This document shows, piece after piece, positions 1 to 64,000 of a DNA stretch of 64,000 nucleotides (its first letter is position 1; every line of letters begins with the position of its first letter). The DNA is from Lasiosphaeris hirsuta (Eukaryota; Ascomycota; Sordariomycetes; Sordariales; Lasiosphaeriaceae). Below the pieces are notes generated by a model. The model was not told the DNA's origin and did not search any database. It saw only the letters and a program-made list of their open reading frames with translations. The DNA is taken from NCBI GenBank assembly GCA_030549175.1, contig JAUKUA010000006.1:2418001-2482000 (forward strand). Direction: 5' to 3'. The position numbers and the translations under genes are program-made.

Positions 1-23
1 GATGTGTGGGGTGCACCAGCAAT

Positions 24-947
24 ATGTCCACTATCATCGAGAATGAGACCGCCGCGCGAAAACTCTCGGCCGAAAATGGCGGGATCGACTGGCTCCTCCG
101 CAACTCGGACGAAAAGATCTCGAAGCCTCTCAGCGGGTGCTCCCTCTTCAAGATGCTCTCCGCCGCTAGTCTAGATGAATTCGCTAATAAAGTTGAGGTT
201 TTCCCATGCATCGAAGGTCCTGAGCTCCGCATCAAGGGCAAGCTTGTACGCAACGTTGCCGACTTGATTGGGTGTCTTCGTGGTTGGGTCGAGTCCCGGC
301 GCGTAGAAAATGGCACCTGTTCTCTCTGCATCGAAAGTTTCCGAAAGTCCAGCCTCCGCCCTGGCTGCCTTCGACAAGGCTGCAAGGAGGTTATATGCGG
401 CGATTGCTGTTCTTCGTGGTATGGTATCAACAAACGAGGATCGGTTATCAATACTGCCGCGCTCAACTGCCCGTTTTGTCGGAGGCGACCTTCGACTCGA
501 GCGACTGCACTACCGCGTGAGGTCAAAACGCTGGGCGGGTTGCGGGATGCAGTGGCCGAAGAAGGGTCGTGGATTTATGGCTGGTGCGATAAATGTGGAT
601 TGGCCAAGAGGTTCCTCGAAAGAGTGTGTGCGGTAGGGGCTCCGGCCGAGGTCAACTCATGGATCTGTGAAGATTGTCAAAGTGCAAGTGCGGGGGAGCT
701 GTCGAGCATCAAGGAGTGCCCTGGGTGCAAGACTAAGACAGAGAAGATGGGCGGGTGCCACCACATGGCTTGCTCTGTCCCAAACTGTGGAGCGCATTGG
801 TGCTGGAAATGTGGCGAGCAAGTGGAAGAGGAATTGATATATGTGCATATCACAACTGCCCACGGGGGCTTGTACGATGAGGAGGAGGAGGAGGAGGAGG
901 ATGAGGAGGAGCAGGAGGGCGATTGGGAGGAATGGCTTGAGGCATAG
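24..947 (+). CDS. RBR-type E3 ubiquitin ligase-like protein (possibly 5'-incomplete)
   Basis: Encodes 307 residues from the first in-frame ATG; the frame stays open to the window edge, so the real start may lie upstream. Residues about 99-152 form a RING-like Cys cluster (CSLC ... GDCC ... CPFC), followed by an IBR-like WCDKC/ICEDC pair. Residues about 230-262 form a RING2-type domain: CPGCKTKTEKMGGCHHMAC, then CGAHWCWKCG. The GGC-x-HM-x-C order matches the RING2 of parkin-like RBR ligases, whose GGC cysteine accepts ubiquitin, so the catalytic Cys seems present. The tail is a nearly pure Glu/Asp run encoded by GAG/GAT repeats. By family knowledge it should take ubiquitin from an E2 and pass it on through a thioester. 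The substrate is unknown. Family assignment is good; the start is uncertain. Confidence 0.75.
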   Translation: MSTIIENETAARKLSAENGGIDWLLRNSDEKISKPLSGCSLFKMLSAASLDEFANKVEVFPCIEGPELRIKGKLVRNVADLIGCLRGWVESRRVENGTCSLCIESFRKSSLRPGCLRQGCKEVICGDCCSSWYGINKRGSVINTAALNCPFCRRRPSTRATALPREVKTLGGLRDAVAEEGSWIYGWCDKCGLAKRFLERVCAVGAPAEVNSWICEDCQSASAGELSSIKECPGCKTKTEKMGGCHHMACSVPNCGAHWCWKCGEQVEEELIYVHITTAHGGLYDEEEEEEEDEEEQEGDWEEWLEA

Positions 948-1359
948 CGCCATCTTCCATACACAAGTAATAGGGTGTTGTAGCGATGAAGCAGTGCTTT
1001 TCACCTAATACAAGTCATTGAAATGAATCAAGAGGCCTTTTCCGTGTCACCGTGTGAAAATATCCCTAAAAGTTGCTCAGTAGATGCTGAGATACTCCGT
1101 TGAAGACATGTACCAAATCCCATGCCCAAAGAGTCATTACCACTGGCATTGTGTCAACAAGATCTCTCCATCGATATATACCGACCCATCCAAGACGTTC
1201 CTAACACACAGCTTTTGGCTATTGACTCTCACTCGACAGAGTCGGGGCCACTGCTTCAGAGTTCCGGTGGCTCAGCTGCCGTATTAATGGCCAGGGCATC
1301 GCTACTCTGAGCGTACTCTGCCAAAAAAAAAGGGGTATGTTGGAGGATGTCAGTAGAGT
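948..1359. other. intergenic, no gene seen
   Basis: Region between two convergent genes. It presumably holds both 3' untranslated ends; a short A-run lies at about 1323-1331. I see no coding signal. Confidence 0.4.
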
Positions 1360-1866
1360 TTATATGGGTATGGAGGAGGTAGCGCGAGGGGTTGTCAAAG
1401 ACTCGGTGGATCTGGAATCCTTTTGTGTGCCGACCGTAGTAGGGGGGGTGGCGGTACCGTTCATGGATGGGCATGGCGGGTAGATGGGGACTAGCCATGT
1501 TGATTCGGTTAGCCAGGTTGACGATGTGAGTCGGACAGGGAGGGGAAGTGTTGGATAGAGTGGGTCTGTGCCAGCGCCCTGAGGGCCGCAAACTCCAGAG
1601 AGGGAGTTGGTTGCCCCGGAATCATCTGAAGCTGGGTGTGAGACTGAGCTGGAGTAGGCGTCGCTTTTAGTCAAGCTACCGGTGGTATTTGCGTGGGGAC
1701 GGGTGATTGTTACGAAGACCGTCGTTGTCGTTATTGAGAACGTATACAGGGTTTTGAGCGTAGTCGATGCAGCCGTGGAGTTCGCAGCCGTCGGATCAGC
1801 AATGCTGCCGAAGGTAACGGCGGCGGCAAAGGCAAATGGCCATAGTCGTTTCATTGAAATCGTCAT
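1360..1866 (-). CDS. small Ser/Thr-rich secreted protein
   Basis: Single-exon ORF of 168 residues. The start MTISMKRLWPFAFAAAVTFG gives a charged then hydrophobic signal peptide, with likely cleavage near ADPTA-A; the second Met at residue 5 is an equally good start. The mature part is rich in Ser and Thr (STTLKTLYTFSITTTTVFVT), as in O-glycosylated fungal wall or secreted proteins. Only two cysteines are obvious (CGPQG and PPCPS). There is no clear C-terminal GPI signal. The family is not recognised and no function is assigned. Conservation in related species would settle whether it is real. Confidence 0.5.
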   Translation of the reverse strand: MTISMKRLWPFAFAAAVTFGSIADPTAANSTAASTTLKTLYTFSITTTTVFVTITRPHANTTGSLTKSDAYSSSVSHPASDDSGATNSLSGVCGPQGAGTDPLYPTLPLPVRLTSSTWLTESTWLVPIYPPCPSMNGTATPPTTVGTQKDSRSTESLTTPRATSSIPI

Positions 1867-3545
1867 TGTGGTCAGATTTTGTTACAAGTTTTGATTGATG
1901 ATAGTTTAACTTCAAGAGTCGTGAGTTGAAGTTGCTGAAACCGCACATGTATGCTGCTTTTATAGAGGTGCCTAGACTCACCTGGGCTTCCCTTCTTGAA
2001 TCCCATGCAAAGTTTTTTTGTTTGTGAGTTTGCACTGCCTATGCAACTTATTTGCCCCGGGTTTCATGAACTGTCAGATGATAAGGGAACACGACGCAGG
2101 CAATGAGGGCGGCCACGGGAAATTGATTGGTGTTTATCTATGACTTTGTGAGTTCCGTGTTTGCCGGGTTGATCTTTGGAAAAATAATGTATTACAGACG
2201 TCGCTGGCTTCTCTCACCCACAACAAATACTTTCTGGTGTGTGTGTGTGTGTGACACATCCATCATCGAGTGAAAACTCCGGTTTCATGGCTCGGTGCTG
2301 TTCACAACTGGTGGCTACCAAAAGGCAAGTGGGTCTGAAGCAGCTACAGGTAAGTACTGCCTGCCATGGCCAGTAGTAGCCGCATCAATCTTCTTGGGTG
2401 TTGTCCCTTCCCAAAATTATTCCCAGCGACACACGCTGAAGGAAGCAGGATCCACAGCCGTCGTCATTTTGCGCGCACTTCATGCACTTTGCAGCACATC
2501 AAAACCAGGTTATCAGTGGTAGATTTTTGGAAAGGAATCTCTAAACCCAGCGCCCACTGATACCCGACATACCCCATGCTGCAGATGGCGTGACGGGAGG
2601 GGACTTATTGATCCCTTCGCGCAACCTCGATGTCAAGGTCATTCGATGTATCTCCGTTCGCCACCTCGCCCCCCATGGCGTCTTGCACGCTCAATCTTTT
2701 CGAATCCGCAGGTCCTGGGTTTCGCGGGGTACACCTAGCTTGCGGGACGAATAGGCAAAATGAGCCATGGCAATCTACGTCGATATACCCGATCGCCTCG
2801 ATTGGAGTCTGCGGCTATTGACGTGCAAAACCTCCTGGCACCTGCCGTGTCACGAACCACTCATTCTGCTGCATTCTTCGGACAGGGAAACCCCGGAACG
2901 AAGCTTGTTTGTGTCTAATAATAGGAGCCGCCCCAATAACATGGCGATTGCTTTTCATCTAGCACCCCCCCTTCCCCCCCCCCCCCTTTGCCCGATGAGA
3001 ATTATACGACACTGCAGGCGGCGAACTTATTGTTGCCGCACCTGTCACTCAGCTTTTAGAGAGACGCAAGGCACAAAAGGCGGGTACACTGTCGGACTTC
3101 CGGGCTATCAACAAAAGAGCCAAGACCGGATTGTAAAGTCAGCTGGAACATGCTCCCCATTCGACGAGCTCACAGCCAAGCCTTGTTGATATCCATCACA
3201 CGGTCCAAACTCCCTATTTGGTCACGGCGGCCAGGCTGAATTCAAGACCCCTATATCGTACCGTCCAAAAAACTCCCCACGATTAATCTAACAACACTTA
3301 GTCGCACAAGGCCCCATGACCCGGTCATTGGGAACCGCATAGAGGAGCTTTTAGTCGTGAGGTGTAGCATTGCTATATTTCCGAGACTAATGCGCCATGT
3401 CCTGTTCATCCCGATGCCGCCCTATATGTCTGCGCCACTACCCCAGACTTTTACGACCACGAGGTGGTAGACCGTCGCAGTTTTTTTTTCGACAATCCTC
3501 AAGGGTAGGCTCATTCGTTTGGTCCAACCCCTTCAAACCAGCACC
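1867..3545. other. intergenic, 1.7 kb, simple repeats only
   Basis: Divergent upstream region for the secreted-protein genes on either side. It holds a (GT)n microsatellite at about 2237-2253 and a C-rich run at about 2965-2986. The open frames here have no recognisable domain or fungal coding character. I see no supported gene. Confidence 0.4.
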
Positions 3546-6233
3546 ATGTACTCTGCCGGTCCTTTGTGGTTCTTGCTGGCCGCGCTTGTGGTCAGCGTGT
3601 CGGCACAGAATGAGATTCAGCAAGGATGCAGCTGCTCTGGACTCGATTACACAAATGGAGGATCCTACTTAATAGACGGCAATTCAGACTCAAACTTTAC
3701 TTTCACATCCGTGTTTAACGGTACGTCCATTTACATCCTGGCTGAGATACGGAAACTATACTGACAAGTAACCCAGGAGCTTGTTTTGATGCTACGATCG
3801 TTCCTATTCTCATCTCACCCGAGGGATATGGTTACCAGTGCTCGGTTATCCAGTCCGGCTTGGATGGAGTGGAGCAGCCTTCAGTATGGTAAGATCGGTA
3901 GTCTTTCAATTATGGAGACCGAGCTGACTGGTGCCTAGCGATATTGTCTACGCGAATATGAACGATGGCAGCTGGGCCGTTGTTGTACAAGCACCGGAGC
4001 ACGACTTTGTCGTTCAACGAGAGTTCAATCTTACAGCTGGAGGTGCTGCAAACACTGTCGTCATTACGGTTTGTCAACTTTGACTTAACCCTCCCTCTCG
4101 GAGTTGCCACTGATATCAAGTAGATCACGCCCACGTTGACAGTAGGGGTGACAAGCACCATCCCAGGGACAAGTAAAGCCAAATATGGTCTGTTTCCATC
4201 ACAACTTTGCTGACAACCATGTGTACAGCGGAAACAAACTGGATTGTGGAGACTGAGACGGAATATGCAGAACCTGAGATTGTCACGGGCGACTGTTATC
4301 TGCAAACGGACACCGTCTTCTCTTACATCCCAGGACCTGTCACCCATTATGTGTCAACAATCGCACGCTGGTCCACGGTAGGCGCCGTCACGCAATACTA
4401 TCAGACAACGGTGACACAGTGGGCATACTGCCACTGGCCCGAAACCCCTTCCAAGGACATTCCGCGGCCAACGACGTACCGTACCTGGACGCGTGAGCCC
4501 ACCCAGCGAACTACAACGACTCGCCGAACCACCCGGCCGACCATTACAACTGTTATCACGACGATCCGACCCCCTACCCGCACGCCCACGCCAACTCCGC
4601 CGCAGATCACAACTGTTACCCGACGTCCGACCTCGACGCGGCGCACGACGAGCCAGCCCGGCACCGTCACGGTCCGCCCAACGACAACACGACGCCCAAC
4701 CGACACTACACCCACCTCTCGCCGTACAACAAACACCCCAGGCATTACCACGCGTACCATCGTTACCACCAGGCGCCAAACAGACCCGCCGCGGCCGACA
4801 ACGACTCAACGTCAGCCCAGCTTTACCATCATCACGACGCGGACGGTTCAGCCAACAACACGGCGTACAACACAGCAGCAGCCTACCACCCGCCAGACCA
4901 ACATACCTGGAATCTCAACTACTACCATCAGAGGAGGCGGAGGAGGTGGCGGCGGGGGCCAGCAGCCGACAACAACTATCCGACGACCGACAACAACACA
5001 ACAGCAGCCGCAGCCCACCACCCGCCAAACCAATATACCTGGCATCTCAACCACCACCATCAGAGGAGGCGGAGGTGGCGGCGGCGGCGGGGCCAGCAGC
5101 CGACAACGACCGTTCGGCGACCGACAACAACACAGCAGCAGCCCCAGCCCACAACACGACGGCAGACGACCCCGGGGATCGTCACCACCACCATCAGAGG
5201 AGGTGGCGGAGGCGGAGGCGGGAACCAGCCGACTACGAGGCAGCAGCCCACCACCCGCCAGGGGGGAGGCGGCGGGAACCTGCCGACAACGAGGAACAAC
5301 CCCCAGCCTACGACAAGAAACAATCCACAACCAACTACAAGGAACAACCCGCAGCCCACTACAAGAAACAATCCGCAACCCACCACAAGGAACAATCCGC
5401 AACCCACCACAAGGAACAACCCTCAGCCTACAACGAGGCAGGGAGGCGGTGGCGGTAACCAGCCCACAACGCGGGCGGGAGGCGGCGGTGGAGGAGGTGC
5501 TCAGCCAACCCGTGGTGGAGGTGGAAACCAGCCCACCACACGGGCTGGCGGTGGAGGTGGAGGTGGAGGAACTCAGCCAACCCGGGGTGGAGGTGGCGGA
5601 GGCGGAGGGACCCGTCCGACCAGCCGTCGACCCGGTGACGAAGAACCGGCGCCTCTTGTCACTGCTGCACCTGAGCCTGTTGCTCGTCGTGCGCCTGCAG
5701 GAGCTGCCGATATCACAAGCACAGTGTATGACACCAACACGGTGACGAGGACGATTGTCGAGGTTGAGGAGGGCGAGCCGTATACTGAGATCGGTGAGTC
5801 TCTGCGCACACTATGTCCACCCAAATTATGCTAACAACTGTAATTTCAAGATTACTACACCACCACGGAGACATAGTAAGCTTTCATATCCCCTCCCTTG
5901 ATCAGGACACCAGGCACTGACAAACTCGCAGCTACCCACCAGACCAGACAGTCTGCGAGGCTGAGACCACCGAGACACAGTATTACCAGGGACCGCCGCA
6001 GACAGTCTGGGACATTAACTACGTGACGTACTATACCTTTGCGACGGTTTGGATTGGGTATGTTGACCCCCATTTCCCTCCCCTTGTTACCCCTGGCTGC
6101 GATCAGGCCTGCAGGGTTGGGGCTCAGACTGAGCTAACCACCAATCACAAACAGCCAAACCCAAACGAGCACAGCGACAGATTACAACGCCATGACACGG
6201 TGTGCTCAAGGAGGTGGATGGTACGCTCCTTAA
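3546..6233 (+). CDS. large secreted PTTR/glycine-repeat protein, eight exons, apparent frameshift in the repeat
   Basis: Start MYSAGPLWFLLAALVVSVSA is a clear signal peptide with an SVSA-Q cleavage site. The phase-consistent exons are 3546-3720, 3777-3888, 3939-4068, 4124-4172, 4229-5793, 5851-5875, 5932-6057 and 6155-6233. The N-terminal module has paired cysteines. It is followed by a Thr-rich part and then a long low-complexity part built from PTTR, NNPQPTTR and poly-Gly blocks. The C-terminal module (DYYTTTETYYPPDQTVCEAE, ending GGGWYAP) is conserved-looking and resembles the segment before the repeat. The frame entering exon 5 is left at about 5086-5094: the second poly-Gly block is one base short compared with the first, and all PTTR repeats plus the C-terminal exons continue in the next frame. 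A wall-associated, O-glycosylated role is inferred only from composition. Confidence 0.65.
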
Positions 6234-6914
6234 TGCCGTAATTCGACATTTCTTTTTGCCTGGTCGGGTTTGCAAAACGGAGGTGGGATCAGGACAGGAC
6301 ATCGGCATGCATAGAACGGATATTTCTTATATCGTGTCTTTACAACTTCATGCATTTTAATTCAATAACTCTTAGTTTTATGAGCCAATCAAGGCGAAAC
6401 AGTATTCTACATTCCCTACTAGCGTTTAACGACACTGGCACAGCCTATAGTGGTGCTAGTGTTCTTCAAAGGGATTAACCTTCAACGGGATTAACCTTCA
6501 AAATGGAGACAGCCCGCCAAGACAAAAACTGAAGCCGCAAATGCAGGAGATAGTCTTATTGCTGATATCCTAGGCTCAAGAAAATGTCTAATGTAGGTAG
6601 CTAACAATAATGGTTGTGTTACAGCAAGCCAATAAATGTCACAAGATCATGCAGCAATCCGAACCCCCCTTCCGGTAAGAACACAACTGAGCAAGACCAC
6701 CACAATAGCCGGCCAACTTCCGAGGCGGAAAGGACAGTGTAAATAAAAATGAAATGAGAAATGATGGAACAGAAGCGAGATGGAAAAAGTCTGTGTTATA
6801 GGTACATGGTGGGGGGCCAGATCTTCCTCAAGATGGCGCCATGGAACCCTGAGCCAATCGCCGGCTGGTAAACGTAATGTCATGTCGTGCATTCTTGACT
6901 GTGGTAATGCAGTT
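6234..6914. other. intergenic between convergent genes
   Basis: No coding signal. A short tandem duplication of GGGATTAACCTTCAA lies near 6472-6500. The stretch presumably contains both 3' ends. Confidence 0.35.
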
Positions 6915-8876
6915 TCACCGCTCGATGGCCAGAGTGGTGTTTGCAGTCCGGACAAAAGCGTAGACACTAGATGCATCGACGTCTGGGGTTTTCAAGATGG
7001 TTCTGTCTACAACCCAGACAAATCTCTCAAATGCATCATCGTTCTTGTTGCAGAACTCGATGTGAAAATCTTTTGCATCCAGCCGGTTGTTGCCACCAAC
7101 ACCCAGGGGCGCCAACTCTGCCATAGACATCGCGAAGGTCATTTTGATGCTCTGATCAGAGTTGAACGCCCCCTTCGATACTCGTAAGGGGTAGGGATAA
7201 CCATTGCCGTACAGTCGAAACTGTAAACACGGTATTCCAGAAGGATCTTCAAATGTGGAGTGCTTTCCCTTGGAGACCATCGCGAAAACGCCTTCGGCAA
7301 TCTGATAGGTACCGACACAAGCTTTGAAAGCCTCCGGATCTGCCAACTGCGGGAACTCAGCAGTAAGCGATTGCTCGTAGTGGCATACATCCCACAGGTA
7401 GCTGCTCGCAAGGCTTTTGGCAAGAACCTTGAACGCCTCACACCGTTGCTCAAATGCGGGTTCGTCGTAGGTAGCCATCGTCATGCCCACGAGGTTGGCA
7501 ATGTCGACGACAAAACCCCGGGTGTTGCTCAAGACGACCGTAGCTCTCTTTCGCTCCAAATCCAGCATGCAGAATGATGTCGCGCCAACCATGTTGCCTC
7601 CGTGGTGAAGAGTCAGCCTCTGATCCTCTGATAGCCTGGTTTGTTGGAAGAAAGGCCAGGCTCGGTAGATATCGGCTTCATTCTTCCCTAGCTTTCCCAT
7701 GGCCTTCTCCAGTCGTCGTGCGTTATCTCCGTCAGCTCCTGGCCATCGCGGCCGGGGCGAGGCATGTTCTGTCTCCCAAGGAACCATGGCTGTGCTCCAC
7801 CCGGCGGCGTAGGCGCAAGTTGTGCTCTGCACCATACTCTCGATGTATCTCTGCACGGTGACCATGCCGCGTTCGACTTCGGGAAGCCTCTTCAAGTCGA
7901 CGCCGGACTTTCGGTGAACAGGATAGTGGTAGATGTCGATGAACTTGCAGTAAAACTTCAGTAAGTCTGTGACCGATGACATGATACCAGCAGCCGCACC
8001 AAGTGGTGTAGACTTCAGATCCTCAGCGGCGTGAGTCACCTGCGAGGGCTTGACCTGGACAGGCTTGAGGGGCCGCATTTCATTCTCGACGTATTGGAGA
8101 ACAACATCATACTCAAAACTACTCCCCAGATCGCTCTGTCTGTGGCGCAACTCTTCCAGTGGCTCCTTGACAGAAACTGAGTGCGACTTGGCGAACCTGT
8201 TGGATCTATCGCGCTCTTCTGGATTGGTGAGACCAGCGATGGTGCTGCTCATACCCAGTGGCTGCAGAATCTTATGCCGTATGAATTCGGCCCATGTAGT
8301 TCCGGTCTTTTTCTCAACAATCGTGGCTGCTAACGCAAAACCTTCGTTGCAATAGTTGCGCGCGTTGGCAAAGTCGTTGGCGGTCTTGAAGCTCCCGCTG
8401 GGAGGTAGCTTCCCGAGGAGCGCGAGGATCGGCGACACTGTCTTCCAGGGCATGTCGCCTTCTGGGCTTTCCCAGAAATTGGTGCATTTCGGGAACTCGG
8501 TACGATTGTCGAGCAAATCGGCAATGGTGAGTTCTCGGTTGGCGTGCCGAAGGGATGTCCGCCCGGCCAACTCGGGCAAAATATCCTTGATGTGGGTGGT
8601 AAGCTCAACGTCATACTTTTCGTCGTTGACCATGATGGCGATAGCCAGGGCGATGATCGGCTTCGACATCGAGGAGATCATATAGACAGTATCCTTAGTG
8701 GGAGCTTCACCGCAATCGCCGTCGTTCAAAGCTTGGATCGTTCCAAAGTTCATGTTGATGGAGTTGGAGCCGTCGAGGTGGCCAACGGAGAGACCGACGT
8801 TGCCATAGTTTGAAGAGAGGTGATTGACCATGTCCATGAAGGCCTGGGACCTCAAGGTATCAGGTGCTGCACCCAT
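6915..8876 (-). CDS. beta-lactamase-fold serine hydrolase (class C / esterase / LovD-like family)
   Basis: Single-exon gene of 653 residues from the MGAAPD start; the frame is open for another 108 codons upstream (to 9200), but that part looks non-coding. The SxxK nucleophile motif is SMSK at residues 69-72 and the Y-x-N motif is YCN at 175-177, spaced as in the serine beta-lactamase/transpeptidase superfamily (Pfam PF00144). HHGGNMVGA near residue 420 is the likely third active-site element. It is longer than a minimal family member because of a C-terminal beta-type domain. Fungal members hydrolyse esters or lactams or transfer acyl groups in secondary metabolism; the substrate cannot be read from sequence. 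No signal peptide at this start, so probably cytosolic. Confidence 0.85.
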   Translation of the reverse strand: MGAAPDTLRSQAFMDMVNHLSSNYGNVGLSVGHLDGSNSINMNFGTIQALNDGDCGEAPTKDTVYMISSMSKPIIALAIAIMVNDEKYDVELTTHIKDILPELAGRTSLRHANRELTIADLLDNRTEFPKCTNFWESPEGDMPWKTVSPILALLGKLPPSGSFKTANDFANARNYCNEGFALAATIVEKKTGTTWAEFIRHKILQPLGMSSTIAGLTNPEERDRSNRFAKSHSVSVKEPLEELRHRQSDLGSSFEYDVVLQYVENEMRPLKPVQVKPSQVTHAAEDLKSTPLGAAAGIMSSVTDLLKFYCKFIDIYHYPVHRKSGVDLKRLPEVERGMVTVQRYIESMVQSTTCAYAAGWSTAMVPWETEHASPRPRWPGADGDNARRLEKAMGKLGKNEADIYRAWPFFQQTRLSEDQRLTLHHGGNMVGATSFCMLDLERKRATVVLSNTRGFVVDIANLVGMTMATYDEPAFEQRCEAFKVLAKSLASSYLWDVCHYEQSLTAEFPQLADPEAFKACVGTYQIAEGVFAMVSKGKHSTFEDPSGIPCLQFRLYGNGYPYPLRVSKGAFNSDQSIKMTFAMSMAELAPLGVGGNNRLDAKDFHIEFCNKNDDAFERFVWVVDRTILKTPDVDASSVYAFVRTANTTLAIER

Positions 8877-11800
8877 TGTCCCAGAGTTATCCTGTCGTGT
8901 GTTCGGAGTTAGGCGTAGCTCTTGAGAGCGGGCAGTCAAGCGACGGAGGAGACGGTTTGACTTGTTCGGTGGTCGCTCGTGGTCTAAATGTTGCGTGCCT
9001 TGCTGCTTTATGCATCTGCCGGAGTGTGGCTCAACTTCAGGGAGTCGGTCCTCAGTCACGCCTTGCGGCGAACTCGCCCTCTGGGGACTGCTGGAAGGGG
9101 GCACTGGGAACAAGGAAGTGACCATAGCCAGGCAGCTGTGGAGGATTTCCTCCACACAGCGGGTCAGGCTTCCTAGAATCAGCATTTCTCCGAATGTCAA
9201 AGCGACGAAAAAGAAACGTCCTACAAGGAATACCAGTGCCGAGACTCCAGATACCGAGGGAGGGGCGGCGGTGTGTCCATGGTGCCGTCACGCTTGACAG
9301 TGCTCAAGTTGCCTTTTGTATGTTGGTACCGTACCCACAAAAGCCACAGAGAATATGTCCTTGAAAGCAAAAGGCCGCCTCAGGGGGGAGGGGGGCATGG
9401 CGTGTTAGCTGCCATGGTGAAAACGGCACAAATCCCGGGAACCTCTCCAGTCCATCCTTCTAGGCTTCTAGGGCCTTCTCCAGGCTCTTCACAACACAGT
9501 TCCTAAGCTCCGGTGTTTCGATCCGGCAGCAAACTGACACTGTGGCAGCGCTTGTCGATAATATCCTATCACGGCCGGGCGAGAGACAGCTTCCCAGTCT
9601 ACTTGATCGACTCCATCCGTCTTCCTCCCTCGAACCAAGCCATGATTCGTCGGGACTCTGTGGGACCGGCGTCCTGGGACATGCTCGGACAGAGATGGTG
9701 AGCCAGGATATCAATTTGGGAACGACTGGAAGCGGTCCGAGTTGCCACGCCGATGGCGGCTAAGCTGCTTTGGCCACGCGGAAGTCGTTGATTCACGTTG
9801 ACGTTCAGCTACCCCGTGGGCAAGGCTTCTTCGGGTGACGAGTCGTTGGGGGCGCGGACAGGCACCTGACGGCAGCGGCACAATATCGATATAGCATTGG
9901 CAGAAAGACCGGGGGACAACCGTCGCGTGTAAGGGTAGGACGGCCGCAAAAATAGCTCGTGCCCTGGTATGCCATGAAGGTGCCCTGCTAGTCACCGCAG
10001 GCGTGTGCAGCCAGGGTCGTGCTGGACAAGAATCAGGATCTCGGAGCGGCAGCTGCAACCACGATTGGAGACAGCCGGCAGCAATTTACACCAGCCGCAG
10101 GAATAACATCCGTGGACAGCAATTGGGAGAATAAGCTGGGGACCTTGGGGACTGGGGGACTTGGGGATTGGGGGATTTGGGAGGTGCTTCGAGACTCAGC
10201 AATCGGGACGAGGTCGACGAGGTCGGTGCCACGTTGTGGGAGGGGTCCTGGACCCCTATTCGTGACAGCTACCATGGCTGTCTATATCCTTGCGTCTGGT
10301 GTGTCTGGCGTGTCTGGCGTGTTCAAGGAGTGGTGTGCGCAGATGGCCGCAGGTGCAGCGTCTGCCAAGGACATCGATGTGCCCAACCGCCGTAGAACTG
10401 CTGATTGCCCACCGATTGCCAGACCGGGCGGGAGGGCAAGGACGTGGGTCAGAATCCACACAGACGAGCAGGAGCCCCGAAGAAGCAACAGCACAACCTG
10501 CACCTGCCCTGATAGGACGCATGGCGGCGGCACGCTGTGGTATGACCTCATGGACAGCACGAGCTGAAAATACTTGCCCGGATGCTGAAATGCAGGACCT
10601 GAACCACCTGCGTGGTAACAAGACGCCATAGGCTGGTCTGACGACTTACAGTACACTAATTGTCGTTTCCCCTAGTGCCACAGCCCATGGCACACCATAA
10701 CATCATGACACCCTCGTCAGTCAGTGCTGCATTCCCGACCAAGGATGGCAGCCCCGCGATCAGCCATGACTAGGCGAGTTTCCGAGGCTTCACACCCACT
10801 TCCAGAATTTCGGCAGCCAACCAATTGGCTGCTCTTCGACCGTCGCCTTGCCGCGCACCAAGATGGTGTGGATGGTTGAAAACGACGACTCGCCTCGTCT
10901 GTGGGACGAAAAAGTCTTCACGAAAGCGACGGTGTATCTTCCAACACCAGCACCAAAGCGGCACTCTGATTCCCCCCGATCGTCAACATCCTCCAGGATC
11001 GCCATCCCCAAACCCCTAGTCGATTCCGCCCTGTGAACAGGTTCGCAGTAGTCACGACACTTCCCGATACGGACTCGGACAATCCTTCGCGCGACTAGTC
11101 AGCCTGTCTGCAGACAGAATAAGAAAAAATGGCATGCACCTGCACAATAGGCTTCGCAAAAAAAGAAAGAAAAAAACACATTCAAAGACTAAGCTCAACC
11201 CCGTACCACCCATCCGCCCGGTAGCGTAGCCCGCAATTCAGCAGCTTCGCGACACGGGAGGCGACGCTAGACGCAGCACAGAAACCTATGTGGCGTTCGA
11301 CGCGACCCGACCGCACCATCTCGGCAACAAACAACCGAATCGCTGGAGACAACACTGGAGTAGAAGCGCCAAGATCACCTAGAACATGCCATGTCAAGCC
11401 ATTTGGCCGCCTCACCGCTCCCGACCGGCTGGATGCGATCCGCTATCGCCCTGGTTCGGATGTTTTCGACAGGGCGAGATATATGTCCCGGCCGTTTAGC
11501 TGGAGTTGCCTCCGTGTCCCCCTCTGGAGTACCCTTCGAGATTTGGCCGTGTTCCCGGACTGCAGCCCTCGATCCCGATCCGTGTAACCTTCCCTGATCC
11601 TTTCTCTGCCACATCTAGGGCGAGGTCGGTCATGACGCGCCCCGACCCCCATGACCGGTCGGTGAATGTGGAACTTCGGGGTTGCGGCTGTCAGTCTGGG
11701 CACATCCATGGCCCCTTGAGTGCTCGGGTGTTGCAAATGCCAAGACGTCTGAGCTTTTCTCGGCTTGTATGTACTTGTCAGCAACTCCCTGGCAAGGAGA

Positions 11801-13267
11801 AACAGTGGCTTCAAGACCAAGATAGTCCACCGATTGGCCTCTTGACCTCGCGAGGCCTGGTCAACTCCGCAACGCCTCTCTTGTGCAGGGTCTTGCTCTG
11901 AGTGTATGCGCCTCCAAAAGCCATGGACCAGGGGGAAACAGGGGAATGATTGGAATCTTGGCATTTGCTGCAAGTTTGAAACATTCTAGAACTTTGCTGC
12001 CGAGTGTTGCGTGCAGTGCAGGTGGCTATGCCATATTTGCAAACAAAAGATAGCGTATGGTAAAGCCAAGAACGCTCCTCCATTTCCGTTGGGCATCTTG
12101 GAGGACTTCTGAACCGGCTTGGTGGATGGACACACTCCCAACAACAAAGAACTCCGCGTGCCTAGAACGCGGGCACTCCAGCACCCCCCAGTCAGGAGGT
12201 GGCAACCGGTGAACATCGCGCCCAGAGCACCATAGAAAAAAGTATAGATACGGATAGCGACACGTCTTATGATACCTCGGCCGCTGTGTAACCCGGCTGG
12301 CCGTACTCCAATCTCGATACGGAGCATTAGGTTTCAACCATTCCTGAGCTGCCCTGGCCTCACTCTGAATCCCGGCAATTCGAGTCGATTTGGCATGGAG
12401 GTAAGCAGTCCGGTATGAAAATAGACGGCATCAGTGTTCAGCTCATATCCGACAGCTCTGCCCGAAATTTCGCCAGGGGGCGACTAGGTATGGTCTAGAC
12501 TGTCCCTTGCAGACCGGTCCCGTAGTGTCGGTCGTCCCGGCCAGCCCCTAACATCATCGTCAACGGCATACGCCGCGATCTGCAGGGGTGAAGAAACCCC
12601 TAATCCGGGATGCTTGACTTACTACTACGCCGCCCCAAAAAGCTCGCTGCCAACTACTCACTTCTCAGGCTGGATTCGTCCGCGAACATCGACTTTGAAG
12701 CCCCTGGTCACAACCGCCAGAGCCATCCATTATAACCACCGGGGGGTATCCCACTCTATCACATACGACCATACCTACTGGAAAACTCGGGATCCCGTCC
12801 GCTCTCCCATAGATAAGCCAGTGAGGGCCAGACTAGTAGTTGGGTCGGTGACGACCAGCGAATCCCTGGTGTTGTATGTTTTTTTTTATGGTCTATCATC
12901 GCTGATAGATTCGCCCTTTTCACACCGCTCCCCGAAATGCCTGAGTCATCAACAATTGGCCCCCGTCTCTCCTGTAACTGCAACACCACAAAGTCCATGC
13001 ACAGTAGCACAGCGAAAGTTGTCAAATAGCATTTGAAATCTTACCCCGTATCAATCACAGTTTTGGGGGTAAACAACATATCTCTTCTGTTTGGCCTCGG
13101 GATGGATGCCTCGTCACCGGATAAGAGACTGCATTCGTGTGCTCATGGAGGTAGTACGGCAGCGTTCCCGGCATGAAGCTCCCGATTTCTTGCTCAAATC
13201 GAAATGCAGAAACCGACCGGTACGCGCACACACCTCCAGACCGCCGGAGTAAGCGAGACCTCACGTC
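8877..13267. other. gene-poor region, 4.4 kb
   Basis: No ORF here shows a recognisable domain, signal peptide or consistent splicing. Open frames such as 11443-11973 (minus) and 10019-10567 (plus) look like chance ORFs in GC-rich DNA. A minus-strand frame at 11182-11415 has slightly protein-like composition at its C-terminal end (RVAKLLNCGLRYRADGWYG) and might be an exon remnant. A G-rich block at 10138-10183 is listed separately. Confidence 0.4.
10138..10183 (+). repeat. G-run array, potential G-quadruplex
   Basis: Six runs of three to five G are separated by 3-5 nt loops (ACCTT, ACT, ACTT, ATT, ATTT) on the plus strand. This satisfies the usual four-run G-quadruplex pattern with spare runs. 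It lies in a region with no gene. Any function is inference. Confidence 0.5.
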
Positions 13268-14406
13268 TTATGCTCTCGCCTTGATGAGATCAGCAGCCTG
13301 TGGTTTGTGTTAGCCGTGTCTTTTCTGCGTGTTCTGTGCAGCCCGGGAAAGAGGAAGGGAGGACACCTTCTCCGCCACAGCGTAGACCGTCTGCTGTGTA
13401 TACGCACCCGGCAAATCCGGCATGACACTTGCATCAACAACACTCAACGCCTGGACTCCGTACACCCGCAGCCCCTCGTCCACGACACCGCCAAGCGCTC
13501 TCGGCACCATAGCCGCCGTCCCGACGTGGTGGAACACGGACGGATTCAACCCGCTCCTCAACCAGGCCTCAATGCCCTCCCTCGTCGCCACCTCCCGCCC
13601 AGGCGCCCGCTCCACAGGGTCGTACCCGCTCAGCGCCGTCTGGGCAAACAACCGACGCGTAAACCACGTAAACTCAACCAGCACGTCGACATCCGCCGGG
13701 TTGCTCAGCGCCAGGTAGTCGACCGCCACTTCGCCAAAGTACGGGTCCATCGCATTGATCGAGACAGTCCCCCGGCTCAGTGGTCGCAGGGACACCACCG
13801 CACCCTCGTTGGGCGCACCCCGCAGCAGCATGATGTACACGGCTGACCCGTTGCTCCGAAAGGCTGCTGCCAGGGCGCGCTGCTGAGCGCGGTAGCCCGC
13901 GACCAGGGTCGGGTCGCTGTGCGCGGGTGGGTAGGCGGCCAGGTCTTGGGCTTCGTAGCGGGCGGCGATGGAGAGGAAGGTGGGGGGGCGATGACGGGTA
14001 GGGAGAGGAAGGCGGCGCAGTTGGCCGAGGCGATGGTTAGCGGCCCGGTCCTGTTGGCGTCGAACTCGGCCTGGGCTCGGGCGAGGGAAGTGGCCCTCTC
14101 CTGAAAGAAAACATATGAAATTCTCCAAGCTAAATAACAAGAACGGAATCTATCCCACATTGTCAAATTGCTTTTCTTTATCAATCCCTTCCATTCCAGA
14201 ACACTCATACACTACCCACTCTCAGTGAGTCTATCAGCCACTGTCAGGCCAGCTGTGCCGCCTCCCACAACAATGTAGCCGTATTCGGTCCTGAGCTGGT
14301 CTCCCCTCTCAAGCAATGTGGAATGAAGGATAGGCTTCGCTACCGGACTCAAGGCGCGCACTAGCGCGAGACCGAACAAAGGCACTAAAAACATGGACGA
14401 GGCCAT
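13268..14406 (-). pseudogene. GMC oxidoreductase relic with large internal deletion and frameshift
   Basis: The N-terminal piece (14212-14406) has a signal peptide (MASSMFLVPLFGLALVRALS) and the FAD-binding start YIVVGGGTAGLTVADRL. After a plausible 110-bp intron the reading resumes at ERATSLARAQAEFDANRTG, which in GMC enzymes belongs several hundred residues later, so most of the FAD and substrate domains are missing. A C-homopolymer (seven C where five or eight would keep frame) at about 13982-13988 then shifts the frame. The C-terminal domain is otherwise intact: FHHVGTAAMVPR with the catalytic-type His, then SVMPDLPGAYTQQTVYAVAE. A final intron at 13298-13366 is in phase and gives a normal C-terminus. 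The intact ancestor was a secreted glucose/aryl-alcohol-type flavoenzyme; this copy cannot make one. Confidence 0.8.
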
Positions 14407-15033
14407 GGTTCCAGATTATTTGCAGTTTTGAATTAGTTATGGGTAAGGAGATACTCTGCCTAAAAGGTAGGGCGTCTCCATCCCCAATACTAACCCATGT
14501 CCACCCCTCGGCCCCGTCTTCCTCCTCCCACCTTCCCGTACCGCCGGTCCTTCCAGCCTAGATAGGATAAACGGCCGCGGCAGTGTTGTCGGGCGATGCA
14601 TGAGGCTCTAAAGCTCATGACATCTAACCTACACTGCCAACTGTTAGTCATCGGTGATGGCTTCGCAATGGACAAAGAATTCTTCAACTTACACAACCCC
14701 TTCCTCCGCATTGGAATCCTCGGCCCCCGTGGAAATTTTTGGCGATGCATAGTGGCCCCAAACCCCGTGACATTGACATCTTTGATCATTGCCCTGTCAT
14801 TTTAAGTTGTCAGTTTCAGTGATGCCTTCGATTCAGGGTGGGATGCCTCTTTCAACTTACACAATGCCTCGCCCCCCTCCCACCCCCATCTGCCGAAAGT
14901 CGCTCTTCCGCTCCTCCGGGCCCCGGTGGAACTCCCAGAGCTTGTCAAGAGACAAGCTCTGGATGGCCACGTAGAAGCTCCGGTATTGCGGAGAGAAACG
15001 ACGCGCGCGTTCGTGGAACGGCACGGGCCCACC
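14407..15033. other. flank containing a partially duplicated gene end
   Basis: On the minus strand this lies downstream of the next gene. It contains two diverged copies of a segment (about 14640-14735 and 14808-14935, readable as TTCCACxGGGGxCCG...GTGTAAGTTGAA). Each ends in a donor-like GTAAGTTGAA. A chain of potential exons can be drawn to a TAG at 14624, but I cannot connect it without an in-frame stop. Confidence 0.3.
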
Positions 15034-15923
15034 CTAGTTGACTGGGTGGAAGCTGAGTCTGTCTATATGAGAGATGTGTCTTGTCAGTATCGGATGAGAA
15101 GCTCTCGGTAACTTGGAGGAGGGGCTACTCACGATCGAGCGGGTTTCGGTTCATCGCGATCTCTCCCGGATACATCCACTGGACACCCGCCGCCGGCATG
15201 CACGGGGTCGCCAAGTTCTCTGGGGTCCCGGGTCGCCACACCGCGTCGAGAACGGCCGAGGGACAACGGTCGGCGGCGTCGTAGATGAGCGGCTGCATGG
15301 CCGAAGCGAGGTACGGGCCATAGTCCTGGTCTGAGAGAGATTGTATTAGTCAACGAACGGCAAACCGGGCGGGCGAAATGACAATGCCGGACAGAAAGGC
15401 TTCCGCCCGTGAAGATACCGGATAGAAAGACTTCCGTCTGTAGTGATGCCGGACGGAGTGACAGAGCCGGACAGAAGGAGAAAGACTTACGGCAGGTTGC
15501 GTTGAATGAGCAACGACTGTTGGAGCAATTGTGCATGTGGTTCCCGCACGCTCCCTTCACCTTGGCCCGTACAGTTTGGTTGGTGGTCATGACGCAGCCA
15601 AGGTACTTGCTGCCACCATCGCCAGCCGCACCGCACGTCCCCGTCCTGCTGTTGCAGGGGACGGAAACCTCCTGGCCAGTTGCATGGATCAGGAAGCTGA
15701 CCAGGTTCAGGTTGCGCTTGGTATGGGCGCCCGAGAAGCCGGGCGTGTTCAGCTGCGGCACGCGGACAATCTGCTCATACACAATGGGCTCGAAGGCCCG
15801 GCTGGCGTCGCTAGGGTAGCTCAGCTGGCACCCGTATACGGGGCTGTCCGGGTCCAGCCTGAACAGCACCCGCTGGATGTCGAGCTTCAGCTCGAACGTG
15901 GGCAGAGTGGGGTCGGTCGCCAT
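15034..15923 (-). CDS. hypothetical protein, three exons, Cys-rich middle
   Basis: Exons 15491-15923, 15133-15330 and 15034-15062 join in phase to 219 residues. The start MATDPTLPTFELKLDIQRVL has no signal peptide. The middle has spaced cysteines (VPCNSRTGTCGAAG, GCVMTT, GACGNHMHNCSNSRC) that could form disulfides or bind metal, and possible N-glycosylation sites. Exon 2 reads coherently (YGPYLASAMQPLIYDAADRC, then MPAAGVQWMYPGEI). The family is not recognised. The first intron (15331-15490) contains degenerate tandem copies of a 20-nt GCCGGACAGAAAG unit. After the stop at 15034 the same frame continues as apparently sensible protein to 14857, so the true C-terminus is in doubt. Confidence 0.55.
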
Positions 15924-18900
15924 CGTTGCGAAGAGAGTAATGGAGTGATTGTACGAGTATGTGCGAGCAATAGTTCGCACGGTGCTGTGGCGCTGTGATG
16001 GTTTGCAAAGGTTTGCAAAAGCTGGTGGTTTCGCGAAGAAGAGAGGATGGGAAGAGTATGTACGAGGAAAGAATTTGCACGGCCTTGTGGGCGGCTTTTA
16101 GGGCGAGGGGGTATGTGTGGAAGGTGTTTCGATACTGTATTGACACTGCGTGGGTTGTGGTGTCGAGGAAGGAACTCACGCGGGTCCGTGGGTGACTTTA
16201 AAGCGCGTGGATAGTGTTGGCCCTGTGTGGGATGTGGTGTCGAGGAAGGCGGTTTTGGAGGTGACTGTCAGGGTGCAAAGCAAGTGTGGTCCTACAATCC
16301 ATGCTTTGCTTTGTTTCAGCGCGGAGCTTCACGCTGAGAGTCGGAACTTTGGTACAGTAAACTCTTCTTTTGCTCAAATACATCGAGTCTTGTTGGTTAC
16401 AAGATATGCATCTCAACTCCTCTCAAATACCGGCTTTTTTTTTCCCCCAGAGAGGCCTTTTCGGGACTTCAATATCTGCGTGTAGGTGTTACGCACCAAC
16501 AGACAAACCAGGGCCATAGTTGTGTTAGCATCCCACGTAAGACGCCAGCGTGACTTCGAAAACTACAAGAGAAAGACCTGAAATGCCTTGTCCATGATGA
16601 TCTCATCAAATGCTTCTTATTCTAATTTTGGATGGTATTAATGCCTGTTCGGAAATAGCGAAGGCCTTTTGAAAATAAAAATACGCCTTTCCAAATACCA
16701 AAGAATTATGTTTTGACGCTGGTGTGACCTTTCGGTTGTAGGAGTGTAGAAGCTTGCAGACCCTAGGCCCATACGGCGCATGAATGTGTGCCTGTCTTGG
16801 CTCCAAGTCTTGGGCCTCCTAACCTGTTTTCCGTGGCCGTTAGTTTGTCTCCTGTGGCGATAGCCTGGTCTCACGTGGCAAGCTCTCATAGACCCTCTGG
16901 CTGACTTCTTGTGTCCCCCGGCTATATTGGCATACGACCTGACCTCGGAAATTTCCTGTCCCTTACTGCCATTTCCAGAGATTTATCGTCAACGAGGTAG
17001 ATGAAAGCCCCAGAGTGTTACTCTTTCATCTAAAGACAAGAAATTCATTAACATTAGCATTGCTCCAAGTCCTCCCGTCAGGAAGTAACTCCTCAACAGT
17101 GGAAATAAAAGCAAAGCAAAGCTGCCGGGCCCGAAACTCGACAATAAAAGCACCATGGGAGAGTCAGGCAGCCGCCCTCGGACCTACTCCGGCATCAGCT
17201 AGAGCGAGCTCAGAGTAAGAGTCGAATTGTAGTTTTCCTTGGCTACTAGACTAAGTCGCACCCGGACACGCTTGGGATCGCAACTCGCCAGATCCGGCCT
17301 TAAGGAAATAACTGAGAATGACAAAGTTAACTCAGAAGTAGTGAGCCGACATAACCTGAAGAGCAAGCCCCGAGAACATCCAGGCCACCGGCTACTACAA
17401 GCACAAACCCCCAAATCTTGAATCCGACCCGAATCCCGCCGACACCCTGATATGGTCAAATTATGCGCGATGCTTGAAGACCTGCTCGAGAACTGGGACA
17501 TGTTCGGTTTCCCGGATCAAGAAAGATGCCGCATATGCCGAAAACGGTGTGCGCTGGGGTCTCATTAATCTGTGGTTTGAGCGTCAGCAGCCCTTCGAAA
17601 TTCAACCGCGACTTGTGACCAATGGGACTGTGGCCGTCGTTGAAGCAGCCATAGCAGTCAAGCTTGACACCTTATGGTTCTAGACGTAACCCGCATTCGA
17701 TGAGCAAGAAGGGTCGATGGCCGAGGCACGTAGCATGAATTTCAGATTGTTCCAGTGCCAATTCAATGCCCTCATATTCGCCCGTTGAAGTGTATTTGGC
17801 CAGTTCCACATGAGAGTTGCCCCCTTCACACACACACACGCGCGCGCGCGGTAACGCACGGTAGAAGATTGGGCTCAGCTTGCGTCTGTATCGCCCAAAT
17901 CAGCCAGCTGGGATTCCGGCAGATCGACCAGACATGAGTTCGTGAACCGCGAAGCAATCGGTAGCACGCAACAGATGCTGCACCCTGAGACTTTTGATGT
18001 TACGAAGTTTCCTCACCCTGGTGCTAAGTTTGCATCACGCAAACCTACCTGCAACGTTCAGATTTGCTCGGAGGTGATCAAGAAGTTCAAGTGAGACAGA
18101 AAGGTTGAAGTGGACAAAAGAGTGGGGTGGGGTTTATATTCGTCAGATGTGGAACCTCGGGGGCCGCAGCGGTACTCGGGGGCAAGGGGAAGGGGCGATG
18201 TTTTATCTTGGGCACAACGAAGGGGTAATTTGCTTGGCATGTGGTTTGACTAGGGACTGAGGACCGGGCCGTGGGATGAAGGCAGTCTTTCCAGAGGATT
18301 TGAAAAAAGGGGGGGAAATGCACAGAGACGACATTTCATGATTCCAATTCGACTGGCGTGAAAGGCAAGAACGAGGAGTAACTGCCGCTAGCGGCCACAT
18401 AGGTGCTCAATGGCAGACTAAGGTGGGAGCTCAACCGATGCCGGAGATGTGAGCCGATCTGCTCCGCTGAGCATTCGACTTTCCAACTGCTCTTCCTTCC
18501 AGGGTCAGTGTTCGGTTGTTGGGCACCATCCGCGTATTGTCATCACAGCACCTTGGAGGAGCGCGTCAGCTCTTTCCAGCCCTTGCCAACTCTTGGCCGG
18601 TCCTTGCATATCTGGGTAGCTAAGATCAATTTGGCAAGACTAGATGCAGCTCCAGCAGCGACCACCTTTTCCACTGTGCCTACTCGCCACGTCAACGCAT
18701 TCTACTAGCCAAACAAGTAGTCCCAACGCCATGCCAGGGACCGCCACCGACCTGCAATTTGCTCCCGCAACGACTCCTAGCGTCCCAAGTAAGCTCAGGC
18801 CCGGCCAGCCAACGGAAGCCAGCGACCGAGCCAGCGGACGTTTAGGCCTTAATTTCCTTGCCATCAACGCGGCTCGTGTAACTCAGGTAGCAAGCAAACA

Positions 18901-19097
18901 TCAGCGATGATTGACAAGTTGCAATGGAATAAAACAATACTTTTTCCACGTCTTTTTCACGCTGCTCTCTTTTCTTTTTCTCTTTCCATCGCCTTGCCGC
19001 CTTGCCTCTTGCCTTCTCGCCTTTTGAATCCTTGTCAAGCTTTCCCACGAGGCGTTTGCGTTCTCTTGCAGGAGGACAACCCATCCGCACCGAAAGG
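15924..19097. other. intergenic, 3.2 kb, no gene seen
   Basis: Contains an imperfect duplication (GTGGGTTGTGGTGTCGAGGA at about 16150 and GTGGGATGTGGTGTCGAGGA at about 16225) and a CA/CG microsatellite at about 17828-17851. None of the short ORFs has a domain, signal peptide or plausible splicing. Confidence 0.4.
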
Positions 19098-19563
19098 ATG
19101 CAACCATTTCTGAGCGGCGAAACTACGCTATTCTCCCTTCTCACCATCCTCACGGTTCTCTTCCATCTTGCAGCAGGCATCGATGTGCCCGCACACGAAC
19201 CCGCCTCAGTCGAGGTCGCGATTTTAGAGCCCGAGATTATCTCCAGGTCGCCTAGTGTTTCCGTTGCTGGTGAGTCAATCCATGTCCCCTTCAGCTTATC
19301 ATCATCCTTTTGCTGACACTAAGATAGCCCCGCACCCAAGATTGGTTGTCAATACTGGCTCTGCATCGGCCGCGACAGTCAAGAGCTTCCTCCATAGGCT
19401 CCGTGCCTCCTACTTTACCAGACCCAACCAGCTGCACAACCCCAAGTTGGGGAAGGCCCCATGGACACGGCCCACCCTGACGTCCACATTCGTTGTACAG
19501 ATGCCTCGGTGGAGTCGTCAATATTTTGCACAAAGGCCAAGGCCAGGGCCAAGGAGCGAGTAA
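19098..19563 (+). CDS. small secreted protein, two exons
   Basis: Exons 19098-19269 and 19328-19563 join in phase to 135 residues. The N-terminus MQPFLSGETTLFSLLTILTV with the following LFHLAAG gives a signal peptide. The mature protein has no cysteines in the visible part and ends in an Arg/Pro-rich tail (RQYFAQRPRPGPRS). The intron has GTGAGT and TAG borders and is 58 bp. Small size and secretion fit the loose class of effector-like or wall-associated small secreted proteins, but nothing in the sequence shows a function. It might be lineage-specific. Confidence 0.5.
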
Positions 19564-19979
19564 TTCCTTGAGTCATCAGCGCATCGGCACTTCGCCAGTT
19601 GGTCGAAAGGAGGTATGGCATCAAGCAGGACGATTAGATGCGGGCTACAATGAGCGCCTAATGGATAGAATAGATAATAATACTGTTTAATTCTTAAACC
19701 ATTCAAACGTATGTGAATCTGAAAACTCTCAAACATACCTTTTTGTGCTCGCTTGATCAGCGTTCGGCTTAGCTGACTGGGTTCGTGTGGCTGACCATCT
19801 TCTATACAAGATACCCCTTTGCTCAGGGGCTTCTTCCGTGAATTTGAAGGTAATTATTAAACTCAGGCTTTCCATTGCTAACTCCTACTTATTACATTTC
19901 CCCCAGAACTCCCCCGCTAGCTTCTAGAGATATCTTACAGCTCGAGTTCATCGCGTTTTGACTCACGCCTAGAACTCTC

Positions 19980-22900
19980 TCAATGGTCTGCCAGCGTCGT
20001 AACCTGCATCATCGCGTCGGCATAACCCCGATTGAGCACCAAGCACGCGACCCCGGGACTGATGCTAAACATGCCACCGGATCCGATAACGAATTCCGGT
20101 TCGCCATCTACTTGGACTCTCAATTTGCCATTGCCCAGGGTGCACAGCCGCGTCTTAGCCGTGTCGGCCGCAAATTGGTGTGATGTGCCTGACATAACGA
20201 TAGTCGTAGAGAAGCTAATCTTGTCAGAGATTTGAATGCTTTGGTTGGCGGAAAGATAGGATTGGGAAAAGGCAACATCTATACATCTGTTAGCTTCGGA
20301 TACTGGTCGATCGAGGGCGGAATACTGAACACTCACTCTTAGCTGAACCATCGGCCGCATCGCCATTGATTCTTCCCTCACCACGCTCCCACTCTTCCGC
20401 CTCCAGGCTGTCCTGCTCGATTTGCAACCCCTTTGCTCCCCTTTCCGGCCTGCTGATGTTGGTTGCCCTCTCGCTCCGTCTTGACGGTTGGCTCGCACTC
20501 CGAGTCGCGCTGGCAGACTGGCTATCCGCAATGGCATCCCTTGTTCCCACTTTATGTCGCATAGTCACTGCCCTGCGCTTGGGCTTAGGCTCCATCTCAT
20601 CGTCGTACATGTAATTCTCTCCCTCCATTTCCTCACGGCGGCGGCGCCTCCGGAGCTGCCTTGGCATCGCATCCTCTTCCACGTCGCCGTCTTCACCCTC
20701 ATCCTCGACCGCACCCTTGATAACCGATAGCCTAGAAGACTTTCTCCTCCCAAGGTCGTCATCTGTGCCGTTACCCGCCTTCTTTCCCGACTTGGCCACT
20801 AACGGCCTCCTTGATAAGCTAATACCCGGTGGTAAGCTTGTAGGCTTCTTGATACTGCAAGAATGTGGAATGTCCCTCATGAGGCAATTCCCACAAGAAT
20901 GCTTAGCGCTTCCTAGAGCATGCACCACTTTGAAGGCATCCGCATTCGACAACCTGATGCATGATGGGAACGGCGAGTCGTCGCGTCGGCACGCAGTACA
21001 TCCCTTGTGATGTTCCTCGCCTATGACCTGGACAACAAGTGATATGAGGTGACGTCGTTCGAGCTTCACGCCAACTCTTCGAGCATCAAGCTCGAGGTCG
21101 CGAACTTGAGGTTGGGAGAGGAGATACCGTAGGTGAACCTCGGTCGGGATCGGAAGTACCCTGCCGAGGCGGTCGCAGATGTGGGCCCAAAGAGCTTGAA
21201 TATTTTGCTCGGAGAATTCGCCACTGAACGTCATATCAGTGAGGTCGGGGGCTTCTGGGGTGGGATTGTCTTGGGATAGCTTTGCTGCAACCCGAAGCTC
21301 GGGTGCGTGATTATTATCGGGGATCCTAGGCTCGGCCATAGCAGGCTCTCTGGGATCGGGCGGATTTCTGGAGACAACTTTTAATTTCAGGCTGCTTGTT
21401 GGAGTTCCAGTATGGTTCACATTGTGTTTCCTGGTAACCGAATAAGTTCCATCACCGTTGTCGTTCACCTCAGCACCTCGATGTGAGTACTAAGTCAATG
21501 TTTTAGCTTCTAATCCCAGCAAGCAGTGGGACAACCGAAGTAGCAACTTACGTTTAAGTGATATGCCAGATCAGCCCGCTTCGCGTAGAGAAGCCTGCAT
21601 GACCTGATCGGACAGATCCATTGATGGCTTCCATGAGAGGTTTCTGGTTGGTATTTCTCGGGCATCCTGGGCAAATCGCTGGCAACCTTATCAACGCCAT
21701 CGTCGTGGCCAACAGTCGATGGTACAGGGCTTGGGCTTGAACTTCCGTCCCTGCTCCGAGGATGTGCCAAGTCGCGGGCGGTGTCAGTCTCATGCGACTT
21801 GAGAGTGATCCAAACGGGCGCACCTGTTCGGTTCCCCGGGTAGTGGGGGCGCTGAGGCGTGTGGATGGGTTCGGAGTCCCTGGGGGTTCGAGATACAATG
21901 ATAGAAGGCCAACCCGATGGAGAAATCTTCTCAAACGTGGCGGGCTTTCCACCATCCCACAGAATGGTAAGTGTACCATCTAGGTTGTCGTTCAGACGAC
22001 AGCCGGTATGACAAGCCTGTGAAAGTGGTTAGATTGTGGTTGTATATATATTGGCGACGATATAAGAATCTCATACCCTCCAATGCCCGTTGATGTCGCG
22101 CCTAAAGCCGTACAGCCGGCGGCAGGTACGGATTGGACAAATGAATGGACGTTTGGGAAGGCTGCGGTCCAGGACGTATCCGTCTGGGATCAAGGCTCCC
22201 TTTGGATCTTGCACGGCCTCAAAATCATCCACTGTAGTGTGTTAATATAAGATAAGGCATATATCTGGAGGTTGGAGCTGGAAAAACCTACGACCGGGCC
22301 ACTGGTCATATCGCCGATCAGGATTCGCCATCTCTAGCATTCTTGTACCGGGTGGAAGTTGGTCGGTGTTTTGCTTGACATCTTGGTCGGTTTTCTGCTT
22401 GGCATCCCGGCGCGGCATCTTGCGACGCAGCGCATCGCCATCTGTGGTATCCTCCGGTGCGTCGGAGCCATCGTCAGAATCCTGGACTAGAACAAGTGTC
22501 TCGTGGGTTGACTGCCGCTTTGGGTCGCCGTGGTCGGGCTGGCCCCCCCGTGATTTGACCATTGACGGCTCAGCCATCGGCGAATCAGTAATGCTCGTTG
22601 GTCCTTTGGTGACCACAATGGGCGGTTTCGCGCTGCCCCCAGAATACGTGCCATTGCCGGGCTGGGCATTTGCATAAGTACAGAGAATCGTCAATGTGCC
22701 ATCCAAGTTGTCGTTGAGGCAAGCGGCGCGGTGCGCGTTCTGGTTAATGTTAGTAGCTATGGCAGTAAAGGATCCTCGAGAGAGGGGGGCTAACGGGGGA
22801 GAAGGGGTGTCCTATGATAGGACGGCGCTGCCATCACGTAATAAAGCCTGATCCATCGGTACAAGACATGCAATGTTGCGCAATGGCTAGGGCCTTCAAC

Positions 22901-23972
22901 CATGACATGAAATTCCCCTTCTCCTAGAGTATTGATGCAACTCACAGTAGAATGTCTTCCCAACCCGAGAAGAGTCGATGTTAACTTCCTGCACGATCGG
23001 ATAGGGCATATCCAAGGGAGTCCAGGAACAGCGGACTTTTTGTATCCGCTTGGAATTATGGCGCCGCGGGTTGTTTGAACCTGTCCGTCTTCATCTAATA
23101 GGACATAATTGGGCATGTCAGCAGGCATCCTACCACGTCGAGAGACATGCCTTGAAAGGCTTTCGGACGCAGGGCATGCAGCAATATCCAGTTGAAAACC
23201 CCTTACCGATCACCGACTTGTATTCTTGGTCGTCAAGGGCCGATTCGAATGAATATGGATATGTCATTGGCGAATTCGATTTTGAGGTGCTTGGATTTGG
23301 GACAGTAGGCACAGAAGCTGTTTGCGTGTTGATAGTCTCAAAGAGCCTGTCTATATCATTATCTGAGCCAGTGCTGTCATCGCTACTGGACTGTTCCACC
23401 GTGTCGGCAACTTTACCGTCGTGGAGAGACAAAGTTGCCTCGCGGGCAGCTGGGGACGCCATCACCTCCACTGCTGGCTGCTCAGGTCGTTTGGGCCGCC
23501 TGGGTTGCGCTTTTGAAAACCTGGCGAGATATTCAATGGCGACCTGGCCAGCGGCTGGAGAGGTGTAGTCGACAGAATGCTGTTGTCTACCGGATACGAC
23601 TGGCCTACTGCTATTCATACTCTGACGCGACTTCCTGGACAGGGGCGGAGCCAGTGGGGATGAAGGCGCGTTTGCGGCGTTTGCGGTACTGACAGTTCCA
23701 GGGCGAGCAGAGAAGGAAAAAGGTCCAGTGTGACCCGTCCTCCTCATCTTGTAAACGGGCTGCGAAGAGGGCTGTCCAGATCCACCCCGTGAAATGTCGT
23801 TAGATGTCGCCTGAGGCCGGGTGTCTGTGGCGCTGGTACCGCTATCCGTATCTATATTTCGGCTGATGCTTGGGATGCTTGCTGGCGTTGCCGCTGCGAC
23901 AGATGGTGTCGATCCCTGGGCTGCTATCATGCCCAGTCGGCTGCTCTCATCTGCTGGTAAAGGGCTCGGCAT
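19980..23972 (-). CDS. three C2H2-like zinc-finger repeats + DUF3716 + C-terminal cupin-like tail
   Basis: Seven exons (23207-23972, 22946-23094, 22292-22739, 22077-22231, 21552-22016, 20337-21489, 19980-20278) join exactly in phase to 1144 residues. The first about 255 residues are disordered and Ser/Pro-rich. Three repeats follow, near residues 285, 485 and 645: C-PIR-x-C, 12 residues, H-x4-H, then a L/V-NDN-x-DGT strand. In each repeat an intron splits the finger between its two histidines. Around residues 825-885 a Cys pattern (CTACRRDDSPFPSC ... SCGNCLMRDIPHSC) matches fungal DUF3716. A basic/acidic region with a K-R-rich stretch follows. The last about 100 residues (VIGSGGMFSISPGVACLVLN) resemble the cupin fold at the end of CENP-C/Mif2 proteins. 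Inference: a nuclear, chromatin-associated regulator. The start is the first good ATG and could be further upstream. Confidence 0.75.
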
Positions 23973-25163
23973 TGCTCCAAATCCCAGGTAACGCAAAAAC
24001 GGTATATTGAATACCGAGTGGTTTGGCTGGAATGCAACCTGGTGGACCTGGTGATTGAAAGCCCGACGCGACGCGGTCTGCGTTTGCCTGCCGTGCACTT
24101 CTCGGCATGCGAAAATCCACTGTGATAGTGGACCGTGCACACCTTGCAGGCCCGCCCCCACACGCAGATCCTTGGCTCAGCCGATGCAAGGCTTAGTCAT
24201 TTTCGTTTTCGAGACAACCGCCGCTCACAAGCGTCACCATGGTAAGGCTTGAATGTTCGTGAGGGTGAGGCTGAAGGTGCTATAATTTAACAATCACAGG
24301 TTCTTATATGGGCCTGCTGGTAGATATTTGCGGTGGGCCTTTTGAGGGAAGCTTTCGAGTTTCTTGAGGTTGCAAAACCATCGCTTTCGCAAATCTGATC
24401 ACTTGTTCTATGGTCTCAGATTGGTCCACCATTTTCCCCAGCGATGATAAGCGACCAAAAGAGGGTGGGTGTAGTGCCAACAGTGTACAAGATGCGGTAG
24501 TCGCGTGAAGGAGGATGAAAAGAAAAAGAGGCTACGGGAGAACGAAATAAACAGAGTGAATCGTCAAAGCACAATCAACTATATCAACTCGGGAAAAAGA
24601 CATGGCATCAAAAATTCTTAGGCTGAAGGTCAAGTCTGTTGTCGAGTTCTCGTTGATGAAAGCCAGGTTGAGACCTGGGAGCCTGAGCCGAGGCGGGCGT
24701 ATTGGGTCACGTGATGGGTGCTTGTTGAGATAGGCGAGTCGCAGCATTCTGCCCTAACCCTGGTTTCGTCCAGAGGGTGCCGGCGGTTCAATGCGAAGGG
24801 CTGTGCTGAGATATGTCCGGGCAAGGAGGCTTTACGGCGTACATATATGGACCGCCGGGAACACAGGCTGCCTGGCTGAGCAATTTCGCTGCAGGCTACA
24901 GCCTTTCGAGTCAACCTCGAGCCGCCCTGTCCGCTTCAGCGAGCTGAGAGTAGTGTCTAGCTGTTTCGTCCTTTCAGCTTACGCTGTTTCTTTCCCCTAT
25001 ACCTAGTAACTCCAAGAAGGCACAACAATCAAGAACCGAGTATCTCGGCCTACCTTGGAGACCTCGACCGATAGCTTGGCCTCGATTGCATCTCGACATC
25101 AGCCCGGCCCTACCCCGCACCTAAGGTAGCACCCCAACTGCATTGCGAGCCAAAGCCTCAACC
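23973..25163. other. divergent intergenic region, 1.2 kb
   Basis: Upstream of both neighbouring genes. Contains a palindromic TCACGTGA site, listed separately. No coding signal. Confidence 0.4.
24707..24714. promoter_or_regulatory. palindromic TCACGTGA E-box
   Basis: A perfect CACGTG core with symmetrical flanks. Fungal bHLH regulators of the Cbf1/Pho4/USF type bind such sites. It lies about 450 bp upstream of the nucleoside deoxyribosyltransferase-like gene. One chance occurrence cannot be excluded. Confidence 0.3.
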
Positions 25164-25664
25164 ATGGCCTCGGCACTACTGAAGAAAGCGCAACTCGTCC
25201 TTGCGCCTGCGCGCCCAACGCTCATCGGGCAACGCTCCGTGTTCCTCGCGGGAACAACAACCCAAACATCTGGCCCAGACTGGCGCGGGGTGTTGGCCGA
25301 TGCACTCTCGCACCTACCTGTTACCATCTTCAACCCATTGCGGCCCGACTGGGATAGCTCATGGCGTACGGAACCGAGCTTTACGCCATACCGCGAGCAG
25401 ACTGAGTGGGAGCTCGACATGATGGAACGCGCCGACGTCATCGTTGTGTATTATGGCCCAAACACCGACGCACCCATTGCCCTGCTTGAGTTTGGGCTTT
25501 GCGCTCGCCAGGGCAAAGCTATCGTTGCGTGCCATCGTGACTTTAGGAAGAGAGGGAACGTTCAGATTGTGTCGCAGCGGTTGGGGGTCGAGTTCCTGGA
25601 AGACGTTGACGATTTGGCGGCGGCGGCAGTCAGGAAATTAGAGACTTTGTTGGAGGTCGAGTAG
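25164..25664 (+). CDS. nucleoside 2-deoxyribosyltransferase-like protein
   Basis: Single-exon gene of 166 residues; the start at 25164 has a good context (ACCATGG). FLAGTTTQTSGPDWR, then IFNPLRPDWDSSW, EQTEWELDMMERADVIVVYY and APIALLEFGLCARQGKAIV follow the order seen in the nucleoside 2-deoxyribosyltransferase-like family: a nucleotide-binding loop, W-ELD-x-M-x-x-AD, then a Glu in LLEFG as the likely catalytic residue. The fungal proteins are poorly studied; nucleoside or nucleotide N-glycosidic bond cleavage or transfer is inferred from the fold. The N-terminal about 25 residues (MASALLKKAQLVLAPARPTL) are basic and aliphatic and could act as a weak mitochondrial presequence. Confidence 0.75.
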   Translation: MASALLKKAQLVLAPARPTLIGQRSVFLAGTTTQTSGPDWRGVLADALSHLPVTIFNPLRPDWDSSWRTEPSFTPYREQTEWELDMMERADVIVVYYGPNTDAPIALLEFGLCARQGKAIVACHRDFRKRGNVQIVSQRLGVEFLEDVDDLAAAAVRKLETLLEVE

Positions 25665-26462
25665 GTGATGGGGGTGATCGGTTGTGGCTGATATTGTCAA
25701 TGTACTGCCGATAGTATGTGCTCCCGGTATAAGCATGCGTAGGGGTTCGGAAAGCCCACTTGGTGTGGGTTCGTGATAGCAATTCATCAATCTGTTGAAC
25801 TCGTCAATCCACTCCTACGGAATGTCCTACGAAGCCTCAAGCGCTGGCTTTCTCTGTGGAGCGATTGTTGGCAAACCAACCCCTTCCCAACGATAAATCT
25901 TATAGTGGTACTGCAAAAAATCAGGGCGGTTGGGCCGAGGTGGTCGGACACGTGGATCGGGGACTCGTCGAGGGCATTGTCGGTGTCGGGATATGGTTTC
26001 GCGTAGAGGGGTGTCTGAAATCGGCAACTTGGCATCGCTTGTCTGGTGCCGCAGGTGCTGGTAATGCGGGTTTGCGCTGCGGAAGCCGAGCTGAAGACAC
26101 AGTCAGTCGGGTTTTAGACTCGGCAAACGGCATGGGATGTTGTCCATGGCGGCTGTCGTTGATCAAAGAGAGTGTCGAGAAAGAAACACGGATGAAAAGA
26201 GGACAAAAAGCTGGACTGGCACGACGGGACTGGGCCTCATGCGCCACAGGTTGGCCCGGGATCTGAATGCGGTGTGGGGAGCCTGTGTCGCCCCGCCATC
26301 TTGGCTCGAGCGTGGGCTGGGCATTGGAGCAAATTGCACCACCAGCAACCAGTCACTGAGAGGTTTGACTCATCCTCAAACGGCCACGCTGACCTTTTTA
26401 TAGGTCGCCCGACTTGCGGCAAGATCCATTCCCGTACCCCACGACTGCATGCTTGATCCTGA
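25665..26462. other. intergenic, 0.8 kb
   Basis: 3' end of the deoxyribosyltransferase-like gene and promoter of the CysRS gene. A TTTTTATAGG stretch near 26395 may be part of the core promoter. No gene seen. Confidence 0.4.
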
Positions 26463-29377
26463 ATGCGCTCCCTAGCTCTAGCCCGACTCAGGCCCTTTTT
26501 TTCTTCTACCAGACCCATTTTCATTCAGGCTCGATTCGCCCGGGCATTTTCAATGGCGTCCATCTCGGTGCACAACTCACTCAAGCCCGGCCCGGCCGTG
26601 GCCTTTGTGCCAAAGGAGCAGGGTAAGGTGTCCTGGTACGCCTGCGGACCGACCACATATGACCTGAGCCACCTCGGCCATGCCCGTAACTATGTGTCGA
26701 CCGACATCATCCGCCGCATCCTGATGCACCACTTCGGCTTCCAGGTCAACTTTGTGGTGCGTGCTCATGCTGTTGTTGCCCTAGCCTTAACGTCTCCTCC
26801 CTAACGAGATCACAGATGAACTACACCGATGTGGATGACAAGGTTTGTTTAAGTGCCGCACCAGGTCCACCACCGTCCGACTAACAGTCCCCAGATCATC
26901 ATCAAGGCGCGGAGGAACCGGTTGCTCGAGCTGGAGAAGGAGAAGCCCTATAGCTCTGGGCAGGCTAGGGATCTGGTATTCAAAGCATTCGGCGCCTATG
27001 CCAAAAGCAATCTGCCACTGTTGCTAGGGGACGACTCTGCCGAGCTTACTGAGAGCAACTACCAGCAGAGGAAAGATGCTGCGTATTCTCGCGTCTTGTC
27101 GGGTGGCACCCTGTCTGGCGAGGGGAAGCCCAGCGACGCAGAGGCCAAGGTGAAAATGCATCTCAACAATATGGACTCGGCTGCCCGGGCACTTCAGAAC
27201 AGCACCGGACTCGAGGGCGCAGAGGAGGTACTCCTTCCGTACCTCGACTCCCTCTACAAGGAGACAATCGACACAAGCGACCAGACCATCTTCACTGACC
27301 TCACGCAAGCCATGGAGAAAGCTTTCAATGACGACATGGTCGCTCTGAATGTCCTCCCGCCGGATGCTGTGACACGAGTCACCGAGTATGTCCCGCAGAT
27401 CGTTGCATTCGTAGAGACAATCATTCAAAAGGGGTTCGCGTACGAGGCCGACGGCTCAGTCTACTTCGACATCGCTGCGTTTGAAAAGGCTGGCAACACG
27501 TATGCCCGGCTGCGCCCCGAGAGCAAGAATGACAAGACGCTGCAGGAGGAGGGCGAGGGATCCCTATCCAAGAGCTTGGAAGGGAAGAAGCGGTCCGGTG
27601 ATTTTGCACTGTATGTGTTCCCTTTCTCCCAAGACACATGTGTCAACATTGACAGAAAGCGATAGATGGAAGAAGTCCAAGTCTGGGGAGCCTTACTGGC
27701 CAAGCCCCTGGGGTCTTGGCCGGCCAGGCTGGCACATTGAGTGCTCCGTCATGGCTTCCGACAAACTCGGTGATCAGATGGATATTCACTCTGGCGGCAT
27801 TGATCTTGCTTTCCCTCACCACGATAACGAGCTGGCACAGAGCGAGGCCTATTTTCACAAGTGCGATCACGGCGAGCACACATGGGTGAACTATTTTTTG
27901 GTAAGCCCTTGTCAGGGAAGCCAAGTTCAAAGACATTGCTGACAAATATTGATTAGCATATGGGCCACCTTTCTATCGCAGGTATGTGCGTGGCAGCATA
28001 TGGCTGAATCGACAGCGTGTGGTGGACTCGGACTGACCCGCCTGACTGAATAGGGAGCAAAATGTCCAAGAGCTTAAAGAATTTCCAGACGATTCAGGAT
28101 GCCTTAGCGACTACCTACACAGCCCGCAACATGAGGATTGTCTTCTTGATGGGCCGGTGGAACGATGGCGTTGAAATCTCGCCAGATATGCGGAAGCAGG
28201 CCGACAGCTGGGAGGCCACCCTTGATGTGAGTATAGCTGCTTCAGGTATGGTTTTCATTGCTAACAGTATCAGAACTTCTTTACAAATACCAAGGCAAAA
28301 CTCTCAGAAGCCGATGCCCCGACCGATGGCATCAAGGATCTATCACTGGCTGAGGGTGGTGCTAAGGGATTGGCAGGAGAGCTGGAGCAAGCCAAGAAGG
28401 ACCTGAATGCGGCCCTCAGCAACTCCTTCCACACACCCGAAGCCATGCAGATCCTCCTCCGACTTGTTCGGGATGCCAACATCTACATGAACGACAAGTC
28501 TATCCAGCCCAACCTCCAGGCTGTCGAGGCGGTCGCCAGGTGGGCGACCAAGATCGTTGGCGTCTTTGGACTGGACGCTAGCGCGCAACCCCCCTACAAT
28601 GGTCTCGGTTGGGCATCCGAAGGTGCCGCTACCTCTGCCAATGTGGATCCTAAGACTGCCGTCAAGCCGTATGCGACGGTGTACTCAGCGGTCAAGGAAG
28701 AGGTACAAGGGCTCAGCATTGCCGAGGCCGCAGTTCAAGCTCTTCTCGACCAGCAAAACCCCGACGCCGAGTTTGCGGAGCTGGAGAAGACTGGCGATCG
28801 GGACGTGGAGAAGCTGTCTCTGCCATACATACGTGCGACATCGCGTCTCCGAGATGAGTTGCGCGGAATAGTCTCGTCGGCGACCCTTGAACCCAAGACG
28901 AAGCAAGCAATTCTGGCCCTCAGCGATCGTATCCGGGACTATGATCTCACAGATCTGGGTGTGCAGCTCGACGATCAGACTGACAAGCCGAGTCTAATCA
29001 AGTTCGTGCCGGCGGCCAGGCTAAGAGCTGCGCGCGAGGAGAAAGCGGCATTGCTGGCCGAGAAGGCGAAGCAAAAGGAAGAGGGTATGTTTTGCTTTCC
29101 TCCACTTGGTTGGAACAATGCTAACTCGCATTTCGCAATAGCACGAAAGGCGCGGGCAAAGGCCGATGAGGAAAAGTGGGCGAAGGCCAAGATCCCTCCT
29201 CAGGAGATATTCAAGAGCGATGCCAAGTACCAGGACTGGGATGCCGAGGGACTGCCGACTAAGCTCGCAGACGGCAGCGAGGTGCCCAAGAGTCAGGTCA
29301 AGAAGCTCAAGAAGGACTGGGACAGGCAAAAGAAGCTTCATGAGGAGTACCTTAGCAAGTTTGGTGCGACTTCTTAA
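26463..29377 (+). CDS. cysteinyl-tRNA synthetase, likely dual mitochondrial/cytosolic
   Basis: Eight exons (26463-26756, 26816-26842, 26895-27610, 27666-27900, 27957-27981, 28054-28226, 28274-29084, 29142-29377) give 838 residues in phase. Class I motifs: [19 protein letters not shown] with the HIGH-type HLGH and a zinc Cys; GWHIECSVM and [19 protein letters not shown] with the remaining zinc ligands; KMSKSLKN for ATP. It attaches cysteine to tRNA-Cys. Residues 1-30 ([20 protein letters not shown] and on, Arg/Ser/Phe-rich, no acids) look like a mitochondrial presequence. A second ATG at 26553 (CAATGG) begins exactly at the conserved cytosolic start MASISVHN. Fungi usually have one CysRS gene, so alternative starts are a sensible way to supply both compartments. 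Exons 2 and 5 are only 27 and 25 nt. Confidence 0.95.
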
Positions 29378-29640
29378 GAGGGGTCAATGAGTTAGAGTGC
29401 TGGATCTCTCTTCACAAAATTACTTTCAAGTCCTGTCACGCAATGTGGACAGGATCGGATTTCTTTACTGCTAGCCTGTGATGGAAGCGGTAAATCGTTA
29501 AAAGAGTTTCAAGTCACTAGAGTTTTGAAGCAGTGCAAGACGAAGGACAGATTGGCTGCATGCCACTAGGTATGAGCTCCTCTCATCGGGAAACCCTTGG
29601 GGACCTCAACCGCTGCTCAATTTCATGTTTCCTCGAGCTA

Positions 29641-31409
29641 TCAGAAACCCTCGGCTTGTCCTCCGCAAAAAAAATCCTCAGGTAGCTTCCACGTGGGATC
29701 AAACTCTGTCATCGTCTGCACTGTGCGTTTTACTACATCTGGGATATAGGCTAACTGTATCATTTCTTTGACGGTTTCTGGGAGTTGCTTGGGTTAGCAA
29801 TATCCGACCACGTATGAAAGACAGGTTCATGGTTTGCTTACTTGGAATAGGGTGGCCCTCGAGGAAGTCAATTAACTCTTCAGGTGCCTCTTCATCGAAC
29901 CCGAAGTTGCTCATGATAGTGATGGCCGAGGCCCGGCCACGTCTGATCTTTTCGTACAACGCGAGACGTTGGGCAATCTGAGACGGGTCCGTGGCGCCGT
30001 GGAAGACGAGGCCAAGAGCTAGGCCGTCTTCGATTCCTTGGGCGCCGCCCTGGGCGTGGTCTACGCGGTGTGTTTGATGAGTGGCATGGTCCTAACACTG
30101 AAAATTATTATTCAAGGAGGCGAGACGTACGTGGTAGCATGGGATGCGCGGCGTCTCCGGCTAGAACAAGTCGGCCCTTGTGCCACGTCGATATAGGGGC
30201 TCTATACAAAAGCGGCCAACGCTTCACTTCAGTTGCCTTGCTGTAGTTGGCGTGTTAGTGGTGGCACTCTTTCTAGGGGAATATGATTATCTCAAAGCTC
30301 ACCTCACGACCTTGAGGAGGCCTGGATTGAAATTTGAGAGCTGCTCGAGGATTTCAGACGTGTCGACCGATGCAAACCAGTCTGAGAATTTTGTTAGGCT
30401 GGCGGAATGAGATACTGTGCGCATATATGTCACACACCTTCGCTGGTGGAATCAACTTTCTCATCTCGAAGAATGGCAATGAAGTTGATCACCTCATAGC
30501 TGCGACGGTGTTAGACTCCCTCTTGGCCCATAAACCTAGATAAGCAGGCAAAGACTCACTCTCGGCAGGGATACGATATCAACCTCTTCTTCCCCGGAAT
30601 ATCGACCCACACCCGGCAGCCCATCGACAGGGGAGTCTTGTTGAAGACGCGTGTTTCCGGGTCATTGTCTACGTCGGCCTTCGGGATCAGAAAGCGGTAG
30701 CACAGGTTGGCCTTGATACCGGTCGGAATCTCTGGCGGATCGCGATGTCCCAGCACGTACTCGACAGCAACCGAGTGCACGCCGTCGGCAGCGATGACCA
30801 AGTCTGCCTTAACCACAGTCCCGTCCGCTAGCGTGATGGACGGCTCTTCCGGGTCCTTCCCCTCGCAGATTAGCAAGACAGCATCCCAACAAAACATGCC
30901 AAGAAAAAGAAAAAAAAAGGCGACTTACATAGCTCACAGCCTTGCTCCGCACATGCACCTCGGGCTTCAGCCCGGGGCCCAGATCCCCCGTCGCCAAGCC
31001 CTTCAGCGCATCGTGCAGATCGACCCGGTGGGCATAGTACAGCGGAGCGCCGTACAGCTCGACGTTGCTGCGGTGGTCGAACTCGGCCGGCAGCTTCTCG
31101 TCGGTGACGTGCGACATGAAGTACATGCCGGGCGTCTCGACAAAGCGGGCGCGCTTGGGGTCGAGGCCCCTATCAGGTATGTCAGGTGGCTTCTTTAGGG
31201 GTAGTAGGATTGGCTGTAGGAGATGGAGATAGTCGTAGTACACACCACGGCAGAAGGAAGCGGGCGACATTGGGTGGCACGTTGATGGCGGCGCCGACTT
31301 CGTTGGTCATGCTGGAGCGCTCATAGAGAGCCACACGATGACCGCTGCGGCGGAGCGAAATGGCGGCGGCGAGCCCGGTGATTCCGGCGCCAACGATGAT
31401 GATGTCCAT
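29641..31409 (-). CDS. FAD-dependent monooxygenase (salicylate hydroxylase-like)
   Basis: Eight exons (31246-31409, 30929-31169, 30560-30861, 30438-30499, 30303-30381, 30131-30240, 29842-30060, 29641-29777) give 437 residues in phase. The first exon opens with the Rossmann GxGxxG motif [20 protein letters not shown] and an acidic strand end (YERSS). [12 protein letters not shown] is the DG motif and [13 protein letters not shown] is the GD motif of group A flavin monooxygenases. [13 protein letters not shown] follows as usual in the family. It should use NAD(P)H and O2 to hydroxylate an aromatic or polyketide substrate. No signal peptide. No biosynthetic partners adjoin it: its neighbours are housekeeping genes, so a catabolic role is as likely as a secondary-metabolic one. 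The substrate is unknown. Confidence 0.88.
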
Positions 31410-32088
31410 TGCTACTGCTACTCGCTCTGCCTTGACCTTTTCGAGGGCTGAAGTGGTGGAATCAAGGAGATAAAAAAAAATTAAAAAAAAAGGGGGGGGG
31501 AGGGTTTGGGGAGAAACTGAGATTAAACCGACAGAAAATGCGGTCGCAGGATGCATAACCCCTCGAATATCGGGACGGAACTGAGAGTGTGGGACAAGGA
31601 GATGCCGCTACTGTGCGTCGCCATAATACAACCCCGGCAACTCGTGGAAACCATGGGGCGATGAGAAAAGGGGGGCTAGCTTATCTCTTGACTGCCTTTC
31701 CATGGAAATGGGCGGCCCAAGACATTGATTTTGAGAACCGTGAGCCCAGATAGCCAACTAACAGCTATGCTCGGGTTCTAGCATCGTCTCATTTTTGCCG
31801 ACAGTAAGGTGAGAGAGGCCCCGCATCGAGTCGCGGCCCGGACCGCCCCGTTGGAAGGGGATAGGACGGGAGCCATGCATTCCTCTCCAGGGCCAACCTC
31901 AAACTATGTGAGCAACTTCACCAGTCAGCTTTACCGGCAGCCTTCAACGTAACAAGGGGATATCATTCCTACCACATCCATAAGCCAGTGCATGCTCTCT
32001 ATTTATACACGCTAAGCATTCCAATCCGTCTATTACCCAGAGCGCAAAACCCATTGCGCGCGCATGAGATCGTTATTCGCTCTTTTTC
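31410..32088. other. intergenic, 0.7 kb
   Basis: Promoter side of the FAD monooxygenase and 3' side of GPI16. A mixed A-run and G-run lies at about 31471-31501. The plus-strand ORF beginning at 31988 runs antisense into GPI16 and is not supported. Confidence 0.4.
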
Positions 32089-34016
32089 TCATCCGCCTTT
32101 CCCGCGATACTTTTGCAACAACCCCCCGAATCTTTTCCTTAGCCTTTCCTTGATCGCCGTCAATGTCATCTCCGGTCCTTCGTCCGCCGCCACGAACCTC
32201 CTTACAATAATATTAAACATGCCTCCAAAGGCTAGTGCAATCGCCGTCGATGTGAAAATGATGACGTTGTACGGCATGCTGAAGTCGGGCGTAGGGAGAC
32301 TGCACAGCAACGATGTTGTGCGCAGGTTGTACGCCGCGAACCGCGGGCTGGTGGCGTTCGGGTTCGGGTTCAGGATGGTGATGACGGCAGCGGCCACATC
32401 AAAACCGCGATTGGCGTCGGGCGGGTACTCGGTATAACGGAGGATGGACTTCTCAAAGTCGTATGTGAGAAATACAGTTGAGGCGGGCGGGATGCGCATC
32501 CGCACTTCCAGCTGGGTGCCGCGGGCGCGGTCGACGGCCGGGCGGTAGTAGACTTCCTGGATCAGGGGGTCCTGCTTGCTGCTGCCCGCTTGCCCCTCGA
32601 TGCGCGCCTCGATCGTGTGCAGGTAGATGCGCATGAACCAGGGGAGCGTTTCCATATAAATGAACTCGACTTTGGTGTCGGGGCTGGGATTGCGGAGGAT
32701 GGTTTGCACGCCGCCGTGCTCTTGGCCGTGGCCCGTAAAGCTGCGTTCGGCGTAGAGAAGAGGCGTCTCGGGTTTGACAACTTCTTGTACTGCGACGGCT
32801 TGCCCGGACTCTTCGCTGCTTTCGGGACGAGGAAGAACCATCTCAAACTCGGGGGTATCTGGTGCTATCTCATAGCAGCGTGAGACAAGATCGAGGTTCT
32901 TCTTCTCTGTGGCACCTTCGGTTATGTAGACCCCCCGCGAGTTTGGCACCTGAAGGCAGACGGGAGGGACATTCGGGTCTGTCAGAGGGCACGTCCCTTT
33001 CATGGTCTTGCCAAATATCTGCGACAGAGACCAGTCTTGGTTGGCATTGTAATCTGCGGGGAAGCAAGTATCGCCTGAATGGTACGGCTTAGCGGTGTCG
33101 CATTTGAGTTCATGGGCCGGGGGTGGCCTCGGGATCGGGTTGCCTGGGTATACGGTGAGCTTGAGGGCAAAAAGGGGGCAGAGACATCCATACCCCTTGG
33201 CCGCTTGGACCGTTCAATATCGAGGACCATATCAATTGTCTGCTCCATCTCCAACACACATTCACCGCCGGGTGGGCAGACTGGCCGCACATCAATTGCC
33301 ATGCTCTGCCACGAGGCGTCGAACAGCTTGTGGCCGTCGAGCAGGGTGGCGATGCCCGCCTTGCCCTTGCACGGCAGGAGCTTCAAGAAGGGCGTCAGGT
33401 TTTCTGTGCACACGACTTCGTGTGGCAGCACGCCATATAAAAGGTGCACATTCGTCATGGCCGAGTTTGGGTGGTTCCCCTCGGGCTGGAAGGACATCAC
33501 TGGTCGAGTCGTGCGGGTGCCATCGATGAAGTTGAGCGAGGCGCAAAAGAGGCCCGACAGCGCGTTCGTGAGCGTCCGCCATTTTCGGTCGGCCCTAGAG
33601 TTCTTCTTGTCAGCGCGGTGAAATGTTATTCCTGGTGGTTTTTTGTGTCCGTACTCTTCGTCCGTGTCGGCCTCGAGCCATGCCCACAACTCAACACCTG
33701 TTCCACCCTCCCGCGCGCCATCCCAGGGTCTCGCGCCCCAGCTCTCGGCGTCCCACCTCCCCAGGCTGAATCTCAGGTGCAGCTCGCGTGTGCCGGCATG
33801 CTGGAGGATCTGGCCCAGCGAGCGAGGAAAGAAGCGGAAGTTGTGCGCCTCAAAGGCAGAGAGGGTGGTGTTGGAGCGGAAGTTGAAGCTCGCGAGGAGG
33901 GCTGACAGCGGCAGCGGTCGCAGAACTAGTTGTTCGTGGTAATCGGCCGCAGAGGCGCGTGGTGCAAAAAAAAGTGCGACGAGAGAGAGCAGCAGCAAGG
34001 AGAGGAGTTGACGCAT
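32089..34016 (-). CDS. GPI16: GPI transamidase subunit Gpi16 / PIG-T
   Basis: Exons 33655-34016, 33194-33594 and 32089-33053 give 575 residues in phase. The start MRQLLSLLLLSLVALFFAPR is a signal peptide, with cleavage near ASA-ADYHEQL. The next part (LRPLPLSALLASFNF, then RSLGQILQHAGTRELHLRFS) is characteristic of Gpi16. A single transmembrane helix close to the end (NVIIFTSTAIALAFGGMFNI) leaves a short basic cytosolic tail. Gpi16 is an ER-lumenal subunit of the complex that swaps a C-terminal signal for a GPI anchor; a Cys in this protein disulfide-links to the catalytic Gpi8, and VVCTENLTPFLKLLPCKGKAG contains the likely cysteines. Length is normal for the family. Confidence 0.93.
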
Positions 34017-34430
34017 TTTCCCAGTCACCGCCGTCTATCCATTGAGGGAGACACTGCCGCGACAGAAGGGAGTTGCGAATGTTGTCAAGGGGCCACCGCT
34101 GCGGAGGTGACTTGAGACTTGACAACTTGCCGAATCGTGGCTCGGGTTCGGGCGGCCCAGGCTTGTGTGGCCATGAAAATCAACAGGGGTCCGCCAAGCG
34201 ACGCCACACGCACAGGTCACTTGTCCCCACTTCCCCGACTTCATTGGTTGGCTTTTTGCGCCCCCTTCGCGAACTCTTTCAACTGCAGCCTTGCAGCGCG
34301 GCTGAATTCCATCAGCCAAGTTTCGACAATCCGCAACGCCGCCTCCCATCGCCAGCGTCAACGACGTGACGGCTCGATTTTGGACGCAGTGACACCGTCG
34401 AATAGATCCAAATTACTTTGCCACACAATT
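34017..34430. promoter_or_regulatory. divergent promoter between GPI16 and the LUC7-like gene
   Basis: A 414-bp stretch separates the start codons of two divergently transcribed housekeeping genes, so it must carry both promoters and 5' leaders. No TATA box stands out, as expected of such genes. Confidence 0.5.
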
Positions 34431-35410
34431 ATGGCGGCCGAACAGAGAAAGCTGCTCGGTAGGTCTCTTCGCGGTTCCCATTCCAGCTCCCCTCCCACCC
34501 CCTCTGCTCCCGTTCCTATCGTTTCCATCCTCAATCACATGCGCTAACCCCTTGTCCAGAGCAGCTCATGGGCGGCGGGATCTCGTCGCGCTCGGCACAG
34601 CTCTCCCTCACCGACCCCAAGGTCTGCCGCTCCTACCTGGTCGGGACCTGCCCGCACGACCTCTTCACAAACACCAAGCAAGACCTGGGTCCCTGCTCGC
34701 GCGTGCACTCGGAGGCCCTTAAGGCCGAGTACGAGGCGCTTCCCGACGCCGACAAGAAGAAATACGGCTTCGACTACGACTACATGCGCGACCTGCAAAA
34801 GTACATTGACGAGTGCAACCGGCGCATCGACGCAGCGCAGCGCCGGCTCGAGAAGACGCCCGACGAGATCCGCCAGACCAACGTGCTGCTCAAGAGCATC
34901 TCGGATCTGGGCGCGACCGTGGCGACGGGGCTGCTCGAGGTCGAGATCCTGGGCGAGATGGGCGAGGTCGGACGCGCCTACGACGAGCTCTACCGCGTCG
35001 TGCGCTCCGCCCAGGCCACCAAGGCCGAGCGCGAGCGCGAGCTGAAGGCTCTGTCCGACACGTCGGGACCCTCGGGCCACCAGAAGCTGCAGGTGTGCGA
35101 CGTGTGCGGTGCCTATCTCAGCAGGCTGGATAACGATCGACGACTCGCCGATCACTTCTTTGGCAAGATGCATCTGGGATACGCCCAGATGCGCAAGACG
35201 TACGATGCTTTCCCTAAGGAGATGAGGGGGCGGCAGAGGCAGACGATGCAGATTTCGGGTGGTGGAGGAGATGACGAGATGGGTGGGGTCCCTACCGGCC
35301 CCGGCGGTGGCTATGGTGGTGGTGATGGCGGTTGGGGCAAGGGCCCCAGAGGTCCCAGGAGTGGCGGCGGCTTCAGGGGAGGACGTGGACCTAGACGAGG
35401 CGGCTGGTGA
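34431..35410 (+). CDS. LUC7: LUC7-like U1 snRNP splicing factor
   Basis: Exons 34431-34458 and 34560-35410 give 292 residues in phase. The start MAAEQRKLLEQLMG is the conserved LUC7 N-terminus. A CCCH-type finger follows (VCRSYLVGTCPHDLF ... GPCSRVH). A long helical linker leads to the second, C2H2-type finger (VCDVCGAYLSRLDNDRRLADH, then FFGKMHLGY). The tail is Gly/Arg-rich (GGGFRGGRGPRRGG) rather than the RS-rich tail of animal LUC7L. Luc7 helps U1 snRNP recognise 5' splice sites, so it acts in the nucleus. The first intron, after only nine codons, is a common fungal arrangement. Confidence 0.93.
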
Positions 35411-36241
35411 AAATAGTGACCGGATTGAGGGCTAAATAGCATTGGCAAGGAGTTTAGGCGTTCCGCGGATCATGGGGTGGAAATGGCGATATTACGGTTT
35501 TGGTTTCTTCGTTTACGAGTAGAAAACAGTCTGAACGATACCGGCACCTTGGCCACAGATGTGGGTAGCAGGGTCTTTAGCACAAAGTGTTGTCACAACA
35601 AAATATATTGCTGCTGCCTATCGCTGGATATTGAAACTGCTGGTTCTCTATGATGATATAATGCAAAATTCCGCTTTTGGCCACCTCTTCGAACCGCACG
35701 GCCTTGACGAATCCCAAGTCGCGAAGGTAGCCCGACTGTCCTTTTCTGTCATCACATTTTCTTTCTCCCAAAATCAGCCACCCCATACACGCCGCTCCCT
35801 TGGGCCATTCACATGTTGATGCCTCAAGTTGTGCCGAACATTCGGAGAATTTCACGCTTCACGCTTAGGACCACCATCCTGTCCGCTCTGGCTTGTCTCC
35901 AGACCAGTCGCACCTCCGGAGAAGTCGCGGTACTTCTTTTTTCTGGGGTCAACTACCCGTATCGTGAGCATTTTATTGGAGAGTTGGTTTTTCTCGTCCT
36001 CGGACAGCTTGGCCGCGCTCGACTATCCACTTGGCTCTGGCTTGTCTTTGGTCATGGGCTGATTTCCGTCCTGTTTGGGTTTAGCCCAGACGCTCCTGTT
36101 CACTGTGAGAGAGGTGGCCGGATATTCATTATCAGCGCCCTCGGGCGTAGTATTTGAGGATAGTAGCGGCGGGAAGTCAAGAGGGTGAACTGCCATGGTC
36201 GTCGACTTCGCTAGCTGTTGTTTGCATCCAAGCAAGCCTCC
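35411..36241. other. intergenic between convergent genes, 0.8 kb
   Basis: Contains the 3' ends of LUC7 and of the RGG gene. No ORF with protein-like character. Confidence 0.4.
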
Positions 36242-37627
36242 CTACGACGTTGTCTTTGCATCCATTGCGGCCATCTCGTCGTCCCACTTTCCTATTGCCG
36301 GTGACAGCGGTATCTCGGCAGCAATAGAGGTAAGATTTGCGGCTGCAGGAGTAGCGGTAGCAGACTCAGTCTGGGTGTTGATCTTCTTGGGCGCATTGCT
36401 TGGGGAGGGCAGAGCAGGGAACTCCTCGGCCTTGGGCGGCGCCTTGGGCTTGTTGTCTTTTTCCCGAAGCGAGGCCCAGCTCTGGCTGCTGAGGTCGCCG
36501 CTGCGGTCCTCAACACGGTCGCCATTAGCATCAAAGAGCGTACGGCCGCCTCGACCGCCTCGGCCTCCGCGCCCAACACCCCGGCCACGAGCACCTCTCC
36601 CCCTCCCTCCGTAACTCCCGTCATCACCACCATACCGATCAACTTCGTTTCCATCCAACGAATTCGCATAACGACTACCAGCCAGTCCCCCACCGCCGTT
36701 CCGGACTCCCCTAACACCCCCATGGGCTCCCCTGAAGTTCTTCCGCTCCTCCTCTACCAACCGCTCCTGCTTCCCTTCATCCCACCCGCCTTCCTTCTGG
36801 CCCATGGCGTTCAACTTCCGTTCCCTGTTCTTAGCACGCTCTTCATTGAGGCGACGCTGGTCCTCCTCAGCGGCGCGGCGCTTAACCGCCTCCTCGGCGC
36901 GGCGGCGCTTTTGCTCGGCCTGGCTCTTAGCGAGGGCCTCAGCGTGGGCGCTCTCGTCGCGCTGCGCCTTCTCGAACAGGCGCGTCTTCTCCGCGTTCAG
37001 GATCCGCATCTTCTCCATTTTAGACGCGAGTTCGGTGTCGGTGAGCTTGGTGCGCGGGTTTGCGCCGGAGCCGAGTCGGGCTTCGGAGACGGCGCTGGCC
37101 GTGTTGGTCGACACGTACTTGGCGCCGGCAGGGGCGGTGGGTGCGGTCGGAGCGGCAGTTGAGGCGGATGAGGATGCAGCAGGGCCTTTGGGGGCAGTGG
37201 GTGGAGCTGCTGAGGTCGTCGTAGTCGTCGCGGCTGCGGGCGCGGAGGGAGCCTGGGGCGGGGACGTGTTGGCGGCAGAGGGCGTCGCGGGGGCTGGAGC
37301 TTTTGTGGGCTGCTTCCGGCTGGCGTGGCTATTACTATTGTTGTTATGGCCGTTGCTGTTCGTGTGACGAGCTGGCTTCTCGGGGCGGTTGTGTCGCGAC
37401 TGGCTCAGGTACTTGTGTGGTTGCGTTTGCTGCGGCGCAGCGTGGGGTTCAACCACGGGTACTTCTACCTCGCCCTTTGGCTCGACGGGTACAGGGACAT
37501 CTGGTGATTGCACCTGCACCTCTTCTGCCGGGGTAGCCGTGGGGACTTGGTCCTCTGGAGCGGCGGGTTCGAAGTCGTCGGCGAAGAGGTCGTCGTCGGT
37601 TCTACCACCAAACTGTTCGTTGTCCAT
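36242..37627 (-). CDS. RGG-box RNA-binding-type protein with coiled coil
   Basis: Single-exon gene of 461 residues from MDNEQFGGRTDDDLFADDFE; the frame is open further upstream (to 37939) but that part looks like leader sequence. Residues 30-190 are low complexity (Pro, Ala, Thr, Asn). Residues about 200-297 form a highly charged helix (KMRILNAEKTRLFEKAQRDE, then EEAVKRRAAEEDQRRLNEER) that is probably a coiled coil. An RGG region spans 299-362 (GRGRGARGRGVGRGGRGGRG). The conserved C-terminal part has SSQSWASLREKDNKPKAPPK and ends with IGKWDDEMAAMDAKT. RGG boxes bind RNA and are arginine-methylated, so a cytoplasmic or nuclear RNA-binding role is inferred. I cannot name the yeast counterpart. 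Confidence 0.75.
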   Translation of the reverse strand: MDNEQFGGRTDDDLFADDFEPAAPEDQVPTATPAEEVQVQSPDVPVPVEPKGEVEVPVVEPHAAPQQTQPHKYLSQSRHNRPEKPARHTNSNGHNNNSNSHASRKQPTKAPAPATPSAANTSPPQAPSAPAAATTTTTSAAPPTAPKGPAASSSASTAAPTAPTAPAGAKYVSTNTASAVSEARLGSGANPRTKLTDTELASKMEKMRILNAEKTRLFEKAQRDESAHAEALAKSQAEQKRRRAEEAVKRRAAEEDQRRLNEERAKNRERKLNAMGQKEGGWDEGKQERLVEEERKNFRGAHGGVRGVRNGGGGLAGSRYANSLDGNEVDRYGGDDGSYGGRGRGARGRGVGRGGRGGRGGRTLFDANGDRVEDRSGDLSSQSWASLREKDNKPKAPPKAEEFPALPSPSNAPKKINTQTESATATPAAANLTSIAAEIPLSPAIGKWDDEMAAMDAKTTS

Positions 37628-38447
37628 AGCGAATGATGAGCCTGGGGCCGCGGTAGCTTCTGTTTGGGCAAATGTATGCAGCCGGCTGCTCGTCGTCGTG
37701 GTGGAGTGGGCAAAATGAGAAGAGTGGTATGTATAGCGAGGTAGTCCGGAGCGAGCATGGGCCGAAGCAATGCTGGTATGAATAGTGGCAAACGGCAAGA
37801 TTGTTGAGAGTTCCAAGTCAGTCAAGGTGTACATGTGAAGTGGGGTGGAACGCGATCTGATCTTGTGGCGGGGTTGGGCTACGGGGTGCTTCCGGCAAAT
37901 CTCTAGCGCCACCATACCTCTCCAGTCAATATTCGGCAAACCCTAACCCAGTCTCGAAAGGGTCACGTGCATCTACAACCTCAACCTGCCGGTCACTTTG
38001 GAATTCATTGTTCATTGTAAAGCCATTTCTGAGAAAAGCGCGTCAGGTCTTGTTTCTGACAAAATTCCTTAGGCCCATTCCACTTCCAGTAATATCAAAA
38101 TAAACTGCTCACCCATACACCTGCTGTGCATTGATCCAACCATTTGGTCACTCCCAAAGGAAGGCGCTATCGACTTTAGCTTCGTGTGCCCCTGTTGTTC
38201 TCCGATTTTTGACGACTGCCCTCAGCTCAAGCTACGCCCAAACCAACGTCCCTATCATCCGCATCCTGCATCTAATATTATAGATTTGTCCATCTTGGTC
38301 CCTGAGAATGGATGGACGGTCTGCGACATGGCGGCTGTGGTTGAGTTCAAAAGAACCGCTGGCCCTCCTTCCCTTGACCAATTTTGGGTGGTTCCACAAC
38401 CCCAGTCATTCTTTTCTTGAGGGCCACCTCTTCACACTCGTTTCCAG
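37628..38447. other. divergent intergenic region, 0.8 kb
   Basis: 5' leader of the RGG gene and promoter of the next gene. A GGTCACGTGC sequence (CACGTG core) lies near 37961-37970. No gene seen. Confidence 0.35.
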
Positions 38448-39017
38448 ATGCCGTCCTTCTTTCTTTCGATTCCCCTTGTCGGCGCATCATTTGTTGCTAG
38501 CCGGCCTGCCTCGTTTACTGTCGCCTCGAGTGCCGCCAGCAGTGTCGCTAGTAGTGTTGCGCCCTCTGCCGTAATTCACCCGTCTTGTATGAACGATGAA
38601 CTTCTTCGTTTGCTCAAGAGCAACAAGCCCGAGGCCAAGCCTTTCTGTCTGGACTACCTTGGCGATGATGCCCACTACTCGACAAGCTACGTGACCATCG
38701 GCCAGCCGCCAGTGTAAGCCCCTATGTCTGGTTTTCTGTAATTGATCTCCTCGAGCTACTGACATGAAAGTCCCAGCACGGTCCTAGCCATTGAAATTCT
38801 CACCCTGACACATACCTAGTCTGACACCGTCACCAATACGGAAACCGCCTTCTCGACGGCCATCAAGACGGTAATGGCAACAGTAACACAAATAGCTCCC
38901 CGGTCTCTTACCACCATTACTGCATTTGAGCTCAAGGCCCGCGCCACCAATGGGCCCTTTGTCTCTGCAATACTCAGTGAATATCCAGCTCTCGCTATCT
39001 CTAGCGCATACCATTGA
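38448..39017 (+). CDS. small secreted protein with Thr/Val-rich tail, two exons
   Basis: Exons 38448-38711 and 38820-39017 join in phase to 153 residues. The start MPSFFLSIPLVGASFVASRP is a likely signal peptide, followed by a Ser/Ala-rich linker. CMNDELLRLLKSNKPEAKPF-C and the following GDDAHYSTSYVTIGQ resemble the short CxxxL...C heads of Sordariomycete secreted proteins that continue as TVT-rich stretches. Here exon 2 gives DTVTNTETAFSTAIKTVMAT and ends SAYH. The donor GTGTAAG and acceptor CCTAG are acceptable. Compared with what I recall of such proteins this one is short, so it may be decayed or minimal. No function assigned. Confidence 0.5.
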
Positions 39018-39841
39018 TTCTTGGCAGGTATAATTCACTTGTAATCCAATGACAGATTAAGGTATATAATGCAAGAGGCCGTTTGCGGCTACATTCTCTC
39101 CACATAGACCAGCAATGGAGAAGCACAGCATATACGCTCTGTTCAGCGTCTCCGAATTTAATCCAGCGAGCAGCTCAAGCAATATGACGAAGCCTCCAAG
39201 GTTATTCTTAGAGATTCTGAGCCTGTTATTGTTCCCGGGCACGACACATTGTTATCCGTACTCGGCTTTGTTGGTTGTGATACTATCTTTCTTCAACATG
39301 GTGAACGCATCTTTGAAGTGGGGTTGTCCTAGCTACACCACAGCGGTAAGCTCCGAAATAAGGATTTTGGTTCAGGCAAATCGTATTGACGCTATGAGGC
39401 ATCCGTATCTTGGAATGAACGCTTCAGGTTACAATAGCACAGACACATGACCGTCAAATTTCGAAAATGCTACATCCTTCGGCCCTCTATTGTCTTGTTT
39501 GTTCGGGAATCACCATTTATTCTACTTTCTTGGCCAAGCTTCTTTGTTATCAGCACTGAAGAAGAGCATACAAGTGCTTTCTTTATTCCAATTTTTTTTG
39601 GTACTAACACGGCCGAAACAACTGAATAGTCCTCGAACGATCGAACTACCGAGTCGAGCCGGACTGTTCAAGACACAGAGAGATGTTACCGGTCCAATGT
39701 ATAAAAAGTCAATCCCTTGCTCATCATCCCAACAGATGATCACTATCCTTCTCATCTCTCCTTTGAGTAACAGAAGCCCATCCTTGTCAGCTATCTTTGA
39801 CACCAACCCACCAACCAACCAATAACCAAAACCCCAAGACC
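39018..39841. other. intergenic, 0.8 kb
   Basis: AT-richer than its surroundings. Holds the LPMO promoter (listed separately). Short ORFs at 39115-39629 have no supporting features. Confidence 0.4.
39694..39706 (+). promoter_or_regulatory. CCAAT plus TATA box of the LPMO gene
   Basis: CCAAT at 39694-39698 is directly followed by TATAAAA at 39700-39706, about 136 bp upstream of the LPMO start codon, with a C/A-rich leader (ACCAACCCACCAACCAACCA) just before the ATG. A clear TATA box suits a strongly induced secreted enzyme. Confidence 0.5.
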
Positions 39842-40918
39842 ATGATCTATTCCAACGTGCTGCCCGCCGCGGCCCTTTTAGGCCTCGCAAACGGCCACAT
39901 GATCATGAACACCCCAACGCCCTACAACTTTCACAAGAGCTCTCCCTTGGTGCAAGTTAACCCCCTGGGCGTAGGGTTTCCGTTCCCCTGCCAGAGCCTC
40001 TCGACAGTCGAGGATATGACGTCCATCACAGCTGGACAGTCGCAACTCGTCAAGTTCACCGGAGGTGCTCAGCACGGTGGCGGTTCTTGCCAGTTCAGCC
40101 TGACCTACGAGTACCCGCCGCCTGCCGACAAGTCCAAGTGGAAGACCATCTACACCCTCATTGGCGGCTGCCCTGTCTCGGCGGCCGGCAACCTCCCCCC
40201 TGCCACGCCTGACCAGGACGGCCGTGCCAACTCCCCCCAATGCGGCAACGACTCTGGGGTCGAGTGCATCCGCCAGTTCAACATCCCGATCCCCAAGGAT
40301 GTCCCCAACGGCAACGCCACCTTTGCGTGGACGTGGCTGAACAAGATCGGCAACCGTGAACTGTACATGACTTGCTCCCCTGTTTCCATCACGGGCGGTT
40401 CGGACAGCACGGCCTTCTTCGACTCCCTCCCAGAGATGTTTGTCGCAAACATCCCCGGCGAGTGCACGACGGGCAATGGCGTCATGAACATCCCCAACCC
40501 GGGGCAGTTCGGCAAGGTCCTCGAGCAGCCCACCCCGGGCTCCGAGGGATCCTGCCCCAAGGCGAACGGCATCCCGGCCTTTGACGGAGCCGCCGCCAGC
40601 CCGCCCTCGGGCCCCTCCTCGCCCAACCAAGGCGACAAGCCGGTCCCCGCACCCCCTGCCCCTGCGCAGCCCACCACCTTCGCCACCATCGCGACCCCGG
40701 CGCCCGCTCCGGCCGCCCCGACGACTGACCATCCCCCTACTGCCCCTGGCGGCCCCGGATCGGCCTGCTCGCCCGACGGCGCTATCCTCTGCATCGACGG
40801 AACTCACTTTGGTATCTGCGACCACGGCCACGCCGTTGTCCAGCCCCTAGCGCCCGGCACCACGTGCTCGGGTAGTGTCATCTCGCGGCGGCGGACGCCT
40901 TCTTTCCGACCCTTCTAA
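39842..40918 (+). CDS. AA11-type lytic polysaccharide monooxygenase with C-terminal X278-like module
   Basis: Single-exon gene of 358 residues. The signal peptide (MIYSNVLPAAALLGLANG) ends so that His19 becomes the mature N-terminus, the first ligand of the copper histidine brace. The second histidine is His78 (GGAQHGGGSC), which is position 60 of the mature protein, the spacing known in AA11. The segment FAWTWLNKIGNRELYMTCSP carries the usual axial Tyr region. A Pro/Ala/Thr linker (about 255-305) leads to a small Cys module, GSACSPDGAILCIDGTHFGI followed by CDHGHA and GTTCSG. This matches the X278 module found on AA11 enzymes and thought to bind chitin. It would oxidatively cleave chitin outside the cell, with copper and a reductant. 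The His/Cys pattern makes the assignment firm; the substrate is by family. Confidence 0.9.
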   Translation: MIYSNVLPAAALLGLANGHMIMNTPTPYNFHKSSPLVQVNPLGVGFPFPCQSLSTVEDMTSITAGQSQLVKFTGGAQHGGGSCQFSLTYEYPPPADKSKWKTIYTLIGGCPVSAAGNLPPATPDQDGRANSPQCGNDSGVECIRQFNIPIPKDVPNGNATFAWTWLNKIGNRELYMTCSPVSITGGSDSTAFFDSLPEMFVANIPGECTTGNGVMNIPNPGQFGKVLEQPTPGSEGSCPKANGIPAFDGAAASPPSGPSSPNQGDKPVPAPPAPAQPTTFATIATPAPAPAAPTTDHPPTAPGGPGSACSPDGAILCIDGTHFGICDHGHAVVQPLAPGTTCSGSVISRRRTPSFRPF

Positions 40919-43900
40919 GTCCTTTTAAGGTTTTTTTTTCGAGTGAGAGGGGGGGAAACAGGGGGAAGCTTGTTAAGGTAGGTCACGATGTGCGTCTTGC
41001 CTAGGAGGTAAGGGTTTTTGTAGATGTTGATGTCGTTATTTGATATGACCCAAGATATCTACAGCATCCTGGTGGGGGGTAGCCTACTTCAATTCGACCT
41101 AAAGGTAAATAAAAAAGAGTACTACAGGGTACTCACTTAACATAGTTACTATATCGCCATATATGCTTGAAATTGTGACAGTGAAAGTGATGATGATAGC
41201 AACACCAGCCTTCAAATTAGCACGGCAATGATTATCAGCGTCCGCTCGAGCCGTTCGGTCTTATAAAGACGTTATTCTGTAGAAAGCAGCAATTCGCAAT
41301 GATGCACCGCTTAGGTGACTAATTTATGGCGCTCAGAAGCCGATTCTCACAACTGCGTGGACTGTCTGTCATGTTCGGCTTCAAGTTGTCTCGCGACTCG
41401 GATGTGACATTCGGCTGTGAAGCCCCCCCGGCTCGGAAGAGTCGCGCTGGGTTTCGGGAATCGGGCCCGAGCTGCGGGGATTCTCGCGTGCTGAGCTGAG
41501 CAATGAGGAAGATTGAAGTTGTCTCACTTCGGATAGACAAAGGCAATGGTAAAAATGCCGCGGCTGTCTTAGTGGTTGTGGTACACTGGGCAAGCATCGT
41601 CAAGGCAACTACTCTCAATAGTCATCACAAAATTCAGCCCTTATTCATTGGACATGGGCAAAATCCGCCCGAAACCGCGAGGTTCGCTCCGAACCCAAAT
41701 CTCTCGTTCAACATCGGAGTCAAACCACTCCACAGGCTGTTGTTCATCGCGGCGGTCGCCTCAGGCGTCACACTCAGGCGTCACACTGCAGCTCTCCGTT
41801 TTTGTGTGGGTAGTTTTGACAAGATACCATTTTCAGTGGATAAGGGAAGGCCGTGAAGGTATAAAGAGCTCTGATCGGCGACTTATATACTGCTCCTTCA
41901 AAAAGCTGACAAAAGATGCTGGACTACTTGGCGTTGAAGATAGGCGTGGGAACGTCCAACTACGAATCGAAACTTGAAGTATGCCCTACGTAGCATGCAT
42001 ATGGGCGGCTGACTTGCATGATGGGGTATCATTACTGGACTACTGGATTATCAGGATGTGATTGTGCCGCACAGGTGTACCGCAGGAACATATTTGCTCA
42101 ACCCAGGGCTTTTGGCGCCGATTTCTTTGGCGACGTGTACGATTCGCGACGCTATTTTGGCTGGCACAATGTTGTTGTGGACCAGATCCAACCTCCACCC
42201 GGGCCCTCGTGGACATTCTTGGAGATGCCTTCTAGAAGTACATTCCCACAGAATTGCGCCCAGGAAATATACTCTATATTCTTGAAGGCCATATTACAAG
42301 CCGTGGATGAGGTGGAAGCTTACCTGTGGAGTCACGGCATGATTGCTCCGTTGGCGCGGCAAGCAACGAGACGGTCAAGGTGATTCAGCAAATTCTGGTC
42401 ACTCGGGGCCTGTGTGACAGAGAAGGTTCTCTCGTATGTACAATCACGGTCTTGAAAAGTCAGAGAAAGCTGATGAGGACAACTTGAAGAGGACGAGAGG
42501 AAGTCGCCTGGGATGGATTCCAGAAATCGCCTGCAACTATTTCTTTTGATTATCTTCATTTGCTATGCTCTCTCTGATCACTGGATGCTGTCAATTGTCA
42601 AGAGCTCATTGTCGATAGGTGAACGGGACGGAGAGTAGACCTGGTGTCACGGCAGGTTAGGATGAAGAGAGACTATGCTGCAATAACCTATCCTTGATTG
42701 TGTAAAAACAAGCTAAGGAAAGAGAGGAGGAAGAACGAGTGGTGGCCGGGCTCTGGACTTATGTAGGAGTCCTAGGCGGCTCGGGCCACTTGTTCTTCCA
42801 GTGAATGGCTATCTTCATGGTGGGAGGAGTTTACGTGACGGTGTATGGCATGTGTGCCAGCCGTCACACCCGGGTCTAAATCCGTGCTATCTAGATACAA
42901 AGACTGTCCCATGAACTGTGCCATCTGCAGCTGTTAACCGCCCTCGTAGCCAGGAGGCTGTGGCTGTAATACCTCCTGTTGGTGGCAGTCCTGGCCACTG
43001 TTGGCCGGTCGGACTATCTATTGGTAATGAAGAAGGTCCGAAAGTTTTTGAGGCGCCACAGGGCATGGCCCTGTTGGTGCGATCTGTTGCAGTTGGCTGC
43101 ATCTTTTCGCAGTTGGTGGAATTGGCAGGCCAAGACCTACCACTGATAGTGGCTGACGGAGATCCTCTACACCCTGAGCAGTTGTTCTTGCCATATTACG
43201 GCGTAGAACTTAGGGTCGAAACCCTTCTAAAGCCCAATTCTTAATACCGACATGCTTTAGTCATGCTTGTTCCTTCAATGCACTTCTGTACGTCCTGGCA
43301 ACAGTTGGTGAAGCCCCATCTCATTGCACACGACGGCAGAGATTCCCAACCTCGGAAGTAACCTCAAAATTCACCTTAACGTTTCTTGGGTCAGCATTTC
43401 CTTGCACAAGTGTGCAGCGGAAAAGATCAGGAATACTGTATTACGTCCTATAAAGCTCCTCTGCGCAGGCCATCTGCCCCTGGAGCAGCACCCCTGTTAA
43501 GGCCTGCAGTGTCTCCTGGTCTTGGATCTAGACGTAAATGCCGGCGGGAGTGACGCTCGGAGCTGGCTCATTCTGCTGACGCGTCCCGTCCGGTATGACT
43601 GGTCGTTAAAGCTTATAGATAGCATTAGCATCGAGTTAATTGGCCTTTATACGAGTAAATCCTCCAAGCAATCTGTATTTCTGGGTGTCTAACCAAAGCG
43701 CCGACACGTGTCTTGGCTAGAAAGTATTCCTATTGCAGCTACGACACGTATCTTCGTATCAGGTCGTATGGTCCAGCAGGCAAATCCTACAGGGCGGACA
43801 TGCTAACCAATGGGGCTCCTTTCTAAGGCGCTCACCACCTCGCCATGGGAAGTTACAACTGTGTGATTGTATTGCTTTCTATCCGTGGCTCTCTGTCCTT

Positions 43901-44781
43901 TGCCAGACAGCCCTCTTTTATCACTGTAAACTGTAGCAAACTATTACGCGTCAGTTTACGCAGCTGTGGCAATCTATTACCAATCCACAGCTCTAGCAGG
44001 TTCAAGACCCTTCGTTTCCAACGCTGGAAAGCTAGTGTTCTGGCACTGCGTCTAGGCAGGCGGTATGCCCCCGGAGCATACTTACTGGCTGGGTTCAGAC
44101 GAGATTAGCTGTTTGCTAGTTACCCCGGGTAAATGTCTGGCTAGATTAGGCAGGCGGTGAGAGTAAGGAACTAGGAAGGCGGTGCATACTTGGACAGAAC
44201 TGGAGTCGCGATAAACCTGGAGAGAGCCCGAAAGCGGTGGCCGTGAGGCGGTGAGTACGAAGGCGGTGAGCATGGAGCGGCGAACATGAAAGCGGTGAAC
44301 ATGAGGAACGAGGGGCTTTACAATTGAGGCAAGCGGTGAGCCATCCAAGGCGGCGAGGACAGATTTACCCGGTGTCTTAACCCGGTGTCTTAACCCGGGC
44401 CCCAGATCACGGACCGCGGTTAGTTCCTATGCCTATTTCTCGGCCGCGCGATAAATTTGGTACCTGGGAACACTGTGGGGCAGCAGCGAGGAGAATGGCA
44501 GGATCTTTCAGACACTGGAGCTCGGTGGACCCAAAAAATGGACTTTGAAATGTCGGTTTAGATGTGAATAGTATATTATTGGCCCTAAAATGTGCCTCCC
44601 TTGAAAGGAAGCCAGGGTAAACTTAGCCCTCGAAGCTCTTCAAAATGACGAGGAACTAAAGCTTGAGTCAGCAGCCAAGTTCTATAACGTGCCGGTTTCC
44701 ACTCCCCTTCCATCATTTTCGCTGCAGCTCAATTTCACAACTCACCAACCGCTTGAGCCCCGCGCACCCCACCACAACACC
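40919..44781. other. gene-free repetitive region, 3.9 kb
   Basis: No ORF shows a domain, signal peptide or consistent splicing. A 13-bp tandem duplication (CAGGCGTCACACT) lies at about 41763-41788 and a 13-bp one (CCCGGTGTCTTAA) at about 44369-44395. The segment 44056-44360 is a dispersed short repeat listed separately. The mix of decayed open frames and short repeats suggests an old mobile-element remnant, but I cannot identify terminal repeats or transposase motifs. Confidence 0.4.
44056..44360. repeat. short AGGCGGTGAG-type repeat cluster
   Basis: About ten variants of AGGCGGTGAG (AAGCGGTGAG, AAGCGGTGAA, AGGCGGTGCA, GAGCGGCGAA) are spaced about 12-50 bp apart. The spacing is irregular, so this is not a simple minisatellite. 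It may be a decayed repeat or a mobile-element end. Confidence 0.4.
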
Positions 44782-45531
44782 ATGGCCACCCTAATCCCAC
44801 AAGACCTCCCGATGGACCTCCCCATCATCGACCTCGACCTCTTCCTCACCCAGCCCCACGACTCCCTTGAAGTCAAAGCCGAATGCCAAAAGGCCGCCAA
44901 GGCCCTCATCACCTACGGCGCACTCATCCTGCACGACTCGCGCGTGTCCGAGAGCGACAACGCCTCCTTCCTCGACCTGCTCGAAGACTACTTCGCGCAG
45001 CCCGAGGAAGACCTCAAGCGCGATGAGCGTCCGGAGCTGAGCTACCAGATTAGCGTGACGCTAGAGAACACAGAGAAACCAAAGTGCGCGCAGTGGACGA
45101 GCCGTGCTTGAAGGTGATTGAAAGGTTGGCGCCCGATCAGCGACCGTTGGATATCACGGCGCATGATCCGGACCCGAAGTGTCGCTTCTTTTGGAAGATG
45201 GTGGAGAAGCCGCCGTATGAGACGAGGTTTCCGGGGTTGAATGCGCCGAATATTTGTGCCGGATGCGGAACATATTAAGGGGCGGTGGGAGGGGACGATG
45301 AATCAGTGGGGGTCGTCGATGAAGAATGCGTGAGTTTGCTAGGTGACTAGTGTTTTTAGGGTGACGGGGTTTGACTGTCTTAGTTAGAGTCGAAGGTCTG
45401 ACCGAGATGCTCGCCGTCGGTCTGCATAACCCATCAGACACCTTCCGTTCCGCCGGACGCTACGGGTGAGGCTACCCCTTTTTATGTCAGTCGCTCTAAT
45501 CTAACCCCCCAGCCCACACCTCCTCCAGTGA
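44782..45531 (+). pseudogene. decayed 2OG-Fe(II)/clavaminate synthase-like oxygenase, 5' fragment
   Basis: Starts normally at 44782 (MATLIPQDLPMDLPIIDLDL) with the DIOX_N-like beginning, then ALITYGALILHDSRV and LLEDYFAQPEEDL. At about 45085-45090 the frame breaks after ENTEKPKCA and resumes in another frame (VDEPCLKVIERLAPDQRPLD). A second break at about 45251-45256 precedes VPDAEHIKGRWEGTMNQWGS. Two introns (45330-45387 and 45466-45512) are still in phase, and GLTEMLAVGLHNPSDTFRSA is recognisable. The reading then stops at 45531, right where the protein should go on to its C-terminal half with the iron ligands. Two frameshifts plus a missing 3' half make this a relic. It abuts the end of the TPR-CHAT gene. 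Confidence 0.8.
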
Positions 45532-45566
45532 GATCCTACTAAGGCACCTAGTTGCGGATATGCAAT

Positions 45567-48500
45567 TTAAACACCGACGTAAATGTACGGGGCCCAAGCG
45601 ATCGGATTGGGCTTAGCCGCTTGGCTCCCCTCTACCTGTTTCCTGAGCTTGAGCACAGCGAAGTGAAGGGCCTGCGCCGTCCGGCCAACATCGAGCTGGT
45701 CCGGGTCGAGGATTCCCTGGTAAACGTCGCGGGCAACGACCGGGGCATATTCATCCAACACTTTCCATAGCGTGCCGATGACGGCGGGAAATCCGGCCAG
45801 CTGGCACGCTCCTGTCATGTGCATGGCTTCGTCAAGAAGCAGCACATTCTTGGTGGTTCCAGCGTGGCATGCAGAGAGATAGGCTAGCTTCGCCTCCTGG
45901 TGGATGAGGTTCGCCGCGGCCATGTCATGAACCGAGAAGGGATCATGCTCCCAGTCGCAGAGTAGAATTCGGCTTCTTGATGGATCCGCGTGCATCTCGC
46001 CGTGGCAAGCAAAGTGAACGGCGGAGCAGCGCTGGATCGACTCCAGCACTTGCTTCTTCGTCGGCTGTGCCAGAATCGTCGTGGCAAAGGGAAGTAACTT
46101 GGCAATGCTTTGGGTCTCGGCTTCGGCGTGTGGAAGGTCGGTTCGCTCAGGGGTCGTCTTCATGCTCACCAAGCATACTTTTGTGCCGCCGCCGCTAAGT
46201 CTCTCTGTTCCGTGAGCCGAGAACCTCTCTCGCGCGAGATGAAGCGATCTGACCGTCGTGGCGTAGCTGGAGATGACGTGGTCCAACACGGCTACACCCT
46301 CTTTGCTTCGCGCAGCGTGGATTGGGAACAGGCTGAGCAGTCCCACAGGAATCCACCATATCCTAGGCCACTGGTTCCCCGGCTTCCCCACTGGAGTGAA
46401 GTGTAAGGCCCGTAGGACTTCGTCTACGACATCATCCCACAACCACCTAAGCATCCTGTTCAGCGCAGCATTGTTAAGCCGTCGCTTGACGTGGTTGTCA
46501 TTGTCTCTGATATCGCTGAGCTTTTGTGCCTTATCCACAACGGTATCGTACTTCAGCCGTTCGAGGGGCAGGGCATGGACTTTCTCGGTGGTGATGACGA
46601 ACGCAGCGCTCCCGTAACGTGAGACGTTGAGGTAGACGAGCGGGCCTTCTGCTGCCAAACGCGTGAGATCGCCGTGAAGAGGGCCGAGGAGGAACTGCTC
46701 GAAGCCTGGCTGTTGCCGAATCTCGGCCACAATACAATCCATTTCCTGCGCAAGGCTGTATCTCCTGGCGGCCTGGGACTGGAGGAACGAGCGGATATCG
46801 GGCAGAAGGACGTCCTCCTCAGATCTACCGAGACGTTCTTGGACGTCCTTGAACCTCCGGGCGAGATCTGGGTGGGACCCTCCCAAGTCGGCCGCCGTGG
46901 AGCGTTCGCTGATGTAGAGACCAGCGATGACTCCACGGCCGAGTTCCAAAAGCCGGACGGCCTCGTCGGCCCTCTTCTTAGTGCGCATCTCGAGCGCTGC
47001 GGCGTTGGCTGCCAGTTCGGGGATCTGAGAAAGAACAAACTGCTGGTCACTCCGCAGGAGGCTCCGAGAGATGAGTCTTGGCAAGAGATGGACAGCTTGA
47101 GCAAGCATCCGGCTCCCTGTCTCGACGTCTTCAGGGTATAGGAGTTCGGCTGCTGAAATTGCCGCAGCGACTCTGCGGCCGATGGGAAACCGTGCAGAGT
47201 CAAGCACCTGTCGGTAGATGTCTACCGCAGTTTGTCTGTCAGAAGGTAGCACCGTGCTTTGTTTTATCCGCATTTCCAGACACGACGCGTATGCCAGTAA
47301 TATCTCCGGTCTGGACTGGTTCTCATCGCCAACCGATAGCTGTGCTGCTTCCTCCACGTATCCGACAGCTTCTTCTAGGCTGCTTTTGGCCCCGGAGGAA
47401 GTCTCGACGCTCGAGGAATCCTGAGACTTGGCTACTTCAAGTAGCACTCGGCTTGCGTTTGCAAGATATCGCGCCCGCTCTTGGCTTGTTGGCGAGCACA
47501 GCTCTAGCGTCTTCCTTGAGTGCTTTACCGCCTCGTCCAAGTCTTGCCTGCGGCGGTGGCTTTGGAACCGCATCAACAGGGCGGAAGAGAGATTCTCCAG
47601 AATATTGATGTAGCGCCAGTGGCGGTCGGCCGTGAGTTGCAGGGCTTTTGCGTGAGACTCAACCGCAATGTCAATATCGGCATTCCATCCGGCTCTCGAG
47701 AACCGCTGCGCGACAATCTGGCCGAGATTGGTTAGGCAGACAGCCTTGTCTGGGAAATCGCCGGAAAATGCGCTGGTGGCCTTCATCGCACACTGAATCG
47801 CTGCGTTCAGGTCGTCCGTCGTCCCTACCAGCAAGCTCCGAAGGCCGAGGGCGGTGGCTAGATTGTTCAAGCACGCGCCCCTTTTCGGATGCTTCTCGGG
47901 GAGAACCCTTCCCGCCTGCTCGAGAAGATGTATGGCGGAATTGAAGTCGTCAGCTGAGCTAGTATGACTCGCGCGCTGTGTGAGCGCCCTTCCGAGGGTC
48001 ATGAGATGCAGCGCGTATTGTGGGTGCGTCTCGGGGATATGCTCCTTGGATCTTTCGGCAGCGTCAATGGAACCGTTCAAGTCGTTCAGCTCACCGATCC
48101 ATTCAAATCTGGTGGCTAGCCCCTCGGCTAGATCTCGAAGGTGGAAGGCCTGGGTGGCCCCACTGCAGAGGCTCGACGCTCTAACGGCCTCCTCGAGAGA
48201 TTCGATCATGAGATCCAAGTCATCTGCTGATCCGGTCTGTTCGAAAACAGTATTGCGAACTAGGGCGCGGCAGTTCAACACCAATGGTCTTTCCGGATGC
48301 CCGGAAGGAACGGATAAGACCATTTGATGGACCATGGTGGCCAACTCCGTCAGGTCGATCTCAGTTGGCAATCCCAGTTGTAACTGCTCCATAGACGCTC
48401 GGCAAGAATTATTGCGAGCCATGAGAAGAACCCGAGGATTGCCCGTGGCCAGGCTCACGGCCTTTTTGGACATGGCAGCCGCCTCGTTGATGTCCGCCAC

Positions 48501-50417
48501 CGTGCCAGAGCGATAAAAGCTGGCGATCATGCAGTAGCTGCGGTTGTTACAGCAAAGTGGATACACCGTGGGTTTGTCGCGCGATGCTTTTTCTGCGGAC
48601 TTGCTATACCGCATCGAGTCCTCGAGATCGTCGACGGACCCAAGTAGCTCGTAGCGACGGACCAAAGCCAAGGCAAAATTAGTGAGCATCAATGGATACT
48701 CGTCGGGAAAGGCCTCATCCAGTCCCACAACAGCCACCGCTTCCCTGCCGAGTCGAACGGCAGCTTCTATGTCCCCGGCTTCACCCAGTGCATCGTAGCG
48801 TCTCCTGTAGGACTCTGCCAAACCAGCCAGGCTCACCGGTCTCGATTGGTCCGTGGCCAACAAGTTGACCGCTTCTTGCTGAACCGTGATAGCCGCGTTT
48901 AGGGTTGCTAACGAGCCATCTTCATCAAATTGATTCGTGAGGCACGCCCCGAGGTTGCTTAGAGTGATTGCGCGTTCTTGCACGTTGTTACCGTCTTGCT
49001 GCGGGCTTCCGCCACAGTCCAGGTGGTCAAGCAGTTTCTTGTTCACCTCGACAGCTCCGTGTAGAGAGTCTTGGTTCCCCGTCAACTCAAATTGCACTCG
49101 CAGGGCGCAACCCAGCAGATTCATCACCTCTTTGAAAAGCGGCTCGTTGCTCGGAACAGCCAGCTCAGCCGCCCGCAACGCGCCGATTGCCTTGTCGAGA
49201 TCCTCTGGCTGTCCGAGTTGTTCATAGCGGGAAAAGCGTGCCTTACCCAGGCTAGATAAGAGGATTTCTGAGCCGCCGCCCTCGGAGGCAAACCCCAGCG
49301 CGCGGTCATATGCCTGGATACTGCTGTCCAACGCGCCAATCATTTTTGTTGTCTCGAACAACAAGCGGAAGGCATCTCCTAGCCGGTTTAGGTACACGGC
49401 TTTGGTTGTGTCATCGGCGGCGGCCAACTGAGCAATCTTCTCAGTCGTTACTTCCAGTTTCTGAACTTCTTCCTCCGAAGCTGCAATCTCGAACCTCTCG
49501 CCCAACGCGTCGGCCAAGTCCAATAAGAACAGCAAACGGTCAGGGCCCTTGACTGAGACGCGATCCACTGCTTCCTCGAACGCTGTGACAGCCGCGTTGA
49601 GAGTGGCTAATAAGGGCGCAATGCGCCGAAACTTCCAGAAAAGCGCATACCCGTGATTGTTTGAGTAGAGGGCTCGATTCGTGTTGCAGTTGGCGCTCAG
49701 CTGCCTAACATGTTCGAACAGACACACCATAGCATCGGCATCTTCGGCGTCCTCGGCGCAGTTCTCCCCACCCCAAGAGAGCTCCATGTCCCTCTGCTTA
49801 AGCCGAGTCTTCAGCGCAATGCCCAAATCTGCCGTGATGATCATTTTGTCAATGGCGCCGTCCGTCTCGCGTACCAGGCCAAGGATTTGACGATGGACTT
49901 TTATAGCGGCGCTGATATCTTTAATGGAGTAGGTTTTTTCGTACTTGGATCCCAGCGCGAACGCCAAATCCCGAAGGCGACGGATGTTGTCCCACCGGTC
50001 TTCTGGGGCAGTGGTTTCCACAGCATGTTCAAGAAGATGTATCGCTCCGTCCAGTTTTTGTGATAGCGAGAGAGGGGAAAAGCGTTTTATGAGGGCTCCA
50101 ACCTTGGCATCAAAACCTGAGGCTGCGCTAGGCAGAGTCACGTCACAGACGTCGGCATTCTCAGCCCCACTTGAACCCTCAGAGGCAGCGGGATGAACTT
50201 GATCGGACTCCTGAAGGTACAGCCACAGCAGGTGGTTTCCGGCTCCGTGTAGAGTTTCGGCTTGGCAAACATTTTCGAGCGAGGCATCTTGAGTTTCAGC
50301 TGTGATGATGGTGAGGTCATCGCCGACTCTCTGGGAACTGTCGGGCGGTGCATAATGATCCGAAGCCCCCGCTATGTTGGTGGAAGGACCCGGTGGGTCC
50401 GCCGGATGTAGAGACAT
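45567..50417 (-). CDS. TPR-repeat protein with C-terminal CHAT (caspase-like) protease domain
   Basis: Single uninterrupted ORF of 1616 residues. From about residue 130 to 1150 it is a solenoid of degenerate TPR-like helical repeats of about 50 residues (for example YLNRLGDAF, LSNLGACLTNQFDEDGSLAT, CLNNLATALGLRS). The C-terminal part is a CHAT domain: VHFACHGEMH gives the catalytic His (about 1472) and YLSACHAG gives the catalytic Cys (about 1517), followed by GFPAVIGTLWKV. Both dyad residues are present, so it is probably an active cysteine protease. In bacteria TPR-CHAT proteins cleave gasdermins or other targets after sensing infection. In fungi, protease genes including CHAT ones lie beside gasdermin genes. 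Here it is divergent from a gasdermin-like gene 295 bp away. The TPR part probably senses or scaffolds. Inference: activator of the neighbour. Confidence 0.92.
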   Translation of the reverse strand: MSLHPADPPGPSTNIAGASDHYAPPDSSQRVGDDLTIITAETQDASLENVCQAETLHGAGNHLLWLYLQESDQVHPAASEGSSGAENADVCDVTLPSAASGFDAKVGALIKRFSPLSLSQKLDGAIHLLEHAVETTAPEDRWDNIRRLRDLAFALGSKYEKTYSIKDISAAIKVHRQILGLVRETDGAIDKMIITADLGIALKTRLKQRDMELSWGGENCAEDAEDADAMVCLFEHVRQLSANCNTNRALYSNNHGYALFWKFRRIAPLLATLNAAVTAFEEAVDRVSVKGPDRLLFLLDLADALGERFEIAASEEEVQKLEVTTEKIAQLAAADDTTKAVYLNRLGDAFRLLFETTKMIGALDSSIQAYDRALGFASEGGGSEILLSSLGKARFSRYEQLGQPEDLDKAIGALRAAELAVPSNEPLFKEVMNLLGCALRVQFELTGNQDSLHGAVEVNKKLLDHLDCGGSPQQDGNNVQERAITLSNLGACLTNQFDEDGSLATLNAAITVQQEAVNLLATDQSRPVSLAGLAESYRRRYDALGEAGDIEAAVRLGREAVAVVGLDEAFPDEYPLMLTNFALALVRRYELLGSVDDLEDSMRYSKSAEKASRDKPTVYPLCCNNRSYCMIASFYRSGTVADINEAAAMSKKAVSLATGNPRVLLMARNNSCRASMEQLQLGLPTEIDLTELATMVHQMVLSVPSGHPERPLVLNCRALVRNTVFEQTGSADDLDLMIESLEEAVRASSLCSGATQAFHLRDLAEGLATRFEWIGELNDLNGSIDAAERSKEHIPETHPQYALHLMTLGRALTQRASHTSSADDFNSAIHLLEQAGRVLPEKHPKRGACLNNLATALGLRSLLVGTTDDLNAAIQCAMKATSAFSGDFPDKAVCLTNLGQIVAQRFSRAGWNADIDIAVESHAKALQLTADRHWRYINILENLSSALLMRFQSHRRRQDLDEAVKHSRKTLELCSPTSQERARYLANASRVLLEVAKSQDSSSVETSSGAKSSLEEAVGYVEEAAQLSVGDENQSRPEILLAYASCLEMRIKQSTVLPSDRQTAVDIYRQVLDSARFPIGRRVAAAISAAELLYPEDVETGSRMLAQAVHLLPRLISRSLLRSDQQFVLSQIPELAANAAALEMRTKKRADEAVRLLELGRGVIAGLYISERSTAADLGGSHPDLARRFKDVQERLGRSEEDVLLPDIRSFLQSQAARRYSLAQEMDCIVAEIRQQPGFEQFLLGPLHGDLTRLAAEGPLVYLNVSRYGSAAFVITTEKVHALPLERLKYDTVVDKAQKLSDIRDNDNHVKRRLNNAALNRMLRWLWDDVVDEVLRALHFTPVGKPGNQWPRIWWIPVGLLSLFPIHAARSKEGVAVLDHVISSYATTVRSLHLARERFSAHGTERLSGGGTKVCLVSMKTTPERTDLPHAEAETQSIAKLLPFATTILAQPTKKQVLESIQRCSAVHFACHGEMHADPSRSRILLCDWEHDPFSVHDMAAANLIHQEAKLAYLSACHAGTTKNVLLLDEAMHMTGACQLAGFPAVIGTLWKVLDEYAPVVARDVYQGILDPDQLDVGRTAQALHFAVLKLRKQVEGSQAAKPNPIAWAPYIYVGV

Positions 50418-50712
50418 TCTTCTTTCAGGGGTTTCGGGGATTTCGGAGATGATATACTGCTGAGAGCAGGATGGACGGGATCTTGAGCCACGAACTCAAA
50501 CAGGATTTGCATATCGATGCGGTAGAAGATTGGGCCTTCGTAAGGTAGGGGGTTGATCTTATCGCATATCCAGGTAGGGCCGTGATGGGCGAATCATACA
50601 GATAACAGTGTGCGGGGTAATTCGTATTCTTCATCATCTCTGCGACGACCTGTCTCGAGCGTTTGTGACTTCCTCTATTCTATTCTTCGCAGCAGATTCA
50701 TGCACGAACAAG
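50418..50712. promoter_or_regulatory. shared divergent promoter of the CHAT and gasdermin-like genes
   Basis: 295 bp between two start codons pointing apart. All 5' signals of both genes must lie here unless they overlap the coding parts, which suggests co-regulation. No TATA box is evident. Confidence 0.6.
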
Positions 50713-51528
50713 ATGACCCCCGACGCTTTGGATGTTTTCTTCGGCGGATTTCTGACCCTCGAAAGTTGCACTCTCGGGCGTCTCGTTACCGATGTCCGCA
50801 ACCCAGGCGACGACTTCAGGCCCGTGACTGACAAGGCCAAGCCGAAGCACAAGGTGGAAATCCGCCCCTTCGAATCACTGCACGATGCAAAATCCGTCAG
50901 CGCCAGCGTAGGGCTCCGCGCAAAGCTGTCCAAGCTCTTCACGGGGGACGTCGCCTTTGAGGGGAGCAGCTCGGACGAGCTACAAACCCAAGAACTGGTC
51001 CGGTATCACCTTCTTCAGCAGCAAGACTACTTTGAAGCCCTGTGCGCTGGCGAGGACATTCGAAAATGGATCGAGACTACCACGTTACAGTGGCCACTAT
51101 TCCTAGTCGTGGGACTGATCACCGTCAAGGATGCCGAGGCGCAGGCAGAACGACACCGGGCTGGACAGGTGGCTGTCGCGGCTGAGGCGCCCGCGACCGA
51201 GGCACTAGGGATACCAGACCCTGGGGGGGTCGCCAACGCCGGCATGAGCGTGCAAGTGGACGGGTCGTCGGGGCGGAGCATCTCCTTCACTGCCCCGGGC
51301 GAGCGCGTCATCGGCGTGCGTTACCGCAAGCTTAAATTTGAGATGTTCAGCAAGAAGAGCGTCGACACAGCCTCACTGAAAAAGTCGAGCATATGGGAGA
51401 TGTTTTCGGTGGGCGACCGGGCGGGCGAGGACAATATAATCGAGGCCGGCTTGGAGGATCACCTGGTGGAAGAGAATCTCGAGTGCAGCGAGACGGATAG
51501 CATGCTCGTCCTTGAAGCAGATGACTAA
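50713..51528 (+). CDS. gasdermin-like pore-forming cell-death protein (fungal RCD-1/HET-Q1 type)
   Basis: Single-exon gene of 271 residues from the ATG at 50713, a size typical of fungal gasdermins. The secondary-structure order fits the gasdermin pore-forming domain: a short amphipathic N-terminal helix (residues 3-15), LGRLVTDV (21-28), a beta-hairpin region (about 60-100), helices up to IRKWIE (116-121), the strand WPLFLVVGLITV (127-138), a variable loop (140-185), then ISFTAPGERVIGVRYRKLKF (190-209). The last about 44 residues (from 228) are strongly acidic. In HET-Q1 a short C-terminal segment is removed by a neighbouring protease to free the pore-forming part. The divergent TPR-CHAT gene fits that logic. 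Expected role: membrane permeabilisation and cell death after cleavage. The assignment rests on pattern and context, not on a search. Confidence 0.6.
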   Translation: MTPDALDVFFGGFLTLESCTLGRLVTDVRNPGDDFRPVTDKAKPKHKVEIRPFESLHDAKSVSASVGLRAKLSKLFTGDVAFEGSSSDELQTQELVRYHLLQQQDYFEALCAGEDIRKWIETTTLQWPLFLVVGLITVKDAEAQAERHRAGQVAVAAEAPATEALGIPDPGGVANAGMSVQVDGSSGRSISFTAPGERVIGVRYRKLKFEMFSKKSVDTASLKKSSIWEMFSVGDRAGEDNIIEAGLEDHLVEENLECSETDSMLVLEADD

Positions 51529-51836
51529 AATTTCATACGTGTTGTAGCAGAGCAATTATTCCTCATACAGTTAGCTTTATTAAAGAAAATATTACCAAGC
51601 TTGAAATTGGCTTATTATCACATACATCACGTTTCTATTACACTATTGTTATGTGTGGGCTTAGATAATAAGCACATACACATGGTATGTAAACACGTTT
51701 TAGTAATTTAGCATACAAGTTAGGGAAGGGAAAACATTATTATATCATGTTTGAATATGAAGATAAGCGTATAATTTTAGTTAGAAGAGAACTATAGCTG
51801 GGTTTTAACCAGACCAGACTCCCTTTCAGGCAGCAT
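51529..51836. other. AT-rich intergenic between convergent genes
   Basis: Markedly AT-rich compared with the flanks (for example ATTATTATATCATG near 51737). Probably the 3' ends of both genes; it could also be a trace of RIP, but it is too short to judge. Confidence 0.4.
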
Positions 51837-53138
51837 TTAAACCTCTGGCCTATAAATCCACCTCTCAGGATTAAAGATAATCTCAAAGTCACTTGCCTGA
51901 TAGATCCCAACTGCACAGCTTAGGTCATGATACCCTTCAAGCCCTGTGACTGGCAGATGGTCCTGCACGTCCGTTTCCTCGTGCAAGTTCCACCCACCTA
52001 CCAACCTACCCCCATGTGTGAAATACACTTCAGTCTCAATCCGCTCTGACCCCCCCCTGAAAACCATGCCAATCCCGTACGTCTCCCCACGCCGGAACGG
52101 CTCAGTGAAGCTCTTACCGCACTGATCATTCACATACCGATGCCCATCATCCCCATGCACTGCCAAACTGCCCCGGTTCCACCCTGGCAAGCGAAAGCTC
52201 GGATAAGGCAACGCCGCAAATCCGAGCGCCAGGCACACATCCCCCGCCCCTTGTAGCCCCACGGCCACCTCGTAGTACACCGTTTTTGCCTGGCCCGTTG
52301 CCAGCGGGTTGTGCTCCCGCACCACATACAGCGGGGGGTACCCGATCACACAGTTATCCACCGCCGCTACGTCCGTCCGACCCGCCCACACACCCGGCGC
52401 CCGCCATGCTAGCGTCCCGCGAAGGCCTGCCGCCGGCGTCATCAGCCGGATGTCGTGGGCACGTAGCGCCGCCAGCGAGGGGGCGTCAAGGGCCAGCGAT
52501 GCCGCCAACGGGAAATCGGCACACCAGCTCTCACCGGCTTCGACTTCGGCTTTGAGCGCGTTGATGGCAGGGGACCGTGTAAGGCCTGAGAAGAGGGCCG
52601 GTGGCGGCGGGAAGAGCGAGGTGGCGGGCACGGCGGCTTCCCAGTTGTGGACGGCTTTGGAAGGGGGTAGGCCCGACGGGGAGGCGTTGTATGAGGCCCG
52701 AGGGGGTAGGCCCGAATGCGCGGTGTGGTCGGCCCCGGTGGCGGTGGGAGCTATTGAGGGAGAAGGGTCCAGAGGGGTTGTGTAGTTAGTTGATGGGAGC
52801 TCAACGGATGGGCTGGATTGAATGACAGCTTGGGGCTCGGCTAGGGGCGGCACCGCGGGCTGGACTGGAGCTGAAGTTGGTGCCGGAGCCAATAATGGCT
52901 GGGGGCCCGGGTATCGAGGGGTTAGGGGTAAGACATAAGGGGATACCGGCGACACCGACGAAGGCTGTGTTGGCGGGCAATCGCTTTGTTGCTGCTGCTG
53001 CTGCTGCTGCTGAGGGACGCTTGCCTTTGGCGGGTCGGCATTGGCCGGTTTCTGGGTAAAGTAGCCTGGTTGGGGACGTGGCGCCTCGTCATCGCCGCAG
53101 AGTGGGTTTTGTGCCCTTTCTTTTCTGCCGAAACACAT
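51837..53138 (-). CDS. SPRY-domain protein with polyglutamine tract
   Basis: Single-exon gene of 433 residues starting MCFGRKERAQNPLCGDDEAP. A pure Gln run at about residues 43-51 is encoded by a CAG repeat. A Pro/Ser-rich disordered region follows to about residue 190. The C-terminal half is a SPRY domain: KTVYYEVAVGLQGAGDVCLA, LGFAALPYPSFRLPGWNRGS, YVNDQCGKSFTEPFRRGETY, GIGMVF, then EVYFTHGGRLVGGW. The xGFxxxPYPxFRxPGW pattern is that of fungal SPRY proteins of the Ssh4/RanBPM group. Ssh4 is a membrane adaptor for Rsp5, but this protein has no transmembrane segment; the N-terminal Met-Cys could be lipidated. SPRY is a protein-interaction domain. The partner is unknown. It is convergent with the gasdermin-like gene. 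Confidence 0.85.
   Translation of the reverse strand: MCFGRKERAQNPLCGDDEAPRPQPGYFTQKPANADPPKASVPQQQQQQQQQSDCPPTQPSSVSPVSPYVLPLTPRYPGPQPLLAPAPTSAPVQPAVPPLAEPQAVIQSSPSVELPSTNYTTPLDPSPSIAPTATGADHTAHSGLPPRASYNASPSGLPPSKAVHNWEAAVPATSLFPPPPALFSGLTRSPAINALKAEVEAGESWCADFPLAASLALDAPSLAALRAHDIRLMTPAAGLRGTLAWRAPGVWAGRTDVAAVDNCVIGYPPLYVVREHNPLATGQAKTVYYEVAVGLQGAGDVCLALGFAALPYPSFRLPGWNRGSLAVHGDDGHRYVNDQCGKSFTEPFRRGETYGIGMVFRGGSERIETEVYFTHGGRLVGGWNLHEETDVQDHLPVTGLEGYHDLSCAVGIYQASDFEIIFNPERWIYRPEV
52987..53013. repeat. CAG/CTG trinucleotide repeat
   Basis: A run of CTG (plus strand) encodes the glutamine tract of the SPRY protein. It is likely length-polymorphic between strains. Confidence 0.7.
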
Positions 53139-53552
53139 GTTGGCGATACCAGTAGGTTTCTGGTTTCCAGATTATGGGGTGGGGAACAGGGCACTGGGCC
53201 TGGATTGATCTGGCACTTCAAAGAGTGTGGATTTGGCGTTTTCAGGGCCAGGCCTACGTCATTCAATTACGCGGTAATTGCGTGGCACTCAAGGACCGTT
53301 TTTTCCTGGCCAGGGCACTGCGTTGGTGATCCTGTTGTTGTGGTGTTCAAAGTGTCAATTGATGCATTGTATTGGTGCGATTTTGGGTGGGTTTTTGACA
53401 GTTGGCAATGCGTGTGTGGAGGGGCTTAAACTTATTACCGGCAGAATGACCTGAAAATGTGGGTCAGTACTGACCCCCTAGCAATTTAATGCCCTAGCAA
53501 TTGCCAAATTCTATAGTTTCCTAAGGGTTTATATTTAAATTTATTACTTAAG
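53139..53552. other. intergenic, promoter of the SPRY gene
   Basis: No coding signal. The last about 80 bp are AT-rich and lead into a possible acceptor (TTAAG at 53548-53552) of the following relic. Confidence 0.35.
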
Positions 53553-54317
53553 ACTTGATGAACGCTTTGTCCGAATCTTCCTCGAGAACACGGACTACAG
53601 CAAGGCAATTGCGGATCGTGAGTAAAGACTACATTCGTGGGGCCTATATTTGACAACTATTGTTGACGAACTCTAGCAAATCTCGTCTACCTCGCCGGCA
53701 AAGGTATCAGCTTGACAAACTACTTTGCCATCACGCACCCTTCCCAGATATGTTTCATCCGTCTGAGTCGGAAATTGAATCGATCACTGATTCTCTTCCT
53801 AGCCGAACTACGTTGCCGCAGTTGGCGCCAATACCTACGGCATCACGGGTGATGACTTCGTTCGCATCGCTTCCAGTGTTTGAGCCGGTTGGTATCAGCT
53901 GGGGCATTTACCAGGAGCACAGCCCCTACTCTGGGTTCCAAGGCAGCTATGCCAACCAGCAAAGCGGGAACTCTGACTATGTCCGGAAGCACAACTGAGA
54001 ACTCAGCAGAAATTTGAACACGCGATGATGGAACTCAGGACTGACACTTCCCCTAGCCCGCTCATCGTCTACGACTCCATCTCCTCCAACCTCAACAGAC
54101 TCGCCAAGTGCAAGAACTTCACCATGTTCGACAAGGATCTCGCCGCGAACAAGCTTCCTCACCCCCAACATGAGTGAGTGTCCCTTTCCCGCTTTGCTTG
54201 CATCATATTCGGAATCAGCTAGTAACCATGCTATACAGCCTGACCAAGACTGTCGAGTTGAACTGGGGCCTGGGAAACCTCGCCACCAATGACGCCAGCG
54301 CCAGTGCAATTTTCTAG
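53553..54317 (+). pseudogene. acid phosphatase (phosphoesterase family) relic
   Basis: Pieces read ERFVRIFLENTDYSKAIAD, PNLVYLAGKGISLTNYFAIT-HPSQ, PNYVAAVGANTYGITGDDF, GISWGIYQEHSPYSGFQGSY, PLIVYDSISSNLNRLAKCKN, and a C-terminal LNWGLGNLATNDASAS. This is the order of fungal PHOA-type acid phosphatases (phosphoesterase family, PF04185). The signal peptide is missing. Intron 53618-53676 is normal. The next intron (53748-53802) has AT in place of its GT donor. The frame stops at 53881 and a short piece is lost before GISWG. The donor after VRKHN reads CTGAGA. The whole segment with the later metal-ligand region (ITPNM and downstream) is deleted before the last exon. It cannot encode a working enzyme. 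Confidence 0.85.
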
Positions 54318-54569
54318 TATTCATAACCTTTACTATCAGTTGGCAATCGAAGGTTTTCTTTTGAGTTGGTAGGTAGGGACTTGAGCACCCGATTCGCTAT
54401 CTGCAAACTTCTATCGCCTCATTGGTATTTCGACCTCATTAGCCGAGAACCAAATTCAGTATATCTTCAACATCCAAAATCTTATGTCTTCCTTTGAGCA
54501 TCGTTTCGCCCAAAATGGCCCACTAGTCTTTTATGCAGAAGCATACCTACAACCTCATCTAAGCTCGCC

Positions 54570-56677
54570 TCACCCCTTTAATTGAACCCCTTCTTGATCC
54601 CAACTTACGGTTATGGGCTCGTGGTTGCCAGAAAATTTCTGTCCGGCGAACCATAGCTCAAACCGCAGTTCAGCTGGGGCCACGATAACTCTCACGTCAA
54701 ACTGACAGATGTAAAAAAGGTGACCCCGACTGAAGCATGTCCCACGCTTGTGCTTTTTGATTAGCTGTTTTTGCTGCACACCCTCGAGGTTGCTCGTAAC
54801 ATTACACAACTTGACAGCTCCAGCTGTGGTACTTGTCAGTTGCCAAATTCTTCCAGAGCATATATGCAAGTAGTGCTTGCCTGGGGGTGGGGTGGATACC
54901 TTGCTTCAAACTCCTGGGAAGAAAAGAGGGCTCATTATATGAGATTACGACCTCCGAATCCCATGACCTTGCCGAGTCTTCCGCCGCTAGACGGATTTCA
55001 AAAGACTTAACAAGGGGGACGTTGGGGTTCACAACATCGCCCTTCCGAATAAGCCACTGAATCTGATTGATTGCCCACTTCAAGCGCGGGTCGTGGACGT
55101 CGGCGGCAATGTCCTCGTTGAAGTGCAGAGCTGGCGAATAGGCCTCTTGCACGACGATTCCGTAGCTAGCACGAGCGATCCGCGTTGCTAGCACCGACGT
55201 AGTTCCCCCTGTTTCCCATCTTTGCTGCCGGTCGAGCAAAAGGCCGCGGACGACGACGAGCTGAGGGTCGTTGCATGGGATCACGGCTACTCGGCTGGCG
55301 TTGGGATGTGGGTAATTGAGGAATCGTTGTTCCAATTGCTCGCGGACGTATGCTGAGCTTCCGAGGCCGCCGGACAGGACCATGTGTTGCTAATTCTCGC
55401 GGATTGATGAGCAATCTTCGAGCGAGGGGTCATGTTTGCACCTGAACCTACCACTTGCTGGGGATAGTTATTATCCTTGAGCCAGTTGAGTTCCTCGACA
55501 ATCTTCTTCACGATGCCCTCCACTTGTGGGTCAAAGAGCGACTGGATCTCTTGGCTGTCGGGTTTGTCAAAGTTAACATGGTCTTTTAATCCCAGACTAG
55601 CATTCAGGGGGACTAACACGGTAAATATCATGCGGCCGTTCGATATCCCTAAACCATGGTGACTGAAATCGTGTGCCACGCCCTCCATCGGGACTCTAAA
55701 CACGGGCTGCATATACGCCCGTTCTCCGAACTTGTGCTTCAGCGTTCGAAAGTGGTGACTACGTGATAAGCGCGCGGGAAAGTCGGGGGGTAGAGCCGCA
55801 CTGATGTCGGGAAACTCGGCTAACCTCTGTGAGACCAGGCGGACGAAGAGATGGTCAATGACCGAAGCACCGACTCCGACGCCACTCACGGGCTGTAAGG
55901 ACGCCATTTGCGGAACCTGCTGGTTCGTCGAAGTGACCTGCATCAGAGCAAGATCGGTGGTGCCCCCGCCGGCGTCGACGGTAAGGAAGAGGCTGCCCAT
56001 GGTGAAATTGACAGCGCTGATCTTCAGCGTGGCTACTGCGGCCGCCTCAGCTTCGGTCAGATCCACCTGAGCCGAGTGACGTGGACCTTCAACGCCAAAG
56101 CCAGCATTGCGGATGGCCTCCTTGAATGTGTTGATGACAAGGATAGTCGTCCATGTTGTCGGCACGCTAAACAGGAACTCAACAGCCAGGTCGGTCCAGC
56201 CGCCGTAATGGCGTTTGCCAATCTGGGTTTCGATGCTTTCCTTGGCATGGGCGTAAATCTGGCGCAGGTAGTCGGTGACAAAGCGCTGTGCCTCGAGGGT
56301 GGAGGCAGGGGCACTGGAGATGCCGTTCTGGTGAGCGGTAGCCAACGTCTCGGGTTCCATGAAGATCTTGAAGAACTCGCGTCTCGTCTTGCCCGGTGTG
56401 CCGTCACCCTCATCATCATCACACATAAAGCCCCAGGACGAGAGCACGCCGTTGGCATTGTATACCAGTGTGGTGGGCACCTTGCGCTCGCCACGGTCGC
56501 CGCTCCCGGGCCAGTCATTGATGACCTGGATGGGCGTCCGCGGAGTCATCCAGGCGACACCTGCGTTTGTTCAGTCTGCGATAGAAATGCAATGGGGCTG
56601 ACGTGGTTGGCCCACTCACCAGTGAAGGTGGTCCCCAGGTCAATGGCAACCATGATGTCTGGCATGTCTGTGCTCAT
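54570..56677 (-). CDS. Hsp70-like ATPase of the fungal HSP12A-type group, five exons
   Basis: Exons 56620-56677, 55452-56560, 54949-55389, 54900-54913 and 54570-54831 join in phase to 627 residues. The start MSTDMPDIMVAIDLGTTFTG is the phosphate-1 loop of the actin/Hsp70 ATPase fold. FLTVDAGGGTTDLALMQV is phosphate-2 and MVLSGGLGSSAYVREQLEQR is the adenosine motif. The C-terminal part (RVIVAPAELRFELWFAGQKF) is shared by this fungal group and differs from the substrate-binding domain of classical Hsp70. Exon 4 is a 14-nt microexon needed to link the third and last exons; without it the frame is lost. Role: ATP-dependent chaperone or signalling ATPase in the cytosol; client unknown. Such Hsp70-like genes are expanded in Pezizomycotina. 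Confidence 0.85.
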
Positions 56678-57240
56678 CTTTGGGGTCAGACTCGAGCCCG
56701 AGTATGCTGCGGGGGATCGGCGTGGTTCAGTTCTGGTGTCGCGACCGCTGTCATGTGTGTGGGAATGCTGGGGGTTTCGATGCTTCAATTCGGGCGACCT
56801 GCCGTGGCAGCCACGATGTCGACATGGGACTGAAGGGGTTATCGAGTCCGAGGATCAAGCCAGAGAGGGCTGCGCTTGATGGGTTTGCTGCCTTCCGTCC
56901 CAGCGCCGAGACAGCGCCACACATCAGATAGTGCATATGCAGGTGCATCATGGAGCCTCGTCTTATGGACGGGGCTGGAAGGACAAGTCTGGGGTCACCA
57001 GCCAACCCGGAGGAGATGAGCATTGGTCCGCGGCTCGCAGCTGTGCCCTGGCTGCAACAATCTCATCTGGCTGGCTGCAGCCCCGAAAATAACACAGTGC
57101 GACTGCCTCCGGCCCGCGCCTTCCTCTTCCATGTTGACGGTTCACAGAGCGAGCCCCTCTTATATGACCGTTCGCGCTCCCCCAAGCAGAAATCCATCCC
57201 CCGAAGAGTAGCCACATTCTTCATCAAAGTCTGAGCTATC
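56678..57240. other. divergent intergenic region
   Basis: Promoters of the Hsp70-like gene and of the membrane-protein gene. No coding signal. Confidence 0.4.
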
Positions 57241-58176
57241 ATGGCTGCCATACCTGAAGGCTCGCAGGTCATTACGCTGACCACAGTCACCACCCCGACT
57301 GCTCCCACAGGTGGCACAGCAACCCCAGGAACGGTAATCTATACGGCAGTTTTTGCCCCTTTAACCATCATCGGAAACCTCTCTGGGCAGTTTTTGGGCC
57401 CACCACCACTCTTCTCGCTACCCCTCAACACCCCGATTGCGTTCATTGGCGCGCCAGCCTCGACCACGGCCACGCAAAGCGCACAATCTACTAGGAATAC
57501 CGCCTCCCTAGGTTCACAGGATGGGACACGTACAACAGATAACCCATCGAGCGTAACTGCAACTATCGACTCAAAGTCGACAAATTCAGGAACAAACCCC
57601 GGTCTTGTTGCTGGCGTCGCAGTTGGCTGTCTTGTCGCCGGTGCTCTTCTTGCGCTTGCCGTGGCATCCTTCTTCTTCCGAAGTAGAAACAGCAAAGCTA
57701 ACCAGGCCGCCCACCACAGTGTACCAATCGTCGTGGAATCAAAGGCCTTCGGTGGGCAGCCCCCCCCAACAACTGAGAGCCAGTTCCAGCTGAGCCAGTA
57801 CCTCCTCGATTCCAACGCCGACAAGGAGATCGCCGACGAGCTGCGCTCCCTGGGAACCCTCATTCAGCAGCATGCCGAGAATAACTACCACCTCCATCCG
57901 GTGCAGGTAGACCCGCGAGTCCTCGGCATGGCTCTTGTGCGGCTAGGACTTAGCAATGGTGTCAGTCTCACGCCTGAAGCGGTTGTCAATCTCGCACTGG
58001 AACCGCGCACCCGCCTCGCCGCGCTCCAGCATGTCATTTCCTACGTCGTCTTCTCGAGCATCGACATTAGCTCGCGGAGTCAACTTTCCATGCTGCCAGC
58101 TCCAATTGCTGCCTTCCTCCAGTCGATACCACCAAGCGAAAAGGGAGATACCAATGCCCGAGGTGAGTATCTCTGA
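57241..58176 (+). CDS. single-pass membrane protein of a fungal family
   Basis: ORF of 311 residues from MAAIPEGSQVITLTTVTTPT. There is no classic signal peptide. The Thr/Ser-rich first 118 residues are probably extracellular and O-glycosylated. One transmembrane helix lies at about 121-145 (GLVAGVAVGCLVAGALLALA), followed by FFFRSRN as the cytosolic anchor. The cytosolic part (YLLDSNADKEIADELRSLGT, then ALVRLGLSNG, LALEPRTRLAALQHVISYVV, LLPAP-type end) has the layout of a common Pezizomycotina family of unknown function. The end is uncertain: GTGAGT at 58163 could be a donor, with a possible further exon after about 58235. Architecture resembles Mid2/WSC-like sensors, but there is no WSC domain. 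Confidence 0.65.
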   Translation: MAAIPEGSQVITLTTVTTPTAPTGGTATPGTVIYTAVFAPLTIIGNLSGQFLGPPPLFSLPLNTPIAFIGAPASTTATQSAQSTRNTASLGSQDGTRTTDNPSSVTATIDSKSTNSGTNPGLVAGVAVGCLVAGALLALAVASFFFRSRNSKANQAAHHSVPIVVESKAFGGQPPPTTESQFQLSQYLLDSNADKEIADELRSLGTLIQQHAENNYHLHPVQVDPRVLGMALVRLGLSNGVSLTPEAVVNLALEPRTRLAALQHVISYVVFSSIDISSRSQLSMLPAPIAAFLQSIPPSEKGDTNARGEYL

Positions 58177-58693
58177 TGATCGGCGATCCACACAGACGGG
58201 CCCTTTCCCGTCGTGGAGTGACGCGCAAAGAAAGCAGGAAAGGTCGCCAAAAGCCACTCTTATTTGTCAAAGGAGGTACTCCATGCACCCTATATTTCTA
58301 TTTCCGGCCGTGAGGCTTTGTGATTGGAAGTACCCTTTCGTTGCCTAAGTGGTGGTGTGCCAGCTCCAACGTTCCACGACCTGACAAAAATAAGGGGAAA
58401 CGCGAAGTGCACACCTGGCCCAAGTCAGGCAACCCGATGGCAACAGAGGGAATTCAAGTGGACTTTATGCTGGCACCCGATCACTGTTCCCGTCGGAGTA
58501 GACGCCCCACCCCCCACACAGCGTCAACAGGTAGCAATTTGGGGTCTCCCTTGCGCTTCTAGTGCCCATTGGCGCTGTCTCTGCTTCCCTCCCCCGTACC
58601 AACCCCGCTAAGCACTACTTTCACCTTCCCTGCGCTCTGTCCCCGCCTCATTCAAATGCAATACACAGTCAGCGATCCATTTCCCGGATCGAA
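58177..58693. other. intergenic, possible last exon of the upstream gene
   Basis: May hold one more exon of the membrane-protein gene (reading GKVAKSHSYLSKEVLH after an acceptor near 58236). Otherwise it is the promoter of the next gene. Confidence 0.3.
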
Positions 58694-60779
58694 ATGGAGA
58701 TAGCACTAGCCGTTGGGTCCCTGAAGGTAGCATACAACCTCACTGTCTTCGGCATCAAGCTCGACCAAGTCCCTGCTGCGGTCCGGCGATGTCTCGAACT
58801 TGTCCGCACCTGCCACTACGACCTGGAGGCCCTCATCAAGCTCCGAAACGAGTACCTCCCCCTGCTCGAAACCAAGTCGGCTATCCTCGAGCGCATCAAC
58901 ACCATCATTGAAAATGCGCATAAGGGACTCTTGGAGGTGGCTCGTCTCGTCGAGAAGCTACGGCCCGAGGCACACGATGGCAATTCTTCGCTAAGGGGTC
59001 GGTTGGAGTGGATGTTTATCGATTCGCGCGAATTTTTGAGCCAGGAGCCACTGGTTTCGCGACAGCATAGCTCCGTCATTGCTGAGCTGAACTTTTTGAG
59101 GCATCTTGTGCTTTTGACGCCGCTTTTGGACGGCGTGGGCGGGAGCAGTGTCGCCGGTGCGGGCTCCTCGAAACGACCAGCAGTTGCTTGGGAGAATATC
59201 GCTCTCCTCGATGAGATGCTCGGCGGGGAAAAAAGACTCTCTGCTAGTACGGCCAGCGAGACCCCCCCCTTCGCCAAGCACGCTCGATGTACTTGTCAGT
59301 AAATTTCTATCCCCAGTGGATGTAAAAGGAGCAAAACTAACACATGCAAATAGTCTGGGCTCAGCCGGGTCGGCGGGCTGCGACTGCACATCAGACGCAA
59401 CGTCTAGAGCGCTAGGCCAGCACAGCAGTCATGGCAACGTCCTCCCATCGGACGGGCCACCCCCGTACTCGTCGCCGAGACCAAATGTAATCGTTACCAC
59501 AACCCCAAACACAGCTCCGCTACCAGCAGCACCGACAGCATTTCCGCTCATTTACCACGCGACAATAAGTGGAATTCAGACACCAACTTCCGCGGATTCG
59601 AACCAAGGTCTGAGCGCACTTGGGTCAAGGAGCAAGACAACCTTTGATGGTGATGGGGTCGCCTTTTTGTTCGGTGATCTCAAACGCTCCATCAGCCAGA
59701 CCATAGCTCCTGCTATACCCAGTCTACCAGTTGAGCAGGGTAACTTGACGGTTCATCAGAGGAGTGGGCATGACTTGATGCGTCCCATAACGTCTCCTCC
59801 ACCACTGTCTAATGATTCCCTCCATCCGGGAGGTGAACATCCATTCGGTTGCGGTACCGGGACACATCAACCCTCGTGTGTGACAACGGGCCCCCATATA
59901 AGCCTAAGGAATACAACAGAGACTAGCAAGCACCCGTCTACTACTGGTCTTACTATGTACCAACAGCCCCAGGCAAACTCTCAGTTTGTTGTAGCCATGC
60001 CCTTATCGACGATTCCTCAAGAACTCATCCATCGACACGAAGGATTCAGGTATTCACAGCCGCCGGCAGTCCTACCGATTTTGGCAGATACCCAGACCAA
60101 CTTGTCTGCCTCATACTCCTCCGAAGACCAGGCTTGGCAGCAGAGTGTCTCACCCGGACAGCAGATATATCCATCAAACAGACCAAGCAACACAACCATG
60201 TGCTCTTCCAGTGTGGCAGTACCAAGTATATGCTCTGACACATCGAACCTGCCTTCAAATCCGTCCACTCATTCTACCGAGCGGCACAGCGTTGCCCCGT
60301 CTCTCCCCTCTCAGCTTTTCGACGTCCCCGAATTGCAGAGGTTACGGGTTAGGAGCACCAGTGTGCCTGGAGATGTTGTCCTGCAAAACAATGAGTCGAT
60401 AAGGAGGAAGCCGGTTGCTAGCCACACCCGAGGCACCAGAGGGGTTACAACTCATGCGACAACTCGGGAGCACTGGGAGCCTGGGTATCTTGCCAGGGAG
60501 TACCGCACACCAACAACAGTGCCGCAGGCTGCCGCACCATATGGGGGGCGTCACAGCAGAGCACACTCCGGCCATGCCGCTAGTATGAGGGACGCAAGTC
60601 TCAGGTACGACGACGCCTCTCTGCAGCCTGGCGCTTGGAACGCGGCCTTCACATCACAACATCCTCCCTTCTTTTCCAGCCTGGACCCATATTTTGATGA
60701 GGCCGCCGACAGGAACCAGTCAGAGATTTACGAGCTGCCGGGGGTGCCGCTTCCCCCGGATCCGTGTGAGCTGGGATGA
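58694..60779 (+). CDS. protein with helical N-terminal domain and long disordered tail
   Basis: Exons 58694-59298 and 59354-60779 join in phase to 676 residues. Residues 1-155 are all-helical and well conserved in character (MEIALAVGSLKVAYNLTVFG, CLELVRTCHYDLEALIKLRN, INTIIENAHKGLLEVARLVE, LRPEAHDGNSSLRGRLEWMF, DSREFLSQEPLVSRQHSSVI). This recalls the N-terminal helical bundles of fungal STAND/NLR and HeLo-like proteins, but I cannot place it firmly. Residues 180-676 are Ser/Thr/Pro/Gln-rich and probably disordered, with a few short motifs (PPPYSSP, a basic patch near 580). No enzyme motif, signal peptide or transmembrane segment. A signalling or adaptor role is only inference. Confidence 0.7.
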
Positions 60780-61802
60780 TTGTGGGGTTTTATGGAATGT
60801 CAAGATCCTGCTCGACGGCTTGTTGGGACGGTCCAGGGGCAAAGAATTTATGGCCTTGTGATGAAGGAATGGATGGATGAATCAGTATAGAGTTTTGTGT
60901 TCTTTTTTCCTTTTGGTTTCCACCTCTAAACTCGAAAGCTATTCTACGCCTGTTGCCGGTGCCAAGACCGCTCCACTTTGCGGCACTCTTGTGGCGGCAA
61001 GGTGTCCGACCTTATAAGTCGACTTTCCTCTGTTTGCCAAAGAAGGTCATCATGTCGGAAGCCCCGAATGTGTGCAGCAATGGGAATTGAAGTAGCTTTC
61101 CTGAGGCGTTCATGGTTAAGGATGGAAAGGGTCATTAGGTCTTTGTTGAGGTTGCACGCGCCAATCGGTAGCCCTTGACCCAGTTGATTCCCGCAAGGCG
61201 GTTTGCAAACAAGGTTGGAGTTTAGTTGGACAAGATCTCGTTGGCTAGATTGCCTTCAGCCTTGCGGTTAATTCATACCCAACACGACCGCTGAGCTCCA
61301 TAAATGCTGATTGAGCATGCTCCTGCTCTACCATCTCCTTCTCGCCATGATCATGCTCGACTAGTAATTGTCAAAAACGGTACCCAAAACCTCCATTATC
61401 CTCGACAGCGATGGCGATGTCCAACTTTGCATCTTCGAAACCCCGAATGGGGGAGCAAATCCCGGCCACAACGGCCACGATGATAACGGCCAGAATGATG
61501 GCTGGCAGTGAAACGGGGGTCGAGCTTGTCGTTTCCTCAAAGGTCCTGAGTGTATGGTATCGCCCGTTTTGGGGGTCATGTTGAAGGGCAGCTTCGGGGG
61601 AAGCGGCCGGATTCGCCAAATGTACGGCCCTATCACAGCAATACTCGCTCCGCCTGTTCGGAGACGATCCTGAAGCCGCCACTATTTTGTTCGCCCCACT
61701 CCTAGCCTTCCAAAGCAACCCAAGAAATACCCTCGCCAAGTTCATAGAGACACAACTTGAAGTATACATCTTCTCTGCCTATGGTCGGTGCCTAGTGGGT
61801 GC
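60780..61802. other. intergenic, 1.0 kb
   Basis: A minus-strand frame at 61371-61769 contains one hydrophobic stretch (LPAIILAVIIVAVVAGI) and could be part of a membrane protein or a later exon of the neighbouring precursor gene, but its start and splicing are unclear. Nothing else supported. Confidence 0.35.
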
Positions 61803-62384
61803 TCAAGCAGCAGCCTCCCGATTTATCACAGAGGTGGTTAGAACTTTGAACCACGCTGTGCATATGGGTAAGGTACCAAGCTTGAGGATAGATATAGCAC
61901 TCACTTCGTCCGCCGCCCTGCCCACGAGGTACTTGGAGGTCAACAGCGAATCGGCGTTCTTGCCTCTCTTTTCCTATTAAAGTGTTAGTAGAGTTTATAC
62001 CGGAAGAAAAGACGAGGGAATACCTTGGCAACATCCACCGGGTACTTGCAAGTCAGCAACGCGTCTACATCGTTGAGGTTCTTCCTCTTCTCCTATCCAA
62101 AGCTTGGTAAAGCTCGGACGACCTAGGAGTGACCTAGCCAAGTACCTTGGAAACCAAGTATTTCGAGGCCAACAATGAGTCGGCGCTATTCTCCCGCTTC
62201 CCCTAGGAGTCAAAGATCAATCCGGGTTGTACTTTGAATATTTTTTCATACATGCCAAGTACTTGGAAGCCAAGAGTGCACCGGCGTTGTTGTCTCTCTT
62301 TTCGGCAACGGCTTCCGGGGCCGGGGCGGGCGTGGGAGCAGCAAGGGCCAGCTGGGCAAGGACAATGATGGCGAGGAGCTTCAT
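61803..62384 (-). CDS. KEX2-processed tandem-repeat peptide precursor, probable dikaritin-type RiPP precursor
   Basis: The start MKLLAIIVLAQLALAAPTPA is a signal peptide, followed by a short Ala/Pro pro-part ending EAVAEKR. Four related units follow, about one per exon: DNNAGALLASKYLA; GKRENSADSLLASKYLVSK (62146-62202); EKRKNLNDVDALLTCKYPVD (62024-62092); EKRGKNADSLLTSKYLVGR (61905-61973). Units 2-4 begin at an exon start with Lys-Arg and share N-x-x-D-(S/A)-LL-x-(S/C)-K-Y-(L/P)-V. The last two exons are 69 nt and their introns phase 0. The first junction is unclear: an in-phase 47-bp intron (62186-62232) would remove the KR of unit 2, while unspliced reading stops at 62217. After unit 4 the frame stays open to a TGA at 61803. 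Fungal RiPP precursors (UstA, PhomA types) have this plan: signal peptide, KR-separated repeats, one Tyr per core. A UstYa gene lies next to it. Confidence 0.65.
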
Positions 62385-63699
62385 CTTGAAAAAACGAACA
62401 TGTGATTCGAAGAGAGATTGGGTATGATGTTGCGGATCTTGTATCCTATGCTGGACGACGGGGCGGAAACTTGAGTTGGAGATAAAATAAAGCGGAAGAC
62501 AAGCTTGCTTTTTATCCGTCCTTGACTTTAAGTTGGCCACCACACCTTGGTGAGGCTTGTAGCCTTCCGCATCCTGCCTTCTCATTTGGGATTTGTTTCT
62601 CATTGGCTTCAACTGGACCTCATCGGGCAGCTATCAACTTCTTTCCAGTTCGGTTGGTGGATCATCGTGGATACAGAAAGACTGACGGATCCTGCCTGTC
62701 CGCCTTTGCTTACCAACAGTACGAGCAAGCGATGCCTGCCTGTAACGCTTTTTGGAATGTGTTTATGGGTACTAGCAGTGCCGGCACGAGACTGCAATCA
62801 AGTGTGTCCTGTCCTTGGGAAGGACCTTCTCGAAGTTGGACCCTACTCTAATGCAACCCCTCGTTTGAGGCCCCCACAGTCTTGAGGTTGATGCGACGCT
62901 ACTTTTTGCTGTGCGAGGGATAGCATACCCTATCATCTAGAGTGGCATGACCTTCAGACAAGCTTTGAGCTGAATTGGGGTGAATCTAGTTACTTGAAAT
63001 GTACAGCCTTCGGCTAGCATTCTCGCTTACAGCCAGAATCGTTGCTGCTTACTTCAAGATTATGATGTTTCAGACGCTAACTGGATGACGTGATGCTCCC
63101 CTGTTTGTAGTACCACATAGCCGAGCTAGTTGTGTTGACGACAGGAGGGAAAATATCGCGCGTCAAGGTGTCAATCAAAATTTGTCTCGAATAGTTAGTT
63201 GGGTGGAATACACCTCTAAGTCTCCACATTCATACGACTGCCGCATATTTTGGTCACCGGGATTGACATCGGAGGCTTGCTTGTGATTGGCCCATGTTGG
63301 AATATTTGCCCCAAAAGACACATTCGGACTAGACATAACCAACCACGATTGCCCTGGCAAGCACTTACCAAGTCTAGAAATCAACCATGCCGCAAAGGCC
63401 GGGCACAAGATCCTGACGTCCGCCATGCCACGCCGCCCCGTCCGGGGTCGAGATGCGGGGCCATCGTCGTGGGGGTCCGCCAACAATCGATATCTCTCCT
63501 GGGTAAGTAGGTAGCTAAGGTAATTTAGGCACGTCATAGTTTGCAAGCCTCTTGCCTGGGTCTCCAGGACCCCCTCTAGATTCTCACTGAAATCCACTTC
63601 TCTCCAACTCATCCCTTTCCCTATTGTCCGACACTCGTTTTCAAAACAGTCCATCGTCGTTCGAGATTTGCTTCGAACCAAGCCCCTCACGATTTCACC
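62385..63699. other. divergent intergenic region between precursor and UstYa gene, 1.3 kb
   Basis: Contains the precursor promoter, and may hold upstream exons of the UstYa gene (a transmembrane start is expected in that family but I could not find one). The minus-strand ORF at 63175-63714 runs antisense to the UstYa exon and is not supported. Confidence 0.4.
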
Positions 63700-64000
63700 A
63701 TGACAATAAAACATAAGGCTGAAATAGCCAACCTAAAGCTTCTCAACAATTCCGAGCATGCTCCTTCCCTGGGTCTCGAGAAAGAGTACATTGTGGGCAT
63801 AGACATCTTTCATCAGCTGCACTGTCTGGTTAGTTCATTTTCTCGTCGGCCGGAGGGGGAGGCAGCAGCTAACACACGACTCCAGAACATGATCCGGAAG
63901 GACTTCTATCCCAAGCGCTATAATACCTCCATGGCCTGGCCCGATGGAACCATCGACTACATGGCATGGATCTACATAGGCAAATCCCCTCCCTCCCCCC
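63700..64000 (+). CDS. UstYa-family (DUF3328) oxidase, partial at window end
   Basis: Exon 63700-63828 reads MTIKHKAEIANLKLLNNSEH and on to YIVGIDIFHQLHCL. After an intron (63829-63885) it continues NMIRKDFYPKRYNTSMAWPD to IDYMAWIYI, and the gene then leaves the window. HQLHC is the first of the two HxxHC motifs that define UstYa/DUF3328 proteins, and the flanking D-x-FHQLHCLN-x-IRK is diagnostic. The second motif (HxDHC) should lie just beyond 64000. UstYa-type proteins are membrane-associated, probably copper-dependent oxidases that cyclise the Tyr-containing core peptide in dikaritins (ustiloxin, phomopsin, asperipin) and also act in some other pathways. The N-terminus may start in an upstream exon; the ATG at 63700 has a fair context (CACCATGA). 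Confidence 0.85.
   Translation, partial: MTIKHKAEIANLKLLNNSEHAPSLGLEKEYIVGIDIFHQLHCLVSSFSRRPEGEAAANTRLQNMIRKDFYPKRYNTSMAWPDGTIDYMAWIYIGKSPPSP

Follow-up and report, generated by a model that had tools for sequence, protein, structure and literature searches.

Do a KEX2-type repeat precursor and a UstYa-like oxidase sequence lying side by side in the ascomycete Lasiosphaeris hirsuta (Sordariales, Lasiosphaeriaceae) form a working pathway for a ribosomally made peptide, or are they what is left of one? The pair stands near the end of a stretch of 64,000 nucleotides (C11:2418001-2482000), called the window hereafter, and was described in an earlier note as the edge of a dikaritin cluster. The evidence set out below makes a new, functioning pathway less likely than a known kind of fungal peptide pathway whose copy here is fading. 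The reading that we favor, with somewhat better than even confidence, is that a lineage-specific KEX2 repeat precursor was once paired with a divergently transcribed UstYa in dikaritin style and that this pair is now decaying.

A repeat precursor with one unit per exon

The precursor gene occupies window positions 62384-61905 on the minus strand. Its ATG at 62384 opens an N-terminus that is hydrophobic and signal-like over the first ~15 residues (judged by eye), followed by an Ala/Pro-rich spacer and the first Lys-Arg (KR) pair. Four units follow, namely KR-DNNAGALLASKYL (unit 1), KR-ENSADSLLASKYLVSK (unit 2), KR-KNLNDVDALLTCKYPVDVAK (unit 3), and KR-GKNADSLLTSKYLVGRAADE (unit 4), all with KR in front and a single Tyr within the context (S/C)-K-Y-(L/P). 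Their common core is LLx(S/C)KY(L/P), which takes the form LLTCKYP in unit 3. The context had earlier been given with an additional Val at its end; all units agree with it as far as the (L/P) position, but the Val is present in units 2-4 and absent in unit 1.

The claim of a KEX2-repeat precursor with Tyr-bearing units proved to be real. At the DNA level, the region holds four direct repeats of 45 nt, spaced 101-116 nt apart and with 60-82% identity to the reference copy, whereas, when this region (751 nt) was dinucleotide-shuffled 200 times, one copy appeared in 194 cases, two copies in 6, and more in none. The further claim that the units stand in tandem in one frame has to be abandoned, as no single open frame spans them and each unit forms a separate exon (Table 1). 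The introns behind units 2 and 3 (53 and 50 nt) are in phase 0 with GT-AG borders, and unit 4 likewise has a GT donor at its end. Between exons 1 and 2 there is no in-frame GT donor; the only phase-0 donor is a GC behind unit 1 (TTG, then GCATGT), which would give a 53-nt phase-0 intron, and the 3' limit of exon 1 is uncertain for this reason.

Table 1. Exons of the predicted precursor and of the adjoining UstYa sequence, in window coordinates
Feature	Position	Strand	Remark
Precursor exon 1: start codon, signal-like peptide, Ala/Pro spacer, KR, unit 1	62256..62384	-	P0001 N-terminus identical
Precursor exon 2: unit 2, phase 0, TAG acceptor, GT donor	62146..62202	-	Skipped in P0001
Precursor exon 3: unit 3, most divergent unit, phase 0, GT-AG	62024..62092	-	Later part in P0001
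Precursor exon 4: unit 4, phase 0, GT-AG	61905..61973	-	Present in P0001
P0001 last exon, no repeat unit	61702..61791	-	P0001 sequence compared with DNA
UstYa relic, first recognizable exon, HQLHC	63700..63828	+	Profile match; no earlier exon detected
UstYa relic exon 2, Tyr-Ile at its end, GC donor next	63886..63979	+	In relatives, first His of second HxxHC there

The public annotation of the precursor, hypothetical protein B0H67DRAFT_648150 of L. hirsuta (110 aa; P0001), follows another path through the same DNA. It leaves exon 1 by a phase-1 GT donor after unit 1, passes over unit 2, enters unit 3 behind its KR, keeps the junction of unit 3 with unit 4, and then adds an extra exon that ends at 61702. 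Unit 1 is here fused to the middle of unit 3, and fewer than three units are left in the annotated model. The definition of a KEX2-repeat protein in PMC7329392 asks for an ER signal peptide and, between KEX2 sites, three or more tandem repeats with a length of 8 residues or more; the repeats of the four-exon reading agree with this definition, and those of P0001 do not.

Protein searches found no relative of the precursor beyond P0001, in keeping with the earlier remark that its core family was not recognized. The 109-residue four-exon reading gave a single match at E<=10 among 36 candidates, which was P0001 itself, and a 223-residue query, made by joining the units artificially in tandem so as to reach longer proteins, gave none at E<=10 among 7987 scored candidates; both searches require shared exact words of 5 residues, and distant relatives could escape them. 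Plasmid records contained no match, and keyword searches of the literature retrieved neither a fungal SKYLV nor a publication on the L. hirsuta genome. By these protein searches, the predicted KEX2-repeat precursor is known from L. hirsuta alone.

Comparison of the units with one another points to some constraint on the core. Across the seven codons of the LLxSKYL block, synonymous and nonsynonymous differences stand at 4:1 for units 1 and 2, 4:2 for units 2 and 4 as well as for units 3 and 4, 3:2 for units 1 and 4, 4:4 for units 2 and 3, and 2.5:4.5 for units 1 and 3. Against the neutral site ratio, P<0.05 was reached in three of the six pairs, which are not independent of one another, and in none of the three pairs tested for the stretch preceding the block. 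A synonymous lean of this kind is expected if the core is or was translated, and it provides modest evidence that the LLxSKYL core was formerly, or is still, kept as protein.

The array was also sought by its pattern, as at least three similar 12-residue peptides behind KR, in the window and in loci L001-L024 of the same genome. On both strands of the whole window, the scan returned only the precursor array, with three of its four units (1, 2, and 4). Among the loci, L011 repeats the window array, and the others are an array in L018 and a pheromone array (L022-L024, which overlap). A wider scan of loci, which allowed more sites and covered 251,173 bases, brought up one more array, in L025, together with simple-repeat matches in L020 and L025. 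The latter were discarded as simple repeats; they fall at RR sites on both strands of L020 and, in L025, on the plus strand, where they overlie the array of its minus strand.

The adjoining UstYa sequence and its signs of decay

The UstYa/DUF3328 sequence lies on the plus strand, 1.3 kb from the precursor ATG and in divergent orientation, with its HQLHC motif at window 63811-63825. Its assignment in the earlier note, made from this motif, is confirmed by the PF11807 (DUF3328) profile, which matches window 63772-63954 (C11:2481772-2481954) with 33.3 bits against a cut-off of 25, one open frame running through both exons. Exon 1 alone reaches 23.7 bits and exon 3 alone 22.6, both narrowly below the cut-off; neither exon 2 nor the C-terminal block shows a match by itself. 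The sequence continues beyond window 64000 to about C11 2482356, and its third exon, behind the GC donor, carries DHCIDSLRQSLPCHSD.

The closest database protein is P0002 (ISF_06121, Cordyceps fumosorosea), with 54% identity across 60% of the query (E 2.2e-28); compared separately, the C-terminal block is 44% identical to P0002 across 81 columns. Altogether 9 relatives were obtained from 67 candidates, the second-best at E 1.9e-9, and no Lasiosphaeris protein is among them (the search spanned about 87-278 residues), which we count with the signs of decay. A sequence search found no solved relative (best E 0.33), and an AlphaFold model of P0002, built from 9 sequences, had a mean pLDDT of 63.3, too poor for placing the lost residues described below. 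The whole genome holds 41 PF11807 matches including that of the window, all 46 candidates having been scored. By simple arithmetic on these 41 matches and a genome of 44.4 Mb, the chance that a randomly chosen point lies within 1.3 kb of a UstYa match is ~0.2%; thus, it is unlikely that precursor and UstYa adjoin by accident, though genomes hold several KEX2-repeat genes.

The neighboring UstYa copy looks like a relic. After splicing, its second HxxHC motif is YIDHC, with Tyr in place of a first His that is present in 9/9 relatives; the exon concerned contains no His, so that no choice of donor can supply it. When paralogue rows outside the window with five letters at this motif are considered, His comes first in 11/15; the remaining four are L006, L019, a weak row of L013, and L020, where an intron is read and GHV closes the upstream exon. 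The HxCR motif has become RMRR, with Arg for a Cys that is kept in 9/9 relatives and in all 18 covering pieces of this genome, which come from 12 other loci included in the scan. The first residue of HxCR was rejected as a lesion because just 12/18 paralogue pieces have His there. In addition, the frame changes between the DHCID block and the FEW block that follows it, and no intron is seen to separate them. A run of five C adjoins this frame change, and an assembly error is therefore possible for the frame change, but not for the substitutions.

The N-terminal part of the enzyme was not found either. A profile of the 9 relatives matches the relic in pieces at positions 118-244 of 246, and on the plus strand of the 3.7 kb upstream it has no match to positions 1-117. 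At other UstYa loci, 14 pieces begin at or before profile position 90, although five of them are weak (E 0.018-0.38). Since P0002 aligns with the relic from residue 42 of 222, and since P0002 as annotated also has no membrane anchor, the loss relative to the nearest relative amounts to only about 40 residues; the absent N-terminus is weaker evidence of decay than it appears.

Surroundings of the pair and other loci of the genome

A cluster edge, as proposed earlier, would lead one to look for further biosynthetic genes past position 64000. An exon-wise PF11807 search (a lower bound) revealed no second UstYa up to a distance of 500 kb, the nearest other matches on C11 being at 1953398 and 3845137, and an exon-wise profile search, again a lower bound, detected neither a tyrosinase nor an S41 peptidase on this contig within 1.3 Mb. 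Neither a methyltransferase nor a transporter occurs among the ORFs scanned with Pfam, which form a part of the local ORFs: 12/18 overlapping ORFs of at least 200 residues in window 34-61 kb, 7/37 ORFs of at least 90 residues and pieces of four more in L009 from base 1500, 7/27 ORFs of at least 100 residues in L010, and 13/21 of at least 130 residues in L021, to C11:2510000. Nearby matches above the curated cut-off are Gpi16, LUC7, CHAT, SPRY, PDDEXK_12, DUF3433 (twice), ankyrin repeats with FAR1, a phosphoesterase, and, beginning about 13 and 16 kb past the UstYa relic, a carboxylesterase and a P450. Weak matches to CBM19, DUF4501, and a Nuf2-like family remain below cut-off. Around the pair, no tailoring gene set was seen among the scanned ORFs.

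Two small secreted-looking proteins without a Pfam match also lie past the relic, at L009:3578-4021 (+) and L009:7175-7762 (-).

With the adjoining UstYa frame-changed, its motif residues lost, and its N-terminus not found, the edge of a working dikaritin cluster is unsupported, and most of the refutation tests set out in the earlier note turn out against it. Motif spotting (KR repeats and HQLHC) can detect real traces of RiPP pathways; the enzyme needs to be traced beyond the window edge before a cluster is claimed.

Elsewhere in the genome, a fuller dikaritin-type locus is seen at C11:3840093-3859710 (L025 with L014 and L015). Its precursor, L025:9093-9643 (-), has nine KR-led Tyr units by scan, and by eye its signal peptide is followed by a short intron; the locus also contains six UstYa matches, tyrosinase pieces at C11:3856711-3857442, and a weak S41 match at C11:3854439-3854645, and we take it to resemble phomopsin-type clusters. 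At C7:258000-263102 (L018:4000-9102), a UstYa match without inner stops, the L018 array, and MFS transporter ORFs share a stretch of about 5 kb; the array comprises seven KR-led Tyr-Tyr units in one frame, a stop, and then an eighth KR unit. Both precursor/UstYa loci look healthier than the pair in the window and merit more attention than it does. Eight UstYa matches are grouped on both strands at C13:706204-715414 (L012, L013), and a scan of the surrounding 40 kb showed no KR-unit array. At L017:5152-5391 (C9:4703152-4703391), a UstYa piece that covers only profile positions 176-244 of 246 stands beside a fuller one and is possibly a second relic. An alpha-pheromone-like array with three WCTIRGQSCW units is located at C1:4998377-4998679 (L022).

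Readings of the locus and comparison with known systems

If the pair is decaying, its former chemistry can be sketched as follows. The precursor would enter the secretory route, where KEX2 would cut behind each Lys-Arg, and the UstYa oxidase would formerly have closed a ring through the one Tyr that each LLxSKYL core contains. Judged by its lesions, the UstYa copy is probably inactive today; any peptides still released would thus be linear, or would owe their modification to a different UstYa encoded elsewhere in the genome. Against decay speak the 4/15 paralogue rows that likewise show no His in motif 2, one of them solely through the intron read there. The precursor, moreover, carries a gene annotation, and its core block may be under constraint; it may still work.

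The main rival holds that the precursor is a functional gene for secreted linear peptides, or for peptides modified in trans by another UstYa, the relic being a trace of the past. The synonymous lean of the core block and the annotated gene agree with it, as does the number of UstYa matches in the genome, that of the window included; PMC7329392 counts 7878 KEX2-repeat genes, of which 6120 lack a DUF3328 gene in their nearest 15. Exon 1 without an in-frame GT donor toward exon 2 and the drift of unit 3 suggest relaxed upkeep instead, and we regard this rival as serious but unlikely.

It is less probable still that the two genes are a working minimal dikaritin-type pair, in which the enzyme is divergent and the frame change an assembly error. 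The model would be asperipin-2a, which involves one DUF3328 gene (PMC7329392). Adjacency and divergent orientation would suit such a pair, the UstYa blocks to either side of the frame change are open, with 44-54% identity to P0002, and the annotated P0002 likewise has no membrane anchor. An indel error, however, cannot explain the Tyr of motif 2 or the Arg of HxCR, and the N-terminal part of UstYa was not found on the plus strand of the upstream 3.7 kb.

A doubtful further reading is that each exon offers one core, that alternative splicing selects the core peptides, and that a UstYa modifies them in trans. P0001 already skips unit 2, and a thin search of the literature found no other one-unit-per-exon layout; should the layout hold in transcripts, it would be an unusual means of varying the peptide repertoire. 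A mating-pheromone precursor has the identical plan of signal peptide and KR repeats, but the genome has a separate alpha-pheromone-like array and the window units are unlike WCTIRGQSCW, which leaves this explanation very improbable. Chance similarity without a gene, to which the deviation of the annotated model from the four-exon reading might point, is next to negligible given the shuffling result and a public annotation that has the identical start and exon 3-4 junction on the same strand.

For the decaying pair that we favor, the broadest comparison is with fungal KEX2-repeat proteins. PMC7329392 reports 7878 of them, 2560 without homologues; DUF3328 genes lie near about 22% of KEX2-repeat genes, with an average of 3.09 genes, and Tyr occurs in 65.6% of repeats with DUF3328 neighbors versus 38.2% of the remaining repeats. 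Whether repeat proteins with a conserved Tyr undergo cyclization is asked in PMC6339444. The precursor resembles such proteins in its signal-like N-terminus, its DUF3328 neighbor, its one Tyr per unit, and, in the four-exon reading, its three or more units between KEX2 sites; it differs in having divergent units with an exon for each, and in the fewer than three units of P0001. In the four-exon reading, the putative precursor fits the broad KEX2-repeat class.

Set beside P0002, the UstYa relic shares a long stretch before the second motif, whereas P0002 has both HxxHC motifs and HxCR intact in a single frame. From the dikaritin clusters (ustiloxin, phomopsin, and asperipin-2a) the locus differs as follows. 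The precursor here has no relative found in protein searches, and the UstYa is relic-like, its first HxxHC present and its second altered to YIDHC; in its vicinity the searches detected neither a further UstYa nor a tyrosinase or S41 peptidase. According to PMC12048977, some further biosynthetic genes can be absent from functional dikaritin clusters. What the locus has in common with these clusters is an adjacent UstYa homologue and a Tyr-bearing repeated core, the aromatic core residue of a repeat precursor being present as one Tyr in each of the four units.
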